Origin: Gammaproteobacteria bacterium
GTDB lineage: Bacteria; Pseudomonadota; Gammaproteobacteria; JAADJB01
Assembly (NCBI GenBank): GCA_013151035.1
Contig: JAADJB010000024.1
Location: 1-64,000, forward strand
Direction of reading: 5' to 3'
Length of the DNA stretch: 64,000 nt
This document shows, piece by piece, positions 1 to 64,000 of this stretch. Below the pieces are notes generated by a model. That model did no database searches. It was not told where the DNA came from and saw nothing but the letters and a program-made list of their open reading frames with translations. Numbering within the stretch: the stretch's first letter is position 1; each line of letters opens with the position of its first letter. The position numbers and the translations under genes are program-made.

Positions 1-77
1 CAGGCCGGATATATGGAAGCAATCCTGTCACTGTTAAAGGTTCACAATGTCTTGCAAACTGGGAGGAGACCATATAT

Positions 78-120
78 GCGTACCACGCACCTTAAACTGG
101 TGCGCAGTGCGCACCCTACC
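78..120. repeat. family B palindromic repeat (GTAGGGTGCG/CGCACCCTAC)
   Basis: Short imperfect palindrome containing GGTGCGCAGTGCGCACCCTACC, shared with the copies near 680, 36983, 47651, 55288 and 60749. It overlaps the stop codon of the methyltransferase gene. Nothing else supported is seen between position 1 and this repeat. Confidence 0.7.
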
Positions 121-712
121 TCTGTGCGACTAGTAACGCTTCATTACGTAGACCCTGGCTAACATCCCCCTGACTACCCTCTTCCCGATAGATCAGAGGA
201 TGCAGGTCAGCGAATAAATCGAGTAACTCACCACGCGCCAAACGATACTGAGGATTCCTCGGCCCACCATCGCTCACTACATCACGGATAAAGGTCTGAT
301 AAAACAGCAGGCCACCCGGTCTTAGTGCCTGCATTAAAAAGGGTGCCAGATCTCGCTCCAGAAAATAGCTCACCACAATCACATCAAATGTCTCAATCTC
401 AGGGGGAGAATCCTCCACATCCCTTACCTCAGCCAGTATCTTCAATTCATTGCTCGAGGCATAAGCAGACAAACCCTTAATAGCAGCCTCAGAGAAATCC
501 CAAGCCGTCACCTGCAATCCTCTTTTCGCCAATAACACTGCATTACCACCCATGCCACAGGCCAGGTCTAATGCGTATCCATGATCGGGCAACAAGTGCT
601 GGTACTCGGACAAGACGTAACAAGATTGAGGGTGCGCAACCGCCTGACTCTGATAATGCATCTCCCATTTCTTCGAATGGTGCGCAGTGCGCGCAGTGCG
701 CACCCTACCCAT
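116..712 (-). CDS. class I SAM-dependent methyltransferase, small soluble
   Basis: Predicted SAM-dependent methyltransferase of about 198 residues; the substrate is unknown. The glycine-rich SAM-binding motif LDLACGMGGNAVLLAKRG is clear. It is followed by an acidic strand end (VTAWDFSEAAI) and a motif IV-like stretch (FDVIVVSYFLERDL), the usual Rossmann order. The open frame runs further upstream to 748, but that extra N-terminus is translated from a family B repeat and is not protein-like. Homologous sequence seems to begin near KKWEMHYQ, so I start at the Met just inside the repeat; Met at 661 is an alternative. The TAG stop is itself part of another family B repeat. The gene lies downstream of trkH on the same strand and may be the last cistron of that operon. 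The family is convincing; the function is not resolved. Confidence 0.75.
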   Translation of the reverse strand: MGRVRTARTAHHSKKWEMHYQSQAVAHPQSCYVLSEYQHLLPDHGYALDLACGMGGNAVLLAKRGLQVTAWDFSEAAIKGLSAYASSNELKILAEVRDVEDSPPEIETFDVIVVSYFLERDLAPFLMQALRPGGLLFYQTFIRDVVSDGGPRNPQYRLARGELLDLFADLHPLIYREEGSQGDVSQGLRNEALLVAQR

Positions 713-758
713 CCGTGCCACCCCCATCAATGGTAGGGCGCGTACCACGCACCAGGAT
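680..758. repeat. family B palindromic repeat, double copy
   Basis: Two half-palindromes (GTGCGCAGTGCGCGCAGTGCGC and, inverted, GTAGGGCGCGTACCACGCACC) flank a short spacer. They sit between the start of the methyltransferase and the stop of trkH, 8 nt from the trkH stop codon. The repeat probably extended the apparent reading frame of the methyltransferase upstream. Confidence 0.7.
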
Positions 759-766
759 AGCTGTCA

Positions 767-2218
767 TCAACGTCGCCAAAAGGTGGGGCTCAATAAAACC
801 AGGATAGTAAAGATCTCCAGTCGACCCAACAACATGGCAAAGGACAATACCCACTTTGCCGGATCAGCCAGATCACCATAATGATAAGCGACAGCCCCCA
901 AACCTGGACCCAGATTATTCATACAGGCTGCCACGGCTGAAAATGCTGTCACCTGATCCAGTCCCATCGCCATTAGTAACATCATCATTACAACAAAGGC
1001 CGCTACATAGGCAGAGAAAAACCCCCATATTGACCGGATCACCCGATCAGACATCACCTTCTTGCCCACCTTAACGACAATCTGCGCACTCGGATGCACC
1101 AGTTGTTTAATCTCTCTCATACCCTGCTTGATCAACAACAGAAAACGAATCACCTTAATACCACCACCCGTCGAACCCGCACAACCACCAACAAAGCTAC
1201 TCAACAGCAGCAGCGTCGGCAAAAAAATGGGCCAGTGATTATAATCGACTGAGCTAAACCCGGTGGTCGTACCCATGGATACCACATGAAAAACCCCTTT
1301 AACCAATACCTGGTCAATACTGTCAAAGACCTCATATTGATAAAGATAACTCAAGGTAATCAAGGAGGTCGTCCCCAGCAATAATAGATAGACCTTGACC
1401 TCAGTATCCATGATATAGGCAGTCAGACTTTTTGAATTCCACGCCAGAAAATGCAGTGCAAAATTCATCCCTGCCAACAACATAAACACAATAGCAACCA
1501 CCTCAATGGCAGGACTATTAAAATAGCCTATGCTCAAATCATGGGTAGAAAAACCACCAATCGCAATTGTCGAAAAGGCATGCGCCACCGCATCAAATAG
1601 CGTCATCCCTGCCACCCAGTAAGCCAAGGTGCACGCCACAGTAAGCCCAAGATAGATATACCAGAGTGCCTTCGCCGTCTCGGTAATGCGTGGAGTGAGC
1701 TTGTTATCCTTCATCGGCCCCGGGGTCTCGGCACGATACAATTGCATACCACCGACACCCAGCATCGGCAGAACGGCAACCGCCAATACAATAATACCCA
1801 TACCACCCAACCACTGCAGTAGTTGCCGATAAAACAATACCGCATGGGACAGATCATCAATACCGGTAATCACCGTAGCCCCCGTGGTAGTCAAACCAGA
1901 CAAGGACTCAAACACCGCATCGGTGATACTCATATTGGCACCGTCAGGATGCAACAACGGTATCGAACCAACAACAGCAAGAACCGTCCAGAACAACATA
2001 ACAACGAAGAAACCATCACGTACCCGCAGCTCCTTTTTATTATTTCGATAAAAAGACCACAGCACAGCACCAATGATTAACGGTGCAAAAAAACCATCGC
2101 TAAAGGCCTGGGATGCCCCGTCACCATACCACCAGGCGATACCGAGTGAAGGCAGCATGGTGATACTAAATAGCATCAACAACAAACCAAAGATACGAAG
2201 AATGTTTTTATACTGCAT
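767..2218 (-). CDS. trkH: TrkH potassium uptake channel subunit
   Basis: Inner-membrane potassium-translocating subunit of the Trk system, working with cytoplasmic TrkA. The 483 residues match the family length and are strongly hydrophobic throughout. The four P-loop selectivity regions are visible as SGLTTTGATVITG, IGGFSTHDLSI, TTTGFSSVDYNHWP and NNLGPGLG. The GGMGIIVLAVAVLPMLGVGG segment after the first pore and the GCAGSTGGGIKVIR stretch are family hallmarks. The start at MQYKNILRIFG precedes the first membrane helix directly. It lies downstream of trkA on the same strand, separated from it by a family A palindromic repeat. That repeat could uncouple expression of the two genes. Confidence 0.95.
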   Translation of the reverse strand: MQYKNILRIFGLLLMLFSITMLPSLGIAWWYGDGASQAFSDGFFAPLIIGAVLWSFYRNNKKELRVRDGFFVVMLFWTVLAVVGSIPLLHPDGANMSITDAVFESLSGLTTTGATVITGIDDLSHAVLFYRQLLQWLGGMGIIVLAVAVLPMLGVGGMQLYRAETPGPMKDNKLTPRITETAKALWYIYLGLTVACTLAYWVAGMTLFDAVAHAFSTIAIGGFSTHDLSIGYFNSPAIEVVAIVFMLLAGMNFALHFLAWNSKSLTAYIMDTEVKVYLLLLGTTSLITLSYLYQYEVFDSIDQVLVKGVFHVVSMGTTTGFSSVDYNHWPIFLPTLLLLSSFVGGCAGSTGGGIKVIRFLLLIKQGMREIKQLVHPSAQIVVKVGKKVMSDRVIRSIWGFFSAYVAAFVVMMMLLMAMGLDQVTAFSAVAACMNNLGPGLGAVAYHYGDLADPAKWVLSFAMLLGRLEIFTILVLLSPTFWRR

Positions 2219-2235
2219 GGCATTGCCACCTTATT

Positions 2236-2362
2236 AACTCAAGGGACAGGGATTGTTCTTCTCTAACAAAGGCCGTCAGCCGCACGGACGCGGCTGTCGA
2301 GCCACCATGGATGGTTTCACGGCATGCCTTTGTTAGAGAAGAGCGATTCATGTCCCGGACTT
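2236..2362. repeat. family A palindromic element, copy 1 (about 127 bp)
   Basis: Long inverted repeat between trkA and trkH. The left arm TTCTTCTCTAACAAAGGC pairs with the right arm GCCTTTGTTAGAGAAGAG, and the outer ends resemble ACTCAAGGGACAGG and its inverse. The centre carries GAGCCACCATGGATGGTTTC, also seen in copy 2. The arm sequence differs from the other copies but is still complementary. Confidence 0.85.
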
Positions 2363-2400
2363 ACCAAGCCTATTACTCTCAATGAAAATCATAGGTGACA

Positions 2401-3774
2401 TCAGATAAACGTAATACCAACCTGGAACATCCGTTCCACACTGGCAATATGTCGCTTGTCCGCTACAAACAGAATAATATGATCCTCAGACTCAATAACG
2501 GTATCATGATGAGCAATAACCACATCATCACCACGAACGATGGCACCAATATTAATATCCTTAGGCAGCTTAAGCTCTTCCACAGTACGCCCGACAACCT
2601 TTGAGCTATTACGATCACCATGCGCCACCGCCTCAATCGCCTCAGCCGCACCACGGCGCAGGGAATGAACCGCGACCACATCACCTCGTCGCACATGGGT
2701 TAATAATGAGCCAATGGTAGCCTGCTGTGGTGATATAGCAATATCAATCTCACCGCTTTGTACCAAGTCCACATAGGAAGCACGATTAATCAAAGACATC
2801 ACACGCCGGGCACCCAGACGTTTAGCCAGCATCGCCGACAGAATATTCGCCTCATCATCATTAGTTAACGCACAGAACACATCGGTATTCTCAATATTCT
2901 CTTCCGTCAACAAACTCTCATCCGCAGCATCACCTAACAGCACAATCGCTTTATCCAATATCTCGGATATCTTGCGTGAACGGGCTGGGTTGCGTTCGAT
3001 CACCTTAACCTTATAACGCCCCTCAAGTGCCTCGGCAAGCTGGATGCCAATATTACCGCCACCGGCTAATATCACGCGTTTGATTGGCTTATCCAGCTCC
3101 CTCAACTCACGCATAACCGTGCGAATATTCTCCCTGGCAGCGACAAAGAAGACCTCATCATCCACCTCAATAACCGTATCACCGTCCATTGGGATCGACT
3201 CGCCCTCACGAAAAACAGCCGCCACCCGTGCCTCAATAGTAGGAATATGTTTGCTCAAATCCCTGAGCTCATGCCCCACCAAAGGACCCGAGTTATAGGC
3301 GCGAACAGCCACCAACTGCACCCTACCACCAGCAAAGTCCAATACCTGTAAGGCACTCGGGTGTTCAATCAAACGCAGGATGTAATCCGTCACCAGTTGT
3401 TCAGGACTGATCAATAAATCAATCTGCAGCGCATCCTCACCAAACAGACGCGGATAATCCAGGTATTCATTTGAACGCACACGCGCAATCTTGGTCGGTG
3501 TATGAAAAACAGAATAGGCAATCTGGCAGGCCACCATATTCACCTCATCACTATTAGTCACCGCCAGCAACAGATCGGCATCCTCCGCACCCGCCTGTCT
3601 CAACACCCCGGGATGAGAGGCATAACCCACCACAGTACGAATATCAATACGATCCTGGAGATCATGTAACAACTCCGCATCCGTATCGACCACCGTAATA
3701 TCATTGGCCTCACTCGCCAGATTACGCGCAACAGAACTCCCCACCTGCCCCGCACCTAATATTATTATCTTCAT
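2401..3774 (-). CDS. trkA: TrkA NAD-binding regulatory subunit of Trk potassium uptake
   Basis: Peripheral cytoplasmic subunit that binds NAD(H) and gates TrkH. The 457 residues contain two RCK units. The first starts MKIIILGAGQVGSSVA with a GxGxxG dinucleotide fold and TVVDTDAELL. The second starts near residue 232 with VILAGGGNIGIQLAEAL and KVIERNPARS. Each is followed by a RCK_C domain (LVGHELRDLS and VVGRTVEELKLP). Length and domain order are exactly those of gammaproteobacterial TrkA. The gene sits between ntrX and trkH in the conserved ntrY-ntrX-trkA-trkH order, but family A repeats separate it from both neighbours. Confidence 0.96.
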   Translation of the reverse strand: MKIIILGAGQVGSSVARNLASEANDITVVDTDAELLHDLQDRIDIRTVVGYASHPGVLRQAGAEDADLLLAVTNSDEVNMVACQIAYSVFHTPTKIARVRSNEYLDYPRLFGEDALQIDLLISPEQLVTDYILRLIEHPSALQVLDFAGGRVQLVAVRAYNSGPLVGHELRDLSKHIPTIEARVAAVFREGESIPMDGDTVIEVDDEVFFVAARENIRTVMRELRELDKPIKRVILAGGGNIGIQLAEALEGRYKVKVIERNPARSRKISEILDKAIVLLGDAADESLLTEENIENTDVFCALTNDDEANILSAMLAKRLGARRVMSLINRASYVDLVQSGEIDIAISPQQATIGSLLTHVRRGDVVAVHSLRRGAAEAIEAVAHGDRNSSKVVGRTVEELKLPKDINIGAIVRGDDVVIAHHDTVIESEDHIILFVADKRHIASVERMFQVGITFI

Positions 3775-3904
3775 CGTCTACCTGCTACACCCATTAACCA
3801 TAATCTAAACGCATAATCCATATTCAATCTGTCAAGGGTACCACCACTACCCCATAAACGGCTAGAGACCGGCAGATTCAAAAAAAAACAATCCTTACCG
3901 CCCC

Positions 3905-4037
3905 GTTAACTCAAGAGACAGGAATTGCTCTTCTCTAGCAGAGACCCTTGCCCGCATGGACGCGGGCATGGAGCCACCATGGATGGTTTCACGGCGCGTC
4001 TCTGCTGGAGAAGAGTGATTCATGTCTCGAACTCACC
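3905..4037. repeat. family A palindromic element, copy 2 (about 133 bp)
   Basis: Inverted repeat between ntrX and trkA. The outer ends are TTAACTCAAGAGACAGG and, inverted, CATGTCTCGAACTCACC. The arms TTCTCTAGCAGAGAC and GTCTCTGCTGGAGAA pair with one G-T exception. The inner hairpin is CCCGCATGGACGCGGG. Same orientation as copy 1. Confidence 0.88.
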
Positions 4038-4046
4038 AGGCACTTT

Positions 4047-5402
4047 TTAATAATCAATCCCCAAAGACTTCAATTTCCGATACAAATGCGTCCGCTCCAT
4101 ACCACTAATATTCGCCAATTTTCCCACACTCCCCCCGGACTGTTCTAACTGCCGCTCCAGATAAAGTTTTTCAAACTGCTCGCGCGCCTCACGCAAAGGA
4201 AGATCAAATGAGATCGGCATCTCTACCGTACTGCCATGAACACCCGACAGCGAACTAATCGCTGCCTCTACTTCATCCAAACCAATCTCATCACCCGTAC
4301 CCAGTATCAACAACCGCTGCACCATATTCTTCAACTCACGAATATTCCCCGGCCAGGTATAATTACGCAATCTATTTTGTGCTGCAATCGAAAAATGTCG
4401 ATAAGGCAAGTTTTCCTGATTAACAAAAAAGTCAACGTGATAACTGAGTAACTCCGGTATGTCTTCACTATGTCCCTGTAATTCGGGAACCTCCAGTGGC
4501 AATACATTTAAACGAAAATAAAGCGCCTCGCGGAATCGTCCCTGCCTAACTTCATCCTCCAGATCATGCTGGGTAACGGCAATAATCCGTGCATTTAGCC
4601 TAACCGCTTCCTTGCCACCCACACGCATAAATGAACGTGTTTCCAGCGCCCCCAATAAATAAACCTGGGTCTGCTCATTCATATCGGCAACATCATCTAG
4701 ATACAGAGTTCCGGCATTGGCCTGCTCTAATAAACCATAATGCACACCCTCTTCATCTTCACTACCAAACAAGGCTTTATCGGCATCATCCTTCGAGATC
4801 GATGCCACACTCACATCAATAAAAGCTCCGTCTTTATACAGACTATGTTCATGCAAATAATGGGCAAGCACCTTACGTCCACTACCCGTCAAACCACGAA
4901 TCAGCACCACCCCGTCATGCTGCGCCATACGAACCGCTTGTTCACGTAGCCCCTGCATTACTGCACTGCGCCCAATCGGCTCGGTCATTCCATGCACCTG
5001 ATGACGTAAACCAACATTCTCTTTCTGTAGCTTATCGACCTCAAGCGCCCGCTCGATAGTCACCAGCAATTTAGCCAGGGAGATCGGTTTTTCAATAAAA
5101 TCGTAAGCACCTAGACGGGTCGCCTCTACTGCCGTTTCAACTGAACCGTGACCGGAAATCATAATCACTGGACAAGGCAGACCATCACCATCCACCCATT
5201 CACGCAACAAGGTAATGCCGTCAATACCCTGCATCCAGATATCCAGCAATATCGCATCTGGCCGACGCGACTCCAGCAATTCTATTGCCGCCTCTGCGCT
5301 CTCAGCCACACTCACATCGTAACCTTCATCCAACAGGATGTCCTGTATTGAAATACGAATATCAGGCTCGTCATCAACGACCAGAATATGTGCAACTGTC
5401 AT
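4047..5402 (-). CDS. ntrX: NtrX-family response regulator with a degenerate AAA+ domain
   Basis: Response regulator paired with the NtrY kinase encoded just upstream (26-nt gap). Domains: receiver (residues 1-120, phosphoacceptor Asp54 in LLDIWMQG, Lys105 in EKPIS), AAA+ (about 140-375), and Fis-type helix-turn-helix at the C-terminus (REQFEKLYLERQLEQSGG...). The AAA+ domain is abnormal. The Walker A lysine position is Arg176 (GLTGSGRK), Walker B reads YLDDVAD rather than LDE, and the GAFTGA loop that touches sigma-54 is missing between LFGS and LLEQA. Sensor II-like WPGNIRELKNMVQ is kept. From these losses I infer that it does not activate sigma-54 as NtrC does; it may act as an ordinary DNA-binding regulator. 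NtrYX systems are linked to nitrogen, redox and envelope control in proteobacteria. Confidence 0.92.
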   Translation of the reverse strand: MTVAHILVVDDEPDIRISIQDILLDEGYDVSVAESAEAAIELLESRRPDAILLDIWMQGIDGITLLREWVDGDGLPCPVIMISGHGSVETAVEATRLGAYDFIEKPISLAKLLVTIERALEVDKLQKENVGLRHQVHGMTEPIGRSAVMQGLREQAVRMAQHDGVVLIRGLTGSGRKVLAHYLHEHSLYKDGAFIDVSVASISKDDADKALFGSEDEEGVHYGLLEQANAGTLYLDDVADMNEQTQVYLLGALETRSFMRVGGKEAVRLNARIIAVTQHDLEDEVRQGRFREALYFRLNVLPLEVPELQGHSEDIPELLSYHVDFFVNQENLPYRHFSIAAQNRLRNYTWPGNIRELKNMVQRLLILGTGDEIGLDEVEAAISSLSGVHGSTVEMPISFDLPLREAREQFEKLYLERQLEQSGGSVGKLANISGMERTHLYRKLKSLGIDY

Positions 5403-5428
5403 AAGCTTAATACCCCGTAATCACCGCT

Positions 5429-7603
5429 TCACAAATCTGCCAACTGAAAACGCACGCTAATCTGCGCACCGCCCTGCGACCTATTTTTGATATAAATCAT
5501 ACCACCGTGCTCTTCAACAATCTTTTTAACAATTGCCAGACCCAGCCCCGTACCCCGATGCTTGGTCGTTACATAAGGCTCAAATGGGTCTTCCATCAAT
5601 GCGTCAGAAAACCCTGGCCCATCATCCTTGATTAATAATTCGACATAGCTTCCCTTTTGATCCTCCAGGACATTCCCTGAGACCCATACATGCGGATGCT
5701 CATTATTACTATTGGCTTCAATAGCATTCTTGATCAGATTATGTGCCAGTTGCCGGATACGCAAAGCATCCGCCTGTATCATACAAGTGCCCGCATCAAG
5801 ATCAACCTCAAAACCAATATTTGAGTGACTCACCTGATAAAGATCAACCACTTCCAGCAACAGAACATTCAAATCCAGCAATTCTTTTTGCATATGTGGT
5901 GTACGCGCATACTCGGAAAAGGCATTAACCATGGTCTTCATTGCCTCAACTTGCTGCACAATCGTATGCGTCGCTCGATCCAGCACCTCGGCATCGGCAG
6001 GATCCATCTTAGCCAGATATTTATGCCGCAAACGCTCGGCGGACAACTGAATCGGGGTTAAAGGATTCTTGATTTCATGCGCCAGACGTCGAGCCACCTC
6101 ACTCCATGCCGCATCTCGCTGCGCCTGTAACAGGCTCGTCACATCATCAAAAACAATAACCTGACCATCATCACCCAGCCCCGATTGCACTTGCCGGGCA
6201 CCACGACAAAGGCACACCCGCCTGCCCTGATCACCCTGTAACACGACCTCTTCATCCCAATGCAACTCACCCTCGGAACCATGCGTATAAATCAACTCCA
6301 TCAATGGTAACAAGAACGGATAACGCTCCTGAATAGCATCAATGGGCTCCCCGATACAATGCTTTAACTGAACACCAAGGATATGTTCAGCAGCATCATT
6401 CACCATCGCCAATTTGAAATCAGCAGAAAAGCTCATAACGCCTGATGAAATACTCGCCAACAACATCTCAAGATAGGCGCGCTGCCCTTCAACCAATAAC
6501 TGACTCTTGTGTGCATCATCCCTGGCGCGTGACAGGCGCGCTGTCATTTCATTAAACGAGGTCACCAGGAAACCCAGCTCATCATTACCCGGCACCGGTA
6601 AGCGTTTGTCATATTGACCTTCAGCCACAGCACGCGTTCCTTCAGCAAGATCACGAATTGGCGCAACCATTTTACGCGCCAGATAAAAGGCTCCCCATAC
6701 CGCAGACAACAGACTCAACAATAAGACCAATGACAGGGTCAGGATATAACTGTATTTCAAAGACTCGCGTAGAAAAGCGAGTTCCTTATAACGTGAAAAG
6801 GCCTTTTGCACAGACTCAGCTCGCCGACTAAAACGATCCGGCACAAGATACAATGCCTGTAAAATATGCCCTTCTCTGAGCGGGTCGGCGCGCGGCACCA
6901 AAACCACTGCACGCACATGCAGCCCACTATCACTCATCGGATCAAGCCCGACATAAGAGTATCCCTGATGCACCTGCAACAAAACCGAATCGGTTGGTCT
7001 ACTAGGAACAACATTACCAATATCAACACTACTTGAAGCAATAATCCTGCCATTATCACCTAATATCGTCAGCTCCTGTGCACCACTACGCACACGCAAA
7101 TCATAAAGTCCTAACGGTGCCATCGCACCCGCCACATCTTTTAATTCAATCGCCATCTTTTCCGTCATGGATAACATGTCTCGCAGCCTCAAATCAAATG
7201 AGCTACGGCTCAACTCCAGTGAATCCTGCAAAGCATCCTCCACGCGCACATCAAACCAGCTATCAATACCTGTTTGCAAGGATTGCAGGGAAAAGTAATA
7301 AACCACAGAGACTGGCGCAACCGAAAGGGTGACAAACATCAGCACCATACGCACTGTTAATCGAGCACCCGCCACGCGCTGACGATACTGACGTGCCAAC
7401 CAGTAAAGATTAATACCAATCAGCAGAATAAGGACAAAGATACCAATGACATTGGTGAGTAACAACCAGAGATAGGATTCATCAAATTGCGTTGAGTTAT
7501 GTGTCGCGTTGTTCATAAAGGACAACGACACCAATAACAAAAAAAATAACAGCAACATCGGCCATACACTACGGCCTAGTCGTTTCAGGGTTGCAATGGC
7601 CAT
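5429..7603 (-). CDS. ntrY: NtrY-family membrane sensor histidine kinase
   Basis: Membrane-bound histidine kinase, the partner of NtrX. The N-terminus has several membrane helices (about residues 12-30, 40-65 and 85-105), then a periplasmic sensor stretch, another helix near 285-310, a HAMP segment (MVAPIRDLAEGTRAVAEG) and a PAS-like region. The H-box is LAHEIKNPLTPIQLSAERL, the N-box HNLIKNAIEAN, and the G boxes are DDGPGF and GTGLGLAI. The frame can start at a GTG at 7612, but ATG at 7603 (MAIATLKRLG) fits better. Its 5' end overlaps the end of the DUF4390 gene, implying translational coupling. All catalytic motifs look intact, in contrast to the damaged AAA+ domain of its partner. Confidence 0.93.
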   Translation of the reverse strand: MAIATLKRLGRSVWPMLLLFFLLLVSLSFMNNATHNSTQFDESYLWLLLTNVIGIFVLILLIGINLYWLARQYRQRVAGARLTVRMVLMFVTLSVAPVSVVYYFSLQSLQTGIDSWFDVRVEDALQDSLELSRSSFDLRLRDMLSMTEKMAIELKDVAGAMAPLGLYDLRVRSGAQELTILGDNGRIIASSSVDIGNVVPSRPTDSVLLQVHQGYSYVGLDPMSDSGLHVRAVVLVPRADPLREGHILQALYLVPDRFSRRAESVQKAFSRYKELAFLRESLKYSYILTLSLVLLLSLLSAVWGAFYLARKMVAPIRDLAEGTRAVAEGQYDKRLPVPGNDELGFLVTSFNEMTARLSRARDDAHKSQLLVEGQRAYLEMLLASISSGVMSFSADFKLAMVNDAAEHILGVQLKHCIGEPIDAIQERYPFLLPLMELIYTHGSEGELHWDEEVVLQGDQGRRVCLCRGARQVQSGLGDDGQVIVFDDVTSLLQAQRDAAWSEVARRLAHEIKNPLTPIQLSAERLRHKYLAKMDPADAEVLDRATHTIVQQVEAMKTMVNAFSEYARTPHMQKELLDLNVLLLEVVDLYQVSHSNIGFEVDLDAGTCMIQADALRIRQLAHNLIKNAIEANSNNEHPHVWVSGNVLEDQKGSYVELLIKDDGPGFSDALMEDPFEPYVTTKHRGTGLGLAIVKKIVEEHGGMIYIKNRSQGGAQISVRFQLADL

Positions 7604-8145
7604 GAATACCACTCACTCAACAGATTCCACCGGGACAGTGTATAGGCCTGTAATTTCATTGGCGTGGGCAAGGACTCCTTATCCAACACAGCACGCAACT
7701 GCGCAATATAAAAATCACCTACCGATAACAAACGCTGATCAAGCATGGGGAAATCCCTTATGTTACCGATAAACTGCAAGGCATCATCCAGTTGACGGAA
7801 GTTCTGCTGCAGCCCGGTGCTCACATCGATAACCAGATAACGCTCACTCAAGGCATGGTAACGTAATTGATATCTCAGACTGAGCTCGGCAATATTGGCA
7901 TTCCACATCCAGTCACGCTCATTAACCACCTTAATCTGTAACTCAATCACCAGATCAACACCACTGAGCAATGCCTCTTTCATCACCGATGCCAACCTGA
8001 AATCAATATTGGCATCCAGACGATAGACCTCATCAACCACTCGTGTTTCAGCATTCTTCACCCGAAACTCAGCAGTCAATTCATCAGCAATGGTGATACC
8101 CACCCAGCCAAACAACAACAAACAGGCAAAAAAACGTATCAACAC
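7585..8145 (-). CDS. DUF4390 domain protein, exported
   Basis: Protein of 186 residues with an N-terminal signal-like helix (MLIRFFACLLLFGWVGITIA, cleavage after ADEL or similar) and no further membrane segment. The body (ELTAEFRVKNAETRVVDEVY... and IELQIKVVNERDWMW) matches what I know of DUF4390 proteins. These are regularly encoded between rsmB and ntrY in gammaproteobacteria. No catalytic motif is visible. It starts 3 nt downstream of the rsmB stop and overlaps ntrY, so it belongs to the same transcript. A periplasmic or envelope role linked to NtrY sensing is a guess from position alone. Confidence 0.85.
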   Translation of the reverse strand: MLIRFFACLLLFGWVGITIADELTAEFRVKNAETRVVDEVYRLDANIDFRLASVMKEALLSGVDLVIELQIKVVNERDWMWNANIAELSLRYQLRYHALSERYLVIDVSTGLQQNFRQLDDALQFIGNIRDFPMLDQRLLSVGDFYIAQLRAVLDKESLPTPMKLQAYTLSRWNLLSEWYSWPLQP

Positions 8146-8148
8146 AAG

Positions 8149-9471
8149 CTACTCTCTCCCGCTTGTCTTAAGTATCGCGGCATAGTAAAAACCATCCATG
8201 CCCTCTTCACCCGGCAAGATCTGTCGACCACACAAACGTTGCTGCCCCCACTGAGCATCAAACTCCACCTCTTCAGCATCTGCATGCTGCGACAAAAAGC
8301 CACTAATCTGTTCCTCATTCTCTGCCTTCATAACCGAACAAGTCGCATAAACCAAACGCCCACCAGGTGCCAGTAATGACCATAAGGCGTTAAGGATACG
8401 TGACTGCAACTCAACCAGACGATCAATATCCTTACGCCGTCTCAATAATTTGATATCCGGGTGTCGTCGAATAACACCTGTTGCTGAACAGGGTGCATCC
8501 AGTAATATACGCTCAAATGGCTTGCCGTCCCACCAGTCATCAATCTGTGCCGCGTCACCGACCACCAACTCCGCGTGTAATTGTAGTCGCTGCATATTCT
8601 GTGCGACCCGTTGCAGACGTTGCTCATCAATATCCAGGGCAATCAACTGCTCCAGTCCTGCTGTCTGTTCCAGTATATGTGCGGCCTTACCACCGGGTGC
8701 TGAACAGGCATCCAGTACCCGCATACCCGGCTGCACATCCAGTAGGCTCGCCGCTATTTGTGCCGCAGGATCCTGTACCGAGACCCAGCCCTGATCAAAA
8801 CCCGGCAGACTCTCTACCGCCAGTGCGTGTTCCAGGCACAAGGCCTGACCTGCATAGCGATGCAAATCAGCTTTAACTTCCTGCTGCTGTAATTTATCCC
8901 GATAAGACTCGACAGCCACCTTTTGTTCATTCACCCGCAATGCCATCGGTGGATATTGATTATTGGCCTCGGCAATCGCCTGCCAACAATCTGGCCAATC
9001 CTTACGCAAGGCCTGTAATAACCACTGTGGATGCGCCCAACAACTGATGTCATCCTGATCCAGTTCGGCATCCAGATCAACTCTATTACGTTGATAATTA
9101 CGCAATATGGCATTAACCAGTTTCGTTGCCCAACTGAACCCCAACTCGCGCGTTACCTGTACGGTTTCATTCACCACCGCATGGCTGGCCACCTTCATAT
9201 ACGCCAACTGATAGAGACCCACCAATAACAAGCTATGTAATGCCCGGTCTTTCTTTTTGAAGGGCTTATGCAACAGTTTCCCCAACAAGACATCCAGCCG
9301 CGGTTGCCAACGCAATACACCGTAGACGATCTCCTGTACCAGCGCCCTTTCCTTTTGCCGAATTAAACGCTCCATCCCCGCAGCCAACACATCGGATAAG
9401 GAACGACCATCCACTAGTACCTGTGTTACCACCCGGGCAGCACAAGCCCTGGCTGTTAGCCCCTTAGCCAT
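8149..9471 (-). CDS. rsmB: RsmB, 16S rRNA m5C967 methyltransferase
   Basis: Methylates C967 of 16S rRNA to m5C using SAM. The 440 residues show an N-terminal NusB-like RNA-binding domain (about 1-140, with VQEIVYGVLRWQPRLD and ETVQVTRELG) and a C-terminal methyltransferase domain. SAM-binding motif: VLDACSAPGGKAAHILE. The two RNA m5C cysteines are in DAPCSATGVIRRHPD and YATCSVMKAENE. The gene starts 3 nt after fmt and is followed at 3 nt by DUF4390, the usual def-fmt-rsmB order. Confidence 0.96.
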   Translation of the reverse strand: MAKGLTARACAARVVTQVLVDGRSLSDVLAAGMERLIRQKERALVQEIVYGVLRWQPRLDVLLGKLLHKPFKKKDRALHSLLLVGLYQLAYMKVASHAVVNETVQVTRELGFSWATKLVNAILRNYQRNRVDLDAELDQDDISCWAHPQWLLQALRKDWPDCWQAIAEANNQYPPMALRVNEQKVAVESYRDKLQQQEVKADLHRYAGQALCLEHALAVESLPGFDQGWVSVQDPAAQIAASLLDVQPGMRVLDACSAPGGKAAHILEQTAGLEQLIALDIDEQRLQRVAQNMQRLQLHAELVVGDAAQIDDWWDGKPFERILLDAPCSATGVIRRHPDIKLLRRRKDIDRLVELQSRILNALWSLLAPGGRLVYATCSVMKAENEEQISGFLSQHADAEEVEFDAQWGQQRLCGRQILPGEEGMDGFYYAAILKTSGRE

Positions 9472-9474
9472 TAG

Positions 9475-10416
9475 TCAGGATCGCCCCAGGACGGTATCGT
9501 CCAGCTTGTGCGCATTAACAAAATCACCCGCACTAATCCGGCGCGCCCCGGCAAGTTGCACCTCCAGTAGACGAACCACACCTTGTCCACAGGCAATCTC
9601 AATCCCCTGCTTACCCGTTTTCAACACCTGTCCGGCAACCCCGCTATCCAATAAATGACCCTCCAGCCGTTCAGCTCGCCAGATACGCAGAGATTTATCG
9701 GCCAGCCAGGTAAAGGCCACCGGCCATGAATTGAAGGCCATCACCTGCCGCACAATCTGTCCGGCATCCAGCGACCAGTCAATCTCGGCCTCCTGTTTTT
9801 CCAGTTTCGCGGCATAACAACTCTCATCCTGCTGCGGCAGGGCCGTTAAAGAACCCGCAAGAATCAACCCCAGTTGCGCCACCAACAACTCCGCACCCAA
9901 CGCAGATAAACGATCATGCAGCTCACTAGCCGTCTCTGCTACACCAATGGGACAGCTGCATTCTGCATAGATATCACCCGTATCCAGCCCCACATCCATC
10001 TTCATCAGGCAGACCCCGGTCTGCTCATCACCCGCCAAAATTGCACGCTGAATCGGTGCTGCACCGCGCCAACGGGGTAACAGGGAGGCATGCACATTGA
10101 CACAACCACGACGCGGCAAATCAAGCACCACCTTTGGCAGAATCAGACCATAAGCCACTACGACCATTAAATCGGCTTTCAGTTCAGCCAGGGCCTGTTG
10201 TACATCCGCATCTTTGAGATTCAACGGCTGCCTGACCTCAATACCCTGGTCTAGAGCCAGCACCTTGACCGGACTTGCCTTTAACTTGCGCCCCCGACCT
10301 GCCGGGCGATCAGGCTGGGTATAAACAGCCACGATATCATGTCCGCAATCAATCACTGCCTGAAGACAGGGCACAGCAAAATCCGGGGTTCCCGCAAATA
10401 TAATTCTCATACCCAT
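9475..10416 (-). CDS. fmt: methionyl-tRNA formyltransferase
   Basis: Formylates initiator Met-tRNA using 10-formyltetrahydrofolate. The 313 residues match the family. The N-terminus MRIIFAGTPDFAVPCLQA, the folate-site motif HASLLPRWRGAAPIQRAI and the GVCLMKMDVGLDTGDI stretch are diagnostic. The C-terminal domain includes AGDFVNAHKL. Start is ATG at 10416 or the in-frame ATG two codons later. It follows def by 12 nt. Def, Fmt and RsmB in one unit link N-formylation, deformylation and ribosome modification. Confidence 0.96.
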   Translation of the reverse strand: MGMRIIFAGTPDFAVPCLQAVIDCGHDIVAVYTQPDRPAGRGRKLKASPVKVLALDQGIEVRQPLNLKDADVQQALAELKADLMVVVAYGLILPKVVLDLPRRGCVNVHASLLPRWRGAAPIQRAILAGDEQTGVCLMKMDVGLDTGDIYAECSCPIGVAETASELHDRLSALGAELLVAQLGLILAGSLTALPQQDESCYAAKLEKQEAEIDWSLDAGQIVRQVMAFNSWPVAFTWLADKSLRIWRAERLEGHLLDSGVAGQVLKTGKQGIEIACGQGVVRLLEVQLAGARRISAGDFVNAHKLDDTVLGRS

Positions 10417-10428
10417 AGTATTCGTTAC

Positions 10429-10959
10429 TTACAACTGAGCATGCGATGTCACATCAACATGCAGCCCACGCTTGCGTTCCTTTTCCAGTTTCTTGCGGAT
10501 ACGATGTTGTTTAAGACGCGTCAGGTGATCAACAAACAAACGACCATTCAGGTGATCAACCTCATGCTGAATACAAATAGCCAGCAGCTCATCTGCTTCC
10601 ATTTCAAAGGTTTTGCCCGACGTATCCATCGCTCGAACACTGACACTCTCTGCACGCGTCACCTTCTCGTAAACACCCGGCACCGACAGGCAACCCTCTT
10701 CCATCTCTTCTTCACCCTGCAAGGTAATAATCTCGGGATTAATCAGACAGAAAGGCTGATCCTTGTCTTCACTGACATCAATCACAATGATACGTTGATG
10801 GATGTCAACCTGGGTGGCAGCCAGCCCAATCCCCGGTGCCTCATACATGGTTTCAAACATATCCTCGACGATTTGTTTCAGCCCATCATCAAAGACCGTC
10901 ACTGGGACAGCCCGGGTGCGCAAACGTGGATCAGGGAAATGTAATATATTGAGTATCAT
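10429..10959 (-). CDS. def: peptide deformylase
   Basis: Metal-dependent removal of the N-formyl group from nascent proteins. The 176 residues contain all three signatures: [19 protein letters not shown] (metal-binding Cys) and QHEVDHLNG (two metal-binding His and the catalytic Glu). The start [14 protein letters not shown] is the typical N-terminus. It is the first gene of the minus-strand block and is transcribed divergently from the LysM gene, so a promoter should lie in the 143 bp between them. That interval also holds a family C hairpin. Confidence 0.96.
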
Positions 10960-10990
10960 GATGGTGATTATACGGTAAATTATGTGAATT

Positions 10991-11020
10991 TGTCGGGTTA
11001 CGACTATGCGTAACCCGACA
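10991..11020. repeat. family C palindrome (TGTCGGGTTACG / CGTAACCCGACA)
   Basis: Perfect 12-bp inverted repeat with a 6-nt loop (ACTATG) in the divergent region between def and the LysM gene. The same sequence type recurs near 37970-38050 and 49641. There is no T-tract, so it is a dispersed REP-like hairpin rather than a classical terminator. Confidence 0.75.
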
Positions 11021-11102
11021 ACAGCTTATGAGAACAAGGTCACTTCCCATCGCTTACTCATACAGTTAAGATAGGGCAGGTACAATACTCAGGGTCTGAT
11101 CA

Positions 11103-12137
11103 ATGAAATTAAGCTATTACATAAGTTTACTCGTATTCCTGCTATGCGCCCCACTGGCTCATGCCGATGTCATCAGCTTAAAAGAAGGGCATCCTGAACA
11201 ATACGTGGTGAAAAAAGGGGATACCCTGTGGGATATTTCCGGTCACTTCCTGCAACACCCGTGGCAATGGGAAGAGATCTGGGATATCAATTCACAGATC
11301 AAGAACCCCCACCTGATTTACCCCGGTGACCTGATCAATCTGGTCTATGTTAATGGTGTGCCGCAATTACAAATCCAGCGCGGCAGTTCTACCCTTAAAT
11401 GGTCGCCCAAGACACGCATACAACCCTTAAAAACCCGCATACCCACCATCCCCAGGGATATTATCGACCAGTTCCTGAGCCATACCATCGCCATTGATAA
11501 AGACCAACTGGCGCATGCTCCCTACACCATCCATGACCCCAAAAGCCGCCTGTTAAATGCCGCCGACGACCGCATCTACGCACGCAATATCGACCCCGCA
11601 AGCAATGCCAAACGTTACCGTATTTTCCGCCCGGCACAACCCTATATTGACCCTGATAGCGGTGAAACGCTGGCCTATGAGGCTGTCCACCTGGGTGATG
11701 CTGATCTCGTTGCCTATGGTGATCCTGCCATCTTGCGCCTGACTCATACCCGTATGGAGGTGCGTAACCATGATCGCCTACAACCGGTTATTGAGGATAA
11801 ATCCGCCCATGAATTCGTGCCCCATACCCCACCACAAGAGACCCAGGGCAAGATCATCTCGGTACTCAACGGAATCAATCAGATTGGCCAATATCAGATT
11901 GTTGCCCTCAACCTGGGCAAACAGGACTCAATTGAAGCCGGTCATGTCTTTGCCATCGACCAGATGGGGGCAACCATCGAGGACACTTCGCAAAACCCAG
12001 TGAGTGAATATGTCACCTTACCCGATGAACAAACAGGATTACTTATGGTTTTTCGTAGCTTTGAACGCATCAGTTATGCCTTGATTATGGAGGCCAATCG
12101 ACCGGTTCATATCAGTGATATTGTGCGCGCACCCTGA
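11103..12137 (+). CDS. LysM peptidoglycan-binding protein, exported
   Basis: Exported protein of 344 residues. The N-terminus MKLSYYISLLVFLLCAPLAHA is a signal peptide, probably cleaved after AHA. One LysM domain follows immediately (about residues 34-83: YVVKKGDTLWDISGHFL, then WEEIWDINSQIKNPHLIYPGD), which binds peptidoglycan glycan. The rest (about 100-344) has no motif I can name. A similar single-LysM protein is usually found next to dprA and divergent from def in gammaproteobacteria. It probably functions in cell-wall maintenance. Expression would come from the shared intergenic region with def. Confidence 0.88.
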   Translation: MKLSYYISLLVFLLCAPLAHADVISLKEGHPEQYVVKKGDTLWDISGHFLQHPWQWEEIWDINSQIKNPHLIYPGDLINLVYVNGVPQLQIQRGSSTLKWSPKTRIQPLKTRIPTIPRDIIDQFLSHTIAIDKDQLAHAPYTIHDPKSRLLNAADDRIYARNIDPASNAKRYRIFRPAQPYIDPDSGETLAYEAVHLGDADLVAYGDPAILRLTHTRMEVRNHDRLQPVIEDKSAHEFVPHTPPQETQGKIISVLNGINQIGQYQIVALNLGKQDSIEAGHVFAIDQMGATIEDTSQNPVSEYVTLPDEQTGLLMVFRSFERISYALIMEANRPVHISDIVRAP

Positions 12138-12185
12138 ACATCAAGCCCATAACCCGTATATCTCACATCAAGGAGGATGGCGAAT

Positions 12186-13316
12186 ATGAACTTCAACACC
12201 TTGCCCGAAGAAACACTACGTCAATGGCTCGCCCTGTTACGGGCACCCGGCATTGGTGCCATAGGCTTTCAGAACCTCTTGCAAGCCAGCGAAAATATTA
12301 ATGAAATATTCAATAATTACCGAGGATTACGACTAAAAAAAGCCCTTCGAGAAGAAACCTGCCACTATCTGGATCGGCCTGACTGGGACGCTGTCGACAG
12401 GGATATGCACTGGCTGCAACAAGCCAATAACCATATTGTTAGCCTACACGATGCACACTACCCCACGTTGCTCAAAGAGATCAGTGATGCACCCCCACTA
12501 TTATTCCTGCACGGCAATATAGAAGCCTTGTGTGAACCACAGCTCGCCATCGTCGGTAGCCGCAACCCCAGCCCCAGCGGTAAGGAAACCGCACAACAGT
12601 TTGCTCATCACCTGGCAACCACCGGTTTAACCATCACCAGCGGTCTAGCACTGGGCATTGATGCCGCCAGCCACCATGGTGCCCTGCGCGCACAAGGCAG
12701 CACCATTGCCGTGATGGGAACGGGGCTGGATCGTATCTATCCAGCTCAACACCATGACCTGGCACACCGCATTGCCGTTCAAGGTCTGTTGGTCTCTGAA
12801 TTCCCGCCTGATACCCGTGTCAGACCGGAAAACTTTCCACGACGCAATCGCATTATCAGCGGTCTGAGCATCGGCACCCTGGTGGTTGAGGCTGCGATAC
12901 GCTCAGGCTCACTCATTACCGCACGCTGTGCCGCCAATCAAGGCAGGGAGGTCTTTGCCATACCCGGATCCATCCATAACCCTCTGGCTCGTGGCTGCCA
13001 TCAACTCATCCGTAATGGTGCCAAGCTAGTTGAAACCGCTGCCGATATACTGGAAGAACTAGCACCCCTAGCCAGTATTGCCCTACAACAAGCCACCGTA
13101 GAACCACCTGAAATTTCCTCCGATTCACAAGCAGACATCCCGGAAATAGACGCAGAATACCAACAACTACTCAGTTGTATCGATCATAGCCCCGTCAGCA
13201 TTGACCAACTCATCGAACGCAGCCAGTTAAGCGTGGAAACACTATCATCCATGCTACTAATCCTTGAATTTAAGGGACATATCACTGCCAATAATGGTGT
13301 ATACTGCAAATCTTAA
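12186..13316 (+). CDS. dprA: DprA/Smf DNA-processing protein
   Basis: Binds incoming single-stranded DNA during transformation and loads RecA. About 376 residues: an N-terminal helical (SAM-like) region, then the Rossmann-like DprA core (LAIVGSRNPSPSGKETAQQF, TSGLALGIDAASHHGAL, VMGTGLDRIYPAQH, FPRRNRIISGLS, EAAIRSGSLITARCA) and a C-terminal winged-helix segment. Two ATGs are possible. The one at 12177 overlaps the AAGGAGG ribosome-binding site, while ATG 12186 lies 9 nt behind it, so I choose 12186. The gene is followed by smg at a short distance. Confidence 0.94.
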   Translation: MNFNTLPEETLRQWLALLRAPGIGAIGFQNLLQASENINEIFNNYRGLRLKKALREETCHYLDRPDWDAVDRDMHWLQQANNHIVSLHDAHYPTLLKEISDAPPLLFLHGNIEALCEPQLAIVGSRNPSPSGKETAQQFAHHLATTGLTITSGLALGIDAASHHGALRAQGSTIAVMGTGLDRIYPAQHHDLAHRIAVQGLLVSEFPPDTRVRPENFPRRNRIISGLSIGTLVVEAAIRSGSLITARCAANQGREVFAIPGSIHNPLARGCHQLIRNGAKLVETAADILEELAPLASIALQQATVEPPEISSDSQADIPEIDAEYQQLLSCIDHSPVSIDQLIERSQLSVETLSSMLLILEFKGHITANNGVYCKS

Positions 13317-13339
13317 TAAGAGATTAAGGGCTCCCTGGC

Positions 13340-13819
13340 ATGAAAGAAGACATACTCGACGTGTTGATGTATTTGTTCGAGAACTATTATATGGATGATG
13401 ACATCGACATCCGTCCTGATCGTGAATCATTACAGGTCGAACTGCTAGAAGTTGGCTTTCCACCCATTGAGGTCGGCAAGGCCTTTGACTGGCTGGAAGG
13501 TCTCGCTGCTCAACACAACGATTCCCCCCTGCTAACACAGAATCAGCATGCCATACGACTATTTACCGACCAGGAAAATGATCGTCTTGACGTTGAGTGT
13601 CGTGGTTTTCTAATGTTTATTGAGCAAATGGGCATCCTCAACCCGCATAGCCGTGAACTGGTCATCGACCGTGTAATGGCACTGGATGCCGAGGATATTG
13701 ATATCGACCAGCTCAAGTGGGTGATTCTTATGGTGCTATTCAACCAGCCCGGTCAGGAGGCTGCCTATACCTGGATTGAAGACCTGGTATTTGAAGAGTT
13801 TTCTGGCAGCATTCACTAA
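13340..13819 (+). CDS. smg: Smg protein (DUF494)
   Basis: Small acidic protein of 159 residues, matching the Smg/DUF494 family found between dprA and topA in many gammaproteobacteria and betaproteobacteria. It starts MKEDILDVLMYLFENY and is rich in Asp and Glu, with a conserved C-terminal region (LKWVILMVLFNQPGQE...WIEDLVF). No enzymatic motif is seen and the biochemical role is unknown. It lies 23 nt downstream of dprA, very likely in the same operon. Confidence 0.93.
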   Translation: MKEDILDVLMYLFENYYMDDDIDIRPDRESLQVELLEVGFPPIEVGKAFDWLEGLAAQHNDSPLLTQNQHAIRLFTDQENDRLDVECRGFLMFIEQMGILNPHSRELVIDRVMALDAEDIDIDQLKWVILMVLFNQPGQEAAYTWIEDLVFEEFSGSIH

Positions 13820-13892
13820 ATTCGGAAAATTAATATTTTAGTGTTTTTTATTTTTTGTATATAAAACAATGTCTTACACAATAAACCCCCTG

Positions 13893-13916
13893 TTGCATGT
13901 ATTTTAATACTTGCAA
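13893..13916. promoter_or_regulatory. 24-bp palindrome upstream of topA, candidate operator
   Basis: The AT-rich gap before topA contains TTGCA-T-GTATT-TT-AATAC-T-TGCAA, an inverted repeat whose 10 arm base pairs are interrupted only by one T-T mismatch. It ends 32 bp before the topA start codon. It has no GC-rich stem or T-tract, so a protein-binding site is more likely than a terminator. The regulator is unknown. Confidence 0.45.
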
Positions 13917-13948
13917 ACAGCTAGCCTGTCACTGTATTTTTCATCGCC

Positions 13949-16255
13949 ATGAGTAAAAATTTAGTTATCGTAGAGTCTCCGGCCAAGTGCCGGACCATCA
14001 AAAAATACCTCGGCAAAGACTTTGAGGTTATGGCCTCCTATGGTCATATTCGCGACCTTATCCCCAAAGAGGGGGCGGTTGATACCGAACATGATTTTGC
14101 CATGAAGTATCAAATAATCGAAAAAAATCATAAACACTTCGATACCATCGTCAAGGCGATGAAGAAGGCCGACACCCTTTATTTGGCAACTGATCCGGAT
14201 CGCGAGGGAGAGGCCATCTCATGGCATCTACAAGAACTGCTGGAAGATCGTGGGCTATTAAAGGGCAAGACTGTACAACGCGTTGTCTTTCATGAGATCA
14301 CCAAACGTGCCATTCAGGAGGCCGTGGAACATCCGCGCGGCCTGGTAATGGAACAGGTTAATGCCCAACAGGCACGCCGGGCACTGGATTATCTGGTGGG
14401 TTTCAACCTCTCCCCTCTGCTGTGGAAGAAAATCCGCCGCGGTCTATCGGCTGGACGCGTTCAAAGCCCCGCCTTACGCATGATTGCGGAACGTGAACTG
14501 GAGATCGAGAAATTCGAGCCCAAGGAATACTGGAGCATTGAAGCGGCCCTGACCAAGGACAAACAGGCATTCAAGGCCAAGCTCACCCACTACAAGGATA
14601 AAAAGCTGGGTCAATTCAGCATCAATACCGAAAAAAAGGCCAAGGCAGCAGAGAGCGATCTAGCCAAGGCAGCCGATGGCAGCCTGGTGGTGACAAAGGT
14701 TGAGAAGAAACAACGCAAACGCAACCCGGCAGCACCCTTCACCACCTCAACCCTGCAACAAGAGGCGGTAAGAAAACTCGGTTTCTCTGCCAGTCGCGCC
14801 ATGCGTACCGCACAGCAACTCTATGAAGGCATCGATATTGGTAATGGCGCCGTGGGTCTAATCACCTACATGCGTACCGATTCGGTTAATCTGGCACAAG
14901 AGGCACTGGAAGCCATCCGTGAGGTTGTTAGCCACCGTTATGGCAAGGAAAACCTACCGGACAAACCCTGCACCTACAAGACCAAGGCAAAGAATGCCCA
15001 GGAGGCACATGAGGCCATTCGCCCCACTGTTGCCGATGTGGTACCCGACGAGATCAAAAAACATCTGAGTGCCGACCAGTTCAAACTCTATAATCTGATT
15101 TGGAAGCGTACTATCGCCTGTCAGATGATTCATGCCACCATTCACACGGTGGGCATTGATTTTTCCTGTGGTGATAAAAACATCTTCCGCGCCACTGGAT
15201 CGACCATTGCCAAACCTGGTTTTATGGCCGTTTATCAGGAAGGCATGGACGATAAAAAGGGCGGAGACGGGGATAGCAATCTGTTACCCGCCATGGAAGA
15301 AGGCGAACAGATTAAACTGGATGAAATCGTTCCCGAACAACATTTTACCGAGCCACCTCCTCGCTTCACTGAGGCCAGCCTGGTCAAGACGCTGGAAGAA
15401 CACGGTATTGGTCGACCATCAACCTATGCCAGTATCATCTCCACGTTGCTACAGCGGGAATACGTCACGCTGGATAAAAAGCGCTTTCAACCCACCGATG
15501 TGGGCTCCATTGTCAGTCGTTTCCTAAGCCAGCACTTTACCCAGTATGTCGATTACGATTTTACTGCCAGACTGGAAGATGACCTGGATGCCATTGCGCG
15601 TGGCGAGAAAGACTGGGTTCCATTAATGCGTGACTTCTGGGTGCCCTTCAAGGCACTCATTGACGACAAGGAAGAGAGTGTACAGCGCAAGGATGTGACG
15701 CAGGAAAAGATGGATGAGAAATGCCCCAAGTGTGAAGAACCGCTGTCCATCCGACTGGGTCGACGGGGCCGTTTCATTGGTTGCACCGCCTACCCTGAGT
15801 GCGACTATACCCGCAACCTGGACGAAAGCCGTGAAGAAGCCGATAAACCAGAGGTGATTGAAGGCAGGAAGTGTCCAAAATGTGAGTCCGATCTGATCAT
15901 CCGCCGTGGCCGCTATGGCAAGTTTATTGGCTGTAGCAATTACCCGACTTGTAAGCATATCGAACCTTTGGAGGCTCCTGAAGATAGTGGTGTCGAGTGT
16001 CCTCAATGCCATGAGGCCAACATACTGAAACGAAAATCACGTTACGGCAAGATCTTCTATTCCTGCCAACGTTACCCGGATTGTGAATATGCCATCTGGA
16101 ATCTGCCTCTCAACGAAAAATGTCCTGATTGTGGATGGCCGATATTGACCGTCAAGACCACTAAAAAACGCGGTACGGAAAAGGTATGTCCGCAAAAGGA
16201 ATGTAAGTTCTCCGAGCCTTATGAACAGGAAGAAGATGAAGAGAGCTCAGAATGA
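13949..16255 (+). CDS. topA: DNA topoisomerase I (TopA)
   Basis: Relaxes negative supercoils by type IA strand passage. The 768 residues show the Toprim domain (MSKNLVIVESPAKCRTIKKY; DPDREGEAISWHL), the active-site tyrosine Tyr307 in GLITYMRTDSVNL, and the GRPSTYASIISTLLQREYV stretch. The C-terminal third carries four cysteine zinc-ribbon repeats (CPKCEEPLSIRLGRRGRF, CPKCESDLIIRRGRYGKF, CPQCHEANILKRKSRYGK, CPDCGWPILTVK). The last is followed by an acidic tail. Length is in the range for gammaproteobacterial TopA. The stop overlaps the start of the next small gene by 4 nt. Confidence 0.97.
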   Translation: MSKNLVIVESPAKCRTIKKYLGKDFEVMASYGHIRDLIPKEGAVDTEHDFAMKYQIIEKNHKHFDTIVKAMKKADTLYLATDPDREGEAISWHLQELLEDRGLLKGKTVQRVVFHEITKRAIQEAVEHPRGLVMEQVNAQQARRALDYLVGFNLSPLLWKKIRRGLSAGRVQSPALRMIAERELEIEKFEPKEYWSIEAALTKDKQAFKAKLTHYKDKKLGQFSINTEKKAKAAESDLAKAADGSLVVTKVEKKQRKRNPAAPFTTSTLQQEAVRKLGFSASRAMRTAQQLYEGIDIGNGAVGLITYMRTDSVNLAQEALEAIREVVSHRYGKENLPDKPCTYKTKAKNAQEAHEAIRPTVADVVPDEIKKHLSADQFKLYNLIWKRTIACQMIHATIHTVGIDFSCGDKNIFRATGSTIAKPGFMAVYQEGMDDKKGGDGDSNLLPAMEEGEQIKLDEIVPEQHFTEPPPRFTEASLVKTLEEHGIGRPSTYASIISTLLQREYVTLDKKRFQPTDVGSIVSRFLSQHFTQYVDYDFTARLEDDLDAIARGEKDWVPLMRDFWVPFKALIDDKEESVQRKDVTQEKMDEKCPKCEEPLSIRLGRRGRFIGCTAYPECDYTRNLDESREEADKPEVIEGRKCPKCESDLIIRRGRYGKFIGCSNYPTCKHIEPLEAPEDSGVECPQCHEANILKRKSRYGKIFYSCQRYPDCEYAIWNLPLNEKCPDCGWPILTVKTTKKRGTEKVCPQKECKFSEPYEQEEDEESSE

Positions 16256-16608
16256 ACATGATCGAACTACACGGCAGAGAAATCAAAGTAACCCTGAGCA
16301 AGAAGGCGCAACGGGCACTGGCACAACGCGATCAGCCGTTGCAGGTCGAGATGCAACTCTACTTCAGTTGCCTGATCAAGAAACAAGTTCGCTTTCAAGA
16401 TACCATCAGTGATGATGCAGTTGATGCCGCACCCGGTCTCAAGATCAGCTTTCGCCCCATCTGCACAGCACAATGCCGACTGGTCGATGCCAATGATGAG
16501 GTGCCGACCATGACCATGCCGATAACAAACCCACAGGCATTCACCCCGCATTGGTTCTATCTGGACTATAAAAGTCAGCAGTGGTGTGGTGAATTCGGTT
16601 ATACCTGA
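16252..16608 (+). CDS. conserved-looking hypothetical protein coupled to topA
   Basis: Protein of 118 residues beginning at the ATGA overlap with the topA stop codon, so translation is probably coupled. The sequence (MNMIELHGREIKVTLSKKAQ...) is soluble and mixed alpha/beta in character, with four cysteines (SCLIKK, RPICTAQC, QWCGEF) and an aromatic C-terminus. I do not recognise the family. Position between topA and tsaC, tight spacing on both sides (1 nt to tsaC) and codon use like its neighbours argue for a real gene. The cysteines could bind a metal, but no standard zinc motif is formed. Confidence 0.7.
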   Translation: MNMIELHGREIKVTLSKKAQRALAQRDQPLQVEMQLYFSCLIKKQVRFQDTISDDAVDAAPGLKISFRPICTAQCRLVDANDEVPTMTMPITNPQAFTPHWFYLDYKSQQWCGEFGYT

Positions 16609-16609
16609 C

Positions 16610-17164
16610 ATGCCCCCCTGGCGGCTGCAACAAGCCGTTCGATGTCTGCACAAAGGCGGCATACTCGCCTACCCCACAGAATCAGTCTATGGACTAGGGT
16701 GTGACCCCTTTAATCCAGAGGCAGTCCAACACCTGCTGACACTAAAAGGACGCTCACAAGCCAGAGGACTGATACTCATCGCCTCTGATTTTAGCCAACT
16801 ATCCGATTTATTAATGCCCCTGCCAACAAAAACCATGCGTACGTTATATCGTTCCTGGCCCGGACATGTTACCTGGGTCTGCCCCGCACATCCTGAAGTC
16901 CCCATCTGGCTACGCGGAAGACACACCAGTCTAGCCGTGCGAGTAACCGCTCACCCACTGGCTGCGGCGCTATGTCAGGCATGGGGCGGCCCCCTGATAT
17001 CCACCAGCGCCAACCTGAGCGGTCACCCCCCCGCTCGCAACCCACTACAGGTACGCAAACAGTTTGCCCAACAGATTGATATGATTATTTATGGTGATGT
17101 CGGCACACAAGAGAAGCCCAGCGTTATCAAGGATGCCTTAAACAATAAAACACTACGTCGTTAA
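16610..17164 (+). CDS. tsaC: TsaC/Sua5/YrdC threonylcarbamoyl-AMP synthase
   Basis: Makes L-threonylcarbamoyladenylate for the universal t6A37 modification of ANN-decoding tRNAs. The YrdC fold is evident: GGILAYPTESVYGLGCDP near the N-terminus, KGRSQARGLILIAS, the LAVRVTAHP strand and the STSANLSGHPPA motif. About 184 residues, the TsaC (short) type without the Sua5 C-terminal domain. A GTG at 16586 is possible, but ATG 16610 lies 1 nt after the preceding stop and gives the normal N-terminus MPPWRLQQAVRCL. Last gene of the dprA-smg-topA block. Confidence 0.93.
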   Translation: MPPWRLQQAVRCLHKGGILAYPTESVYGLGCDPFNPEAVQHLLTLKGRSQARGLILIASDFSQLSDLLMPLPTKTMRTLYRSWPGHVTWVCPAHPEVPIWLRGRHTSLAVRVTAHPLAAALCQAWGGPLISTSANLSGHPPARNPLQVRKQFAQQIDMIIYGDVGTQEKPSVIKDALNNKTLRR

Positions 17165-17191
17165 ATGTCATCCTCGCGCAGGCGGGGATAA
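17165..17191. repeat. family D repeat (GTCATCCTCGCGCAGGCGGGGAT)
   Basis: Short imperfect palindrome right after the tsaC stop, related in sequence to the element at 39411 (ATTCCCGCCTGCGCGGGAAT). Such repeats are widespread in proteobacterial intergenic DNA. Confidence 0.5.
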
Positions 17192-17243
17192 CAAACATAT
17201 ACACAAATGACAGGTGTAACCTGTGCAACCTATGAAAAAAGGA

Positions 17244-17274
17244 TAAAAAAAAGACCTTACAAGGTGTAAGGTCT
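17244..17274 (-). terminator. rho-independent terminator, minus strand
   Basis: Read on the minus strand: AGACCTTAC-ACCTT-GTAAGGTCT, a perfect 9-bp stem, followed by a run of eight T. On the plus strand the T-run would lie before the stem, so it works only for minus-strand transcription. No protein gene on that strand leads into it, which supports a small RNA upstream. Confidence 0.8.
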
Positions 17275-17487
17275 AAAAGTAACGCTTCTCAGCGTCGGAG
17301 GAGTCAGTAAACATGGAGAGTGTTTATGGTATGGATCCGTTCCAAATATTCAGAACTATTACTCTCAAGGATTGGATCACAACCGATTTCAGGATCCCCG
17401 CTAAAACGGGTCTTCACAACCATCTGTTGATAAATCCAATGGGTCTCACTTTTTAAGCTCTGCCGGTTCAGACCCATACCATAAACA
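17244..17487 (-). ncRNA. candidate rod-shaped small RNA, 6S-like, with intrinsic terminator
   Basis: On the minus strand, a 22-nt segment starting GUUUAUGGUAUGGGUCUG (near 17486) pairs with one ending CCAUACCAUAAAC (near 17318). This gives about 18 continuous base pairs, including two G-U pairs that would be A-C mismatches on the plus strand. The stem closes about 170 nt with an open middle. An inner stem follows (AUUGGAU/AUCCAAU, then CAAC-A-GAU/AUC-G-GUUG) and an apical CCCG-UUUUAG-CGGG hairpin. A perfect terminator lies about 45 nt beyond. Closing stem, central bubble, terminal stem and length are the plan of 6S RNA. However, the usual zapA/ygfA neighbours are absent and I cannot align it to 6S by sequence. 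Nothing further is seen from 17488 to 17675, which is AT-rich. Confidence 0.5.
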
Positions 17488-17675
17488 ATTAAATATCATC
17501 TCATTAAGTTCACTAAGGGTATCGTCGGTAGCCTGGATATCTTTAATAAAAATTGATAAAAGCCTGAAAAATGTGTTGTTATTTTATAAATTATATGTTT
17601 AATTTCAACTAATTAAAAAAAACAGAAACAAAAAAACATGAAAAATACTTGTTATCTCATACCACATAAACTCGG

Positions 17676-17703
17676 ATGACACAGCCTCCAGCAATGTTAT
17701 AAT
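17676..17703 (+). promoter_or_regulatory. sigma-70 promoter for hemB
   Basis: A -35-like ATGACA and a perfect TATAAT are separated by 16 bp. The TG of an extended -10 (TGTTATAAT) is also present. The expected transcript start lies about 40 bp before the hemB ATG. Confidence 0.65.
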
Positions 17704-17725
17704 CTCCACCATAACGACATCATGA

Positions 17726-18763
<1,038 letters not shown>

Positions 18764-18777
18764 GGAGTCATCTCAAA

Positions 18778-19455
18778 ATGCCCCGCACAACAATATCCAG
18801 CCTCTTCGGCAAGTCCCCTGTTCATCCGCTGCAAACCCATATGGCAAGCGTTCAGGAATGCGTCTCTGAGCTCAGAGTCTTTATGCAACAGGTCGTTGCA
18901 CAAGACTGGAGCGCTGCCAGGAAACAACAAACCCTGATTGCCAAACTGGAAGGACAGGCAGATAAACTCAAAAAAGACCTACGCTTACATCTGCCCCGAA
19001 GCCTGTTCATGCCGGTATCGCGCCGGGATCTGCTGGAGGTGCTCACCATGCAGGACATGATCGCCAATAAGAGCAAGGATATTGCCGGACTGATTGTCGG
19101 TAGAAAAATGGTGATACCGGAAGAACTATCCGAGCCCTTTATTGATTTTGTTGATCGTTCGATTGATGCCTCCGAGCAGGCACAGATCGCCATCAATGAA
19201 CTGGATGAACTGGTTGAGACAGGCTTTCGCGGCAAAGAGGTGAAACTGGTCGAATCCATGATCAAGAAACTTAACAAGATCGAGAGTGACACTGACAAGA
19301 TTCAAGTCAGAATTCGTAAATCGGTATTCAAACTGGAAAAAAACATGGATCCTGTCGAGATCATGTTCCTGTACAAGGTCATTGACTTAATTGGTGACCT
19401 TGGTGATTATTCCCAACGTGTTGGCAGTCGCCTTGAATTAATGCTGGCGCGCTAG
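18778..19455 (+). CDS. DUF47 (PhoU-like) protein associated with PiT transporter
   Basis: All-helical protein of 225 residues of the DUF47/TIGR00153 family, distantly like PhoU. It starts MPRTTISSLFGKSPVHPLQTHM. Residues about 75-110 (RRDLLEVLTMQDMIANKSKDIAG) and the C-terminal LYKVIDLIGDLGDYSQRVGSR are typical of the family. These proteins are almost always encoded directly before a PiT phosphate transporter, as here (10-nt gap), and are thought to control it. The gene follows hemB by 14 nt and may share its promoter. Confidence 0.92.
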   Translation: MPRTTISSLFGKSPVHPLQTHMASVQECVSELRVFMQQVVAQDWSAARKQQTLIAKLEGQADKLKKDLRLHLPRSLFMPVSRRDLLEVLTMQDMIANKSKDIAGLIVGRKMVIPEELSEPFIDFVDRSIDASEQAQIAINELDELVETGFRGKEVKLVESMIKKLNKIESDTDKIQVRIRKSVFKLEKNMDPVEIMFLYKVIDLIGDLGDYSQRVGSRLELMLAR

Positions 19456-19465
19456 GAGATATAGA

Positions 19466-20719
19466 ATGGAACATGCCTTTATTTTTATTACTCTCGCCTG
19501 TGCCTTTGGTTTATTTATGGCATGGGGGGTGGGTGCCAATGATGTCGCCAACGCAATGGGTACCTCGGTAGGATCAGGTGCTATCACCATCCGCCAGGCG
19601 ATCATTATTGCCGCTGTCTTTGAGTTTGCGGGAGCCTATCTTGCCGGTGGCCAGGTCACTCAGACCATTCGCAAGGGAATGCTTGATGCCAGCCTGCTAA
19701 CCAATACCCCTGAACTCCTTGTCTACGGCATGTTAGCCGCATTATTATCCGCCGGTTGCTGGTTATTAATCGCCTCTCGTGCCGGTTGGCCAGTATCGAC
19801 CACACACTCGATTGTTGGTGCCATTGTTGGTTTTGCTGCCGTGGGTATCGGTGTTGATGCCGTTAAATGGGATAAGGTTGGCACCATTGCCATGAGCTGG
19901 GTGATCTCCCCCGCATTATCCGGGATCATTGCCTACTGGCTATTCATGAGTGTACAAAAACTCATCCTGAACACCAAAAAGCCCCTGTACTATGCAAAGA
20001 AATACGTCCCTTATTACATCTTCCTGGTCGGCTTCATTATCGCACTGGTCACCCTGGTCAAGGGGCTGAAGCATCTCGGCCTGGATATTGGCCATACACA
20101 GCAATATCTTATTGCCACTAGCGCGGGTCTTATCTCGATGCTCATTGGTTATATCCTGATTGGCAAGATGAAATTTGATCCAGAAGCTGATCGCGACTTT
20201 CACTTCACCAATGTGGAAAAGGTCTTTGCCGTATTAATGATGTTCACTGCATGTGCCATGGCCTTTGCCCATGGCTCCAATGATGTAGCTAATGCGGTAG
20301 GACCACTCGCCGCTGTTGTCAGCATTGTGGAGAGTGGTGGCGTGATTTCACAAAAGAGTCAGATGCCGTCCTGGATATTGCTACTCGGTGGTGCCGGTAT
20401 TGTTGTTGGGCTCGTTACCTATGGACATAAAGTGATTCGCACCATAGGCACTCAGATCACCGAACTCACCCCAAGCAGCGGTTTTGCTGCCACCTTAGCG
20501 GCTGCCACCACCGTGGTGTTGGCATCGGGCACCGGCATCCCGATCTCAACCACACACACCCTGGTCGGCGGTGTCCTCGGTGTTGGTCTGGCACGCGGTA
20601 TCGGTGCCCTGAATATGCACGTCGTACGCACCATATTCCTATCATGGATTGTCACCCTGCCAGCAGGTGCCATTATGTCGATCCTGTTCTTCTTTATATT
20701 AAAAGGGATCTTCTCCTGA
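19466..20719 (+). CDS. pit: PiT-family inorganic phosphate transporter
   Basis: Inner-membrane low-affinity phosphate (metal-phosphate) symporter. The 417 residues are hydrophobic with about ten membrane helices. The duplicated PiT signatures are present: GVGANDVANAMGTSVGSGAI near the N-terminus and AHGSNDVANAVGPLAAV in the second half. Each is followed by a STTH motif (WPVSTTHSIVGAIVG and IPISTTHTLVGGVLG). It is coupled to the upstream DUF47 gene. The aroE start codon follows 1 nt after its stop, so the three genes form one transcript. Confidence 0.95.
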   Translation: MEHAFIFITLACAFGLFMAWGVGANDVANAMGTSVGSGAITIRQAIIIAAVFEFAGAYLAGGQVTQTIRKGMLDASLLTNTPELLVYGMLAALLSAGCWLLIASRAGWPVSTTHSIVGAIVGFAAVGIGVDAVKWDKVGTIAMSWVISPALSGIIAYWLFMSVQKLILNTKKPLYYAKKYVPYYIFLVGFIIALVTLVKGLKHLGLDIGHTQQYLIATSAGLISMLIGYILIGKMKFDPEADRDFHFTNVEKVFAVLMMFTACAMAFAHGSNDVANAVGPLAAVVSIVESGGVISQKSQMPSWILLLGGAGIVVGLVTYGHKVIRTIGTQITELTPSSGFAATLAAATTVVLASGTGIPISTTHTLVGGVLGVGLARGIGALNMHVVRTIFLSWIVTLPAGAIMSILFFFILKGIFS

Positions 20720-20720
20720 T

Positions 20721-21539
20721 ATGAGCGATCAATATGCCGTTATGGGCAACCCCATTGCCCATAGCAAGTCCCCCAACATTCATCGCCTGTTTGCCGAACA
20801 AACCCAGCAGGATATTGAATACAATGCCCTACTGGTTGATATAGATGATTTTCCTCATGCGGTTGGGGAATTCTCAGCGGCGGGTGGCAAGGGGCTGAAT
20901 ATTACCGTACCCTTTAAACAGAATGCCTGGGATCTCTGTAGTGAGCATAGCCAACGTGCGCAACGTGCGGGTGCCGTCAATACCATTATCATTAATTCGC
21001 CCGGGGACTATCATGGTGATAATACCGATGGTATTGGTCTTGTCCATGATCTGAAAAACAACAGTATTCAGATCACAAACAAAAAGCTGTTATTACTTGG
21101 TGCAGGAGGCGCTGCTCGAGGTATTATTGAACCCCTGCTACAAGAGAACCCCACACTGCTACACATCGCCAATCGCACTGAGTCAAAGGCACACGCCCTG
21201 GCTGAACTATTTAGTGACCTGGGGAATATTAAAGGCAGTGGATTTGATGTATTAGCGGGTAAATCCTTTGATCTTATTATCAATGCAACAGCCGCCAGCC
21301 TGGAGGGTAAAATACCCTCATTACCCGATAATATACTGGCAACAAGTGGTAACTGTTATGACCTGATGTATGCCAAAAAACCAACGGCATTTGTGCAGTG
21401 GGGAATACAACATGGAGCCACCCAATCCATTGATGGCCTCGGCATGCTGGTGGAACAGGCGGCTGAATCGTTTTATCTATGGCGTGGGGTGAGGCCGGAT
21501 ACGATGACCGTTATTCAGGCACTGAAATCAAAGAATTAG
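20721..21539 (+). CDS. aroE: shikimate dehydrogenase (AroE)
   Basis: NADP-dependent reduction of 3-dehydroshikimate in aromatic amino-acid synthesis. The 272 residues show the substrate-binding NPIAHSKSPNIHRLF, catalytic Lys in NITVPFKQNAWDL, the DNTDGIGLVHDL motif, the dinucleotide fold LLLLGAGGAARGII and the C-terminal DGLGMLVEQAAESFYLW. It is a normal AroE in all respects. It is co-directional with pit at 1 nt; functionally the pairing looks incidental. Confidence 0.96.
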   Translation: MSDQYAVMGNPIAHSKSPNIHRLFAEQTQQDIEYNALLVDIDDFPHAVGEFSAAGGKGLNITVPFKQNAWDLCSEHSQRAQRAGAVNTIIINSPGDYHGDNTDGIGLVHDLKNNSIQITNKKLLLLGAGGAARGIIEPLLQENPTLLHIANRTESKAHALAELFSDLGNIKGSGFDVLAGKSFDLIINATAASLEGKIPSLPDNILATSGNCYDLMYAKKPTAFVQWGIQHGATQSIDGLGMLVEQAAESFYLWRGVRPDTMTVIQALKSKN

Positions 21540-21615
21540 CAGCATGTTAGGCAAAAAACAGAAAAAACAGCGACACGTTTTTCAGCGATAACATACAATC
21601 AATCATAGGCTCCCT

Positions 21616-21652
21616 TAAAAAAGACGGCGCTCTTGAAAAACTCAAGAACGCC
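21616..21652 (-). terminator. rho-independent terminator of the PEP-CTERM gene
   Basis: On the minus strand the stem GGCGTTCTTGA-GTTTT-TCAAGAGCGCC (10 of 11 pairs) is followed by GTCTTTTTT. It lies 27 bp beyond the stop of the PEP-CTERM gene. It may also limit aroE read-through on the plus strand, where the T-tract is poor. Confidence 0.75.
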
Positions 21653-21678
21653 GCCCCGTTTATCTGAAAAACAATAAG

Positions 21679-22434
21679 CTACCGACGTCTGGCAAAACCA
21701 GCCAGGCCCAAAAGACCCGAGCCAAACAACCAGACTGCAGCAGGAACGGGAACCACTGTCGGTGCCTTAATACTAAAGCTAGCATAGGCAGTCAGCTTGG
21801 TTTCTTCAAGCACCGAAATAGGCACAGTATTCAGCATGCTAAATGCAACATTAGGATTACCCGCATAGGTCTCACCCGCACCATCAAAGGTATAGGTACC
21901 CGCCCCTGCATCCCAGATATAACTTGGTAATGCACTTGGCACCAATGGCCCATTACCAAATATCCAGTCAGGTTTTTCCAACCATGGGTCTGTTAATAAA
22001 TCCCCTGCCGCATCATAGGCCCTGAGGCTAATCGTTTCACTGGTGGCAGAACCAAAGTCCAGATCAGCTATAGTAAAATAGGAGTGCGCGGGAAGCAGAC
22101 CACCATTATTGGTAAGACCACTAAAATCGAATACACCGGTACCTGTAGCTGATGCTGATGCGCCCAGGGCGAGTGTACCTGTGCCGGTAAAGGTACCCAG
22201 CCAAGGGGTTGCCGCCGGACTACTCCAGGTACCGGAAAAACCCACCGGTGAATTATCAACATAGGTTGGGTTTACGTATGTAGGCACCCCTAGATTAATG
22301 GCAGGAAACGGTACCTTTACCTTAGTGAGAGAATCAAGGGGATCTATAGAGCCTGCAGATACCGTTAATGAAACAAGATACAGTGCTGAGACAGCAATAT
22401 TTTTTACCAGATTATTTTTAATAATTTTCATCAT
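21679..22434 (-). CDS. PEP-CTERM sorting-signal protein, paralogue 1
   Basis: Secreted protein of 251 residues with an N-terminal signal peptide (about 1-27, ending SLTVSAGS) and a C-terminal PEP-CTERM signal. The signal is VPVPAAVWLFGSGLLGLAGF followed by ARRR: the proline motif, a membrane helix and a basic tail. Exosortase would cleave it there; no exosortase gene is in the window. The middle is rich in Gly, Thr, Ala and Pro with a conserved block TNNGGLLPAHSYFTIADLDF and AYDAAGDLL. The second PEP-CTERM protein at 56.5 kb shares that block, so the two are paralogues. The gene stands alone with its own terminator. The ribosome-binding site is GGAGA. Confidence 0.9.
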   Translation of the reverse strand: MMKIIKNNLVKNIAVSALYLVSLTVSAGSIDPLDSLTKVKVPFPAINLGVPTYVNPTYVDNSPVGFSGTWSSPAATPWLGTFTGTGTLALGASASATGTGVFDFSGLTNNGGLLPAHSYFTIADLDFGSATSETISLRAYDAAGDLLTDPWLEKPDWIFGNGPLVPSALPSYIWDAGAGTYTFDGAGETYAGNPNVAFSMLNTVPISVLEETKLTAYASFSIKAPTVVPVPAAVWLFGSGLLGLAGFARRR

Positions 22435-22643
22435 TCTTCTCCATTTTTATTTATCTTCACCCAAGGATGAGATTATTATAATTTTGAATGAAACCGATAT
22501 TTTTTTAATACATTAATTCAGACTCAATCAAGCACATCCTTAAAGATAAAGTGATTATCAATGGTCACAAATAGATCACATACATAAGACTATCTGTCAC
22601 CGCCGAATTCAGCCTACACCTACACCTGAATGAATACAAGCCG

Positions 22644-23174
22644 TTATGTTCGATAACGATCCTTCAAACGCACATAATTATCCGCTGAATATTGCAGAAA
22701 ATTATTTTCCTTCATCGTCAGTTCACGAGCACGACGCACCGGGCTACCTAACCACAAATAGCCACCCTCCAGATCCTTACCCGGTGGTACCAGACTCCCC
22801 GCACCCACCATCGCACCAGCACGCACCACAGCACCATCCAGCACTGTCGCCGACATCCCGATCAGGCATCTATCCTCAATAGTACAGGCATGCAGAACAA
22901 CCTGATGCCCCACCGTGACATCATCACCAATAGTCAGTGGAAAACCACCCGGTGCATATTCACTGTCATGGGTAATATGCAGGATACTGCCATCCTGTAT
23001 ATTGGTTCTTGCACCAATACGGATGGAGTGGATGTCACCACGGATCACCACCATCGGCCAGACTGATGAGTTTTTGCCAATTTCGACATCGCCGATTACC
23101 AGTGCTGTTGGGTCGATGTAGACACCCTCGGCGAGTATGGGGGTCTTGCCTTCAAATTCGCGGATGTTTTTCAT
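22644..23174 (-). CDS. gamma-carbonic anhydrase-like hexapeptide protein (YrdA family)
   Basis: Left-handed beta-helix protein of 176 residues, trimeric in its family. The hexapeptide rungs are visible (ALVIGDVEIGKNSSVWPMVV, IGARTNIQDGSILHI, IGDDVTVGHQVVLHACTI). The three histidines expected to bind zinc at the trimer interface are in ILHITHD, VGHQ and LHAC. Activity as a carbonic anhydrase is variable in this family. The C-terminus SADNYVRLKDRYRT is typical. The gene follows gor on the same strand with a hairpin between them. Confidence 0.92.
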   Translation of the reverse strand: MKNIREFEGKTPILAEGVYIDPTALVIGDVEIGKNSSVWPMVVIRGDIHSIRIGARTNIQDGSILHITHDSEYAPGGFPLTIGDDVTVGHQVVLHACTIEDRCLIGMSATVLDGAVVRAGAMVGAGSLVPPGKDLEGGYLWLGSPVRRARELTMKENNFLQYSADNYVRLKDRYRT

Positions 23175-23264
23175 AGGGGATTCCCTTGGTTAATAAAGCG
23201 GGTGGTACGTGCTTGAAGGGTGAATGGTTTTTTACGGTGAATAAAGCCTGTGGTACGTGCTCGA

Positions 23265-23295
23265 GGGGACAGAGCCAAAAACCGGCTCTGTCCCC
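23265..23295. repeat. perfect 12-bp hairpin between gor and the gamma-CA gene
   Basis: GGGGACAGAGCC and GGCTCTGTCCCC flank a 7-nt loop. No T-tract follows on either strand, so it is a stable hairpin, possibly 3'-end protection of the gor mRNA. Just upstream two copies of GTGGTACGTGCT occur about 45 bp apart. Confidence 0.55.
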
Positions 23296-23315
23296 GGGCT
23301 GGAGTGAACCCTTAA

Positions 23316-24665
23316 TCAACGCATGGTTACTAGCTCTTCTGAACTGGTTGGGTGAATAGCTATCGTATCATCCAGGTCCCGTTTGCAGGCACCCATACGA
23401 ATCGCTACTGCAAACCCTTGTAACATCTCATCCGCACCGGCACCCATAATATGGCAACCGACGACCTTTTCCTGCACGCCAATCGTTACCAACTTCATCG
23501 CGGTCTCTGACTTATGTTCGGTCAAGGCATGATACATCGGGGTAAAACGCGACTGATAGACCTTGACCGCATCTCCATGCTTCGCCCGCGCCTCTTCCTC
23601 ACTCAGTCCTACTGTTGCCAGAGGTGGATGACTAAATACCACGGTTGCAATATTCGAATAATCCAGATGCCTATCCTCCTGGCCATCAAACAGACGATCC
23701 GCCAGACGACGTGCCGCCGCAATAGCAACCGGTGTTAATGGTGCCTTACCACTGGCATCACCCAATGAATAAACCCCCCGCACATTGGTATTTTCATAAT
23801 CATCAGAAGGAATAAAACCCTGTGCATCCATCGTCACACCGGTTACATCAAGATTCAAATCAGCGGTTGCAGGGTTACGCCCAATGGCCCAGATCAACTG
23901 ATCGATATCAGACAAAACCTTACCTTTATTACATTCAACCATCAGTCGTGAATCATCCTGCTGCACCAGTTGACTCACCTCGGTCTGTGACACCACATCA
24001 ATCCCGTCATTAATCATCTGTTCCATCAGACCCTCGCGCAACATCGCATCAAAAGAACGTAGAATATGACCACGGCGTAACATCAAGGTAACATCACTAC
24101 CCAGCGAATTCAGTACCCCTGCCAACTCAACCGCAATATAACCGGAACCCACAATTACCACACGTTGCGGAAGTTGTTCCAGCTCAAAGAACCCATCCGA
24201 GGTAATCCCCAACTCAGCACCCGGCAGATCCGGGACACTCGGATAACCACCCACCGAAATAACAATATGATCTGCCGTATACTGTTCACCATTAACCTCA
24301 ATAGTATGGGCATCAACAAAACGCGCGCGTCCCTGAATCTCATCAATATTCGAGTCCTTGAGATAATTGTGATACCAGGACTCAATACCATTGACATAAT
24401 TATCACGCCCCTTCTTAAGGGTTGCCCAATCAAATTCAATCTTACCCGACTTAAAACCATAACCCTCGGCATCCTTAAGCGCGTGAGCAATCGAGGCACC
24501 ATACCACATCACCTTTTTAGGGACACAACCCACATTCACACAGGTACCGCCCATCCGTTTTTCTTCCACCACCGCACATTTGGCACCATACAATGCCGCA
24601 CGTTCCGCAGCAGAAAGACCGCCACTACCACCACCAATGGCGATCAAATCATAATGTTTAGTCAT
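23316..24665 (-). CDS. gor: glutathione-disulfide reductase
   Basis: NADPH-dependent reduction of glutathione disulfide. The 449 residues begin with the FAD-binding [17 protein letters not shown] and the redox-active pair [16 protein letters not shown]. An NADPH domain ([17 protein letters not shown] with arginine-rich LMLRRGH for NADPH) follows. The second FAD motif is [18 protein letters not shown], and the C-terminal dimer domain ends [14 protein letters not shown] with the catalytic His. All diagnostic features of Gor rather than lipoamide dehydrogenase are present. Confidence 0.96.
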
Positions 24666-24744
24666 ACCCTATAAATCCTCTAAATTAATAATAAATACAT
24701 TTTAGCATGGGATGACGAAACCTATCACTATCACACGTACAGCC

Positions 24745-24871
24745 AACTCAAGAGGCAGGAGATGCTCCGCTTTATCAGAGACCGTTGCCCGCATGGACGC
24801 GGGCATCGAGCCTACATGGATGTATTCACGGCGCGTCTCTGATAAAGTGGAGCATCTCCTGCCTCGAACCC
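24745..24871. repeat. family A palindromic element, copy 3 (about 127 bp)
   Basis: Inverted repeat in the divergent region between gor and the oligopeptidase gene. The arms GATGCTCCGCTTTATCAGAG and CTCTGATAAAGTGGAGCATC pair with a single mismatch. The inner hairpin is again CCCGCATGGACGCGGG, followed by CCTACATGGATGTATTCACG. The arm sequence differs strongly from copies 1 and 2 while pairing is kept. Confidence 0.88.
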
Positions 24872-24955
24872 ACAACACACAATTATTCCCTATCAATAAC
24901 AAATCACGTAGAATCCATTAGTATTAAATAAAACCCTACCCACATGAGAGCTTAC

Positions 24956-27004
24956 ATGCAAAACCCCTTGCTTGAAACCACTGGATTACCTGCCTTCTCC
25001 CACATACAGGCACAACACCTCGAACCTGCTATCGACCACCTGTTGCAGGAAAACAAAACAACCATTCAAAAACTACTGAATGAAAACACCGAATATAGCT
25101 GGGACAATCTGGTTCAACCACTGGAGGATATGGATGACCGATTAAGCCGTGCATGGTCACCCGCCAGCCACATGAACTCTGTGGTTAACAGTGATGTGCT
25201 ACGCGCCGCCTATAATGCCTGCCTACCCAAACTCAGTGCTTATAGTACCGAACTGGGTCAAAATGAAGGCCTCTACCGCGCCTTTAAACAGATTGCTGAA
25301 AGCTCAACATTTGATCAACTGGAAACCGCGCAACAAAAGATTATCCATAATGCCCTGCGTGATTTCAGATTATCGGGCATTGAACTCGAAACTGATGCAC
25401 GCAATCGCTTCAAGGCAATCATGCAGGAACTTTCCTCGTTATCTGCAAAATTTGATGAAAACCTGCTTGATGCCACTCATGCCTGGAAAAAACACATTAC
25501 CAATATTGATGAACTCAAAGGTCTACCGGAATCGGCCATTGCACTAGCACAACAAATTGCCGAGCGTGAGAATAAGGATGGCTGGTTATTGACCCTGGAG
25601 TTCCCTTCCTATTTCCCCGTTATTACCTATGCCGACAGCCGCGCATTACGCGAAGAGGTCTATACCGCCTATGTCACCCGTGCCTCCGACCAGGGCCCGC
25701 ATCCAAGGAAATGGGATAACACTCAAATCATGGAACAACTCCTGACCCTGCGCAAGGAGATGGCGTTATTACTGGGCTTTGACAATTACGCGGACTATTC
25801 CATTGCCACCAAGATGGCAGCCTCAACCGAACAGGTATTATCCTTTCTCAACGACCTTGCTGACCGTTCCACCAGCATTGCCAAAAAGGAACTCGAGGAG
25901 ATACGTGAATTTGCACAAGAGCAACACCAGCACGACACCCTTGAGGCATGGGATATCTCTTATTTCTCCGAAAAGATGCGCAAGCAACGCTATGACATCT
26001 CACAGGAAGAACTCAAACCCTACTTCCCTGAGAACCATGTCATTGATGGCATGTTCAAGGTTGTCAATCGACTCTATGGACTGCACATCAAAGAAGAACA
26101 AGGGATTGATTGCTGGCATGAGGATGTTCGATTTTTTTCCATCCATGATGAAGAAGAAAATCTGCGTGGACAATTCTATCTGGATCTTTATGCCCGCCCG
26201 CACAAACGTGGCGGTGCCTGGATGGATGAATGTATTACCCGCAAGAGCATTGCAGACAAGATACAAACCCCGGTTGCCTATCTAACCTGCAACTTCTCTC
26301 CACCGATTGGTGATGACCCGGCACTCTTCACCCATGAAGAGGTACTGACCCTGTTTCATGAATTTGGTCATGGCCTGCATCACATGCTCACACAAATTAA
26401 TTTCTCCGGGGTATCCGGCATCAGCGGTGTAGCCTGGGATGCCGTAGAACTACCCAGCCAGTTCATGGAAAACTGGTGCTGGGAACGTGATGCACTGAAT
26501 ATGATCTCTGCACATTATAAAACTGGCGAAGCCATCCCGGATGATCTTTATCAACGTATGCAGGCCGCGAGAAACTTTCAATCCGCTATGCAGATGGTGC
26601 GTCAACTGGAATTCTCCATCTTTGACTTCCAGCTACACATTGAATTTAAGGCCGAACAGAAAGGCCATATCTACGAGGTGTTAAAACAGGTGCGTGACCG
26701 AGTATCAGTAATACAACCACCTTCATTCAACCGTTTCCCACATAGTTTCTCACATATCTTTTCGGGCGGCTATGCAGCAGGTTATTACAGCTATAAATGG
26801 GCTGAAGTATTATCCTCCGATGCATTTTCCGCCTTCGAAGAATCTGATATCTTTGATCGTGAAACTGGTATGCGTTTTTTATCCTGCATCCTGGAACAAG
26901 GAGGTTCACGCGAACCAATGGAACTCTTTATAGAATTTCGCGGGCGCGAACCTAATATTGATGCTTTACTACGTCATAGTGGACTGATGCTAGAGGCATC
27001 CTGA
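24956..27004 (+). CDS. prlC: oligopeptidase A (M3 zinc metallopeptidase)
   Basis: Cytoplasmic zinc peptidase that degrades oligopeptides, including cleaved signal peptides. About 682 residues. The zinc site is FHEFGHGLHHML (HExxH) with the third ligand expected in the downstream VAWDAVELPSQFMENW. The N-terminus MQNPLLETTGLPAFSHIQ is typical, so I choose ATG 24956, which has a GAGA ribosome-binding site, over ATG 24944. The C-terminal region SHIFSGGYAAGYYSYKWAEV is also a family hallmark. It stands alone between a repeat and a convergent gene. Confidence 0.95.
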   Translation: MQNPLLETTGLPAFSHIQAQHLEPAIDHLLQENKTTIQKLLNENTEYSWDNLVQPLEDMDDRLSRAWSPASHMNSVVNSDVLRAAYNACLPKLSAYSTELGQNEGLYRAFKQIAESSTFDQLETAQQKIIHNALRDFRLSGIELETDARNRFKAIMQELSSLSAKFDENLLDATHAWKKHITNIDELKGLPESAIALAQQIAERENKDGWLLTLEFPSYFPVITYADSRALREEVYTAYVTRASDQGPHPRKWDNTQIMEQLLTLRKEMALLLGFDNYADYSIATKMAASTEQVLSFLNDLADRSTSIAKKELEEIREFAQEQHQHDTLEAWDISYFSEKMRKQRYDISQEELKPYFPENHVIDGMFKVVNRLYGLHIKEEQGIDCWHEDVRFFSIHDEEENLRGQFYLDLYARPHKRGGAWMDECITRKSIADKIQTPVAYLTCNFSPPIGDDPALFTHEEVLTLFHEFGHGLHHMLTQINFSGVSGISGVAWDAVELPSQFMENWCWERDALNMISAHYKTGEAIPDDLYQRMQAARNFQSAMQMVRQLEFSIFDFQLHIEFKAEQKGHIYEVLKQVRDRVSVIQPPSFNRFPHSFSHIFSGGYAAGYYSYKWAEVLSSDAFSAFEESDIFDRETGMRFLSCILEQGGSREPMELFIEFRGREPNIDALLRHSGLMLEAS

Positions 27005-27026
27005 GAAGCCAGGGAATGTAGCACCT

Positions 27027-27599
27027 TTAGAACAGGTCGATATCACCTGCGCTATTACCCTGTTGTTTGCGCTCATGATACAGACGCAGCGCCTCTTCCC
27101 GGCTAGCACCATTGATAATGGCATCAAACAATACCTTATCATCATCAATATGAAAATCATCCTTGATCTGATTTTGTAGCACCATCCACTCTTGTTGACT
27201 AAATATACGATTCTTATTGTTCAATAACTCAGCTAACATATCCAGGCCATTCCTTATATGCTCGATACGCTGATTTAATTTATCATAGAACTGAAAGGCA
27301 ATGACATTACCATGAACATTATCATTCAGACCCGCAACTTCGGCCGCCAGCTCATCCTTTTGCGGGCCATCCGGGAGCTTTTCAATCAACCCTTTTATAG
27401 CATTTGTCTTATTTGCTAATAACGTAAATGAAGAAGCCAGGTCATTAATAGACTCATCACTTTCTGTCATTGTTAACTGAATATGCGTCACTGCGGCCTG
27501 TAACATAACAACCGTTCTGCGAACCTGGCACCAATCCGCATTCAAGGAAGACAAATCATTATCGTCGGTTTCACCCATAACACACCCATCAATATCCAT
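27027..27599 (-). CDS. CheZ-like helical protein, putative phosphatase
   Basis: Protein of 190 residues, almost entirely helical, acidic and without membrane segments. The stretch VIAFQFYDKLNQRIEHIRNG contains D-x-x-x-Q on a long helix, the catalytic pattern of the CheZ phosphatase (Asp and Gln acting on phospho-CheY). The C-terminus ends GDIDLF, like the CheY-binding acidic tail of CheZ and related proteins. It is not full-length CheZ and no chemotaxis gene is nearby. I infer a phosphatase for some receiver domain, or a relative that has lost that function. It is convergent with the oligopeptidase gene and divergent from ubiD. Confidence 0.5.
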   Translation of the reverse strand: MDIDGCVMGETDDNDLSSLNADWCQVRRTVVMLQAAVTHIQLTMTESDESINDLASSFTLLANKTNAIKGLIEKLPDGPQKDELAAEVAGLNDNVHGNVIAFQFYDKLNQRIEHIRNGLDMLAELLNNKNRIFSQQEWMVLQNQIKDDFHIDDDKVLFDAIINGASREEALRLYHERKQQGNSAGDIDLF

Positions 27600-27686
27600 T
27601 TTTACTTTTATAGCCTTACCGTACCAAGGTGAGGTATTCTAGACTATATGTAGACTTCGGTAACAATAAAGGAAACCCATACTACT

Positions 27687-29147
27687 ATGCAATATAAAGA
27701 TTTGCGTGACTTCCTGAAAAAACTGGAGGAATCCGGACAATTAAAACGGATTCAAACCGAGGTCGATCCCTATCTGGAGATTACTGAAATAAGTGACCGT
27801 GTACTCAGAAACCAGGGGCCAGCTCTATTATTTGAGAATCCAAAGGGCTCCTCCATCCCCATCCTAACCAATTTATTTGGCACCCCTGAACGCGTTGCCA
27901 TGGGTATGGGCCAGGACTCAGTGCTGGCCCTGCGTGAGGTTGGTAACACCCTTGCCATGCTGAAATCACCCGATGCACCCAAAGGTATCAAAGATGCCTG
28001 GGAGAAACTACCCATATTTAAACAGGTATTAAATATGGCACCGAAACAGGTACGCAAGGCACCTTGTAGAGAAAATATCATCGAAGGCGATGCCGTTGAT
28101 CTCTCTATCTTCCCAATACAAACCTGCTGGCCCGAGGATGCTGCCCCCCTGATCACCTGGCCACTGGTCGTGACCAAAGGCCCCAATCAAGATCGTCAAA
28201 ATATGGGGATTTATCGGCAACAGGTCATTGGTAAAAACCGTGTCATTATGCGCTGGCTTGCACACCGGGGAGGTGCTCTTGATTACCGCGAGTGGTGTGA
28301 AAAATATCCTGACAAACCCTTCCCGGTGGCTGTTGCCCTGGGAGCTGATCCCGCCAGTATCCTTGCCGCTGTCACCCCGGTGCCTGATAACTTGTCAGAA
28401 TATGCCTTTGCTGGCTTGTTACGAGGATCAAAGACCGAGGTCATTGCCTGTACCGAAGCAGAATTACTGGTTCCGGCACAGAGCGAGATTATACTGGAAG
28501 GACATATCTACCCCGATGATGTTGCAAAAGAGGGCCCCTTTGGTGACCACACCGGTTATTACAACGAGGTAGAGACATTCCCAGTATTCACTGTGGAACG
28601 CATCACTCACCGCAATCAGCCCATTTATCATAGCACCTATACCGGCCGCCCACCCGATGAGCCTGCGGTACTCGGCGCTGCACTCAATGAGGTCTTTATC
28701 CCCATTTTGCAAAAACAATTTCCCGAGATTGTCGATTTTTATCTACCACCTGAGGGTTGTTCCTATCGCATGGCCTGCGTCAGTATCAACAAACAATATG
28801 CCGGACATGCCAAACGCATCATGTTTGGTATATGGTCCTTCCTGCGCCAGTTTATGTATACCAAGTTTGTCATCATCACCGATGCCGACGTTAATGTCCG
28901 CGACTGGAACGATGTCATCTGGGCGATGACCACCCGCATGGACCCCGAACGCGATACCGTCATCCTGTCAAATACCCCGATTGATTACCTGGATTTTGCC
29001 TCCCCGGTATCCGGTCTCGGTGGCAAGATCGGTTTTGATGCCACCAACAAACTGCCCGGCGAGACTCAACGTGAATGGGGGCGACCCATCCAGATGGATA
29101 CCTGCGTTAAAGAAAAAATAGATGCTCTGTGGGATGAATTATTCTGA
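27687..29147 (+). CDS. ubiD: UbiD 3-octaprenyl-4-hydroxybenzoate decarboxylase
   Basis: Decarboxylates the ubiquinone precursor with prenylated FMN as cofactor; the cofactor is made by UbiX (encoded at 41.8 kb). The 486 residues start [20 protein letters not shown], contain [11 protein letters not shown] with the metal/cofactor site, the [10 protein letters not shown] stretch and the C-terminal [17 protein letters not shown]. Length and sequence match proteobacterial UbiD. A GGAAA ribosome-binding site precedes it. It is followed by an iron-sulphur flavin reductase, a common neighbour. Confidence 0.96.
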
Positions 29148-29252
29148 GCGCCCTTAAGTACCCTTAATCTTTTCGGGGTATACCTTTAACAAGATGCATA
29201 ATTCAGCGATAATCACCTGTTCTTGCCAGGATACGGATAGAAACAAACCCTA

Positions 29253-30263
29253 ATGACATACAACATAAAAATACAACCCAGCGGACATGAATTTACTACC
29301 GAGGAGGATGAGAGCGTACTGGATGCAGCACTTCGTCAGGGCATCAACCTGCCATACGGTTGTCGTAGTGGCGAATGTGGTGCCTGTCAGGGACTGTTAC
29401 TCAGCGGTAAGATTTATGGTCAGGATGAGAATGAACTCTCCGATGGTAGCGTGCTGTTCTGTCAGGCCCAACCCGCCTCTGATCTCACCATCAAGATTCA
29501 GGAGGTTGATGAGACGCGAGATATACTCATCAAGAAATACCCCTGCCGCATTGAAATACTGGAAAAACTAAGCCACGATGTGATGCGAGTAAAATTAAAG
29601 ATCCCGGAAATGGAACGTATGCAGTTTCTTGCCGGGCAATATATCAATATCCTGCTGGATAATGATAACCCACGCAGTTTTTCTATTGCCAATGCCCCAC
29701 ATGATGATGAATACATCGAATTACACATTCGTGAGATCCCAGGTGGTAAATTAACCCATCAGATATTCCACGACATGCACCGTAAAGACATGCTACGCAT
29801 CGAAGGTCCTTTGGGTTCCTTCTTTATCCGTGAAGACTCACAACGCCCGCTATTGCTGATTGGCGGTGGCACTGGCTTTGCTCCACTCAAGGGCATGCTC
29901 GAACACTGTTTTCGTACCGGATTAAAACAACCCATACACCTGTTCTGGGGCGCACACGGTGAGCAGGATCTATATCTGAACAAACTACCGCAGCAGTGGG
30001 CGAAGGAATATAAGCACTTTGAATACACCCCCGTCCTGTCGGGTGCCGACGATGATGGCTCATGGTCAGGCAAGAAAGGTCTGGTAACCCATCTTGTGGT
30101 AGCAAAATACCCTGATCTCAGTGGCTTTGATATCTACATGAGTGGCGCACCGGATATGATCCATAGCGCCGTAGAGTTATTCGAAAAACATGGTGCACAG
30201 AAAGAACGCTTTTTTAGTGATGCCTTTGAGTTTAGTGCGAAGCCGAAAAAAACCAATACATAA
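29253..30263 (+). CDS. 2Fe-2S/FAD oxidoreductase (CDP-6-deoxyglucoseen reductase-like)
   Basis: Electron-transfer flavoprotein of 336 residues. N-terminal plant-type ferredoxin domain (cysteines in GCRSGECGACQG and FCQAQP). Then the FAD-binding domain of the ferredoxin-NADP reductase superfamily (GQYINILLDNDNPRSFSIAN) and an NAD-binding domain (LLLIGGGTGFAPLKGML, and C-terminal DIYMSGAPDMIHSAVELF). Databases usually label this architecture CDP-6-deoxy-delta-3,4-glucoseen reductase (AscD). Next to ubiD, a role in supplying electrons to ubiquinone hydroxylation or another monooxygenase is more plausible than deoxysugar synthesis. No deoxysugar genes are present. Confidence 0.85.
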   Translation: MTYNIKIQPSGHEFTTEEDESVLDAALRQGINLPYGCRSGECGACQGLLLSGKIYGQDENELSDGSVLFCQAQPASDLTIKIQEVDETRDILIKKYPCRIEILEKLSHDVMRVKLKIPEMERMQFLAGQYINILLDNDNPRSFSIANAPHDDEYIELHIREIPGGKLTHQIFHDMHRKDMLRIEGPLGSFFIREDSQRPLLLIGGGTGFAPLKGMLEHCFRTGLKQPIHLFWGAHGEQDLYLNKLPQQWAKEYKHFEYTPVLSGADDDGSWSGKKGLVTHLVVAKYPDLSGFDIYMSGAPDMIHSAVELFEKHGAQKERFFSDAFEFSAKPKKTNT

Positions 30264-30282
30264 AAAGCTTCATTACTATCCC

Positions 30283-30316
30283 GTTAACTCAAGAGACAGG
30301 AATTGCACTTCTCTAT
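30283..30316. repeat. family A element, copy 4 (one outer arm only)
   Basis: GTTAACTCAAGAGACAGG followed by AATTGCACTTCTCTAT matches the left end of copy 2. The rest of the palindrome is missing. The stop codon of the DUF748 gene lies inside this fragment. With copy 5 it brackets that gene in inverted orientation. Confidence 0.75.
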
Positions 30317-32148
30317 AGACTAATATCCACACCTGCAATCGCATCCAGTTTAAACACCGGTTCACACAAGATCAAACGATCAGCCGTAATGCCTTTTTTA
30401 AGCAAATGATGCTTAATAGACTCAGCACGTTGTTCTGCCAACCCCAGTAACTTCATCTTGAGCATATTATCCAACTCAAGTGGGCTCTCGCTATCTTCAG
30501 GTTCTTTTTTATAACCTGGATCTAACAGAAGAAGATCCCCTGCATTACTATAGCCGCAAAGCGTAACATGTAACTGTGAGCGTTCACTTAGCAACTGCGC
30601 CAACTTGCCCACAGATTTTTCAGCAATCTTATCCGACCCCACATCAAATAAAACAGGATCAAACCTCAGAGCAGTCACCAAATCAAACAAACCCTTCGTA
30701 ATAGTAACCAGACCCAACGGTGTATAGTAATTAATAATAACCGAGCTAATAGCGCTGGAAGTCGCCTTGAAAACCGCATCCGACGCATCAAAATCTGGAT
30801 TATTAACATCACCTGTCACTGGTAGCTTTAATTGAATACTGTTGTCACTTTCACGCATAAGATCCAGCGCCGTCGTTAGCGGAAAACCCATCCGCTGATC
30901 TGTTTTTTCAGCAATATCCTGGTCCAGAGCCTTTAGCGTGAGCTGCTTGAAATCCAGATCCAGCAGGCTATCTAAACGACCTTTAATAGATAACAATTTA
31001 ATCTTTGAATTTAATTGACCACTATTAATATGATAACCCAGACTATCTTCCACATAGACATTAAACGGTCTTAAATCAAGGCCATTAATATCTCCCGTAA
31101 GATCAAAACTTAATAAGGGAGCAAATAACTGCACCCCACCTTTCAGTTCAAAAAGGGCATGTTCATCCATTAATAAACGTATCTTTAACGGGCTGCTCTG
31201 CTCAATAGCAGAGCTATCAATATTACTCAGGGAAAATTCTTTAATCTCGGTAGATAGGTTAAATACTTGCTTCAAACTATTATCTGTAAAATGGATCGGA
31301 CGATCTGACATTATTTCCAGCACACCTAAACTCACCTGTAAACCGGATTGATCCATCTCATTACTATCAGCCTTATCATCCGGGGGAAATAACACCCCCA
31401 ATCTTTCCTGCAACTCCCAACGTCCATCTTCATCACGCAGAATATTGGCACCAATACCCGATAACTTGATAGCACTCGCCGCCAACAAATAACCATCGGT
31501 AAAACCAAAATTATCCACCCGCATACGATCCAACTGCACCAGCGAGCGAGCGTTCGATGGATCTGGCAACAACACAAAATTCGTTACATCCAATTGTTTG
31601 ATATTAATTTTATCCAGACCCTGGACATGCACTTGATCAAGTACAACAGAATCTGCAACTACAAAACGTCTATTGTGATTATCGACAAACTCAATATGAC
31701 TTACATCCAGGGAGCCATGCATCGCAACAAAAGACTGGGAAGAGGCATTCGAACCCAGGGCAATACCCCCTTGCCAAATAATTTGATCGGCTATCAAATA
31801 AAAAGATGTCGCCTTCTTTTTATTCCGCAGCCCATCTAGCCTAAACCCTTTTATCTTAACCAGCTTTATAACCGGCATCCGACCCAGAAACGGTTGCCAA
31901 ACCATATCCAGATAAAGCCAGTCAACAGCAAACTCTCTGCCATCAGGGTGCCTTACACGCATCTTGGAAATAGTGATAACCGTATTATCAAAATCAAGGT
32001 CAATCTCAAGATCGCCAATATCAGCTTCCAGGCCTTGACCTTGCAACAATGAAACAGTTGCTATGCGGATTAATGAGGGCGCAATAAAAAATAGACTTGT
32101 GAATAGCAAAGCAGCTATTAGCAATGTCTGTGTAATTCTAGTTAACAA
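30313..32148 (-). CDS. DUF748/AsmA-like envelope protein
   Basis: Protein of 611 residues with one N-terminal membrane anchor (TLLIAALLFTSLFFIAPSLI) and a long periplasmic body. The body alternates short beta strands (TVITISKMRVRHPDGREF, LKIRLLMDEHALFELKG), as in AsmA/DUF748 bridge-like proteins of the cell envelope. The C-terminal part (LVTALRFDPVLFDVGSDK, then a LHVTLCGYSN strand and LAEQRAESIKHHLLKKG) is the characteristic DUF748 end. It probably helps move lipids or assemble the outer membrane; that is inference from the family. The gene is bracketed by family A repeat ends and stands alone. It is convergent with the upstream reductase gene. Confidence 0.78.
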   Translation of the reverse strand: MLTRITQTLLIAALLFTSLFFIAPSLIRIATVSLLQGQGLEADIGDLEIDLDFDNTVITISKMRVRHPDGREFAVDWLYLDMVWQPFLGRMPVIKLVKIKGFRLDGLRNKKKATSFYLIADQIIWQGGIALGSNASSQSFVAMHGSLDVSHIEFVDNHNRRFVVADSVVLDQVHVQGLDKINIKQLDVTNFVLLPDPSNARSLVQLDRMRVDNFGFTDGYLLAASAIKLSGIGANILRDEDGRWELQERLGVLFPPDDKADSNEMDQSGLQVSLGVLEIMSDRPIHFTDNSLKQVFNLSTEIKEFSLSNIDSSAIEQSSPLKIRLLMDEHALFELKGGVQLFAPLLSFDLTGDINGLDLRPFNVYVEDSLGYHINSGQLNSKIKLLSIKGRLDSLLDLDFKQLTLKALDQDIAEKTDQRMGFPLTTALDLMRESDNSIQLKLPVTGDVNNPDFDASDAVFKATSSAISSVIINYYTPLGLVTITKGLFDLVTALRFDPVLFDVGSDKIAEKSVGKLAQLLSERSQLHVTLCGYSNAGDLLLLDPGYKKEPEDSESPLELDNMLKMKLLGLAEQRAESIKHHLLKKGITADRLILCEPVFKLDAIAGVDISL

Positions 32149-32164
32149 AATAAATATGCCTGGT

Positions 32165-32296
32165 CAGTTTGAGACATGAATCACACTTTTCTACCAGAGA
32201 CACGCCGTGAATACATCCCTGTAGGCTCCACGCCCGCGTCCATGCGGGCAAGGGTCTCTGATAGAGAAGCGTAATCCCTGCCTCTTGAGTTAACGG
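32165..32296. repeat. family A palindromic element, copy 5 (about 132 bp, inverted)
   Basis: Full copy in opposite orientation to copies 1-3, between the DUF748 gene and the radical SAM gene. It contains CCCGCGTCCATGCGGG and ends CTGCCTCTTGAGTTAAC. The arms CTTTTCTACCAGAGACAC and GTCTCTGATAGAGAAGC pair imperfectly. Confidence 0.85.
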
Positions 32297-32347
32297 GACA
32301 GCAGTGTGAATATCTCTTTATCATAGCCACCTCATTAAACTGTTATC

Positions 32348-33427
32348 TCAAACCGACTCCAGGCACACTGGCAATCGCCTCGCACCCCAGTCACCCGCCT
32401 GCGCCTCAAACACACCATTCAAAGCTGTTCCACATTGATTACAACAACCTTTATCATCTAATTGCCATTCGCTTAATTCATACCAGTCGCGCCCAATCAA
32501 CATCTGTCCACACTGATGACAATAGGTACTCTCTGCCACCTTGTCATGCACATTACCCACATAGGCATAATGCACCCCGTTATCCAGCGCGATCTGCCTA
32601 CAACGTAATAGCGTCTCTGGCAGTGTCGACACAATATCCCTCATCCGCCAGTCAGGATGAAAGGCAGTAAAATGCATTGGCACATCAGGCCCCAATCGCT
32701 CCACTACCCATTGCGTCATCGCATTAACCTCATCATCCGAATCATTCAAACCTGGTATTAACAAGGTCGTTAACTCCAGCCAGGTATCCGTCTCATGCCG
32801 CACATACTCCAGGATATCCAGCACCGGCTGTAGGTGTCCACCCGTCACCTTGTGATAAAAATCATCGGTAAATGCCTTAAGATCAATGTTGGCTGCATCC
32901 ATCAGCGCAAAGAATTCCTTTGCCGGTTCCTTACAAACATAACCTGCAGTAACGGCCACATTCTTAATCCCTTTATCCCGACAGGCAGCTGCCACATCAA
33001 TCGCATACTCATGGAATATCACTGGATCATTATAGGTATAGGCGACACTACGACAACCCAACTGCACCGCCGCCTGTGCAATTTTTTGTGGCGATGCAGA
33101 ATCCGCCAGGGTATCCACCTCACGCGACTTACTGATATCCCAGTTCTGACAAAACTTACACGCTAGATTACAACCCGCCGTACCAAAGGAGAGTACCGGT
33201 GTCCCCGGCAGGAAATGATTCAGTGGCTTCTTCTCAATAGGATCAACACAAAAACCACTGGAACGCCCATAGGTCTTGAGTACAATCTGCCCACCTTCAT
33301 TGGCACGCACAAAACACAAACCCCGTTGCCCTTCCTTCAATTTACAAAAGCGCGGACACAAATCACACTGCACCCGATCCTTTCCAATCTTATGCCAATA
33401 TTTAGTACCTACCGTATCAGTGTCCAT
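32348..33427 (-). CDS. amrS: AmmeMemoRadiSam system radical SAM enzyme
   Basis: Radical SAM protein of 359 residues with the 4Fe-4S motif CxxxCxxC in GCNLACKFCQNWDIS. Extra cysteine clusters lie at the N-terminus (CDLCPRFCKLKEGQRGLC) and C-terminus (YCHQCGQ, GCCNQCG). The ELTTLLIPGLNDSDDEV and HFTAFHPDWRM stretches are typical of the AmmeMemoRadiSam/PflA-like family. It is transcribed divergently from the MEMO-family gene, 99 bp away. The three genes AmrS, MEMO and AMMECR1 recur together across bacteria and archaea. The substrate is not established to my knowledge. Confidence 0.93.
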   Translation of the reverse strand: MDTDTVGTKYWHKIGKDRVQCDLCPRFCKLKEGQRGLCFVRANEGGQIVLKTYGRSSGFCVDPIEKKPLNHFLPGTPVLSFGTAGCNLACKFCQNWDISKSREVDTLADSASPQKIAQAAVQLGCRSVAYTYNDPVIFHEYAIDVAAACRDKGIKNVAVTAGYVCKEPAKEFFALMDAANIDLKAFTDDFYHKVTGGHLQPVLDILEYVRHETDTWLELTTLLIPGLNDSDDEVNAMTQWVVERLGPDVPMHFTAFHPDWRMRDIVSTLPETLLRCRQIALDNGVHYAYVGNVHDKVAESTYCHQCGQMLIGRDWYELSEWQLDDKGCCNQCGTALNGVFEAQAGDWGARRLPVCLESV

Positions 33428-33526
33428 CAGCCTTTCCTCATTTCATACTACTAACCACGATGACCTCAAGAGACATGGATGGGTGTTCCCTTTGTATTTA
33501 CCCCAACAACAATATAACATAAGTCC

Positions 33527-34312
33527 ATGAGCAAAATTCGCCCACCCGCCGTCGCCAACCAATTCTACCCCGCTAACCCGGAGCAACTGCAACAGGATAT
33601 CAATACCTACTTGCAACAAGCCCGCGCAGTAAAACTTCAACCCAAGGCACTGATTGTTCCCCATGCCGGTTATATCTACTCGGGCCCCATTGCAGCCAGC
33701 GCTTATGTTAGCCTGCAAGATATGCGTAAACGTATTAAAAAAGTGGTGTTACTGGGACCCTCTCATCATATCCCCTTTGCCGGTCTTGCCGTCAGCACTG
33801 CCCATGGCTTTCTAACGCCTCTTGGCACCGTGCCGCTTGATATTGAAGCTATCGCCAAAATCGAATCCATGCCACAGGTTAACTACCTTGATGCCGCACA
33901 TGAACAAGAACATAGCCTCGAGGTACAAGTCCCCTTCTTACAAACCGTACTGGATGATTTTAAATTGATTCCACTGGTAGTCGGTGATGCCGATCAACAA
34001 TCCGTTGCCGAAGTGCTTAATCAACTGTGGGGCGATGAAGAAACTCTTATTATTATCAGCTCGGATCTAAGTCACTATCTGAGTTACGAGCAGGCACAGG
34101 TCATTGATCGCCGAGCATCCGATGCTATAGAAGCACTGCAACCCGAGCTTATCAATCACGATATGGCCTGTGGTCGCAATCCCCTTAATGGTCTACTGGA
34201 ACTACTACACACAAAAAACCTACAGATAAAAACCCTGGATCTACGCAACTCCGGTGATACTGCTGGCAGCAAAGATCGCGTGGTAGGGTATGGTGCCTAT
34301 GCAGCCTACTGA
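33527..34312 (+). CDS. amrB: AmmeMemoRadiSam system protein B (MEMO family)
   Basis: Protein of 261 residues of the MEMO1 family, a fold related to class III extradiol dioxygenases. Candidate metal-binding histidines are in VPHAGYIYSGPIAASAY and LLGPSHHIPFAG; ISSDLSHYLSYEQA is also a family motif. The N-terminus RPPAVANQFYPANPEQLQQD is diagnostic. The gene overlaps the AMMECR1 gene, so the two are translationally coupled. The radical SAM partner is divergent upstream. Confidence 0.94.
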   Translation: MSKIRPPAVANQFYPANPEQLQQDINTYLQQARAVKLQPKALIVPHAGYIYSGPIAASAYVSLQDMRKRIKKVVLLGPSHHIPFAGLAVSTAHGFLTPLGTVPLDIEAIAKIESMPQVNYLDAAHEQEHSLEVQVPFLQTVLDDFKLIPLVVGDADQQSVAEVLNQLWGDEETLIIISSDLSHYLSYEQAQVIDRRASDAIEALQPELINHDMACGRNPLNGLLELLHTKNLQIKTLDLRNSGDTAGSKDRVVGYGAYAAY

Positions 34313-34868
34313 TCTCAGCCAACAAGATCGAGAGACCTTATTACATACCGCCCGAGCCTCTATACAATACGGCCTGCAGCATCACCAACCTGCACCTATT
34401 GAAATTGGCGGCTACAGCAAGACATTACAAACTCATTGCGCCAGCTTTGTAACCTTACAAATCCATCAACAACTACGAGGATGTATCGGTACCCTGGAGG
34501 CCTACCAGCCACTCATCAAGGATGTCTCCAATCATGCCTATGCCGCCGCCTTTCAAGACCCCCGTTTTTCAGCCCTCAGCAAAGAAGAAGAGACACAAAT
34601 CCATATCGACATCTCGGTATTAACACCAGCAGAACTCCTTACCTTTAACTCTGAGGTCGATCTTATCCAGCAAATAAGATCCGGACAGGATGGACTCATC
34701 CTGGAGGAAGGGGCATACAAAGGAACATTCCTGCCCTCGGTATGGGAGAGCCTACCCCAAACAGATATTTTTTTACGTCACCTCAAACAAAAGGCCGGTC
34801 TGTCACCTGACTACTGGAGCAACACCCTACGCGTCTATCGTTACCAAACCATTATGATTGAGGAGTAA
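34290..34868 (+). CDS. amrA: AmmeMemoRadiSam system protein A (AMMECR1 domain)
   Basis: Protein of 192 residues consisting of an AMMECR1 domain. The signature LRGCIGTLEAYQPL is followed by VSNHAYAAAFQDPRFSAL, and ISVLTPAELL and LILEEGAYKGTFLPSVWE occur later. Its start overlaps the end of the MEMO gene by 23 nt (or 14 nt if the second ATG at 34299 is used). The C-terminus overlaps the convergent cation-efflux gene by 17 nt. Human AMMECR1 and MEMO1 are separate proteins with debated functions; here the two are encoded as one unit. Confidence 0.94.
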   Translation: MVPMQPTDLSQQDRETLLHTARASIQYGLQHHQPAPIEIGGYSKTLQTHCASFVTLQIHQQLRGCIGTLEAYQPLIKDVSNHAYAAAFQDPRFSALSKEEETQIHIDISVLTPAELLTFNSEVDLIQQIRSGQDGLILEEGAYKGTFLPSVWESLPQTDIFLRHLKQKAGLSPDYWSNTLRVYRYQTIMIEE

Positions 34869-35481
34869 TAGGTCTCTCAAGTTCAGCACGCGCAGAGGTG
34901 ATAATGCGTAAAGCCGAACGTATCAAAAACACCACCAAAAGAGTCGCTATTATAATATCAGGCCAACCATCACCACTCAACCATACCCCCCCGGCGGCCA
35001 AAAGAACTGACAGATTCACCACAATATCATTGCGTGAACACTCCCACACTGAACTCATATTGATATCCTCATTACGATGTCGCCAGAGAAGAAACAAACA
35101 AGTGCTGTTCGCCAACAAGCCTACGAGACTAAAGATGCCCATCACCTCAAAGACTGGCACACTGGGTACCCATAACTTATAAATAATTTGTCCGGCAATC
35201 AACGCAGCTGCGGAAAAAATAAGCACGCCTTTAAATAGCGCAACCCTGGCCTTAAATATTACCGAACGTGAGATCGCAAACAGGCTCAAGGCATAGGTCA
35301 CTGCATCCCCAAAATAATCCATACTATCTGATAGTAGTGCTGAAGATTGCGCATATAATGCAGCCGTAATAACTACAAAAAACATTAACGCGTTAATAGC
35401 GAGAACAATCCTGAGCGTACTACGCTGGCGCTCTTGTAACCCATTCAATGAGCAACCCTGATTACAACAATCACCCATCAC
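34852..35481 (-). CDS. small cation diffusion facilitator lacking the C-terminal domain
   Basis: Membrane protein of 209 residues with six predicted helices, related to CzcD/CDF metal exporters. The helix 2 site is LLSDSMDYFGDAV (two Asp, as in the family's ADAxHSLxD). The helix 5 site is ECSRNDIVVN, with Cys instead of the usual His. The cytoplasmic C-terminal dimerisation domain of typical CDFs (about 300 residues) is absent, while the N-terminus is cysteine-rich (MMGDCCNQGC). This short form exists in other proteobacteria, so it need not be a truncation. The start overlaps the stop of the upstream hydrolase gene. Confidence 0.8.
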   Translation of the reverse strand: MMGDCCNQGCSLNGLQERQRSTLRIVLAINALMFFVVITAALYAQSSALLSDSMDYFGDAVTYALSLFAISRSVIFKARVALFKGVLIFSAAALIAGQIIYKLWVPSVPVFEVMGIFSLVGLLANSTCLFLLWRHRNEDINMSSVWECSRNDIVVNLSVLLAAGGVWLSGDGWPDIIIATLLVVFLIRSALRIITSARAELERPITPQS

Positions 35482-36272
35482 TAACCCACCAGATGAATAG
35501 ACTCCGGCAAGCGTACCTCCATCGCTATAGGCAGATGATCTGAGGCAAAACCGGTTAGCACCTGCACCTTTTCGACATCCAGTTGATCCGTCACCAGAAT
35601 ATGATCAATATTTCTTTTAGGACTCCAACTCGGATAAGTATGCAAATCATGTACTGATTCCCGCATATCCGTGTGTGACAACAGGTAGTCCATTTCCTTA
35701 CTTCTTGATTTGAAATTCATATCGCCCATCAATATCACATGTTCACACGAATTAATCAGATCTGAGATATAGGCAATCTGTTCCATACGCGCACGTGCAC
35801 CCAAAGCCAGATGCACCACAAAGACATGCAATGAATCACCCTTTTGCCCAAAACGAACATCCAGTAGGTTGCGCCCTGGAATGCGTCCAGGTAACTTGTA
35901 TGCCTTTACCTCTCTGGGCTCAAAGCGACTCATTAATCCCGTCGCATGACGTGCAATCTTGCTGATCTTACGGTTGGTTTGGTCATGCCAGAATGGAAAA
36001 CCGGCACGCTCTGCCAGATACTCGGTGAGATTAACAAAACCACTACGTAAACTTCCCGCATCCACTTCCTGCAAACCCACCACATCATAGGATGCAACAA
36101 TATCTGCAATCCTGTTCAAGTTTTTAAAGCGTTGCTTATGGGGAAACAAATGACGCCAACTCTGCGTAATATAATGTCGGTAACGCGAGGTGCTAATACC
36201 CGCCTGCACGTTATAACTCAATAATCGGAGTCGATGCCCGGTATTGGTAAGATCATCTGGTTGAATCGTCAT
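35481..36272 (-). CDS. endonuclease/exonuclease/phosphatase family protein
   Basis: EEP-superfamily hydrolase (DNase I fold) of about 263 residues. Motifs in order: RLLSYNVQAGI (Asn), VVGLQEVDAGS (metal-binding Glu), VHLALGARARMEQ (His), ILMGDMNFKSRS (Asp, Asn) and FASDHLPIAMEVR (Asp-His pair). Substrate could be nucleic acid or a phospholipid; proteins of this type are common and uncharacterised. The frame extends upstream to 36320, but the first residues lack a ribosome-binding site. ATG 36272 is preceded by AGGGA and yields MTIQPDDL. Confidence 0.85.
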   Translation of the reverse strand: MTIQPDDLTNTGHRLRLLSYNVQAGISTSRYRHYITQSWRHLFPHKQRFKNLNRIADIVASYDVVGLQEVDAGSLRSGFVNLTEYLAERAGFPFWHDQTNRKISKIARHATGLMSRFEPREVKAYKLPGRIPGRNLLDVRFGQKGDSLHVFVVHLALGARARMEQIAYISDLINSCEHVILMGDMNFKSRSKEMDYLLSHTDMRESVHDLHTYPSWSPKRNIDHILVTDQLDVEKVQVLTGFASDHLPIAMEVRLPESIHLVG

Positions 36273-36343
36273 ACCCATTCCCTGCCTGACACAAGCGGTT
36301 ATAGTGGTTACAATGAGCACACATTAATAGGGAAAACCTTATC

Positions 36344-36613
36344 ATGCGTGGCATCGTACCTCTGGATCCGATTACAAAAGTTTCTGAAATACACTTTGCA
36401 GTAGTTTATGTACCCAAGCGTAACCGTAAACGCTTTCCTGCCAACTGCATACAACGTTACGCAACAGCCGAAGAAGCACTACAGTCGGCTCAACCCGAGA
36501 ATAAACACTATGCAGCCCGTGTACTCGGCCCTTCAAAATCATCCGAAGGACAAATAATCTTTTATCTGGTTGAATGGCTAAGCGATAGCATCCCGCACCC
36601 GCATCAAACGTGA
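36344..36613 (+). CDS. hypothetical protein, 89 residues
   Basis: Small soluble protein starting MRGIVPLDPITKVSEIHF, preceded by a GGGAAAA stretch. It has a beta-like core (FAVVYVPKRNRKRFPANC, IIFYLVEWLS) and a helical insert with EEALQSAQPENKHY. I do not recognise the family. Its last 36 nt overlap the convergent DUF302 gene, so the two transcripts would be antisense at their 3' ends. Regular codon use and a good start support a real gene. Confidence 0.6.
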   Translation: MRGIVPLDPITKVSEIHFAVVYVPKRNRKRFPANCIQRYATAEEALQSAQPENKHYAARVLGPSKSSEGQIIFYLVEWLSDSIPHPHQT

Positions 36614-36964
36614 ACGCACCTCTTGTGCCAAGGTCTCAATCCCATCCTGTTCGACCAGACCCAATACCGCTGATGGGTCCATAAAGCCAACGATCACATC
36701 ACCATTTTCCTGCTCACGTACAACCACATTACAAGGTAATAATAGACCAATATCAGGATCAGCATTAATGGCCTGATTAGCCAGTGCAGGATTACAGGCA
36801 CCGAGGATACGATAAGGAAGACGATCAATATCCAGTTTCTTCTTTAATGTGGCAGCCACATCAATATCGGTCAGGACACCAAAACCCTCTTTCATCAATT
36901 CCTCAGTCACCTTATCGACGGCATCGGAAAAACTCATTGCTACTGTTACGTTAAAACCATACAT
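36578..36964 (-). CDS. DUF302 domain protein
   Basis: Protein of about 128 residues made of one DUF302 domain: TVAMSFSDAVDKVTEELMKEGFGVLTDID, then LPYRILGACNPALANQAI and IGLLLPCNVVVREQENG. The family is widespread, and the conserved cysteine-containing ACNP and LLPCN motifs are present. Its function is unknown; links to sulphur or redox metabolism have been suggested by context in other genomes. The frame opens at 36997, but ATG 36964 (MYGFNVTV) has the AGGAGA ribosome-binding site. A family B repeat lies directly upstream, shared with the end of purC. Confidence 0.88.
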   Translation of the reverse strand: MYGFNVTVAMSFSDAVDKVTEELMKEGFGVLTDIDVAATLKKKLDIDRLPYRILGACNPALANQAINADPDIGLLLPCNVVVREQENGDVIVGFMDPSAVLGLVEQDGIETLAQEVRSRLMRVRDAIA

Positions 36965-36982
36965 ATTACTCTCCTGTATCGG

Positions 36983-37026
36983 GTGCGTGGTACGCACTAC
37001 CTTGCTGGTGCGTGGTACGCACCCTA
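36983..37026. repeat. family B repeat, tandem pair
   Basis: Two direct copies of GGTGCGTGGTACGCAC in 40 bp. The end of the second (CACCCTACC) supplies the TAG stop codon of purC on the minus strand. Confidence 0.75.
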
Positions 37027-37905
37027 CCTCATTAATCGAGTTTGTGCTTCTTTGTACTTCTCTGCTGTGCGTTGTTTTACCTCATCAGGAAGCACAGGAG
37101 CTGGTGGCTGCTTGTTCCAGTCCAGTGACTCCAGGTAATCACGCACATATTGCTTATCAAAACTCTCGGGGCTACTGCCCGGATGATAACTATCGGTTGA
37201 CCAGAAGCGTGAAGAGTCTGGTGTTAAGACCTCATCAATCAGAGTTAGTTTCCCATCGTCATCAAGTCCAAATTCCAGCTTGGTATCCGCAATAATAATG
37301 CCACGTTCCAGAGCATAGGCGGCACACTCTTTATAGATACGCAGACTGACATCCCGTACCTGAGCCGCCATATCCTGACCTAACAGATCCTCGGTTGTGG
37401 CAAAATCAATATTCTCGTCATGCTCACCCAATGCGGCCTTGGTGGAGGGGGTGTAGATGGGCTCGGGTAATTGATCTGCCATCTGTAGACCAGTGGGCAA
37501 TTCAATACCACAAACACTGCCATGTGCCTGATAATCCTTCCAGCCGGAACCGATTAGATAACCCCGCACAATCGCCTCAACCGGCAACGCCTTGAGTTTA
37601 CGCACCACAATCGCCCGACCTTCGACCTGAGCACATTCATCGGCAGTCAGCACATCGGCAATGGATAATGAAGATTGCTGATTCTGGATAATATTCCGGG
37701 TGCGTTCAAACCAGAAATTAGCCACTGTCGTCAAAACCACACCCTTACCCGGTATCGGATCAGACATGATGACGTCAAAGGCGGAAAGCCTGTCGGTGGT
37801 CACAATCAACAGGTGGTCATCACCCACGGCATAGATATCACGCACCTTGCCACGATTGATCAACGGCAGGCTCTTCAGATTAGATTCATAAAGTTCATTT
37901 AGCAT
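37024..37905 (-). CDS. purC: phosphoribosylaminoimidazole-succinocarboxamide synthase
   Basis: ATP-dependent ligation of CAIR with aspartate in purine synthesis. The 293 residues form the longer SAICAR synthase type: [76 protein letters not shown] and [13 protein letters not shown]. The C-terminus ends LMR with its TAG inside a family B repeat, so the extreme 3' end may have been reshaped by the repeat. Confidence 0.96.
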
Positions 37906-37969
37906 AGGTAATATTATACTTTAAGTGTCTGTGGTACGCACGGAATGGGGACTAAGGCCAATCTAATTG

Positions 37970-38050
37970 CTGGGTTACGATGCTACGCATCTAACCCAAC
38001 CTACATTAAATAAATACGGTAGGTCGGGTTAGGCGCAGCCGTAACCCGAC
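37970..38050. repeat. family C repeats, two copies
   Basis: Two related palindromes, TGGGTTACG...CTAACCCA and GTCGGGTT...GTAACCCGAC, about 25 bp apart between purC and hemL. Same sequence type as at 10991 and 49641. Confidence 0.7.
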
Positions 38051-38119
38051 AAACCCCTACCAATTAAGTATAATAAAACAACATATCCCATACTAGCAAA
38101 AGCATACTGGAACCCACCC

Positions 38120-39400
38120 ATGACAAAATCACACGACTTATTTATAAAGGCTCAAAAACACATCCCTGGTGGGGTTAATTCACCGGTACGCGCATTCAAG
38201 GGTGTGGGTGGCGAGCCTATCTTCATTGAACGTGGAAAGGGACCTTATCTATTCGATAGCGATGGTAAAAAATACATTGATTATGTTGGTTCATGGGGGC
38301 CGATGATCCTTGGCCACGCTCATCCAGAGGTGATTCGTGCCGTGCAAGAGAGCGTTGCCAATGGCCTCGGCTTTGGCGCACCCACCGAGATCGAGACCCG
38401 TATGGCTGATTATCTGTGTGAAACCTTGCCCTCACTGGAGATGGTACGCATGGTTAGCTCCGGCACCGAGGCAACCATGAGTGCCATCCGTCTGGCACGC
38501 GGCTTTACCGGACGCGACAAAATTGTGAAATTTGAAGGTTGTTATCACGGCCACTCAGACTCATTGCTGGTTAAGGCGGGTTCAGGCGCGTTGACTCTTG
38601 GTGTTCCAACATCGCCCGGTGTCCCTGCGGCACTGGCAGAGCATACCATCACCCTGGAATACAATAATCTGCAACAGGTTGAAGAGGCCTTCAAAGAAAT
38701 TGGCACACAGATTGCTGCCATTATTGTCGAACCTGTCGCTGGCAATATGAACTGCGTTCCCCCGGCACCCGGTTTTCTGCAAGGACTCAGGGCGGTCTGC
38801 GATCAATATGATAGCGTCCTTATCTTTGATGAAGTGATGACCGGTTTTCGGGTTAGCAATGGTGGTGCACAGACCCTATATAACATCAAACCCGACCTCA
38901 CTACCCTCGGCAAGATTATCGGTGGTGGTATGCCGGTCGGTGCCTTTGGTGGTCGCCTTGATATCATGCAGCACATCGCCCCCTTGGGCCCGGTTTACCA
39001 GGCAGGTACCTTGTCAGGAAATCCCGTTGCCATGACAGCAGGACTAACCACCCTGCAACTGATCGCCCAACCCGGTTTTCATCAGCGACTACAACAAGCC
39101 ACCGAGACCCTGGTTAGCGGCATACTGGAACGTGCAAGCGCAGCAGGCATTGGCATGACCGCCAATCAAGTCGGCGGTATGTTTGGCCTGTTCTTCAGCG
39201 ATGAGGATAAGATCACCCATTTTGCACAGGTCAGCCGTTGTGACCAAGAACGCTTCAAGGTTTTTTTCCATGCCATGCTGGATAGAGGTGTTTATCTGGC
39301 ACCTTCCGCCTTTGAAGCCGGTTTTGTCTCAGCCGCACATGATGATAGCGCCATTCAGGAGACGCTGGATATTGCCGAGCAGGTCTTTGCGGGCATGTGA
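38120..39400 (+). CDS. hemL: glutamate-1-semialdehyde 2,1-aminomutase
   Basis: PLP enzyme converting glutamate-1-semialdehyde to 5-aminolevulinate (C5 route to haem). The 426 residues match family length. The PLP lysine is in [17 protein letters not shown]. Other hallmarks are [56 protein letters not shown] and the [17 protein letters not shown] loop. HemB, the next enzyme, is encoded 20 kb away. Use of the C5 route fits a gammaproteobacterium. Confidence 0.97.
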
Positions 39401-39410
39401 TTTTTTGGGT

Positions 39411-39455
39411 GGATTCCCGCCTGCGCGGGAATCACGGCTTTAAACGGGAATGACA
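39411..39455. repeat. family D repeat (ATTCCCGCCTGCGCGGGAAT)
   Basis: Palindrome ATTCCCGCCTGCGCGGGAAT plus a following ACGGGAATGAC, just after hemL and directly before the ribosome-binding site of the next gene. This is a very widespread bacterial intergenic repeat type. Confidence 0.65.
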
Positions 39456-39466
39456 GGAGGGGATCA

Positions 39467-41437
39467 ATGGATCTATTACAAGGCCTTCTCCAATGGGTCG
39501 CTGAACACCCGACCTGGAGTGGCATCGTAGTCTTTATTATCGCCTGCTCCGAATCGCTGGCGGTTATTGGTCTATTTATGCCAGGGGCAGTGCTAATGTT
39601 TGGTATCGGCGCCATTATTGCCTCGGATAGTATGCCACTGGGCAGCACCCTGATCTGGGCGATTAGTGGGGCCTTCGTTGGTGATGGACTGAGCTTCTGG
39701 CTGGGTCATCATTACCGTGAATCGCTTTATAAATTGTGGCCTTTCTCCCGCCACCCCGGCCTGATGCAACGCGCCAATAACTTCTTTCAACAACACGGCA
39801 TCAAGAGTATTGCGCTGGCACGTTTTATCGGGCCACTACGTCCCATTGTTCCCGCCATCGCGGGTATGTCTCAAATGCCTGCGCGCACCTTTTACCTGGT
39901 CAATGGCCTGTCCGCCCTGCTATGGGCGCCCGCTTATATTATTCCCGGCATGATCTTTGGCGCATCACTGGAACTAGCTGCCGAAGTAACCGGACGACTG
40001 GCAACCTTTATCCTGATTACCCTGTTAATACTCTGGCTGGGACTGTGGCTGGTTCGCTACACCCTACGCTGGCTACATACCGAATTCAGCTCACCGCTAG
40101 GGACGATTGTTCTATGGTCAAATAAACACCCCTTCATACAACCGTTCATCCACTCCATTATTGACCCCGCTTATCCGGTTGCCCCCGGCCTGGCAATCTT
40201 TGCAACCATCTATCTATCCCTGTTTGCACTCATTGCGCTGATTATTAACAAGGGCATTCAAATCAATATCGGAACTATTGACCTATTCGTTTTTCAGTAT
40301 CTACAAGATATCCGTAGCCCGCTTACTGATCAAATTATGATCATGATAACAGGGCTGGGGGAACGCAACCTGCTGGAAAGCATTCTTGCACTGACTGTTT
40401 TTTTACTCCTGTTAAAGAAACAATGGCGTGCCAGCCTCTACCTGTTATCGGTCTATATCGGCACCATGACCCTCAGTTTCATCCTCAAATTCATACTGGA
40501 GATACCCCGACCCATCTCCATCTATGAAGGCATCAGCAATTATGCCTTCCCCAGCGCACATACCAGCCTGAGCACCGCTGTCTATGGTTTTATAGCATTG
40601 CTTATTACTAAAGAGATTCGTTACCAATACCACTGGATTCCCTATTCCATCGCCGCCACTCTGATTAGCCTGACAGGATTCTCTCGCGTCTATTTGGGCG
40701 CACACTGGTTAAGTGATGTTATTGGCGGGCTAGTTCTGGCACTCATCTGGGTATTCATATTTAACCTGTCCTGGCGCTGTCGTCATACCCCGCGAATATC
40801 TGTCTACACATTGACACTACCCGCTGTGTTTTTTATTAGCCTGTTCGGCTTCTATCAATATCAACAGCTTGATAATAATCTACAGCGATATGCTCAAACC
40901 AGCGCATCCCAATCCATTAATAAGGATCACTCGATCAACATACAATGGTATGGCGATATCAATATTATTAAAAACGAATTAGTAAAACAGGGCTGGAGTA
41001 AACCTCATCCCTTTGACAGTCACAGTTTTTTACAGGCCTTTAGCAGCAACCCGGATATTCGATCACTCCCTGTCCTGCCTCAAGTACACCAGGGTATCTA
41101 TGAGACCCTTGCACTAATTCATACAGGCAATAACCCTCAACAACAAATCATCCTGCGCCTATGGCCCAATAACACCATCAAACAAGGGGCAAATGAATTA
41201 TGGATTGGCACATTATCACTACAAAATAGCCGCACCTTGCTAGGACTTTACACCTTCATCAAGACTAACCGCTTACAGAGGGCACCTTTGTATCTATTAA
41301 AAAACACACTCACTCAGGCACAAATACCCTGGCAGGACTCTATAGTGTTGGAAGGGGAAAGATTTGAAACCTGTCCCCAGCCATGCGTATTCGAACATAC
41401 CAAGGGTTTAATCATCAACAAAGGGGACAAGCATTGA
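39467..41437 (+). CDS. DedA - PAP2 phosphatase - LssY C-terminal fusion protein
   Basis: Inner-membrane protein of 656 residues with three parts. DedA domain (1-200): VIGLFMPGAVLMFGIGAI, RFIGPLRPIVPAIAGMSQM. PAP2 lipid phosphatase (about 230-440): FILEIPRP, YAFPSAHTSLSTAVYG and SRVYLGAHWLSDVIGG, the complete three-motif catalytic site. LssY-type C-terminal region (about 480-650) containing GWSKPHPFDSHSF and LLKNTLTQAQIPWQDS. DedA proteins flip lipid phosphates, and PAP2 removes phosphate from undecaprenyl or phosphatidic lipids, so the fusion suggests lipid-carrier recycling. The ribosome-binding site is AGGAGGGG. DgkA, a related lipid enzyme, is translationally coupled downstream. Confidence 0.92.
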   Translation: MDLLQGLLQWVAEHPTWSGIVVFIIACSESLAVIGLFMPGAVLMFGIGAIIASDSMPLGSTLIWAISGAFVGDGLSFWLGHHYRESLYKLWPFSRHPGLMQRANNFFQQHGIKSIALARFIGPLRPIVPAIAGMSQMPARTFYLVNGLSALLWAPAYIIPGMIFGASLELAAEVTGRLATFILITLLILWLGLWLVRYTLRWLHTEFSSPLGTIVLWSNKHPFIQPFIHSIIDPAYPVAPGLAIFATIYLSLFALIALIINKGIQINIGTIDLFVFQYLQDIRSPLTDQIMIMITGLGERNLLESILALTVFLLLLKKQWRASLYLLSVYIGTMTLSFILKFILEIPRPISIYEGISNYAFPSAHTSLSTAVYGFIALLITKEIRYQYHWIPYSIAATLISLTGFSRVYLGAHWLSDVIGGLVLALIWVFIFNLSWRCRHTPRISVYTLTLPAVFFISLFGFYQYQQLDNNLQRYAQTSASQSINKDHSINIQWYGDINIIKNELVKQGWSKPHPFDSHSFLQAFSSNPDIRSLPVLPQVHQGIYETLALIHTGNNPQQQIILRLWPNNTIKQGANELWIGTLSLQNSRTLLGLYTFIKTNRLQRAPLYLLKNTLTQAQIPWQDSIVLEGERFETCPQPCVFEHTKGLIINKGDKH

Positions 41438-41784
41438 AGAATAAACCTTTCATCCAACGTCTGAGTTTCGCCCTACAGGGCATCAAGGCAAGCTGGCAAA
41501 GTGAACGTAGCTTCCGCACCCAAAGTCTATTTGCTTTACTACTGCTGCCACTGTTAATCATCCTGCAACCTGCACTCATCTGGTGGGCAATCAGCACCTT
41601 AATAGCCGTACTGGTTCTTGCCGCAGAATTAATCAACACCGCACTGGAACACCTGGTCGATCATCTCCATCCCGAACAGCATCCACGCATCAAGATTGTT
41701 AAGGACTGCGCTGCTGGGGCGGTGCTGATACTCAGTGCGGGGGCAGTTATTATTGCGGGACTGATGATTTACTCAACAGAGTAG
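41434..41784 (+). CDS. dgkA: diacylglycerol kinase (DgkA family)
   Basis: Small trimeric inner-membrane kinase that phosphorylates diacylglycerol (or undecaprenol) with ATP. Residues include QGIKASWQSERSFRTQS at the N-terminus and the catalytic/metal stretch AAELINTALEHLVDHL, followed by KIVKDCAAGAVLI. I place the start at TTG 41434, which overlaps the stop codon of the fusion gene (TTGA) and gives the usual KNKPFIQRL N-terminus of 116 residues. An ATG at 41383 would add an atypical extension. The coupling with a PAP2/DedA lipid phosphatase suggests a joint lipid-phosphate cycle. Confidence 0.92.
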   Translation: MKNKPFIQRLSFALQGIKASWQSERSFRTQSLFALLLLPLLIILQPALIWWAISTLIAVLVLAAELINTALEHLVDHLHPEQHPRIKIVKDCAAGAVLILSAGAVIIAGLMIYSTE

Positions 41785-41824
41785 AAGAGACCTGTGGTAC
41801 GGACTCAAAGGGTCTGTGCTCGCC

Positions 41825-42427
41825 TTAACCCCAGGCATCCATCAACTGATGTTCAACACCCAGCTGATCCAGAATCCTGGCGACCACAAAATCCACCAGA
41901 TCCTGCATGGATGCGGGCGCATGATAAAAGCCGGGGTTGGCGGGCAATATGACAACACCCAGACGGGCGAGCTTCAACATATTTTCCAGATGAATGGCAG
42001 AGAAAGGGGTTTCGCGTGGCACCAGAATCAATTTTTTATTCTCCTTGATGGTGACATCAGCCGCTCGCTCCAGCAGATTATTACTGGCACCACAGGCGAT
42101 TGCCGACAAGCTACCCATGGTGCAGGGACATACGACCATCGCGTCGGATACACCGCTACCACTCGCCACCGATGCCGTCCATTCCTGCTGCCCATAGACC
42201 TGCAACTGCCCGGCATCCGCACCATAACGTTCACTCAACACCTCTTGAATAGCCGCCGGGCGACCAGGTAATTTATCTGCCATTTCCATACCAATAACAA
42301 TCTGACCGGGTGCTGATATCAATAAAGCCACCTCTTTACCCGCACTCAGTAAACACTCCAACAGACGCAGGCTATAGGCGGCGCCCGAGGCACCCGTGAT
42401 GGCAAGAGTAATTCGCTTATTATTCAT
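41825..42427 (-). CDS. ubiX: UbiX flavin prenyltransferase
   Basis: Makes prenylated FMN, the cofactor of UbiD. The 200 residues show the flavoprotein fold: ITLAITGASGAAYSLRLLEC, VVCPCTMGSLSAIACGASN and LILVPRETPFSAIHLENML. In many gammaproteobacteria ubiX lies next to mpl; here mpl is 5 kb away on the same strand with three genes between them, which suggests an insertion or rearrangement. Confidence 0.95.
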   Translation of the reverse strand: MNNKRITLAITGASGAAYSLRLLECLLSAGKEVALLISAPGQIVIGMEMADKLPGRPAAIQEVLSERYGADAGQLQVYGQQEWTASVASGSGVSDAMVVCPCTMGSLSAIACGASNNLLERAADVTIKENKKLILVPRETPFSAIHLENMLKLARLGVVILPANPGFYHAPASMQDLVDFVVARILDQLGVEHQLMDAWG

Positions 42428-42516
42428 ATTGGGGGACAGTATACCTATTTAAAGAACCTCTGATCAATTATACGCTCCTTAAGAAAAGGCTTGCGAATAG
42501 CAGGCAATATGTTCAA

Positions 42517-44820
42517 ATGATATTGATGAAAAAGTTTATCCCGACCTATGCCCACTGGATCATGCGCTGGCGTTGGCTGGTACTGGTCACATCCCTGCTT
42601 GCAGTGACACTTGCTGGCTATGGATTGCACAATTTTGCATTTACTGCCGATTACAAGGTGTACTTCGGCAAAGACAATGCTGAATTAATTGCCTTCAAAA
42701 AATTCGAGAACACCTATAACAACAGCGAGAATATTCTTTTCGTCATCCAGCCAAAAAATAAAGATATATTTACCCGTAAAACCCTGGGGATCATCAAACA
42801 ATTAACCGAACAAGCCTGGCAGATTCCATATGCTATTCGCGTGGATTCTATCACCAATTACCAACACACCGAGGCCAACGGTGATGACCTAACGGTGACC
42901 GATCTGGTAGAAGAACCACAGGAACTAAACAGCACCGACCTTACCAGAATTAAGTCTATCGCACTGAATGAACCCGTACTGGCAGGACGCTTGATTGCCT
43001 ACGACGGTGCTACCACCGGTATCTCGGTCACCTTACAGTTTCCTGGCACAGACCATACTCAACACCTGCCAAAAGCAGTAACCTACGCTGAAAAACTGAT
43101 AACAGAATTGCGCACTACTTATCCTGATCTAACAGTGGCACTGACCGGTATCGCCATCTTCAGCGCAGCAGAGATCCAGGTCAGTGAATCGGATTCATAT
43201 ACCCTGGTACCAATAATGTACGGTCTAATGATCTCACTGTTATTGCTCCTGTTACGCTCAGTTTCCGGCACAATAGCAACACTGTTAGTGGTAAGCCTAT
43301 CAGTCATCAGCGCCCTCGGTCTGATGTCCTGGTTCGACATCAAGATGAATGCATCAACAGCCCTAGCTCCCATTATCATTCTCACCCTTGCCATTGCTGA
43401 CAGCATACATATCCTACTGACCACCTTCCAGGAAATACGTGCTGGCCGTTCAAAACAGGATGCCCTGGCAGAGAGTTTACGCATCAATACTGAACCTGTA
43501 TTTCTAACCACCCTAACCACGGTGATCGGCTTCCTGAGCCTCAACTTCTCTGATTCCCCACCCTTTAACGAACTTGGTAATATTACCGCTATCGGTGTTG
43601 TGGCAGCCTGGATATTCTCTATGACCTTTCTACCAGCACTAATATCAATCCTGCCCTTGCGTATTCAACCACAAGTCAGGACACAACATCTTGCCATGGA
43701 ACACCTCGGTAACTTCGTGGTCAACCGGCGGGTGTCATTATTCTGGTGCATGATAGGTCTGAGCCTGATTATTATATCGTTCATACCCCGGCTTGAACTG
43801 GATGACCGATTTATCCAGTGGTTTGATGAGAGCGTTCCATTTCGTGTCGATACTGATTTTGCCACTGCCAACCTGACGGGCCCTTACACCCTTGATTTCT
43901 CAATTGAATCCGGCATGAGTGGTGGTATTTCTGAACCTGAATACCTCAAACACCTGGAAGAATTCACCATCTGGCTACGTGCACAGCCTGAGATCACACA
44001 TGTCAACAGTCTAACCGATGTCATGAAACGGCTAAACAAATCCATGCATGGTGATGCGCTCGATTGGTACCGCCTGCCCGATCAACGCAATCTCGCAGCC
44101 CAATATCTATTGTTATATGAAATGTCCCTACCCTATGGCCTTGATCTCAATAGCCAGCTCAATCTGGATAAATCCGCAAGCCGACTAACGGTCACCCTGG
44201 ATACCCTGCCACAAAAACAGATTATTGAGATAATTGAACGTAGCGAGGCGTGGCTGAAAGACAACATGCCACCTGCCATGCAAGCCAAGGCCACAGGCAC
44301 GATTGTAATGTTCGTGAATCTGGCGGTACGCAATATTATTGGCATGTTGGGCGGTACAGCGTTAGGCTTTGTATTAATATCAATAACACTCATCTTCGCG
44401 CTGCGCAGTGTTCGCCTGGGTCTGATCAGCCTGATCCCGAACTTCATCCCGGTATTGATAACCTTTGGATTATGGGCAATTTTTGTTGGTGAAATTGGCA
44501 TCATTGCTTCCATGATTACAGCCACCAGTATGGGGCTTATAGTCGATGATACCGTACACCTGATTAGCAAATACCGTCGAGCCCGGCTCGAACATAATCT
44601 CCAACCCCATGATGCTATCCGTTACAGCCTGACCCACGTCGGCAAGGCACTGTGGGTAACCACAACAATCATGGTTGCTGGTTTCATGGTGCTTGCCTTT
44701 TCCAGTTACAAGCTTAACGTCGACATGGGTATTCTCACTGCAACCGTAGTCAGCATAGCCCTGATAATGGATTTTCTGTTGCTACCTGTACTATTAATAT
44801 TTGTCGACAAAGAAACATAA
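42517..44820 (+). CDS. RND/MMPL-family exporter
   Basis: Inner-membrane transporter of 767 residues with 12 predicted helices in two halves. Each half has one N-terminal helix, a periplasmic loop domain and a group of five helices. Family motifs: DYKVYFGKDNAELIAFKKFE after helix 1, NASTALAPIIILTLAIADSI and, in the second half, SMGLIVDDTVHLISKYR, which carry the charged transport residues in helices 4 and 10. This is the short RND type (HAE3/MmpL, often with hopanoid or lipid substrates). No adaptor or outer-membrane gene is adjacent. Divergent from ubiX. Confidence 0.88.
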   Translation: MILMKKFIPTYAHWIMRWRWLVLVTSLLAVTLAGYGLHNFAFTADYKVYFGKDNAELIAFKKFENTYNNSENILFVIQPKNKDIFTRKTLGIIKQLTEQAWQIPYAIRVDSITNYQHTEANGDDLTVTDLVEEPQELNSTDLTRIKSIALNEPVLAGRLIAYDGATTGISVTLQFPGTDHTQHLPKAVTYAEKLITELRTTYPDLTVALTGIAIFSAAEIQVSESDSYTLVPIMYGLMISLLLLLLRSVSGTIATLLVVSLSVISALGLMSWFDIKMNASTALAPIIILTLAIADSIHILLTTFQEIRAGRSKQDALAESLRINTEPVFLTTLTTVIGFLSLNFSDSPPFNELGNITAIGVVAAWIFSMTFLPALISILPLRIQPQVRTQHLAMEHLGNFVVNRRVSLFWCMIGLSLIIISFIPRLELDDRFIQWFDESVPFRVDTDFATANLTGPYTLDFSIESGMSGGISEPEYLKHLEEFTIWLRAQPEITHVNSLTDVMKRLNKSMHGDALDWYRLPDQRNLAAQYLLLYEMSLPYGLDLNSQLNLDKSASRLTVTLDTLPQKQIIEIIERSEAWLKDNMPPAMQAKATGTIVMFVNLAVRNIIGMLGGTALGFVLISITLIFALRSVRLGLISLIPNFIPVLITFGLWAIFVGEIGIIASMITATSMGLIVDDTVHLISKYRRARLEHNLQPHDAIRYSLTHVGKALWVTTTIMVAGFMVLAFSSYKLNVDMGILTATVVSIALIMDFLLLPVLLIFVDKET

Positions 44821-44839
44821 CCCAATACAGTAACACCCA

Positions 44840-45031
44840 TCAACTAGCAACAAAGGCAGCAATCAATAACAGGACAATAGCAACCCCCTGAAGACCGACT
44901 CGCGCACCCATAAACTGAAGCTCGTGCTTATCATCAAAGCGACCTCCATGCGCCATAGAGCCAATACCCCAACCTAGCGAAGCAATTGTTGCCAGCAATG
45001 CCAATATAATTAAAACCGTTAATAATTCCAT
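44840..45031 (-). CDS. HIG1-domain twin-transmembrane small protein
   Basis: Membrane protein of 63 residues with two helices (LLTVLIILALLATIASLGWG and GVAIVLLLIAAFVAS). The connecting loop GGRFDDKHELQFMGARVGLQ carries the RVxxQ signature of HIG1 domains. Eukaryotic and bacterial HIG1 proteins act with haem-copper oxidases and respiratory supercomplexes. The start has a strong AGGAGGT ribosome-binding site 5 nt upstream. An FNR-like palindrome lies 65 bp upstream and a TATACT -10 element between, so oxygen control is plausible. Confidence 0.75.
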   Translation of the reverse strand: MELLTVLIILALLATIASLGWGIGSMAHGGRFDDKHELQFMGARVGLQGVAIVLLLIAAFVAS

Positions 45032-45095
45032 GATGCACCTCCTGTCGTATATGTTTAAAGTATAGTCGCCAGATTACATTAGTGCCCCTATTGAA

Positions 45096-45109
45096 TTGAC
45101 CCAGGTCAA
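45096..45109 (-). promoter_or_regulatory. FNR/CRP-family site upstream of the HIG1-type gene
   Basis: Perfect palindrome TTGAC-CCAG-GTCAA, close to the FNR/Anr consensus TTGAT-N4-ATCAA. A TATACT -10 box (45059-45064, minus strand) lies downstream toward the small membrane protein gene. The centre would be about 50 bp from the predicted start, not the ideal -41.5, so the arrangement is uncertain. Confidence 0.45.
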
Positions 45110-45121
45110 ACAAGAATCAAT

Positions 45122-47599
45122 TCAGGTCGACTTCCTCGAACTATCATCGGAGGATGTTGCACAACGATGACTCACTGATGAGCATTGGCACGAATGTAAC
45201 GAGGCATGCACTCTATCCATATGCCGTGCATGTTCATTAAACCCACGCCCCCAAAAATCCAGCACCCAGACCCGAGCGGCATTATTAACAGGAAACTCAA
45301 GCAACGAATAAGCCCACACCAGGAGTGCATAGTTCCAGCCAATGGGTTCAAGCAACCAACCGTACACGGCTGCCAACGTACCAATCAGTTGCGTTGTCTC
45401 GGTAATCCAGAACAGACGCGCTGCCGGCCATGGCCGTTGCCAGAACCAACGTTCACTGCGGGTTATGTAGATAGTCATATGCCCCGCCACTAGCAGCTTA
45501 AGAAAGATTAGTGTCTGGATCTGCGCGGAGGGCAGCTGTAGATAATCCCGAGCAATCCAGAACAAGAGGAAGGTGGCAATAACGCCCGTCGTTCCTGTGA
45601 CGACAGCCACCGCAATCACTCGTGACATAACCCACTTAACAGGGTGCTCTGCCACCCGCACGTTATCATAGGCAATCATCATAATCGGAAAATCATTCAG
45701 CACTGCCAGTAACACCAGCATAATCGGGGTTACTGGATAAAAATTAAACACTAGAATCGACAGTGTAATGAAGCCAAGCACACGAATAGTCTCGGCAATA
45801 CGAAATACAGCATAGCTGTGCATCCGTGCAAAAATCTTACGCGCCTCTTCTACTGCCGCAGTAATCACTGACAGCCCCGGAGCTGTCAACACCAGATCCG
45901 CCGCCGCACGTGCTGCATCCGTAGCACCACTCACAGCAATACCGATATCTGCCTGCTTGAGTGCTGGCGCATCATTCACACCATCACCCGTCATACCAAT
46001 AATCTTCCCACTCCCTTGCAGGCTACGAACAATATTAAACTTGTGCTCAGGGAACACCTCAGCGAAGCCATCGGCAGCCTCGATTTGTACCGCGTTACCA
46101 TCACTATCATCGTGTTCAAAGACCTCTTGCGCCGAGACAATATGGGTGCCGAGACCCAGTTGCTGTGCCAACTCACGCGCAATCGCGGCATGATCACCCG
46201 TCACCATACGAACATCAATACCCATCTGCCTGATAGTGGCAATGGTATCAGCTGCATCCTTACGCGGGGGATCAAACAGAGGAAGGAGTCCGAGGAAACA
46301 CCAGTGCCCATCGACATCCGTACGCGCCACACCAAGGGCACGATAACCGTGCGCAGCTAGTTCATCAGTGGCGATACGTATACGCTCAGCGATGTCACCA
46401 TCGACTTCACTCAAAGCAGCGATCACCTGGGTTGCCCCCTTGGCAACCCTGAACTGTCGCTCACCCTGCCTCACCTCGGCCTCAGCATATTTCCGTACCG
46501 GATCAAACGGATGGAATGCAAGAATTTCACTATCTGCCAGTACCTGCGCATCAGCCAGACCCTTGAACACAGCAGCATCAATCACATCTGGACTATCCTG
46601 CTCGCTAGCAAGTGCAGCAGCAACAATAACCTGCTGTGGATTATCCGCCTCAATCGGAACAGGATCACCCAGGGTCAAGGCATTTTGGGTAAGCGTACCG
46701 GTCTTGTCAGAACACAGCACATCCATGCCTGCCAGCTCCTCGATTGCCACCAGACGCGAAACAATGGCCTGCATCCGTGCCAGGGTGGAGGCACCCACCG
46801 CCATAGTCACCGACATCACCGCAGGTAGTGCCACCGGGATCGATGCCACCGTCAGGATCAAGGCAAACAACAAGGTATCGATAAAAGGATCACCACGGAA
46901 CAAGGCCACCAGAATTACCAGTACAACCAGGGCAAGTGTCATCAGAATAAGAAAATTACCAATACGCAACACCGCCTGCTGGAAGTGCGAACGGGTCTCC
47001 GCAGTCTCGACCAAGTGTGCCGTACGACCGAAATAGGTATCCATGCCGGTAGCGGTCACCACACCCTGCATTTCACCCTGACGCACGATAGAGCCCGAAT
47101 AAGCAGCATCGCCCACCTTCTTGTCCGTTGGCAGAGATTCACCCGTAAGTGCTGATTGATCGATACTCAGATAATCGCCTTCCACCAGCTCAACGTCAGC
47201 AGGTACGATAGCGCCAAGACGTAGAAATACCCAGTCACCTGGCACCAACATACGTGCCGGAATATCGCACCAGACCTCATCCCGCAACACGCGAGCGATA
47301 GGTGCCAGGTGTTGTTTGAGTGCCTCGATTGCATTGTCAGCCTTGTACTCTTCCCAGAAGCCTACGCCCGCATTAATAAGTAGCAGACTAATGATGACAG
47401 TGAAGTCTTCCCAACGCTGAGCAGCACCCGAAAGCAATGCCGCCACCTCAATCATCCAGGGGATAGGCCCCCAGAAATAGGCAAGAAATTTCCGCAATGG
47501 ATGAGTATGTTGTTCACGGATGACGTTCTCACCATGCTCCGCGAGTCGTCGGGTAACTTCCACACCTGTTAATCCACGCTGGCTCACTTTACATCCCAT
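45122..47599 (-). CDS. P3A-type plasma-membrane proton-pumping ATPase
   Basis: P-type ATPase of about 825 residues related to plant and fungal proton pumps and their bacterial homologues. Motifs: actuator loop SALTGESLPTDKKVGD, phosphorylation site CSDKTGTLTQN, MVTGDHAAIARELA, hinge GMTGDGVNDAPALKQADIGI. The N-terminal fold includes YFWGPIPWMIEVAALLSGAA, specific for the P3A group. The annotated ATG at 47599 lacks a ribosome-binding site. The good one (GAGGAGG) serves an ATG at 47616 in another frame that closes after 10 codons. The N-terminus is therefore uncertain. The C-terminus is basic and serine-rich. It probably exports protons for pH control. It sits between ubiX and mpl and may have been acquired. 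Confidence 0.9.
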   Translation of the reverse strand: MGCKVSQRGLTGVEVTRRLAEHGENVIREQHTHPLRKFLAYFWGPIPWMIEVAALLSGAAQRWEDFTVIISLLLINAGVGFWEEYKADNAIEALKQHLAPIARVLRDEVWCDIPARMLVPGDWVFLRLGAIVPADVELVEGDYLSIDQSALTGESLPTDKKVGDAAYSGSIVRQGEMQGVVTATGMDTYFGRTAHLVETAETRSHFQQAVLRIGNFLILMTLALVVLVILVALFRGDPFIDTLLFALILTVASIPVALPAVMSVTMAVGASTLARMQAIVSRLVAIEELAGMDVLCSDKTGTLTQNALTLGDPVPIEADNPQQVIVAAALASEQDSPDVIDAAVFKGLADAQVLADSEILAFHPFDPVRKYAEAEVRQGERQFRVAKGATQVIAALSEVDGDIAERIRIATDELAAHGYRALGVARTDVDGHWCFLGLLPLFDPPRKDAADTIATIRQMGIDVRMVTGDHAAIARELAQQLGLGTHIVSAQEVFEHDDSDGNAVQIEAADGFAEVFPEHKFNIVRSLQGSGKIIGMTGDGVNDAPALKQADIGIAVSGATDAARAAADLVLTAPGLSVITAAVEEARKIFARMHSYAVFRIAETIRVLGFITLSILVFNFYPVTPIMLVLLAVLNDFPIMMIAYDNVRVAEHPVKWVMSRVIAVAVVTGTTGVIATFLLFWIARDYLQLPSAQIQTLIFLKLLVAGHMTIYITRSERWFWQRPWPAARLFWITETTQLIGTLAAVYGWLLEPIGWNYALLVWAYSLLEFPVNNAARVWVLDFWGRGFNEHARHMDRVHASLHSCQCSSVSHRCATSSDDSSRKST

Positions 47600-47616
47600 G
47601 CAATCAAGTTTTTCAT
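47584..47616 (-). other. 10-codon leader frame overlapping the ATPase start
   Basis: An ATG with an ideal ribosome-binding site (GAGGAGG, 5 nt spacing) opens a frame MKNLIAWDVK that stops 14 nt inside the ATPase gene. It is either a leader peptide that couples translation by overlap, or the true N-terminus of the ATPase broken by a small indel. Confidence 0.4.
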
Positions 47617-47650
47617 AGCAACCTCCTCAGCTTGCCATAAAAGTATAGTT

Positions 47651-47675
47651 TGTTGGTGCGTGGTACGCACCCTAC
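47651..47675. repeat. family B repeat, single copy
   Basis: TTGGTGCGTGGTACGCACCCTAC between the ATPase and mpl genes; its end lies 8 bp from the mpl stop codon. Confidence 0.75.
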
Positions 47676-47682
47676 TCAAGAG

Positions 47683-49047
47683 TCACACCTGTCTCGAAGC
47701 CAATTCCAGCGTCTCAATTAAACGCCCATGAATCCCCTGAAAGCCACCATTACTCATAATCAACACATGATCATCTGGCAATAATTGCGGCACAATCTCA
47801 TCAATAATCTGCTGCGTAGAATTCAACACAACGATATCGTCAGAAAATACCTCGGAGGGATTCCAGGACAAACTGTCATCATGATAAACCCAGGCCCTAT
47901 CTGCCGCCTCCAACGCTAATTCAATAACATGCTTATGAATACCCATGCGCATGGTATTGGAACGCAGATCAAGGATGACAAATAATCGCCCCTGCTTTAA
48001 TGAGGCACGCGCACCCTGCAAGGTCAGTGCTATCGCGGTAGGGTGGTGAGCAAAGTCATCATAAACCTTGATTCCTCTCGGCTCAGCTAATAACTCCATA
48101 CGACGCTTAACGCCTTTAAACTCACACAATGCCGCCAGCGCATGCTCCACCGCAACACCCACATGACGTGCAGCAACAATAGCCGAAAGCGCATTATGCA
48201 GATTATGTTCACCTGTATGTGCCCATGTTACTACGCCCTGCACCGTACCTTTGTGCATCACCTCAAAGTGACTCCCTTGTGCATCCAGTTTATGAATACC
48301 CCAGTCAGCACCAGCAGTCACATCAACAGACTCAACAGGTGTCCAACACCCCATCTCGATCACCTCGTTCAGCGCCTGACTCCCGGCATTATTCACAATT
48401 AGACCCGCACCTGGCACTGTGCGTAATAAATGATGGAATTGACGCTGAATGGACGGCAAGTCAGGAAAGATATCCGCGTGATCATATTCAAGATTATTTA
48501 ATACCAGGGTGCGTGGATGGTAATGCACAAACTTCGAACGCTTGTCGAAAAAGGCACTGTCATATTCATCCGCCTCAATAACAAAAAAAGGGGTCTCACC
48601 CAGACGTGCAGAGACAGCAAAATCTTGTGGCACACCGCCGATTAAAAAACCCGGTGACATCCCGGCATATTCCAGAATCCACGCCAGCATGCTGGAGGTT
48701 GTGGTCTTGCCATGAGTACCCGATACCGCTAATACCCAACGTCCCTGCAATACATTCTCTGCCAACCACTGAGGCCCGGACACATAAGCCCGACCATCAT
48801 TCAATAATGCCTCAACCGCCTCATTACCGCGCGACAAGGCATTACCCACCACCACACAATCAATAGAATCATCTAAAAACCCCGCATCATAGCCCTCATG
48901 CAAAGTGATTCCATGCGCAACGAGCTGCTCACTCATGGGTGGATAAATCCCCTGATCCGAACCACTCACCTCATGCCCCAGACGCTTTGCCAATACCGCC
49001 AGACCGCCCATAAAGGTGCCGCAAATCCCTAATATGTGTATCTTCAT
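47683..49047 (-). CDS. mpl: Mpl, UDP-MurNAc:L-Ala-gamma-D-Glu-mDAP ligase
   Basis: Recycles murein tripeptide by ligating it to UDP-MurNAc. About 454 residues: MKIHILGICGTFMGGLAVLA at the N-terminus, ATP-binding VLAVSGTHGKTTTSSMLAWI, EADEYDSAFFDKRSKFVHYH, the YDDFAHHPTAIALTLQGA motif, and C-terminal VLIMSNGGFQGIHGRLIETL. The open frame starts 39 codons earlier, but that part is a run of hydrophobic and aromatic residues from the neighbouring gene's end and is not part of Mpl. It follows the Yip1-like membrane gene by 10 nt. Confidence 0.96.
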   Translation of the reverse strand: MKIHILGICGTFMGGLAVLAKRLGHEVSGSDQGIYPPMSEQLVAHGITLHEGYDAGFLDDSIDCVVVGNALSRGNEAVEALLNDGRAYVSGPQWLAENVLQGRWVLAVSGTHGKTTTSSMLAWILEYAGMSPGFLIGGVPQDFAVSARLGETPFFVIEADEYDSAFFDKRSKFVHYHPRTLVLNNLEYDHADIFPDLPSIQRQFHHLLRTVPGAGLIVNNAGSQALNEVIEMGCWTPVESVDVTAGADWGIHKLDAQGSHFEVMHKGTVQGVVTWAHTGEHNLHNALSAIVAARHVGVAVEHALAALCEFKGVKRRMELLAEPRGIKVYDDFAHHPTAIALTLQGARASLKQGRLFVILDLRSNTMRMGIHKHVIELALEAADRAWVYHDDSLSWNPSEVFSDDIVVLNSTQQIIDEIVPQLLPDDHVLIMSNGGFQGIHGRLIETLELASRQV

Positions 49048-49057
49048 GACAACAACC

Positions 49058-49582
49058 TCATTCAACCATAGCCATGGGGAAAATACTCTGCACCACCATA
49101 AAGGAAAGCATGGTATACAAGACACCAACCGCAATCCCTGTCGATAGCTTAAGAGATAATGCATGCCTTAATATATGCCCCATAATCACCAGGCTCCACA
49201 GCACCAGAAAAACCCATAAAAGCAATACCACAGGAGGAGGCGGCAACTCATCCAGTTGTGAACGCGTCATAACCTGTATCAAAGGTAATACCAATAGACC
49301 TACCAAGGCACCCACACCCATCAAGGCGGTAAGGGTCTGTATAAAACGTGCCGATGCTCCTCGGATATAAAGGGTCAAACGCAAGAATAATGTGAGTAAC
49401 AATGCATCAATAAAACTAACCATGACGGCCTGTGCAATACCGACACTAACCAGACTAATAGCAATATTAGAGAGCACGTAGGCACATAGAGCCAACAATA
49501 ACAAGGTGTGAGAAAATGGGATATTCTGCGGGCCAATACGTAGACGGCAGAGTTCAACCCACATTTTTAAGTAGTAATACAT
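49058..49582 (-). CDS. Yip1-like four- to five-helix membrane protein
   Basis: Membrane protein of 174 residues with about five helices (HTLLLLALCAYVLSNIAISL, VSFIDALLLTLFLRL, LMGVGALVGLLVLPLI, VLLLWVFLVLWSLVIMGHIL, TGIAVGVLYTMLSFMVVQSI). The general pattern and the phrase LWSLVIMGHILRHAL resemble small Yip1-domain proteins often found beside mpl. No function is known. It is coupled to mpl by a 10-nt gap. Confidence 0.7.
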   Translation of the reverse strand: MYYYLKMWVELCRLRIGPQNIPFSHTLLLLALCAYVLSNIAISLVSVGIAQAVMVSFIDALLLTLFLRLTLYIRGASARFIQTLTALMGVGALVGLLVLPLIQVMTRSQLDELPPPPVVLLLWVFLVLWSLVIMGHILRHALSLKLSTGIAVGVLYTMLSFMVVQSIFPMAMVE

Positions 49583-49640
49583 ACAGGAACCACCTTATGC
49601 ATTCCCATGCAGGGAAGACTGTAAATGTATAGGTTTGTCT

Positions 49641-49666
49641 GTCGGGTTACACTACGCTAACCCAAC
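49641..49666. repeat. family C repeat
   Basis: GTCGGGTTACACTACGCTAACCCAAC, an imperfect palindrome of the GTCGGGTTACG type, between the membrane protein gene and the end of the adenylate kinase gene. Confidence 0.65.
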
Positions 49667-49675
49667 AATGTACAG

Positions 49676-50953
49676 CTACCTTTTCTTGGCTTTTTTCCTG
49701 ACGGCGGCCTTTTTGGTAACAACCTTCTTTTTGGATACCGCTTTCTTCTGGGCAACCTTCTTAACGCTAGCCTTCTTTTTGGCAACAACCTTCTTTGGAG
49801 CTGCCTTTTTAGCGACGACCTTCTTTTTGACTACTGCCTTCTTTAGGGCTGCCTTTTTAGCGACAACCTTCTTTTTGACTACTGCCTTCTTTGGGGCTGC
49901 CTTTTTAGCGACGACCTTCTTTTTGGCTACTGTCTTCTTTGGAGCTACCTTTTTAGCGACAACCTTCTTTTTGGCTACTGTCTTCTTTGGGGCTGCCTTT
50001 TTAGCGACAACCTTCTTTTTGGCTACTGTCTTCTTTGGAGCTGCCTTTTTAGCGACGACCTTCTTTTTGGCTACCGCCTTCTTTGGGGCTGCCTTTTTAG
50101 CGATGACCTTCTTTTTGACTACTACCTTCTTTGGGGCTGTCTTTTTAGTGACAACCTTCTTTTTGGCTACCGCCTTCTTTGGAGCAACCTTTTTAACGAT
50201 TCCCTTTTTTTTGGCTACCGCTTTTTTCGGAACAGAGCTTTTACCTGACACTGGATTTTTACCCAATTCCTCCGTTTCTTGATCTTTATCGGCGTTTTTC
50301 TGTTTATTTTTTACACTAGCCTTTGCTACCAACAAACTGCGAGCGACTGAATCCAGGATCTTGACAGCTGCCTTTGCTATCACGGACACATCACCAACAC
50401 CTTGAATGACATGAAGCTTATTTTGCTGCTGATAAGAACCCAATAACGGTACAGTCTGTGTTTCAAAAATTCTCAGACGACTACCGATAATCTCTTCATT
50501 ATCCTCACCTCGATGATGTAAATTACCACCACATTCATCACAACAACCATCCATCCTTGGTGGAGCGGTATAACTATTATAAGGTGTCGCACAATCTTTA
50601 CAGAGATAGCGTCCGGATAGACGCTGCATAATCAGATCAAAATCAACATCTACCTTCAAGCAGACATCCACACCCAGCTCCAACTCTTTCAACATCGCAT
50701 CCAGCATTTCACCCTGGGCTATATTGCGCGGAAAGCTATCAAGGATAAAGCCATTAGTAACATCGGTTTGCTGTAAATAATCCTTCAATGCATCCATGAT
50801 TTGGTCATCGCTGACCAACTGACCTGCGTCCACCTTGGCCATCTTCACAACATCATGAATATAAAGGAGATTATAATGCTTGGCAATACGCCTTGCTTGC
50901 GTACTTTTACCAGAACCTGGCGCCCCTAACAAAACAATCCTCATACCACTCAT
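49676..50953 (-). CDS. adk: adenylate kinase with histone-H1-like lysine-rich tail
   Basis: Transfers phosphate between ATP and AMP. The first 200 residues form a full adenylate kinase: P-loop [20 protein letters not shown]-site [12 protein letters not shown], arginine RLSGRY, and a LID with a four-cysteine zinc site (CKDC ... CCDECGG). A linker (about 205-240) leads to a C-terminal tail of about 185 residues built from ten 16-residue units of the type [16 protein letters not shown], rich in Lys, Ala, Val and Pro. Adenylate kinases are normally about 215 residues. Such tails are known from AlgP and bacterial H1-like proteins, where they bind DNA or polyanions. The kinase core is somewhat divergent (GSGKST rather than GAGKGT), so another adk may exist in the genome. 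Confidence 0.88.
49724..50191. repeat. tandem 48-bp repeat, about ten units, in the adk tail
   Basis: The tail repeats with a strict 16-codon period; the Pro of APKK (or its Leu/Gln substitution) falls at residues 258, 274, 290, 306, 322, 338, 354, 370, 386 and 402. Units differ at a few positions, mostly silent or Ala/Val/Thr changes. Length variation between strains is expected. Confidence 0.9.
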
Positions 50954-51194
50954 CCCCCGAACGCGATAAATATCTTTAATTTATTCTTATGAATTCAACA
51001 AGCTAGCCTCATTGAACACATGATTTTTCTATATTCAATCAGATACTTGATAATATAGCAATAGCGGGAGGCATTAAATTTTTTCCATAACCCTATATAT
51101 AGTTTCTGCTAGTGCCTTTATTGAACAGACATTAAGATGAAATTCGCAATATTTTGCTACTCAAACAAACAAAGTCCATGAAATAGATGAAGTT

Positions 51195-51620
51195 TTGTCG
51201 TATGCTACGCTATTAATTGAATTATCACGCTGGTATAAACGAATACACGCCAGCAAAGCGCAGGTATTTGTGACAACAATCTCTGATTTTAGTGATGCTG
51301 AAATGTGGACTATTAACTCCACCTTACGCGAGCGCTACCAGGAAAAAATTGAGCTGGAACAGGTAGAAACCGAGATGCGTCTCAACCCCTATTCCATTGA
51401 ACCGGTCACTTGCCCCGCTATTTTCTGGGAACGCGATAAATGCCACTTCATTATCTGCAAGACCGGCGACCGCCTGTATCGTTGCCAGTTTTATTATCGC
51501 CTCTACCAGATGTACGGTACCGGTGTTGAAGAATATGACGATCTCTCGGAGTGTATTGTCAGCCTATTACAGGTACAAGCCGATCAAAACCGGCAAGAAG
51601 AGATGGAAGCAAACGAGTAA
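51195..51620 (+). CDS. hypothetical protein, 141 residues
   Basis: Soluble protein starting at TTG 51195 (no ATG in frame upstream). Sequence features: LLIELSRWYKRIHASKAQVF, an EKIELEQVETEMRLNPYSI segment, a cysteine-containing core (TCPAIFWERDKCHFIICKTG), YRCQFYYRLYQMYGTG, and an acidic Gln/Glu-rich C-terminus. I do not recognise a family. It lies between the lysine-tailed adenylate kinase (divergent) and PPi-PFK (42 bp downstream, same strand), so it may be first in the PFK transcript. The start is uncertain. Confidence 0.6.
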   Translation: MSYATLLIELSRWYKRIHASKAQVFVTTISDFSDAEMWTINSTLRERYQEKIELEQVETEMRLNPYSIEPVTCPAIFWERDKCHFIICKTGDRLYRCQFYYRLYQMYGTGVEEYDDLSECIVSLLQVQADQNRQEEMEANE

Positions 51621-51662
51621 ATAAACAGAATTTTTAATCTTTAATAGTAGAGGAATACACAG

Positions 51663-52970
51663 ATGGCCAAAGCAGCACCTAAAAAAGCCGCCAAAAAGGC
51701 AGCTCCAAAGAAGAATGCCTTTTATGCACAATCGGGTGGCGTAACTGCCGTTATTAACGCCAGTGCCTGTGGTCTTATTGAGACCGCACGTCAGCATAAA
51801 AACAAGATTGGCAAGGTCTATGCCGGACGCAACGGTATCATCGGCGCATTGACTGAAGACCTGATCGACACCAGCAAGGAATCCGCACGTTCGATTGCTG
51901 CCCTGCGTCACACCCCAAGTGGTGCCTTTGGTTCATGTCGCTACAAGATGAAGAGCCTGGAAGAAAATCGCCGTGAATATGAACGCCTGATCGAGGTCTT
52001 TGAGGCACATAATATCGGTTACTTCTTCTACAACGGCGGTGGCGATTCTGCTGATACCTGTCTGAAGATTTCCCAGCTATCCAAAAAGATGGGCTACCCC
52101 ATTCAGGCCATCCATGTACCCAAGACGGTTGATAACGATCTACCTATCACTGATAACTGTCCTGGTTTTGGTTCAGTTGCAAAATACATTGCGGTATCCA
52201 CCCGTGAGGCCAGTTTTGATGTCGCCTCCATGTGCAAGACTTCAACCAAGGTATTCGTGCTTGAAGTAATGGGTCGTCATGCTGGCTGGATTGCAGCGGC
52301 AGGTGGTCTGGCATCAACAGATGATTGTGATTTGCCTATCATCATCCTGTTCCCTGAAGTCACCTTTAACCAGACCAAGTTTCTGGCTCTGGTGAAGAAA
52401 AAGGTTAAGGAATATGGCTATTGCTCCATCGTAGTATCCGAGGGTGTACGTGACCGCGCGGGTAAATTCCTGGCTGATACCGGTCTCAAGGATGCCTTTG
52501 GTCACTCCCAACTGGGTGGTGTTGCACCGGTTATCGCTAATCTGGTACGCGATAAACTCGGCCTTAAATACCACTGGGCAGTGGCGGATTATCTACAGCG
52601 TGCTGCCCGCCATGTGGCATCCAAGAATGATGTTGATCAAGCCTACGCCATGGGTAAAGCGGCTGTTGAACTGGCTCTGGCAGGCAAGAATTCAGTGATG
52701 CCTACCGTGGTTCGCACCAACAACAAACCTTACAAATGGAAGATTGGTGAGGCTAAACTGTCGCGTGTAGCCAATGTTGAAAAAATGATGCCCAAGGGCT
52801 TCATCTCCAAAGATGGCTTTGGCATCACCCAGAAGTGCAGAGACTATCTCGAACCACTGATCAAGGGTGAAGATTATCCTCCTTATGGCAAGGATGGCAT
52901 GCCAAAATATATACAGCTAAAGAATGCTCCAGTTAAGAAAAAACTGGATAAAGAGTTTAAGGTCAAGTAG
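51663..52970 (+). CDS. pfp: pyrophosphate-dependent 6-phosphofructokinase
   Basis: Reversible phosphorylation of fructose-6-phosphate with pyrophosphate. The 435 residues contain NGGGDSADTCLKISQLSK and the substrate-site HVPKTVDNDLPITDNCPGFG. The Lys of PKTVDND and the acidic GGDSAD region (in place of GGDGS) mark the PPi-using type. VLEVMGRHAGWIAAAGGLA follows. The first 17 residues, [17 protein letters not shown], are an extra lysine-rich extension; part of its DNA is identical to the tail repeat of the neighbouring adk. With HppA and Ppa encoded downstream, the gene belongs to a pyrophosphate-energy unit. Confidence 0.94.
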   Translation: MAKAAPKKAAKKAAPKKNAFYAQSGGVTAVINASACGLIETARQHKNKIGKVYAGRNGIIGALTEDLIDTSKESARSIAALRHTPSGAFGSCRYKMKSLEENRREYERLIEVFEAHNIGYFFYNGGGDSADTCLKISQLSKKMGYPIQAIHVPKTVDNDLPITDNCPGFGSVAKYIAVSTREASFDVASMCKTSTKVFVLEVMGRHAGWIAAAGGLASTDDCDLPIIILFPEVTFNQTKFLALVKKKVKEYGYCSIVVSEGVRDRAGKFLADTGLKDAFGHSQLGGVAPVIANLVRDKLGLKYHWAVADYLQRAARHVASKNDVDQAYAMGKAAVELALAGKNSVMPTVVRTNNKPYKWKIGEAKLSRVANVEKMMPKGFISKDGFGITQKCRDYLEPLIKGEDYPPYGKDGMPKYIQLKNAPVKKKLDKEFKVK

Positions 52971-52984
52971 TTATAGATTTCAAA

Positions 52985-53170
52985 ATGACTCTGGATCGAG
53001 CACAGGAATTACTAACATTACAGATCAGTCTGGCAAGCGGTTATAACCGTAATGCTGCACGCCTGATCCTGCTGGAAGTAAAAAAAGATCATGGCCCACA
53101 GGCCGTTGATCAATTAATCCGTCAACTCGATCTGGAGACTCACTTTGGGTTTAAGGAAGGCTCGATTTAG
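52985..53170 (+). CDS. small hypothetical protein between pfp and hppA
   Basis: Protein of 61 residues, helical throughout: MTLDRAQELLTLQISLASG, NAARLILLEVKKDHGPQAVD, QLIRQLDLETHFGF. No membrane segment. Located 14 nt after pfp and about 100 bp before hppA. I do not recognise it. The phase of hydrophobic residues suggests a two- or three-helix bundle. Placement inside the PPi unit invites a role with PFK or HppA. Confidence 0.6.
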   Translation: MTLDRAQELLTLQISLASGYNRNAARLILLEVKKDHGPQAVDQLIRQLDLETHFGFKEGSI

Positions 53171-53266
53171 TTTAGCTGACCTATATCAAGACCTTAATGA
53201 ACAAAACAAAAGATACTTCAACACTTTAAAATTATAGAAAATAACAGGCCTTAGGGGGGTCAACCT

Positions 53267-55282
53267 ATGTCACCGGAACTTATATTTGCACTTGGCAGCG
53301 CGGTAGCTGCAATTGTCTACGGGATCTTCTCGATCCAGTGGGTTATGAACAAACCCACTGGCAATGATCGCATGCGTGAAATTGCTGCCGCCATTCAGGA
53401 TGGTGCTAATGCCTATCTTAACCGTCAATACGCTACCATCAGTATGACTGGTGTCATCCTGCTGGTTCTGATTGGCATGTTTATCGGCTGGCATACAGCC
53501 ATTGGCTTTGCCATTGGCGCAATCTTCTCTGGTCTCACCGGTTATATCGGCATGAACATCTCGGTGCGTTCTAACCTGCGTACCGCAGAGGCGGCTAATG
53601 AAGGACTTAACGCAGCGATGCAAGTTGCCTTCCGTGGCGGTGCCATTACTGGCATGCTGGTTGTTGGCCTGGCTCTCCTCGGTGTTGCTGGTTACTACGC
53701 CATCCTGCTTGACATGGGTGTCGCTGATCCCATTCATCCACTGATTGGCCTTGCCTTTGGTGGTTCCCTGATCTCTATCTTTGCCCGACTCGGTGGCGGC
53801 ATCTTTACCAAGGGTGCTGACGTCGGTGCCGATATCGTGGGTAAGGTTGAAGCGGGTATCCCTGAGGATGACCCACGCAACCCTGCCGTAATTGCTGATA
53901 ACGTTGGCGACAATGTGGGTGATTGTGCCGGCATGGCCGCTGATCTGTTCGAGACCTATGCGGTAACCGTTATTGCAACTATGTTACTCGGTGGTCTGCT
54001 ACTACCCGATGCAGGTACTACTGTAGCCACCTACCCACTGGTATTAGGTGGCGTATCCATCATTGCCTGCATCATCGGCACATTCTTCGTTAAGACACGT
54101 GAAGGCGGCAAGATCATGAACGCCCTGTATCGCGGACTGGCTGTTGCCGGTGCCCTTTCAGCCATTGCCTTTTACTTCGTAACCAATGCCGTTATGGGCG
54201 ATGTTGCCGGTGTCTCCAGCATGAACTTGTACTGGTGTTCACTGATTGGTCTGGCATTAACCGCAGCCATGGTGGTCATCACCGAATACTACACAGCAAC
54301 GGAATACAGCCCGGTACGGCATATCGCTGAGGCCTCCACCACGGGTGATGGCACCAACGTGATTGCTGGTCTGGGTGTATCCATGAAATCCACAGCGGCA
54401 CCGGTACTGGCTGTTTGTGCGGCCATCTGGGGTTCCTATGAACTCTCAGGTTTATATGGTATCGCAATTGCAGCAACCGCCATGCTCTCCATGACCGGCA
54501 TTATTGTTGCGCTGGATGCCTATGGCCCTATCACCGATAATGCGGGTGGTATTGCCGAGATGGCTGACCTGGATGAGAAGATCCGTAACATTACCGATCC
54601 ACTGGATGCTGTGGGTAACACCACCAAGGCAGTCACCAAGGGTTATGCCATTGGTTCTGCCGGACTGGCAGCACTGGTACTGTTTGCTGATTATACCCAT
54701 GCTCTCACCAATGCAGGTCACACCGATCTGAACTTCTCGCTTGATAATCACATGGTTATTATCGGTTTGTTCATTGGTGGTATGGTGCCTTATCTGTTTG
54801 GTGCTATGGCAATGGAAGCCGTGGGACGCGCGGCTGGTGGTATTGTCAATGAGGTACGTCGCCAGTTTAAGGAAATGCCGGGTATCATGGATTACACACA
54901 AAAACCGGATTACTCCCGTGCGGTTGACATGCTGACCAAGGCCGCCATTAAAGAAATGATTGTACCCTCACTGCTACCCGTTCTAGCACCTGTTCTAGTC
55001 GGCCTGACCCTGGGTAAAGAGGCCCTCGGTGGCATGCTGATTGGTACCATTGTGACCGGTCTGTTCCTGGCAATCTCCATGACCACTGGTGGTGGTGCCT
55101 GGGATAACGCCAAGAAATACATCGAGGATGGTCACTTTGGTGGCAAGGGTAGCGATGCTCACAAGGCAGCAGTGACCGGTGATACTGTGGGTGATCCCTA
55201 CAAAGACACCGCAGGTCCTGCGATTAATCCTTTGATCAAGATCATTAATATTGTCGCCTTGATGATTGTGCCTATCTTGTAG
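53267..55282 (+). CDS. hppA: membrane proton-translocating pyrophosphatase, K+-independent type
   Basis: Couples hydrolysis of pyrophosphate to proton pumping across the inner membrane, and can run in reverse. The 671 residues form about 16 helices. Substrate motifs: [40 protein letters not shown] and the C-terminal [20 protein letters not shown]. The segment [16 protein letters not shown] has Lys where potassium-dependent enzymes have Ala, so it is of the potassium-independent proton-pumping class. Ribosome-binding site is within CTTAGGGGGGTC. It follows pfp, as known from methanotrophs and sulphur-oxidising symbionts. Confidence 0.96.
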
Positions 55283-55287
55283 GTCGC

Positions 55288-55350
55288 TTGGTGCGTAATA
55301 CGCACCCTACCCATGTATTAAATTACCGGTAGGGTGCGCATTGCGCACCA
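55288..55350. repeat. family B repeats, inverted pair
   Basis: TTGGTGCGTAATACGCACCCTACC and, inverted, GGTAGGGTGCGCATTGCGCACCA, separated by 16 bp, starting 6 bp after the hppA stop. Confidence 0.8.
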
Positions 55351-55356
55351 CAAGTT

Positions 55357-55393
55357 AAGAAGGGTCGGTTATAATAACCGACCCTTCTTTTTT
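55357..55393 (+). terminator. strong terminator hairpin directly before ppa (possible attenuator)
   Basis: AAGAAGGGTCGGTT and AACCGACCCTTCTT form a perfect 14-bp stem with loop ATAAT, followed by TTTT. Its end lies only 16 bp before the ppa start codon. The loop region also spells TATAAT (55370-55375), a perfect -10 element, so a promoter could be hidden in the hairpin. Either read-through or that promoter must feed ppa. Confidence 0.8.
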
Positions 55394-55409
55394 GCTGGCA
55401 GGAAATAAA

Positions 55410-55958
55410 ATGAACCTCGATCGCGTCGAATCCGGAACCAATGTCCCAGATGATGTTAATGTCATCATCGAGATTCCTGCCCACAGTGACCCGGTAAAAT
55501 ATGAGGTCGATAAAAAAACCGGTGCCATGTTCGTCGACCGTTTCATGAATACCGCCATGCACTATCCCTGTAATTATGGCTATATCCCGCACACCCTGTC
55601 ACCGGATGGTGACCCTGCCGATGTACTGGTTGTTACACCTGTTCCACTGATTAGTGGCTCAGTCATCCAATGCCGCCCCGTGGGTGTGCTCAAGATGACC
55701 GATGAGTCTGGCGAAGACGGCAAGATCCTCGCAGTACCGATTGATAAACTCTGCATATCCTTTAGAGCGGTAAAGGGCATCAAGGACATGCCTCAGTTAT
55801 TACTGGATCAGATTGCCCACTTCTTTGAACACTACAAGGATCTGGAAGCAGGCAAATGGGTCAAGATTGAGGGCTGGTTTGATGTCGAAGAGGCCAAAAA
55901 AGAGATATTAGACAGTATCAAGACCTATCAGGAAGCCCCTGAAAAGCCCCATTTTTAA
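55410..55958 (+). CDS. ppa: soluble inorganic pyrophosphatase
   Basis: Family I pyrophosphatase hydrolysing PPi to phosphate. About 182 residues. Motifs: IVEIPAH-like [38 protein letters not shown], with the three metal-binding aspartates of DGDPADVLV, and VDKLC-like [32 protein letters not shown] frame starts earlier, but the CAGGAA ribosome-binding site fits ATG 55410 ([11 protein letters not shown]). It sits behind a terminator-like hairpin, so expression may be conditional. Soluble PPase would compete with HppA and PPi-PFK for pyrophosphate, which gives a reason for control. Confidence 0.95.
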
Positions 55959-55968
55959 GGTTACATTA

Positions 55969-56487
55969 ATGAAAGTATGTATTGTCTCTGACAGCCATGA
56001 TAACCGCACACTCTTGCTTGCTGCGGTTCAACAGGCGCAACAATGGGGTGCTGAAGCCGTCATCCACTGTGGTGATGTGGTTGCACCGAGCACCCTGAAC
56101 GTGTTGCAACCACTAGGCCTGCCGGTGCATGTTATTCACGGTAATAATACCGGTGATCTCTATATGATGGCGCGAATCTCTGCCAAAGAGGACAGTGTGA
56201 TACAATTTTATGGTCAGGATGCGGGTATCAACCTTGCCAACCGGCGCATCTTTATCGTTCATTATCCACACTATGCACGCGCCATGGCAATGACAGGCGA
56301 ATGGGATATTGTCTGTTGCGGCCATGACCACCGTGCCGATGTGCGTACGATCAAAAATATAAAGAATGAGACTACCCTGCTAGTCAATCCCGGCACCGCT
56401 GCCGGGATTGGTGCCAAACCGACCTTTATTATGGCCGATCTGGCAAACATGCGCTTTGATATTCACGACATACCTGTAACCCACTAG
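55969..56487 (+). CDS. YfcE/MJ0936-type metallophosphoesterase
   Basis: Phosphodiesterase of 172 residues with the calcineurin-like metal site: VCIVSDSHDNRTLL (Asp, His), VIHCGDVV (Gly-Asp), VHGNNTG (Asn of GNxD/H), VHYPH, VCCGHDHRAD (GHxH-like) and VNPGTAAGIG. Small two-metal enzymes of this family cleave phosphodiesters; the natural substrate is usually unknown. It starts 10 nt after ppa and is probably cotranscribed. The stop overlaps the end of the convergent PEP-CTERM gene by 4 nt. Confidence 0.9.
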   Translation: MKVCIVSDSHDNRTLLLAAVQQAQQWGAEAVIHCGDVVAPSTLNVLQPLGLPVHVIHGNNTGDLYMMARISAKEDSVIQFYGQDAGINLANRRIFIVHYPHYARAMAMTGEWDIVCCGHDHRADVRTIKNIKNETTLLVNPGTAAGIGAKPTFIMADLANMRFDIHDIPVTH

Positions 56488-57215
56488 ATTAATGCTACTT
56501 TACGTCTGGCAACACCCATTAAACCTAACAGACCTGAGCCAAACAACCATATCGCAGCAGGCACAGGAACAGCCTCAGGTGCATTAAGGGCAAAGCTGTA
56601 ATGCGTATCAACCTTATCGAGACTTAAGACAGCGATCTCCTGATTATTTTCCATAAAGATGCCAATACTGGGATTCAAAGGTACGGCATTACCATTAAAA
56701 GTATAGCTCATACTGGCACCATTCCAGGCATAGGCGGTCATAGCCGAGGCTGTTACGCCACTGCCGTAGACATAGAGCGGTACATCTAGCCATTCACTCA
56801 ATAGAGTACCTGCGGCATCCCAGGCCTGTAGTTCCATAAACTCATTATTACCAGAACCATTATCCACATCGCCAATCCAGAAGTAGGTACCCAGAGGCAA
56901 TAACCCCCCCCCATTAGTCATATTACCAAAATCATAACGAAATTTACCGACAATGAGGGAAGATGGAATAGCCGCTCCTGATGGACGCGACACATCAAAG
57001 GTACCACCCGTCCAGGGGCTGGCAGCCGGTGTTGCCCATGCAGCATTGAGTGTTGTAAAACTAGCCGGTGTATAAGTGGGGCCAACCCAGGTAATAAGAT
57101 CATTAGGTACAGGAATAGGCAGCAACCCAGAGCCTGTGAGCACTACGGCCTGCGTTATCGTTGAACTGGCTAAAAAAGTAACGGCGGTTAGCGTACGAGC
57201 GATTGAATGAGTCAT
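56484..57215 (-). CDS. PEP-CTERM sorting-signal protein, paralogue 2
   Basis: Secreted protein of 243 residues with a signal peptide (about 1-23, TAVTFLASSTITQA) and a C-terminal VPVPAAIWLFGSGLLGLMGV helix followed by ARRK. The internal block TNGGGLLPLGTYFWIGDVDN, ELQAWDAAGTLLSEW is homologous to the same block in the PEP-CTERM protein at 21.7 kb, including N-terminal PTYTP and Trp/Pro-rich segments. No known domain is recognised. The 460 bp upstream contain two palindromes and a sigma-54 promoter that points away from this gene. Confidence 0.9.
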   Translation of the reverse strand: MTHSIARTLTAVTFLASSTITQAVVLTGSGLLPIPVPNDLITWVGPTYTPASFTTLNAAWATPAASPWTGGTFDVSRPSGAAIPSSLIVGKFRYDFGNMTNGGGLLPLGTYFWIGDVDNGSGNNEFMELQAWDAAGTLLSEWLDVPLYVYGSGVTASAMTAYAWNGASMSYTFNGNAVPLNPSIGIFMENNQEIAVLSLDKVDTHYSFALNAPEAVPVPAAIWLFGSGLLGLMGVARRKVALI

Positions 57216-57349
57216 GTTGTTTTCCTTTTAATTAATTGATTTAAGAGGGTAAGAGCCATACCACAATCTCCCCGCACTCAAGTGTAGTTCAAATTACAAA
57301 TCAAAAAAAAACCCTGAAAAAACGTAAAGAAAAACAACAGTTAAATATT

Positions 57350-57361
57350 CCGATATGTCGG
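57350..57361. promoter_or_regulatory. palindromic site 1, CCGATATGTCGG
   Basis: Near-perfect 12-bp palindrome related to site 2 at 57438 (CCGACATGTCGC). It lies about 195 bp before the predicted sigma-54 transcript start, a distance typical of enhancer sites, and about 140 bp upstream of the PEP-CTERM gene on the other strand. Confidence 0.4.
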
Positions 57362-57437
57362 ATTTCTTAACAAAACCCATATTGATATAAAAACATAACC
57401 TATTGTTTTTATTGAAAATAGAATAAATTAAAGCATG

Positions 57438-57449
57438 CCGACATGTCGC
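57438..57449. promoter_or_regulatory. palindromic site 2, CCGACATGTCGC
   Basis: Contains the perfect palindrome CGACATGTCG. It is centred about 108 bp upstream of the predicted sigma-54 start and 88 bp from site 1. Confidence 0.45.
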
Positions 57450-57524
57450 TATAATTTACACAACATAAAAAACACCCACTAACCCACACAATAAACATAC
57501 ATTTATTTCAAGCACTTATAAAAC

Positions 57525-57540
57525 TGGCATGGGTATTGCT
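57525..57540 (+). promoter_or_regulatory. sigma-54 promoter TGGCATGGGTATTGCT
   Basis: Matches the consensus TGGCACG-N4-TTGCT with one difference. The GG and GC pairs have the obligatory 10-nt spacing. The predicted start is near 57551. No protein gene follows on this strand before moaE, which reads the other way. Confidence 0.6.
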
Positions 57541-57550
57541 AAGGTACAAG

Positions 57551-57680
57551 TATCAGGGATTAAATCTGATGAAGACAACATGAATGATTATGGTTAACTC
57601 CACAGCACTCATGTAAAAAAGAAGGTAACAATAAGTCGATATAAACTTATACCCCCCGCTTTGCGCGGGGTACTTTATTT
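57551..57680 (+). ncRNA. candidate sigma-54-dependent small RNA, about 125 nt
   Basis: Between the sigma-54 promoter and a GC-rich terminator hairpin there is room for a transcript of about 125 nt. The sequence has no credible reading frame; the longest (ATGATTATGG...) has 10 codons. The region 57216-57349 and the rest of the gap show nothing else that I can support. Confidence 0.4.
57650..57680 (+). terminator. hairpin terminator between small RNA candidate and moaE
   Basis: TACCCCCCGC-TTT-GCGCGGGGTA pairs over 10 positions with one C-C mismatch and is followed by CTTTATTT on the plus strand. It abuts the moaE stop codon, so it may also end moaE transcripts, though the minus-strand tail is less T-rich. 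Confidence 0.65.
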
Positions 57681-58116
57681 ACCCTTTGGTATTATTCTCC
57701 ACCCAACGCTCGCCTCCAGCTAACGTCTCTTTCTTCCAGAAGGGCGCACGATGCTTAAGTTCCTCGATAAGATAACGACTAGCCTCAAACGATGCACCAC
57801 GATGTGCAGACCAGGTTGCCAATAGTACGATAGTCTCATCCAGTCTGATCGCACCCACCCGATGAACCACTAAGGCATCCAGCAGATCCCATCGAACCAT
57901 CGCCTCTTGTGCAATCCGTTGCAGGTATTTATCTGTCATCCCCGGATAATGCTCCAGGGTCATCGCTGTGACAGGATCGCCTTCATTAAAATCACGCATG
58001 GTGCCAACAAAGACATTAGTCGCACCAAAGGTACTCGATTGCTCATCACGTTCCTGCTCATACTGCTGCAGCAACTGCCAAGGGTTAAAGGGCTCATCAG
58101 TAATCTCAATCTTCAC
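57679..58116 (-). CDS. moaE: molybdopterin synthase catalytic subunit MoaE
   Basis: Large subunit of molybdopterin synthase, which adds two sulphurs to cyclic pyranopterin using thiocarboxylated MoaD. The 145 residues include the family stretches FVGTMRDFNEGDPV, MTLEHYPGMTDKYL, VVHRVGAIRLDETIVLLATW and HRGASFEASRYLIEELKHRA with the active-site PFWKKE lysines. It starts 1 nt after moaD. Confidence 0.95.
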   Translation of the reverse strand: MKIEITDEPFNPWQLLQQYEQERDEQSSTFGATNVFVGTMRDFNEGDPVTAMTLEHYPGMTDKYLQRIAQEAMVRWDLLDALVVHRVGAIRLDETIVLLATWSAHRGASFEASRYLIEELKHRAPFWKKETLAGGERWVENNTKG

Positions 58117-58117
58117 A

Positions 58118-58357
58118 TTAACCCCCTGTTACCGGAGGAAAGAATGCCACTTCATCCTTATCCTTAACAACAAAGTCCTGCTTTTCATACTCCATGTTGA
58201 CTGCAGATAATAAATTTTCCGGAAAACACGCCTCACCAACCGCCGCCATCCAGACCGCAGCGACATCGCTACCCGCAGGCACCTCAATGGATTTTTCAGC
58301 ACAACCCGTTTTTTCACGAATACTGGCAAAAAACCTTACTTCAATATGAATAGTCAT
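58118..58357 (-). CDS. moaD: molybdopterin synthase sulphur carrier MoaD
   Basis: Ubiquitin-fold sulphur carrier of 79 residues that ends in the obligatory Gly-Gly (FFPPVTGG), the site of thiocarboxylation. The N-terminus [19 protein letters not shown] and the DEVAFFPP stretch are typical. Immediately followed by moaE. MoaC is divergent on the other side of an 87-bp gap, which should hold promoters for both directions. Confidence 0.95.
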
Positions 58358-58444
58358 AGGACGTATTATGCAATGTTATTACCTCTAATCAAAGGTTCAT
58401 GGCATACTTACCATCGACGAAGTTACAGAGCAAGCAGGATTTCT

Positions 58445-58930
58445 ATGTCCACACTGACACATTTCAATCATCGGGGCGAGGCTCACATGGTTGATGTAGG
58501 CACCAAGGATACAACCCATCGTATGGCTATTGCCGAAGGCATAATCAAGATGGAGCCCACCACCCTGGAACGTATCATCAAGGGAGATCATAAAAAAGGG
58601 GATGTACTCGCCATTGCTCGCGTGGCAGGCATTATGGGGGCAAAAAAAACCGCTGATCTAATCCCACTGTGTCACCCACTCTTTTTAACCCGGGTGGATA
58701 TTGAACTGGAGGTTCGTCCTGATGAAAATGCTGTATATTGCCAGGCCCGCACCGAGACCCAGGGGCAGACCGGGGTTGAAATGGAGGCACTCACCGCTGT
58801 TCAAGTCAGCCTGATTACTATCTACGATATGTGCAAGGCTATCGACCGGGGTATGCAGATCAATGGTGTTCGTCTGCTCGAAAAACAGGGTGGAAAATCA
58901 GGCACTTGGAAAAACAGGGATGCACAGTAA
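58445..58930 (+). CDS. moaC: cyclic pyranopterin monophosphate synthase MoaC
   Basis: Second enzyme of molybdenum cofactor synthesis, acting after MoaA. About 161 residues with [57 protein letters not shown] and [20 protein letters not shown]. The frame extends upstream to 58346, but that part overlaps the moaD promoter region. ATG 58445 gives the standard N-terminus MSTLTHFN. MoaA is not in the window. sthA follows 4 nt downstream. Confidence 0.95.
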
Positions 58931-58934
58931 TACG

Positions 58935-60323
58935 ATGAGCGACTATGATTTAATTGTTATTGGTAGCGGGCCTGCTGGACAAAAAGCAGCCATACAAGCA
59001 GCAAAACTGGGTAAAAAAGTAGCCCTCATTGAGCGTCGTAAATATATCGGCGGGGTATCGGTACATACCGGCACCATCCCCAGTAAGACCATGCGTGAAG
59101 CAGCGATCTATCTCACCGGCTGGAATCAACGGGGACTCTACGGCTCCGATTATTGCCTCAATCCGCATCTCACCATGGCCGACCTGATGGAACGCGTCAA
59201 TATCACCCTGGGGCATCAATCAGAATTGATGCGCCAACAGGTTGAACGCAACAATATCGAAATCATCCAGGGTATTGCCCGTTTCCAGACCCCGCATAGT
59301 ATTGAACTGGAGACTGAGGATGGGCAATTCAGCGAACTCAGTGCCGACTACTTTGTGATTGCCGCCGGTAGTCGCCCTAAACGCCCCGACAATATCGAAT
59401 TCAATAACAAGACCATCCTCGATAGCGATGGCATCCTGCAGATTGAAAATATCCCAAAATCATTAGTTGTAGTTGGTGGTGGTGTGATTGGTATCGAATA
59501 TGCCTCGATCTTCAGCGCATTAGATACCCAGGTCACCATCATTGATGGGCGTGACTCCCTGCTTGGGTTTATGGACGAAAAGCTGGTTGATGCACTGACA
59601 GGTTACATGCAACAACACGGGATCAAGATTCACCTGGGTGAAAAGATCCGTGATCTCCGGCAACAGGATGATAACATCAGGATCTGTCTGGAAAGTGGTT
59701 TATGCCTGGATACCGAGATGATACTGTTTGCTGCCGGGCGTATGGGCTCCACCTACGATCTGCGGCCTCGACATGTCGGCATTGAGACCGATGATCGCCG
59801 TCTCATTATTGTTAATGAACACTACCAGACCAACTTCCCTCATATCTACGCCTGTGGCGATGTGATCGGCTTCCCAGGACTCGCCTCCACTGCCATGGAA
59901 CAGGGACGTATTGCCGCCAATCATGCCTTTGGTCGAGAAACCAACGCCTTACCCGGGCGTTTCCCCTTTGGTATCTATTCCATTCCCGAGATGTCCATGG
60001 TTGGGCAAACCGAACAGGCACTAAAGAAACAGGGAATCCCCTATATCACAGGCACTGCTTTGCTTAAGGAAACAGCACGCGGCCAGATCATGGGCTTACG
60101 CGAAGGGATGCTCAGACTACTCTTCCGTGCCGATAACCATCACCTGTTAGGCGTACACATCCTCGGCGAAGGTGCCACTGAACTGATTCATATTGGTCAG
60201 GCCGTTATTAACCTGCAAGGCACCATTCACTATTTTATTGAGAATGTATTCAATTACCCCACCCTGGCCGAAGCCTATAAGATTGCTGCACTGGATGCCA
60301 TGAACCAGATCAATTCACAATAA
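58935..60323 (+). CDS. sthA: soluble pyridine nucleotide transhydrogenase (SthA/UdhA)
   Basis: FAD enzyme exchanging reducing equivalents between NADPH and NAD. About 462 residues: FAD motif DLIVIGSGPAGQKAAIQAAK, then YIGGVSVHTGTIPSKTMREA. In this stretch the redox cysteines of related disulfide reductases are absent, as expected for a transhydrogenase. NAD domain LVVVGGGVIGIEYASIFSAL, second FAD motif IYACGDVIGFPGLASTAMEQ. The frame starts earlier inside moaC, but ATG 58935 directly precedes the FAD fold. Coupled to moaC by position. Confidence 0.93.
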   Translation: MSDYDLIVIGSGPAGQKAAIQAAKLGKKVALIERRKYIGGVSVHTGTIPSKTMREAAIYLTGWNQRGLYGSDYCLNPHLTMADLMERVNITLGHQSELMRQQVERNNIEIIQGIARFQTPHSIELETEDGQFSELSADYFVIAAGSRPKRPDNIEFNNKTILDSDGILQIENIPKSLVVVGGGVIGIEYASIFSALDTQVTIIDGRDSLLGFMDEKLVDALTGYMQQHGIKIHLGEKIRDLRQQDDNIRICLESGLCLDTEMILFAAGRMGSTYDLRPRHVGIETDDRRLIIVNEHYQTNFPHIYACGDVIGFPGLASTAMEQGRIAANHAFGRETNALPGRFPFGIYSIPEMSMVGQTEQALKKQGIPYITGTALLKETARGQIMGLREGMLRLLFRADNHHLLGVHILGEGATELIHIGQAVINLQGTIHYFIENVFNYPTLAEAYKIAALDAMNQINSQ

Positions 60324-60396
60324 GCCACTGAAACTTAACAAAATAAACTTTTTAGTCTATACTGAAAGTTCGGGGTATAGATAAAGAAGGCGCGCA

Positions 60397-60747
60397 ATGA
60401 CAACATTTAACATCAGACCTGACGATGCAGGTCTACAAAACCTAAAGATAAAGAATGCGAAACCAGCAACCGCAAAGGCGGTAACGCCGATCACAGCAAG
60501 CACTTCTGCACATACCGCTCACACCGCCCCGGTCGATGATCAAGGTGAGGAATATCAACCCGTTAATGACGAACGACGCAAACAACAGCGTCGTAGAAAC
60601 AAGGACCAGACTATCTTTGACACCCGCGCCGATAGCGAACGCCGTAAGGCTTCAGCAATCAGTGCCGCAAAAATAGATGAGACAGATGAGGCGGATGATA
60701 CGGATACCCCGGTAATCAACGACCTGCACATTGATGTGAATGCATAA
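60397..60747 (+). CDS. hypothetical charged protein, 116 residues
   Basis: Hydrophilic protein, probably disordered. It begins MTTFNIRPDDAGLQNLKIKN, continues with an Ala/Thr-rich stretch (AKAVTPITASTSAHTAHTAP), then a strongly basic segment NDERRKQQRRRNKDQTIFDT with further ERRK, and an acidic end. The basic RRxxxRR...DTRxxxERR pattern is seen in small proteins of other gammaproteobacteria, but I know no function. The ribosome-binding site GAAGG is present. A family B repeat starts at the stop codon. Confidence 0.6.
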   Translation: MTTFNIRPDDAGLQNLKIKNAKPATAKAVTPITASTSAHTAHTAPVDDQGEEYQPVNDERRKQQRRRNKDQTIFDTRADSERRKASAISAAKIDETDEADDTDTPVINDLHIDVNA

Positions 60748-60748
60748 G

Positions 60749-60815
60749 TAGGGTGCGGTGCGTAATACGCACCCTACCAATGTTATCCGCACGGTAGGGT
60801 GCGCACTGCGCACCA
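60749..60815. repeat. family B repeats, inverted pair between convergent genes
   Basis: GTAGGGTGCGGTGCGTAATACGC with CACCCTACC and, after 14 bp, GGTAGGGTGCGCACTGCGCACC. They fill the gap between the stops of the 116-residue gene and thiC. Confidence 0.8.
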
Positions 60816-60818
60816 ATA

Positions 60819-62827
<2,009 letters not shown>

Positions 62828-62923
62828 CTATATGATGCTAAAGTATAATCCTTATAATACTTGCCTGCCAGCCCCAAAATCCGTACTCTTACAGAAATAA
62901 CGAAGTAAGGACAAAACAGCCTA

Positions 62924-63571
62924 ATGAATACCGAACAAGCTCGCTTCAACATGATTGAACAACAGGTACGTCCCTGGGATGTACTCAACCCGCGTGTACT
63001 TGAAACTATCGAGCACACCCACCGCGAACACTTTGTCCCCGAGGCCTACCAGGGTTTAGCTTATGCCGATAGCAGCATCCCTCTGGCACAGAAACAATTC
63101 ATGTTACCCCCTGTTGTTATTGGCCGCATACTACAGGCTCTGGATATTAACGAAAATGATAACATACTGGAAATCGGCACAGGATCGGGTTATTTAACCG
63201 CCTGTTTGGCTCAATTAGGCGCTCATGTCAGCACTACGGACATCCATCAGGAGCTCCTCGATCAAGCGCAGAAAAACTGTAAGGCATTCGATAACATCAG
63301 TTATCATCAAGGTGATTTCTCCGCTAGCTGGCATGAAAATGATCGCTTTGATGCTATTGTAGTCACCGGATCCCTGCCCCACATGAATGAAAACTTCCAG
63401 CATAACCTGGAGATTGGTGGTCGACTTTTCATCGTCACCGGCCAACCACCGATTATGCAGGCACATCTCATTACCCGTACCGCAGAACGTGAATGGAATG
63501 ACCAGCGATTGTTTGAAACCAGCATCCCAGCCCTGGTTAACCATCAAAAAGATCGCACATTAAGCCTGTAA
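62924..63571 (+). CDS. pcm: protein-L-isoaspartate O-methyltransferase family protein
   Basis: SAM-dependent methyltransferase of 215 residues. MNTEQARFNMIEQQVRPWDV is the N-terminus of the Pcm-like family adjoining tolC in gammaproteobacteria. SAM site: ILEIGTGSGYLTACLAQLG. Then VSTTDIHQELLDQAQKNC and FDAIVVTGSLPHMNENF. Classical Pcm repairs isoaspartyl residues; this subgroup may have a different substrate. The TolC-type gene follows at 2 nt. Confidence 0.9.
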   Translation: MNTEQARFNMIEQQVRPWDVLNPRVLETIEHTHREHFVPEAYQGLAYADSSIPLAQKQFMLPPVVIGRILQALDINENDNILEIGTGSGYLTACLAQLGAHVSTTDIHQELLDQAQKNCKAFDNISYHQGDFSASWHENDRFDAIVVTGSLPHMNENFQHNLEIGGRLFIVTGQPPIMQAHLITRTAEREWNDQRLFETSIPALVNHQKDRTLSL

Positions 63572-63573
63572 CC

Positions 63574-64000
63574 ATGCCACCTCGTTTATTGCTCTGGCAC
63601 AGCATAACAATATGCAGCGCACTAACCAGCCCGGTCTACGCCGAAGACCTGCTAGCTACCGCACGACTGGCCCTCGCCAATGATCCGGGGCTACGACAGG
63701 CACAGTATCAGCACAATGTAACTCAACAGGCACTACCCGATGCCCGCGCCGCCTTGCTACCCGAGATCGAATTTAACCTTGATAACAGCATCAATCAGCA
63801 GGATATTATCTCGCGTGGTCTTGGTTATAGTAGCTCACAACGTTTCAATACCCGCAGTTACTCGCTGGATCTGACGCAACCACTTTATGATCCCGCCTCA
63901 TTATTAAAAACAGGCTATGCGCGGGATCAAATCACACAATCACAATGGCAGTTATCGGATACCCGACAAGCACTACTGTTACGCACCGCCCAGGATTATT
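63574..64000 (+). CDS. tolC: TolC-family outer-membrane efflux protein (partial, runs off the window)
   Basis: Open frame to the end of the window, 142 codons visible. It starts MPPRLLLWHSITICSALTSP with a signal peptide ending near VYAEDL. ARLALANDPGLRQAQYQHN, DARAALLPEIEFNLDN and SYSLDLTQPLYDPASLL are the repeat-type motifs at the N-terminus of TolC proteins. Position after the pcm-like gene is the usual one for the tolC type-I secretion and efflux channel. The 3' part is outside. Confidence 0.85.
   Translation, partial: MPPRLLLWHSITICSALTSPVYAEDLLATARLALANDPGLRQAQYQHNVTQQALPDARAALLPEIEFNLDNSINQQDIISRGLGYSSSQRFNTRSYSLDLTQPLYDPASLLKTGYARDQITQSQWQLSDTRQALLLRTAQDY

What the first reader, a model, noticed from the sequence alone, without database searches (positions are those of the whole stretch)
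17244..17487. 6S-like rod-shaped RNA on the minus strand with its own terminator
Seen: complementary segments at 17318-17339 and 17465-17486 form about 18 continuous pairs when read on the minus strand. Two are G-U wobbles that become A-C mismatches on the plus strand, so the minus strand is the likely RNA. Inside are an open central region, a second stem and an apical hairpin, and a perfect T-tailed terminator follows on the same strand with no protein gene leading to it. The plan (closing stem, central bubble, terminal stem, about 170 nt) is that of 6S RNA, but the primary sequence and neighbours do not identify it.
Basis: partly seen in the sequence, partly recalled or inferred. Interest (0 to 1): 0.65.

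Follow-up and report, generated by a model that had tools for sequence, protein, structure and literature searches.

The report
Flagellar-sigma anti-Shine-Dalgarno small RNA family
The minus strand between tsaC and hemB encodes a conserved, apparently uncatalogued small RNA that is not 6S: it carries a CUCCUCC that can pair with ribosome-binding sites, and in many gammaproteobacteria it sits behind promoters that look like those of the flagellar sigma factors.

Summary
The minus strand folds into a rod (18-21 bp closing stem, internal loops, apical hairpin) followed by a perfect T8 terminator, and 11 homologues show strong compensatory change. The 6S reading is wrong: the genome has a canonical 6S elsewhere (99.8 bits) and the region gives no 6S match.

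It occurs in 42 of 55 genomes of four orders (27 of 27 high-quality ones). Divergent members with a compensated hairpin occur in further gammaproteobacterial families. Many loci lie near tsaC, hemF, rubredoxin, an SBF transporter or hemB.

A sigma-28 (FliA) type box (TAAAG-N14-GCCGATA) lies upstream in 36 of 45 members (0.8% of control stretches); many add a sigma-54 site about 48 or 58 nt further up. The window copy, TAAAG-N14-GACGATA, is one of four exact matches in its 2.4-Mb genome, which encodes FliA; its flagellin and cheV genes carry similar boxes.

Best explanation (inferred): a motility-linked, trans-acting sRNA that blocks ribosome-binding sites. It works like betaproteobacterial double-hairpin RNAs (RF02278, S17) and anti-hemB, but fails their Rfam thresholds. 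Expression, Hfq binding and targets are untested.

The parts
17520..17545 (-). sigma-28 (FliA)-type promoter box TAAAG-N14-GACGATA
   Evidence: 11/13 match to TAAAG-N14-GCCGATAA; one of 4 exact hits to TAAAG-N14-GNCGATA in the 2.4-Mb genome; near-matching boxes precede flagellin and cheV; homologues carry the box in the same arrangement
17513..17513 (-). approximate transcription start (inferred from the box; not measured)
   Evidence: inference from promoter spacing; predicted RNA 17513-17244, about 270 nt
17319..17489 (-). rod-shaped 5' domain; 21-position closing stem 17489-17469 with 17339-17319 (one A-C mismatch in the window copy)
   Evidence: fold z -5.1; covariation in 11 homologues
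17383..17424 (-). conserved apical module GAUGGUUGUGAAGACCCG-loop-CGGGGAUCCUGAAAUCG
   Evidence: aligned with GGUGUGCAGAUCCGC..CGGAACUCCUGAAGCG of homologues; near-identical stretch seen in a divergent homologue, L243
17297..17303 (-). CUCCUCC, anti-Shine-Dalgarno seed, predicted unpaired (p about 1.0)
   Evidence: invariant in the 40-sequence core alignment (loci were found by this motif); unpaired probability in the predicted transcript
17281..17296 (-). hairpin 1, GACGCUGAGAAGCGUU (GNRA-type tetraloop GAGA/GAAA)
   Evidence: conserved; compensatory GACGC/GCGUU to GGCGC/GCGCU in divergent members
17244..17274 (-). intrinsic terminator AGACCUUACACCUUGUAAGGUCU + U8
   Evidence: homologues keep a terminator here with compensatory changes
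16586..17164 (+). tsaC/sua5-type gene, convergent neighbour
   Evidence: ORF; tsaC also neighbours the RNA in several homologous loci
17753..18763 (+). hemB, divergent neighbour; sigma-70-like site at 17676-17703 (+)
   Evidence: ORF, promoter scan, 66-76% identity to named hemB genes

Best explanation
The element is a trans-acting regulatory small RNA of about 270 nt (minus strand, about 17513 to 17244). Predicted working: RNA polymerase with the flagellar sigma factor FliA (sigma-28) starts it from the box at 17545-17520; relatives often add a sigma-54 promoter. The 5' rod is a folded, protective or processing domain. The working end is the 3' module: an exposed CUCCUCC followed by a tetraloop hairpin and a U8 terminator, the usual Hfq-loading 3' end. 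CUCCUCC pairs with strong Shine-Dalgarno sequences (GGAGGAG) of a set of mRNAs and blocks ribosome entry; the rod may be cut off by RNase E to release a 60-67 nt form, as reported for S17 in Bordetella. It would thus couple the flagellar regulon to repression of other genes. SHOWN: structure, conservation, neighbourhood, terminator, presence and placement of promoter-like boxes, presence of a FliA gene. INFERRED: transcription, sigma-factor use, Hfq binding, processing, targets.
For: Core 23-mer (up to 2 changes) followed by a T-tailed terminator in all 45 loci extracted. High-quality genomes with it: 7/7, 8/8 and 11/11 in three orders, plus the window's own. CUCCUCCGACGCUGA invariant in the 40-sequence alignment. 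Covariation in the rod and in hairpin 1 and terminator of divergent members. Core model R1 finds divergent members in more families, several near tsaC/hemF/hemB/SBF. Sigma-28-type box scoring >=11/13 in 36/45 members against 0.8% of 609 control stretches; >=12 in 42% against 0%. Sigma-54 box about 48 nt (group A) or 58 nt (group C) upstream of it. FliA family match in 22/22 genomes tested, 21 above cut-off, own included. Flagellin and cheV of the own genome have TAAAG-N14-GCCGTTA / GTCGCTA. CUCCUCC unpaired with p about 1 in the window RNA. RBS-directed action of CU-rich double-hairpin RNAs, and RNase E processing of S17, are reported in Betaproteobacteria (PMC5688073, PMC11722255).
Against: No expression data. 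The window's sigma-28 box is imperfect, no sigma-54 box was found there, and its shuffle P was 0.02. With one mismatch allowed, such boxes are mostly background in this genome (79 hits against 55 for the reversed control). In group C the sigma-28-like box overlaps an inverted repeat and could partly be an RNA feature. Members are related, so the 36/45 are not independent. FliA is common, so its presence is only a necessary condition. Core invariance is partly ascertainment, since loci were found by the core. A target scan over about a third of the genome gave no excess of strong pairings over shuffled seeds. Mean unpaired probability of CUCCUCC across the 45 is only 0.58 (fixed stretches folded). 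Hfq was not checked.
Confidence: 0.64

Rival explanations
1. It is a 6S RNA or second 6S paralogue that mimics an open promoter and sequesters RNA polymerase.
For: Rod with internal loops, about 170 nt, closing stem.
Against: Canonical 6S elsewhere in the genome; no RF00013 match in the region at E<=10; the most conserved part is a single-stranded anti-SD plus hairpin, and groups B and C of the same family have differently built 5' parts.
Confidence: 0.02
2. It is a cis-acting antisense or transcription-interference element controlling hemB or tsaC, as the name 'anti-hemB' suggests for its betaproteobacterial counterpart.
For: Position near hemB, tsaC or hemF is conserved; betaproteobacterial anti-hemB lies just upstream of hemB in the same orientation.
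Against: In the window the RNA ends at 17244 before tsaC, and its promoter box lies about 130 bp from the hemB sigma-70-like site, so it overlaps neither coding region nor the predicted hemB transcript. Which neighbour is adjacent varies.
Confidence: 0.1
3. It is a protein-binding decoy (CsrA/RsmA-type or another RNA-binding protein) acting through the structured 5' domain; CUCCUCC mainly serves another purpose such as folding.
For: 5' parts hold several GGA motifs, most visibly in group C; an apical module recurs across groups.
Against: The 5' domain is the variable part between groups, while CUCCUCC is kept and predicted unpaired in the window RNA. No count of GGA in loops against a background was made.
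Confidence: 0.12
4. It is the plus-strand leader of a small protein: GGAGGAG would be its Shine-Dalgarno sequence.
For: In the window an ATG lies 9 nt after GGAGGAG.
Against: 15 of 45 homologues have no start codon in reach and the others give unrelated lengths from 1 to 74 aa; terminators and G-U pairs favour the minus strand.
Confidence: 0.02

Closest known systems
Betaproteobacteria toxic small RNA / double-hairpin RNAs (Rfam RF02278; ncS03, ncS05, ncS27, ncS62 of Burkholderia; related S17 of Bordetella)
   Same: 3' architecture: CUCCUC, hairpin 1, short linker, U-tailed terminator; CU-rich region complementary to ribosome-binding sites; S17 has a long form and an RNase E-derived short form (PMC5688073, PMC11722255).
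   Different: Sub-threshold Rfam scores (22-30 bits, cut-off 50; no hit at the window); a long rod or other 5' domain; sigma-28/sigma-54-type promoters; conserved hem-locus position. S17 is described with a sigma-A promoter and Bvg-linked expression.
anti-hemB (Rfam RF02837; ncS04)
   Same: Slot and orientation next to hemB in several Betaproteobacteria; UCCUCC; following hairpin and terminator.
   Different: 22.9 bits at the window against cut-off 49.5; UCCUCC sits in a hairpin loop there; my core model matches it mainly through the terminator; its upstream box is ECF-like GAACT..GTC in 13 of 24 loci, not sigma-28.
Sigma-28-dependent sRNAs of E. coli (UhpU, MotR, FliX, FlgO; PMC10578931) and Campylobacter CJnc170/CJnc230 (PMC11187230)
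   Same: sRNAs wired into the flagellar sigma cascade (FliA-dependent; CJnc230 RpoN-dependent).
   Different: The E. coli ones are UTR-derived from other loci; no sequence relation was tested here; the present RNA is a free-standing gene next to hem genes.
6S RNA (RF00013)
   Same: General rod shape.
   Different: No covariance-model match; separate genuine 6S in the genome.

Membership tests
6S RNA (RF00013) | match to the Rfam covariance model above gathering score at this place | tested here: not met
   Only genome match is C42:50609-50792; no match in the region at E<=10
6S RNA (RF00013) | binds RNA polymerase and templates product RNA | not testable with these tools
   needs an experiment
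Betaproteobacteria toxic sRNA (RF02278) | score above the curated cut-off of 50 bits | tested here: not met
   22-30 bits in homologues; no hit listed at the window
Betaproteobacteria toxic sRNA (RF02278) | CU-rich unpaired stretch, hairpin, terminator in this order | tested here: met
Betaproteobacteria toxic sRNA (RF02278) | acts on target RBSs / slows growth when overexpressed | not testable with these tools
   literature only for the beta members (PMC5688073, PMC11722255)
anti-hemB (RF02837) | score above the curated cut-off of 49.5 bits | tested here: not met
   22.9 bits at window 17245-17302
anti-hemB (RF02837) | location just upstream of hemB, opposite strand | tested here: met
   window; L090, L096, L099, L111 for the beta family
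anti-hemB (RF02837) | UCCUCC presented in the loop of the first hairpin | tested here: not met
   here CUCCUCC precedes hairpin 1 and is unpaired; compare model and sequences
sigma-28-dependent sRNAs (as a kind) | sigma-28 consensus promoter at the 5' end | tested here: met
   11/13 in the window, 36/45 of homologues >=11/13; one of four exact genome hits
sigma-28-dependent sRNAs (as a kind) | loss of the transcript in a fliA mutant | not testable with these tools
   needs an experiment

The most novel reading that the evidence does not exclude
An old anti-Shine-Dalgarno sRNA gene at the hem locus of Beta- and Gammaproteobacteria has kept its place and its CCUCC working end while its promoter was swapped between alternative sigma factors: ECF-type boxes in betaproteobacterial anti-hemB, sigma-54 and/or sigma-28 in gammaproteobacteria. 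In the latter it acts as a motility-linked translational repressor.
Probability: 0.3. Interest if true: 0.78.

Novelty: new variant of a known kind. Interest (0 to 1): 0.62.

Why it matters
It defines a sizeable sRNA family with no Rfam 15 match above cut-off in the members scanned, with a strongly conserved anti-Shine-Dalgarno core, in environmental gammaproteobacteria where few sRNAs are characterised. If the promoter assignment holds, it links flagellar gene control to direct blocking of ribosome-binding sites, and gives a comparative case of one sRNA gene wired to different sigma factors. It is directly testable by Northern blot and a fliA deletion in a motile cultured relative.

Tried and rejected
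6S identity. Mobile-element or MITE reading of the inverted repeat: no second copy of 17240-17500 in the genome. Plus-strand small ORF after GGAGGAG: not conserved. Close relatives by blastn in 36 genomes: noise only, since no genus or family relatives are held. One class hit, L124, is a chance match inside a long ORF and was excluded. Homology with anti-hemB by covariance model: my model aligns mainly to the terminator. Target prediction on about 0.8 Mb of the own genome: no excess over shuffled seeds; best-looking RBS matches, unverified, are L275:11363 (function not identified) and L284:4895 (pilin-like protein, GGAGGAGTCAATATG). Weak R1 hits below about 34 bits are mostly terminator-driven and were not counted; some at 35-37 bits (L240, L241, and L238 in part) lack a proper core.

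Full report
WHAT IS THERE. On the minus strand GUUUAUGGUAUGGGUCUG pairs over 18 positions with CGGAUCCAUACCAUAAAC, two pairs being G-U. Minus strand 17240-17500 folds at -83.3 kcal/mol, z = -5.1; the plus strand is weaker, z = -2.9. A 10-bp terminator with T8 follows at 17274-17244, minus strand only. No gene on that strand leads into it.

NOT 6S. RF00013 matches the genome once, at C42:50609-50792 with 99.8 bits. In the region itself no 6S match appears even at E<=10, and Rfam gives nothing above cut-off there.

THE CONSERVED CORE. Comparing the intergenic DNA with 80 hemB loci from named genomes turned up short strong matches in Thiohalobacter thiocyanaticus and an Ectothiorhodospiraceae MAG. 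They correspond to CTCCTCCGACGCTGARAAGCGTT on the minus strand, directly before a terminator. Searching 369 genomes of the class gave 11 with the motif; one of these is chance. In the orders of three of the hit genomes it is found in 9/11, 16/23 and 16/20 genomes, and in 7/7, 8/8 and 11/11 of the high-quality ones. The window's own order holds a single genome, which has it. Together that is 42 of 55 genomes and 27 of 27 high-quality ones. The orders were chosen because they had a hit, so this shows consistency within orders, not frequency in the class. In all 45 extracted loci a hairpin and T-run follow. In a 40-sequence alignment CTCCTCCGACGCTGA is invariant; since the loci were found by this motif, part of that is ascertainment.

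THE ROD. The window rod aligns with that of group A (Thiohalobacter and the order of G121). Rod plus hairpin 1: 95.8% of pair cells are paired against 88.4% in shuffles and 34-41% in slid structures; 20 pairs have changes on both sides against 8.0 in shuffles. A caution: the structure came from the same alignment, and the sequences are related. Groups B and C have other 5' parts, so the rod is a subfamily trait and the 3' module is the family trait.

WIDER FAMILY. A covariance model of the core (R1) scores the window at 57.8 bits and finds, in the class sample, divergent members such as L228 (56.0), L229 (48.5) and L230-L234 (43-46), several with hairpin GGCGC..GCGC in place of GACGC..GCGTT, a compensatory change. 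On 22 matches 93.8% of cells pair against 81.2% shuffled; that alignment was fitted to the model and leans towards it. Some weaker hits lack the core and were set aside. Many loci lie near tsaC, hemF, rubredoxin, an SBF-type transporter gene or hemB; the loci fetched are about 3 kb, so absence of a neighbour is not informative.

PROMOTERS. Upstream of the core lies T(A/C)AAG-N14-GCCG(A/C/T)TA, the sigma-28 consensus as I know it, near-perfect in group B. Scores >=11/13 occur in 36 of 45 members against 0.8% of 609 random stretches from the same loci; >=12 in 42% against none. Most of groups A and C also have TGGCAC-N5-TTGCA, the sigma-54 consensus as I know it, about 48 and 58 nt further upstream, and several divergent members show one or both boxes. 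In the window the box is TAAAGATATCCAGGCTACCGACGATA at 17545-17520. Exact TAAAG-N14-GNCGATA occurs four times in the 2.4-Mb genome; one of the others is 82 nt before a GGDEF-protein gene. One-mismatch hits include flagellin and cheV, but with one mismatch the total is 79 against 55 for the reversed control, so most are background. FliA is encoded at C46:11409-12059, 262 bits.

HOW IT PROBABLY WORKS (inference). CUCCUCC is complementary to GGAGGAG and unpaired in the predicted 270-nt RNA. Beta double-hairpin RNAs with CU-rich stretches are predicted to act at ribosome-binding sites; ncS27 overexpression slows growth and an antisense to its CU-rich end does the opposite (PMC5688073). S17 of Bordetella exists in a form of about 190 nt and one of 67 nt, the short one RNase E-derived, and directly represses BP2158 (PMC11722255). 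By analogy the rod would be a 5' domain that protects the RNA or is processed away. My own target scan on part of the genome was inconclusive.

RELATION TO KNOWN FAMILIES. Homologues score 20-30 bits against RF02837 and RF02278, below cut-offs of about 50; the window scores 22.9 against RF02837. Betaproteobacterial anti-hemB nevertheless occupies the same slot and orientation at hemB in Gallionella, Gallionellales, Sideroxydans and Nitrosomonadales records, and 13 of 24 anti-hemB loci checked have a GAACT-N15-18-GTC/TCTGA-like box at 59-68 nt from the core. Common origin is possible, not shown.

CONCLUSION. Ordinary in mechanism class (a base-pairing sRNA), but a well-conserved family that Rfam 15 does not recognise, with unusual promoter wiring. 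I searched Rfam 15 and an open-access paper library; a description elsewhere cannot be excluded.

Noticed in passing
window 62744-62835 (-): TPP riboswitch, 79.2 bits, above the gathering score.
   Followed up: no
window 17166-17190 (+): 25-nt repeat TGTCATCCTCGCGCAGGCGGGGATA just after tsaC; about 20 further matches in the genome, some in inverted pairs. REP-like.
   Followed up: no
L248 1562-1492 (-) (G000 C23:82061-81991): Second anti-SD sRNA candidate in the same genome: GACTCCTCCATCCTCC, hairpin, terminator, between a 2Fe-2S ferredoxin-like gene and rplM; 36.8 bits with R1.
   Followed up: partly
L090, L096, L099, L111 and anti-hemB loci L131-L150: Betaproteobacterial anti-hemB has an ECF-sigma-like box (GAACT..GTC/TCTGA) at 59-68 nt from its core in 13 of 24 loci.
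   Followed up: partly
L189 (G000 C19:91465-91440): GGDEF-domain protein gene 82 nt downstream of an exact sigma-28-type box: a possible link of the flagellar regulon with c-di-GMP.
   Followed up: no
window 17210-17224 (-): Second small hairpin ACAGGTTACACCTGT beyond the terminator, sharing TTACACC with the terminator loop region.
   Followed up: no
window 21679-22434 (-): ORF ending in VPVPAAVWLFGSGLLGLAGFARRR, which looks like a PEP-CTERM sorting signal.
   Followed up: no

Follow-up and report, generated by a model that had tools for sequence, protein, structure and literature searches.

Among described systems, the KPAA tails of AlgP and PhaF in Pseudomonas come closest to the feature analysed here. 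These tails consist of disordered K/A/P repeats of H1-like composition appended to another domain. AlgP associates with polyphosphate (polyP) granules, and without its 154-aa KPAA tail the granules are not evenly spaced (PMC9239181). Binding of polyP is also described for the E. coli proteins YihI and RNase R, at regions rich in lysine (PMC12345225), and lysine-rich low-complexity regions are described as typical of DNA-binding proteins (PMC6821194).

The gene studied here, pfp, encodes a PPi-dependent 6-phosphofructokinase (PPi-PFK) and lies in a window of 64,000 nucleotides from a gammaproteobacterium (assembly GCA_013151035.1, contig JAADJB010000024.1, positions 1 to 64,000 of the forward strand). 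Its product starts with a leader that is similar to the AlgP/PhaF tails in composition. The AlgP tail is C-terminal and 154 aa long, whereas the leader is N-terminal, has only 17 residues and sits on a glycolytic enzyme. An AlphaFold model of the PPi-PFK, for which 12 sequences were supplied, was of low quality (mean pLDDT 50.8 overall), gave no useful prediction of disorder and was not used for conclusions.

Near pfp lies a paralogue of adenylate kinase (ADK) with a long tail. The family NF010381 (PRK13808), which we take to comprise long-tailed ADK, would share with it an ADK core followed by a long basic C-terminal tail, and the window ADK scores 84.7 bits with that model at a cut-off of 426. 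The first-pass annotation had proposed that DNA of the adk tail repeat was copied into the 5' end of pfp by recombination, giving both energy enzymes the same polybasic tag. From the comparison of sequences reported below, we consider it rather probable that the pfp leader represents a K/A/P-rich extension of histone-H1-like kind, which varies between lineages and has grown at the N-terminus on a short basic start (MAKK or similar).

The pfp gene, its leader and its neighbours

The pfp gene (51663-52970, + strand) runs from an ATG at 51663 to a stop codon at 52970 and encodes 435 aa. The product matches PF00365 (E 1.5e-46), and its core is a clear member of the PRK14072 subfamily of PPi-PFK (NF010675, 654.7 bits against a cut-off of 273, residues 16-430). 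The match to this model begins at residue 16, and the leader stands outside it. Judging by this family membership and by the neighbouring hppA, a membrane pyrophosphatase gene on the 3' side of pfp (53267-55282, + strand; PF03030, E 3e-273), PPi is the likely phosphoryl donor of the enzyme. The leader (51663-51713, + strand) is rich in lysine, alanine and proline, carries 7 lysines in its 17 residues and lengthens the short basic start that family members usually have. Since no in-frame ATG, GTG or TTG besides the ATG at 51663 was found before the conserved core, and GAGG stands immediately 5' of this ATG, the leader belongs to the PPi-PFK protein, and the lysine-rich extension described in the first-pass annotation was confirmed.

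The tailed adk paralogue (49676-50953, - strand, 425 aa) matches PF00406 (E 2.3e-30) and stays below the cut-offs of NF001380 and TIGR01351. Its lysine-rich C-terminal tail of 215 residues has an H1-like composition and is built from 10.8 copies of a 48-bp unit (49703-50218, - strand); a tandem 48-bp array was found solely at this position. The genome (2.4 Mb, 54 contigs) carries a second, untailed adk (G000:C53:60184-60798). The tailed adk and pfp had been described as divergent neighbours less than 1 kb apart, and their start codons are indeed 709 bp apart with a small ORF in between, while the tail units that match the leader lie 1.6-1.9 kb from it in inverted orientation. The small ORF (about 51270-51620, + strand, GTG start inferred by eye) gave no Pfam or NCBIfam match when 51285-51620 was used as the query, and look-alikes recognized by eye occupy the same position in two relatives (L060, 5507-5863, and L078). 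A promoter scan of 50900-51720 returned no sigma-70-like site.

Shared DNA of the leader and the adk tail

The second half of the leader (51689-51714, + strand) is identical to an adk tail unit at 25 of 26 nt, slightly stronger than the 21-nt identity reported in the first-pass annotation. The closest unit (50029-50054, - strand; 26 nt at 96% identity) is identical over 50030-50050 and a second unit (49790-49814, - strand) over 49790-49810, both being exact copies of 51693-51713, which reads AAAAAGGCAGCTCCAAAGAAG. The first half of the leader has no match, its KAAPKKA words agreeing at 10-11 of 15 nt only. A full 48-bp adk unit was not found in the leader, the match being limited to 26 nt.

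Genome-wide, the match has an E-value of 3.4e-5, and plain chance at the scale of the genome was rejected on this value. Because both genes encode KKAAPKK, the right question is how often the same peptide gives the same DNA, and conditional tests with the peptide fixed were performed because the shared peptide supplies most of the strength of that E-value. The probability of a shared run of at least 21 nt was 0.0044 with the codon use of 38 ORFs of the window, 0.0097 when the leader's own synonymous codons were shuffled and 0.020 with the codon use of the adk tail. The pfp leader has 7 five-residue words in common with the adk tail, and 3 of them, all in the second half, are identical in DNA. 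Two other lysine-rich genes of the same genome, encoding a stand-alone H1-like protein and DksA, served as controls; the H1-like gene and the dksA leader have 33 and 11 five-residue words in common with the adk tail, respectively, and 0 of these 44 is identical in DNA. Control windows of 17 codons that shared more than 14 nt with the tail numbered 0 of 108 in the H1-like gene and 0 of 41 in the dksA leader.

At the codon level, an adk unit matches the leader's second half unusually well compared with these control genes; a local copy is therefore plausible, and we rate it somewhat short of an even chance. Template switching or recombination would have placed an inverted copy of a piece of an adk tail unit at the 5' end of pfp, where it now forms the leader's second half. 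The 3 of 7 DNA-identical words against 0 of 44 in the controls point in this direction, as does the finding that the leader matches the adk tail of its own genome better than all 52 other tails. Tailed adk genes are commoner in the sample than extended pfp leaders, and for this reason adk would be the likelier donor. What had been proposed is plausible but unproven for the second half, the first half is unmatched, and the copies are inverted. Several further points count against copying. The final AAGAAG probably encodes the KK that the family had ancestrally. When 34 leaders were compared with their own adk tails, the window pfp gave the lowest P (0.0053, the next being 0.18), but this becomes about 0.17 after correction for 34 tests, and no DNA resemblance to the adk tail of the same genome was seen for any of the 33 remaining leaders. 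Some leaders in this test (L048, L070, L093, L140 and others) were cut too far upstream and were recut for the count of extended leaders given below. Moreover, the window genome is the sole representative of its order in the comparison, with no close relative to date the event. Stepwise growth of the leader alone, on the other hand, is disfavoured by a 21-nt identity above the level usual for independent origin (P 0.004-0.02).

Leaders and adenylate kinases among relatives

Two sets of relatives were compared, namely 94 genomes from different families of the class, own genome included, and the best 80 named loci among at least 569 relatives found in one scan. After removal of identical cores and of one locus with an empty leader (L230), 147 loci were kept, and 146 entered the tree after one short row was dropped. 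A tailed adk was found for 53 of the 147 loci, 43 of them having it beside pfp on the opposite strand, while among the best 80 named loci of at least 569 relatives 35 have an untailed adk on pfp's own strand instead. A tailed adk likewise adjoins pfp in L052, from the cultured relative Thiohalobacter thiocyanaticus. In one genome (G101, L194) the repeat at the end of the adk tail is a different one, GQEESSQEKDGEEK, as though the reading frame had shifted within the lysine-rich array. The open-licence papers searched held nothing on point about tailed ADK or a PPi-PFK/ADK cluster.

Short basic starts such as MAKK are present in most pfp genes, with or without a tailed adk; that they are the rule even where adk is untailed supports our view of the leader as an extension of such a start. 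Extended leaders, defined by a working cut-off of at least 11 residues with at least 4 K/R, are scattered over 13 of the 146 rows (the window, L136, L152, L170, L176, L060, L066, L067, L078, L079, L080, L093 and L120), which supports the same view. Neither their residues nor their codons are alike from one leader to the next, and both length and sequence are highly variable among relatives. The PPi-PFK leaders of L093 (5881-6003) and L120 (5839-6009) comprise 41 and 57 residues, respectively, are almost wholly basic and are far longer than that of the window.

A tailed adk stands beside pfp in only 3 of these 13 rows (the window, L136 and L066). It lies elsewhere in the genome in 6 rows, where the 6 kb upstream of pfp (L060, L067, L080, L093 and L120) or about 2.8 kb (L170) are without adk. 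No tailed adk was found in L078, L152 and L176, and the L078 genome, whose completeness is not given, yielded a single adk, which is untailed; L079, in which the contig ends 0.9 kb upstream of pfp, was left unassigned. As a general account of extended leaders, copying from adk is contradicted by leaders with other codons, both in the three rows in which no tailed adk was found and in the six whose tailed adk lies elsewhere; the first-pass annotation had named such a result as favouring independent origin. An early idea that the tail is carried either on adk or on pfp was rejected too, as in a genome-wide look most long-leader genomes have tailed adk genes.

A quick tree was built from the first 190 core residues (146 rows, 12 of 143 inner branches starred). 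On the best tree the extended-leader label needs at least 7 changes, of which well-supported branches force at least 3. The extended leaders cluster on this tree (0 of 500 shuffles as low), therefore some inheritance is indicated, and this counts against our reading of a lineage-variable extension.

Another explanation, also contained in the first-pass annotation, is that one and the same polybasic tag places ADK and PPi-PFK at a shared site. The pairing of the two genes is real, with a tailed adk beside pfp at 43 of 147 loci, and in G006, the only genome of its order in the comparison, PPi-PFK and ADK are encoded in one 634-aa frame (L223:533-2434, G006:C1:233132-235033; PFK at 7-322 and ADK at 422-601 by Pfam), a natural fusion which speaks for a functional connection between them. 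However, 40 of the 43 loci with an adjoining tailed adk have a short pfp leader only, the ADK part of the G006 fusion is untailed, and similar tails are present on DksA and the H1-like protein of the window genome. A tag that places both enzymes at one site is quite unlikely on this evidence.

The first-pass annotation had suggested testing whether the tag on pfp correlates with a tailed adk. Leader charge was higher with a tailed adk in 70 genomes of the class when kinship was ignored (Fisher, 8/6 vs 14/42, p 0.028; Mann-Whitney, p 0.0003; G086, whose tail is truncated where its contig stops, was manually scored as tailed), but a kinship-aware test had 3 independent pairs only and no power. 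The association is weak and may be real. It speaks for a shared tag to some degree, and because leader charge is statistically linked to the tailed adk, the tags on pfp and adk may not be independent, which is a second point against our reading of the leader.

H1-like tails in the genome and possible roles of the leader

Used as a query against its own genome, the adk tail retrieved DksA and the H1-like gene, both of which carry KAAP-type tails as well. DksA (L245:1072-1665, G000:C14) has a lysine-rich N-terminal extension of about 80 residues before the Pfam domain, and the stand-alone H1-like lysine-rich protein (L232; G000:C53, from about 72722) has 164 residues; its gene contains a run of N. 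Because these two proteins carry similar tails, the tag is not confined to energy enzymes, and a tag marking only adk and PPi-PFK was rejected. Both the adk tail and the DksA leader are similar in composition to the HC2 family (PF07382) but score below its curated gathering cut-off of 40 bits (37.6 and 33.7 bits, respectively), and the pfp protein gave no match to the HC2 profile, which weighs against our reading of the leader.

A DksA match was obtained in 88 of the 94 genomes, and N-termini were read for 70, own genome included. In 30 of the 70, DksA has at its N-terminus a stretch of 20 aa or longer that contains at least 12 K/R, namely in 14 of 23 with a tailed adk vs 16 of 47 without (Fisher, p 0.042), the leader boundaries being rough (e.g. 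for G011, G070 and G017, where the whole open frame was used although its start is uncertain). Among open-licence papers, nothing on point was found about a lysine-rich DksA extension.

Such tails may be a wider habit of these bacteria, appearing at the C-terminus of the adk paralogue, at the N-terminus of DksA, on the H1-like protein that stands alone and, in scattered cases, on PPi-PFK. On PPi-PFK the basic leader would have grown stepwise, with its second half here possibly copied from an adk tail unit. As a disordered positive arm, the leader could dock PPi-PFK weakly on polyanions, be it the nucleoid, RNA or polyP; a polyphosphate kinase is encoded in the genome. By analogy with the described lysine-rich tails, we put this tethering role forward tentatively, and a leader of 17 residues with 7 lysines may not suffice for it. 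About equally likely is a neutral low-complexity leader, for which small in-frame expansions before the first PFK strand would be tolerated and drift, with at most a role in translation initiation; copying from adk is compatible with either. The large variation of leaders among relatives and the unlikeness of the extended leaders to one another, in residues as in codons, fit neutrality. Against it, the extended leaders are consistently rich in lysine and alanine (partly by the definition used), the two longest (L093 and L120) are almost wholly basic, and between the window's two copies of KAAPKK all differences are synonymous, as if the peptide mattered.

If the tails do tether, PPi-PFK, the ADK paralogue and DksA would be held on polyanions in many Gammaproteobacteria, and the gain or loss of a tail on one enzyme would offer a natural experiment on the origin of localisation tags. 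If they do not, the locus advises caution, as a 21-nt identity between lysine-rich genes would be much weaker evidence of copying than is apparent because the peptide fixes most of it.

A more far-reaching picture, which we regard as quite improbable, joins the tailed ADK paralogue, PPi-PFK and the membrane pyrophosphatase into a PPi/AMP energy module that interchangeable H1-like tails would anchor to the nucleoid or to polyP granules; tail segments would be passed between neighbouring genes by short inverted copying, and the pfp leader would be a fresh case. Near pfp and the membrane pyrophosphatase gene, the window holds at 55392-55958 a further stretch resembling what we take to be a soluble inorganic pyrophosphatase.
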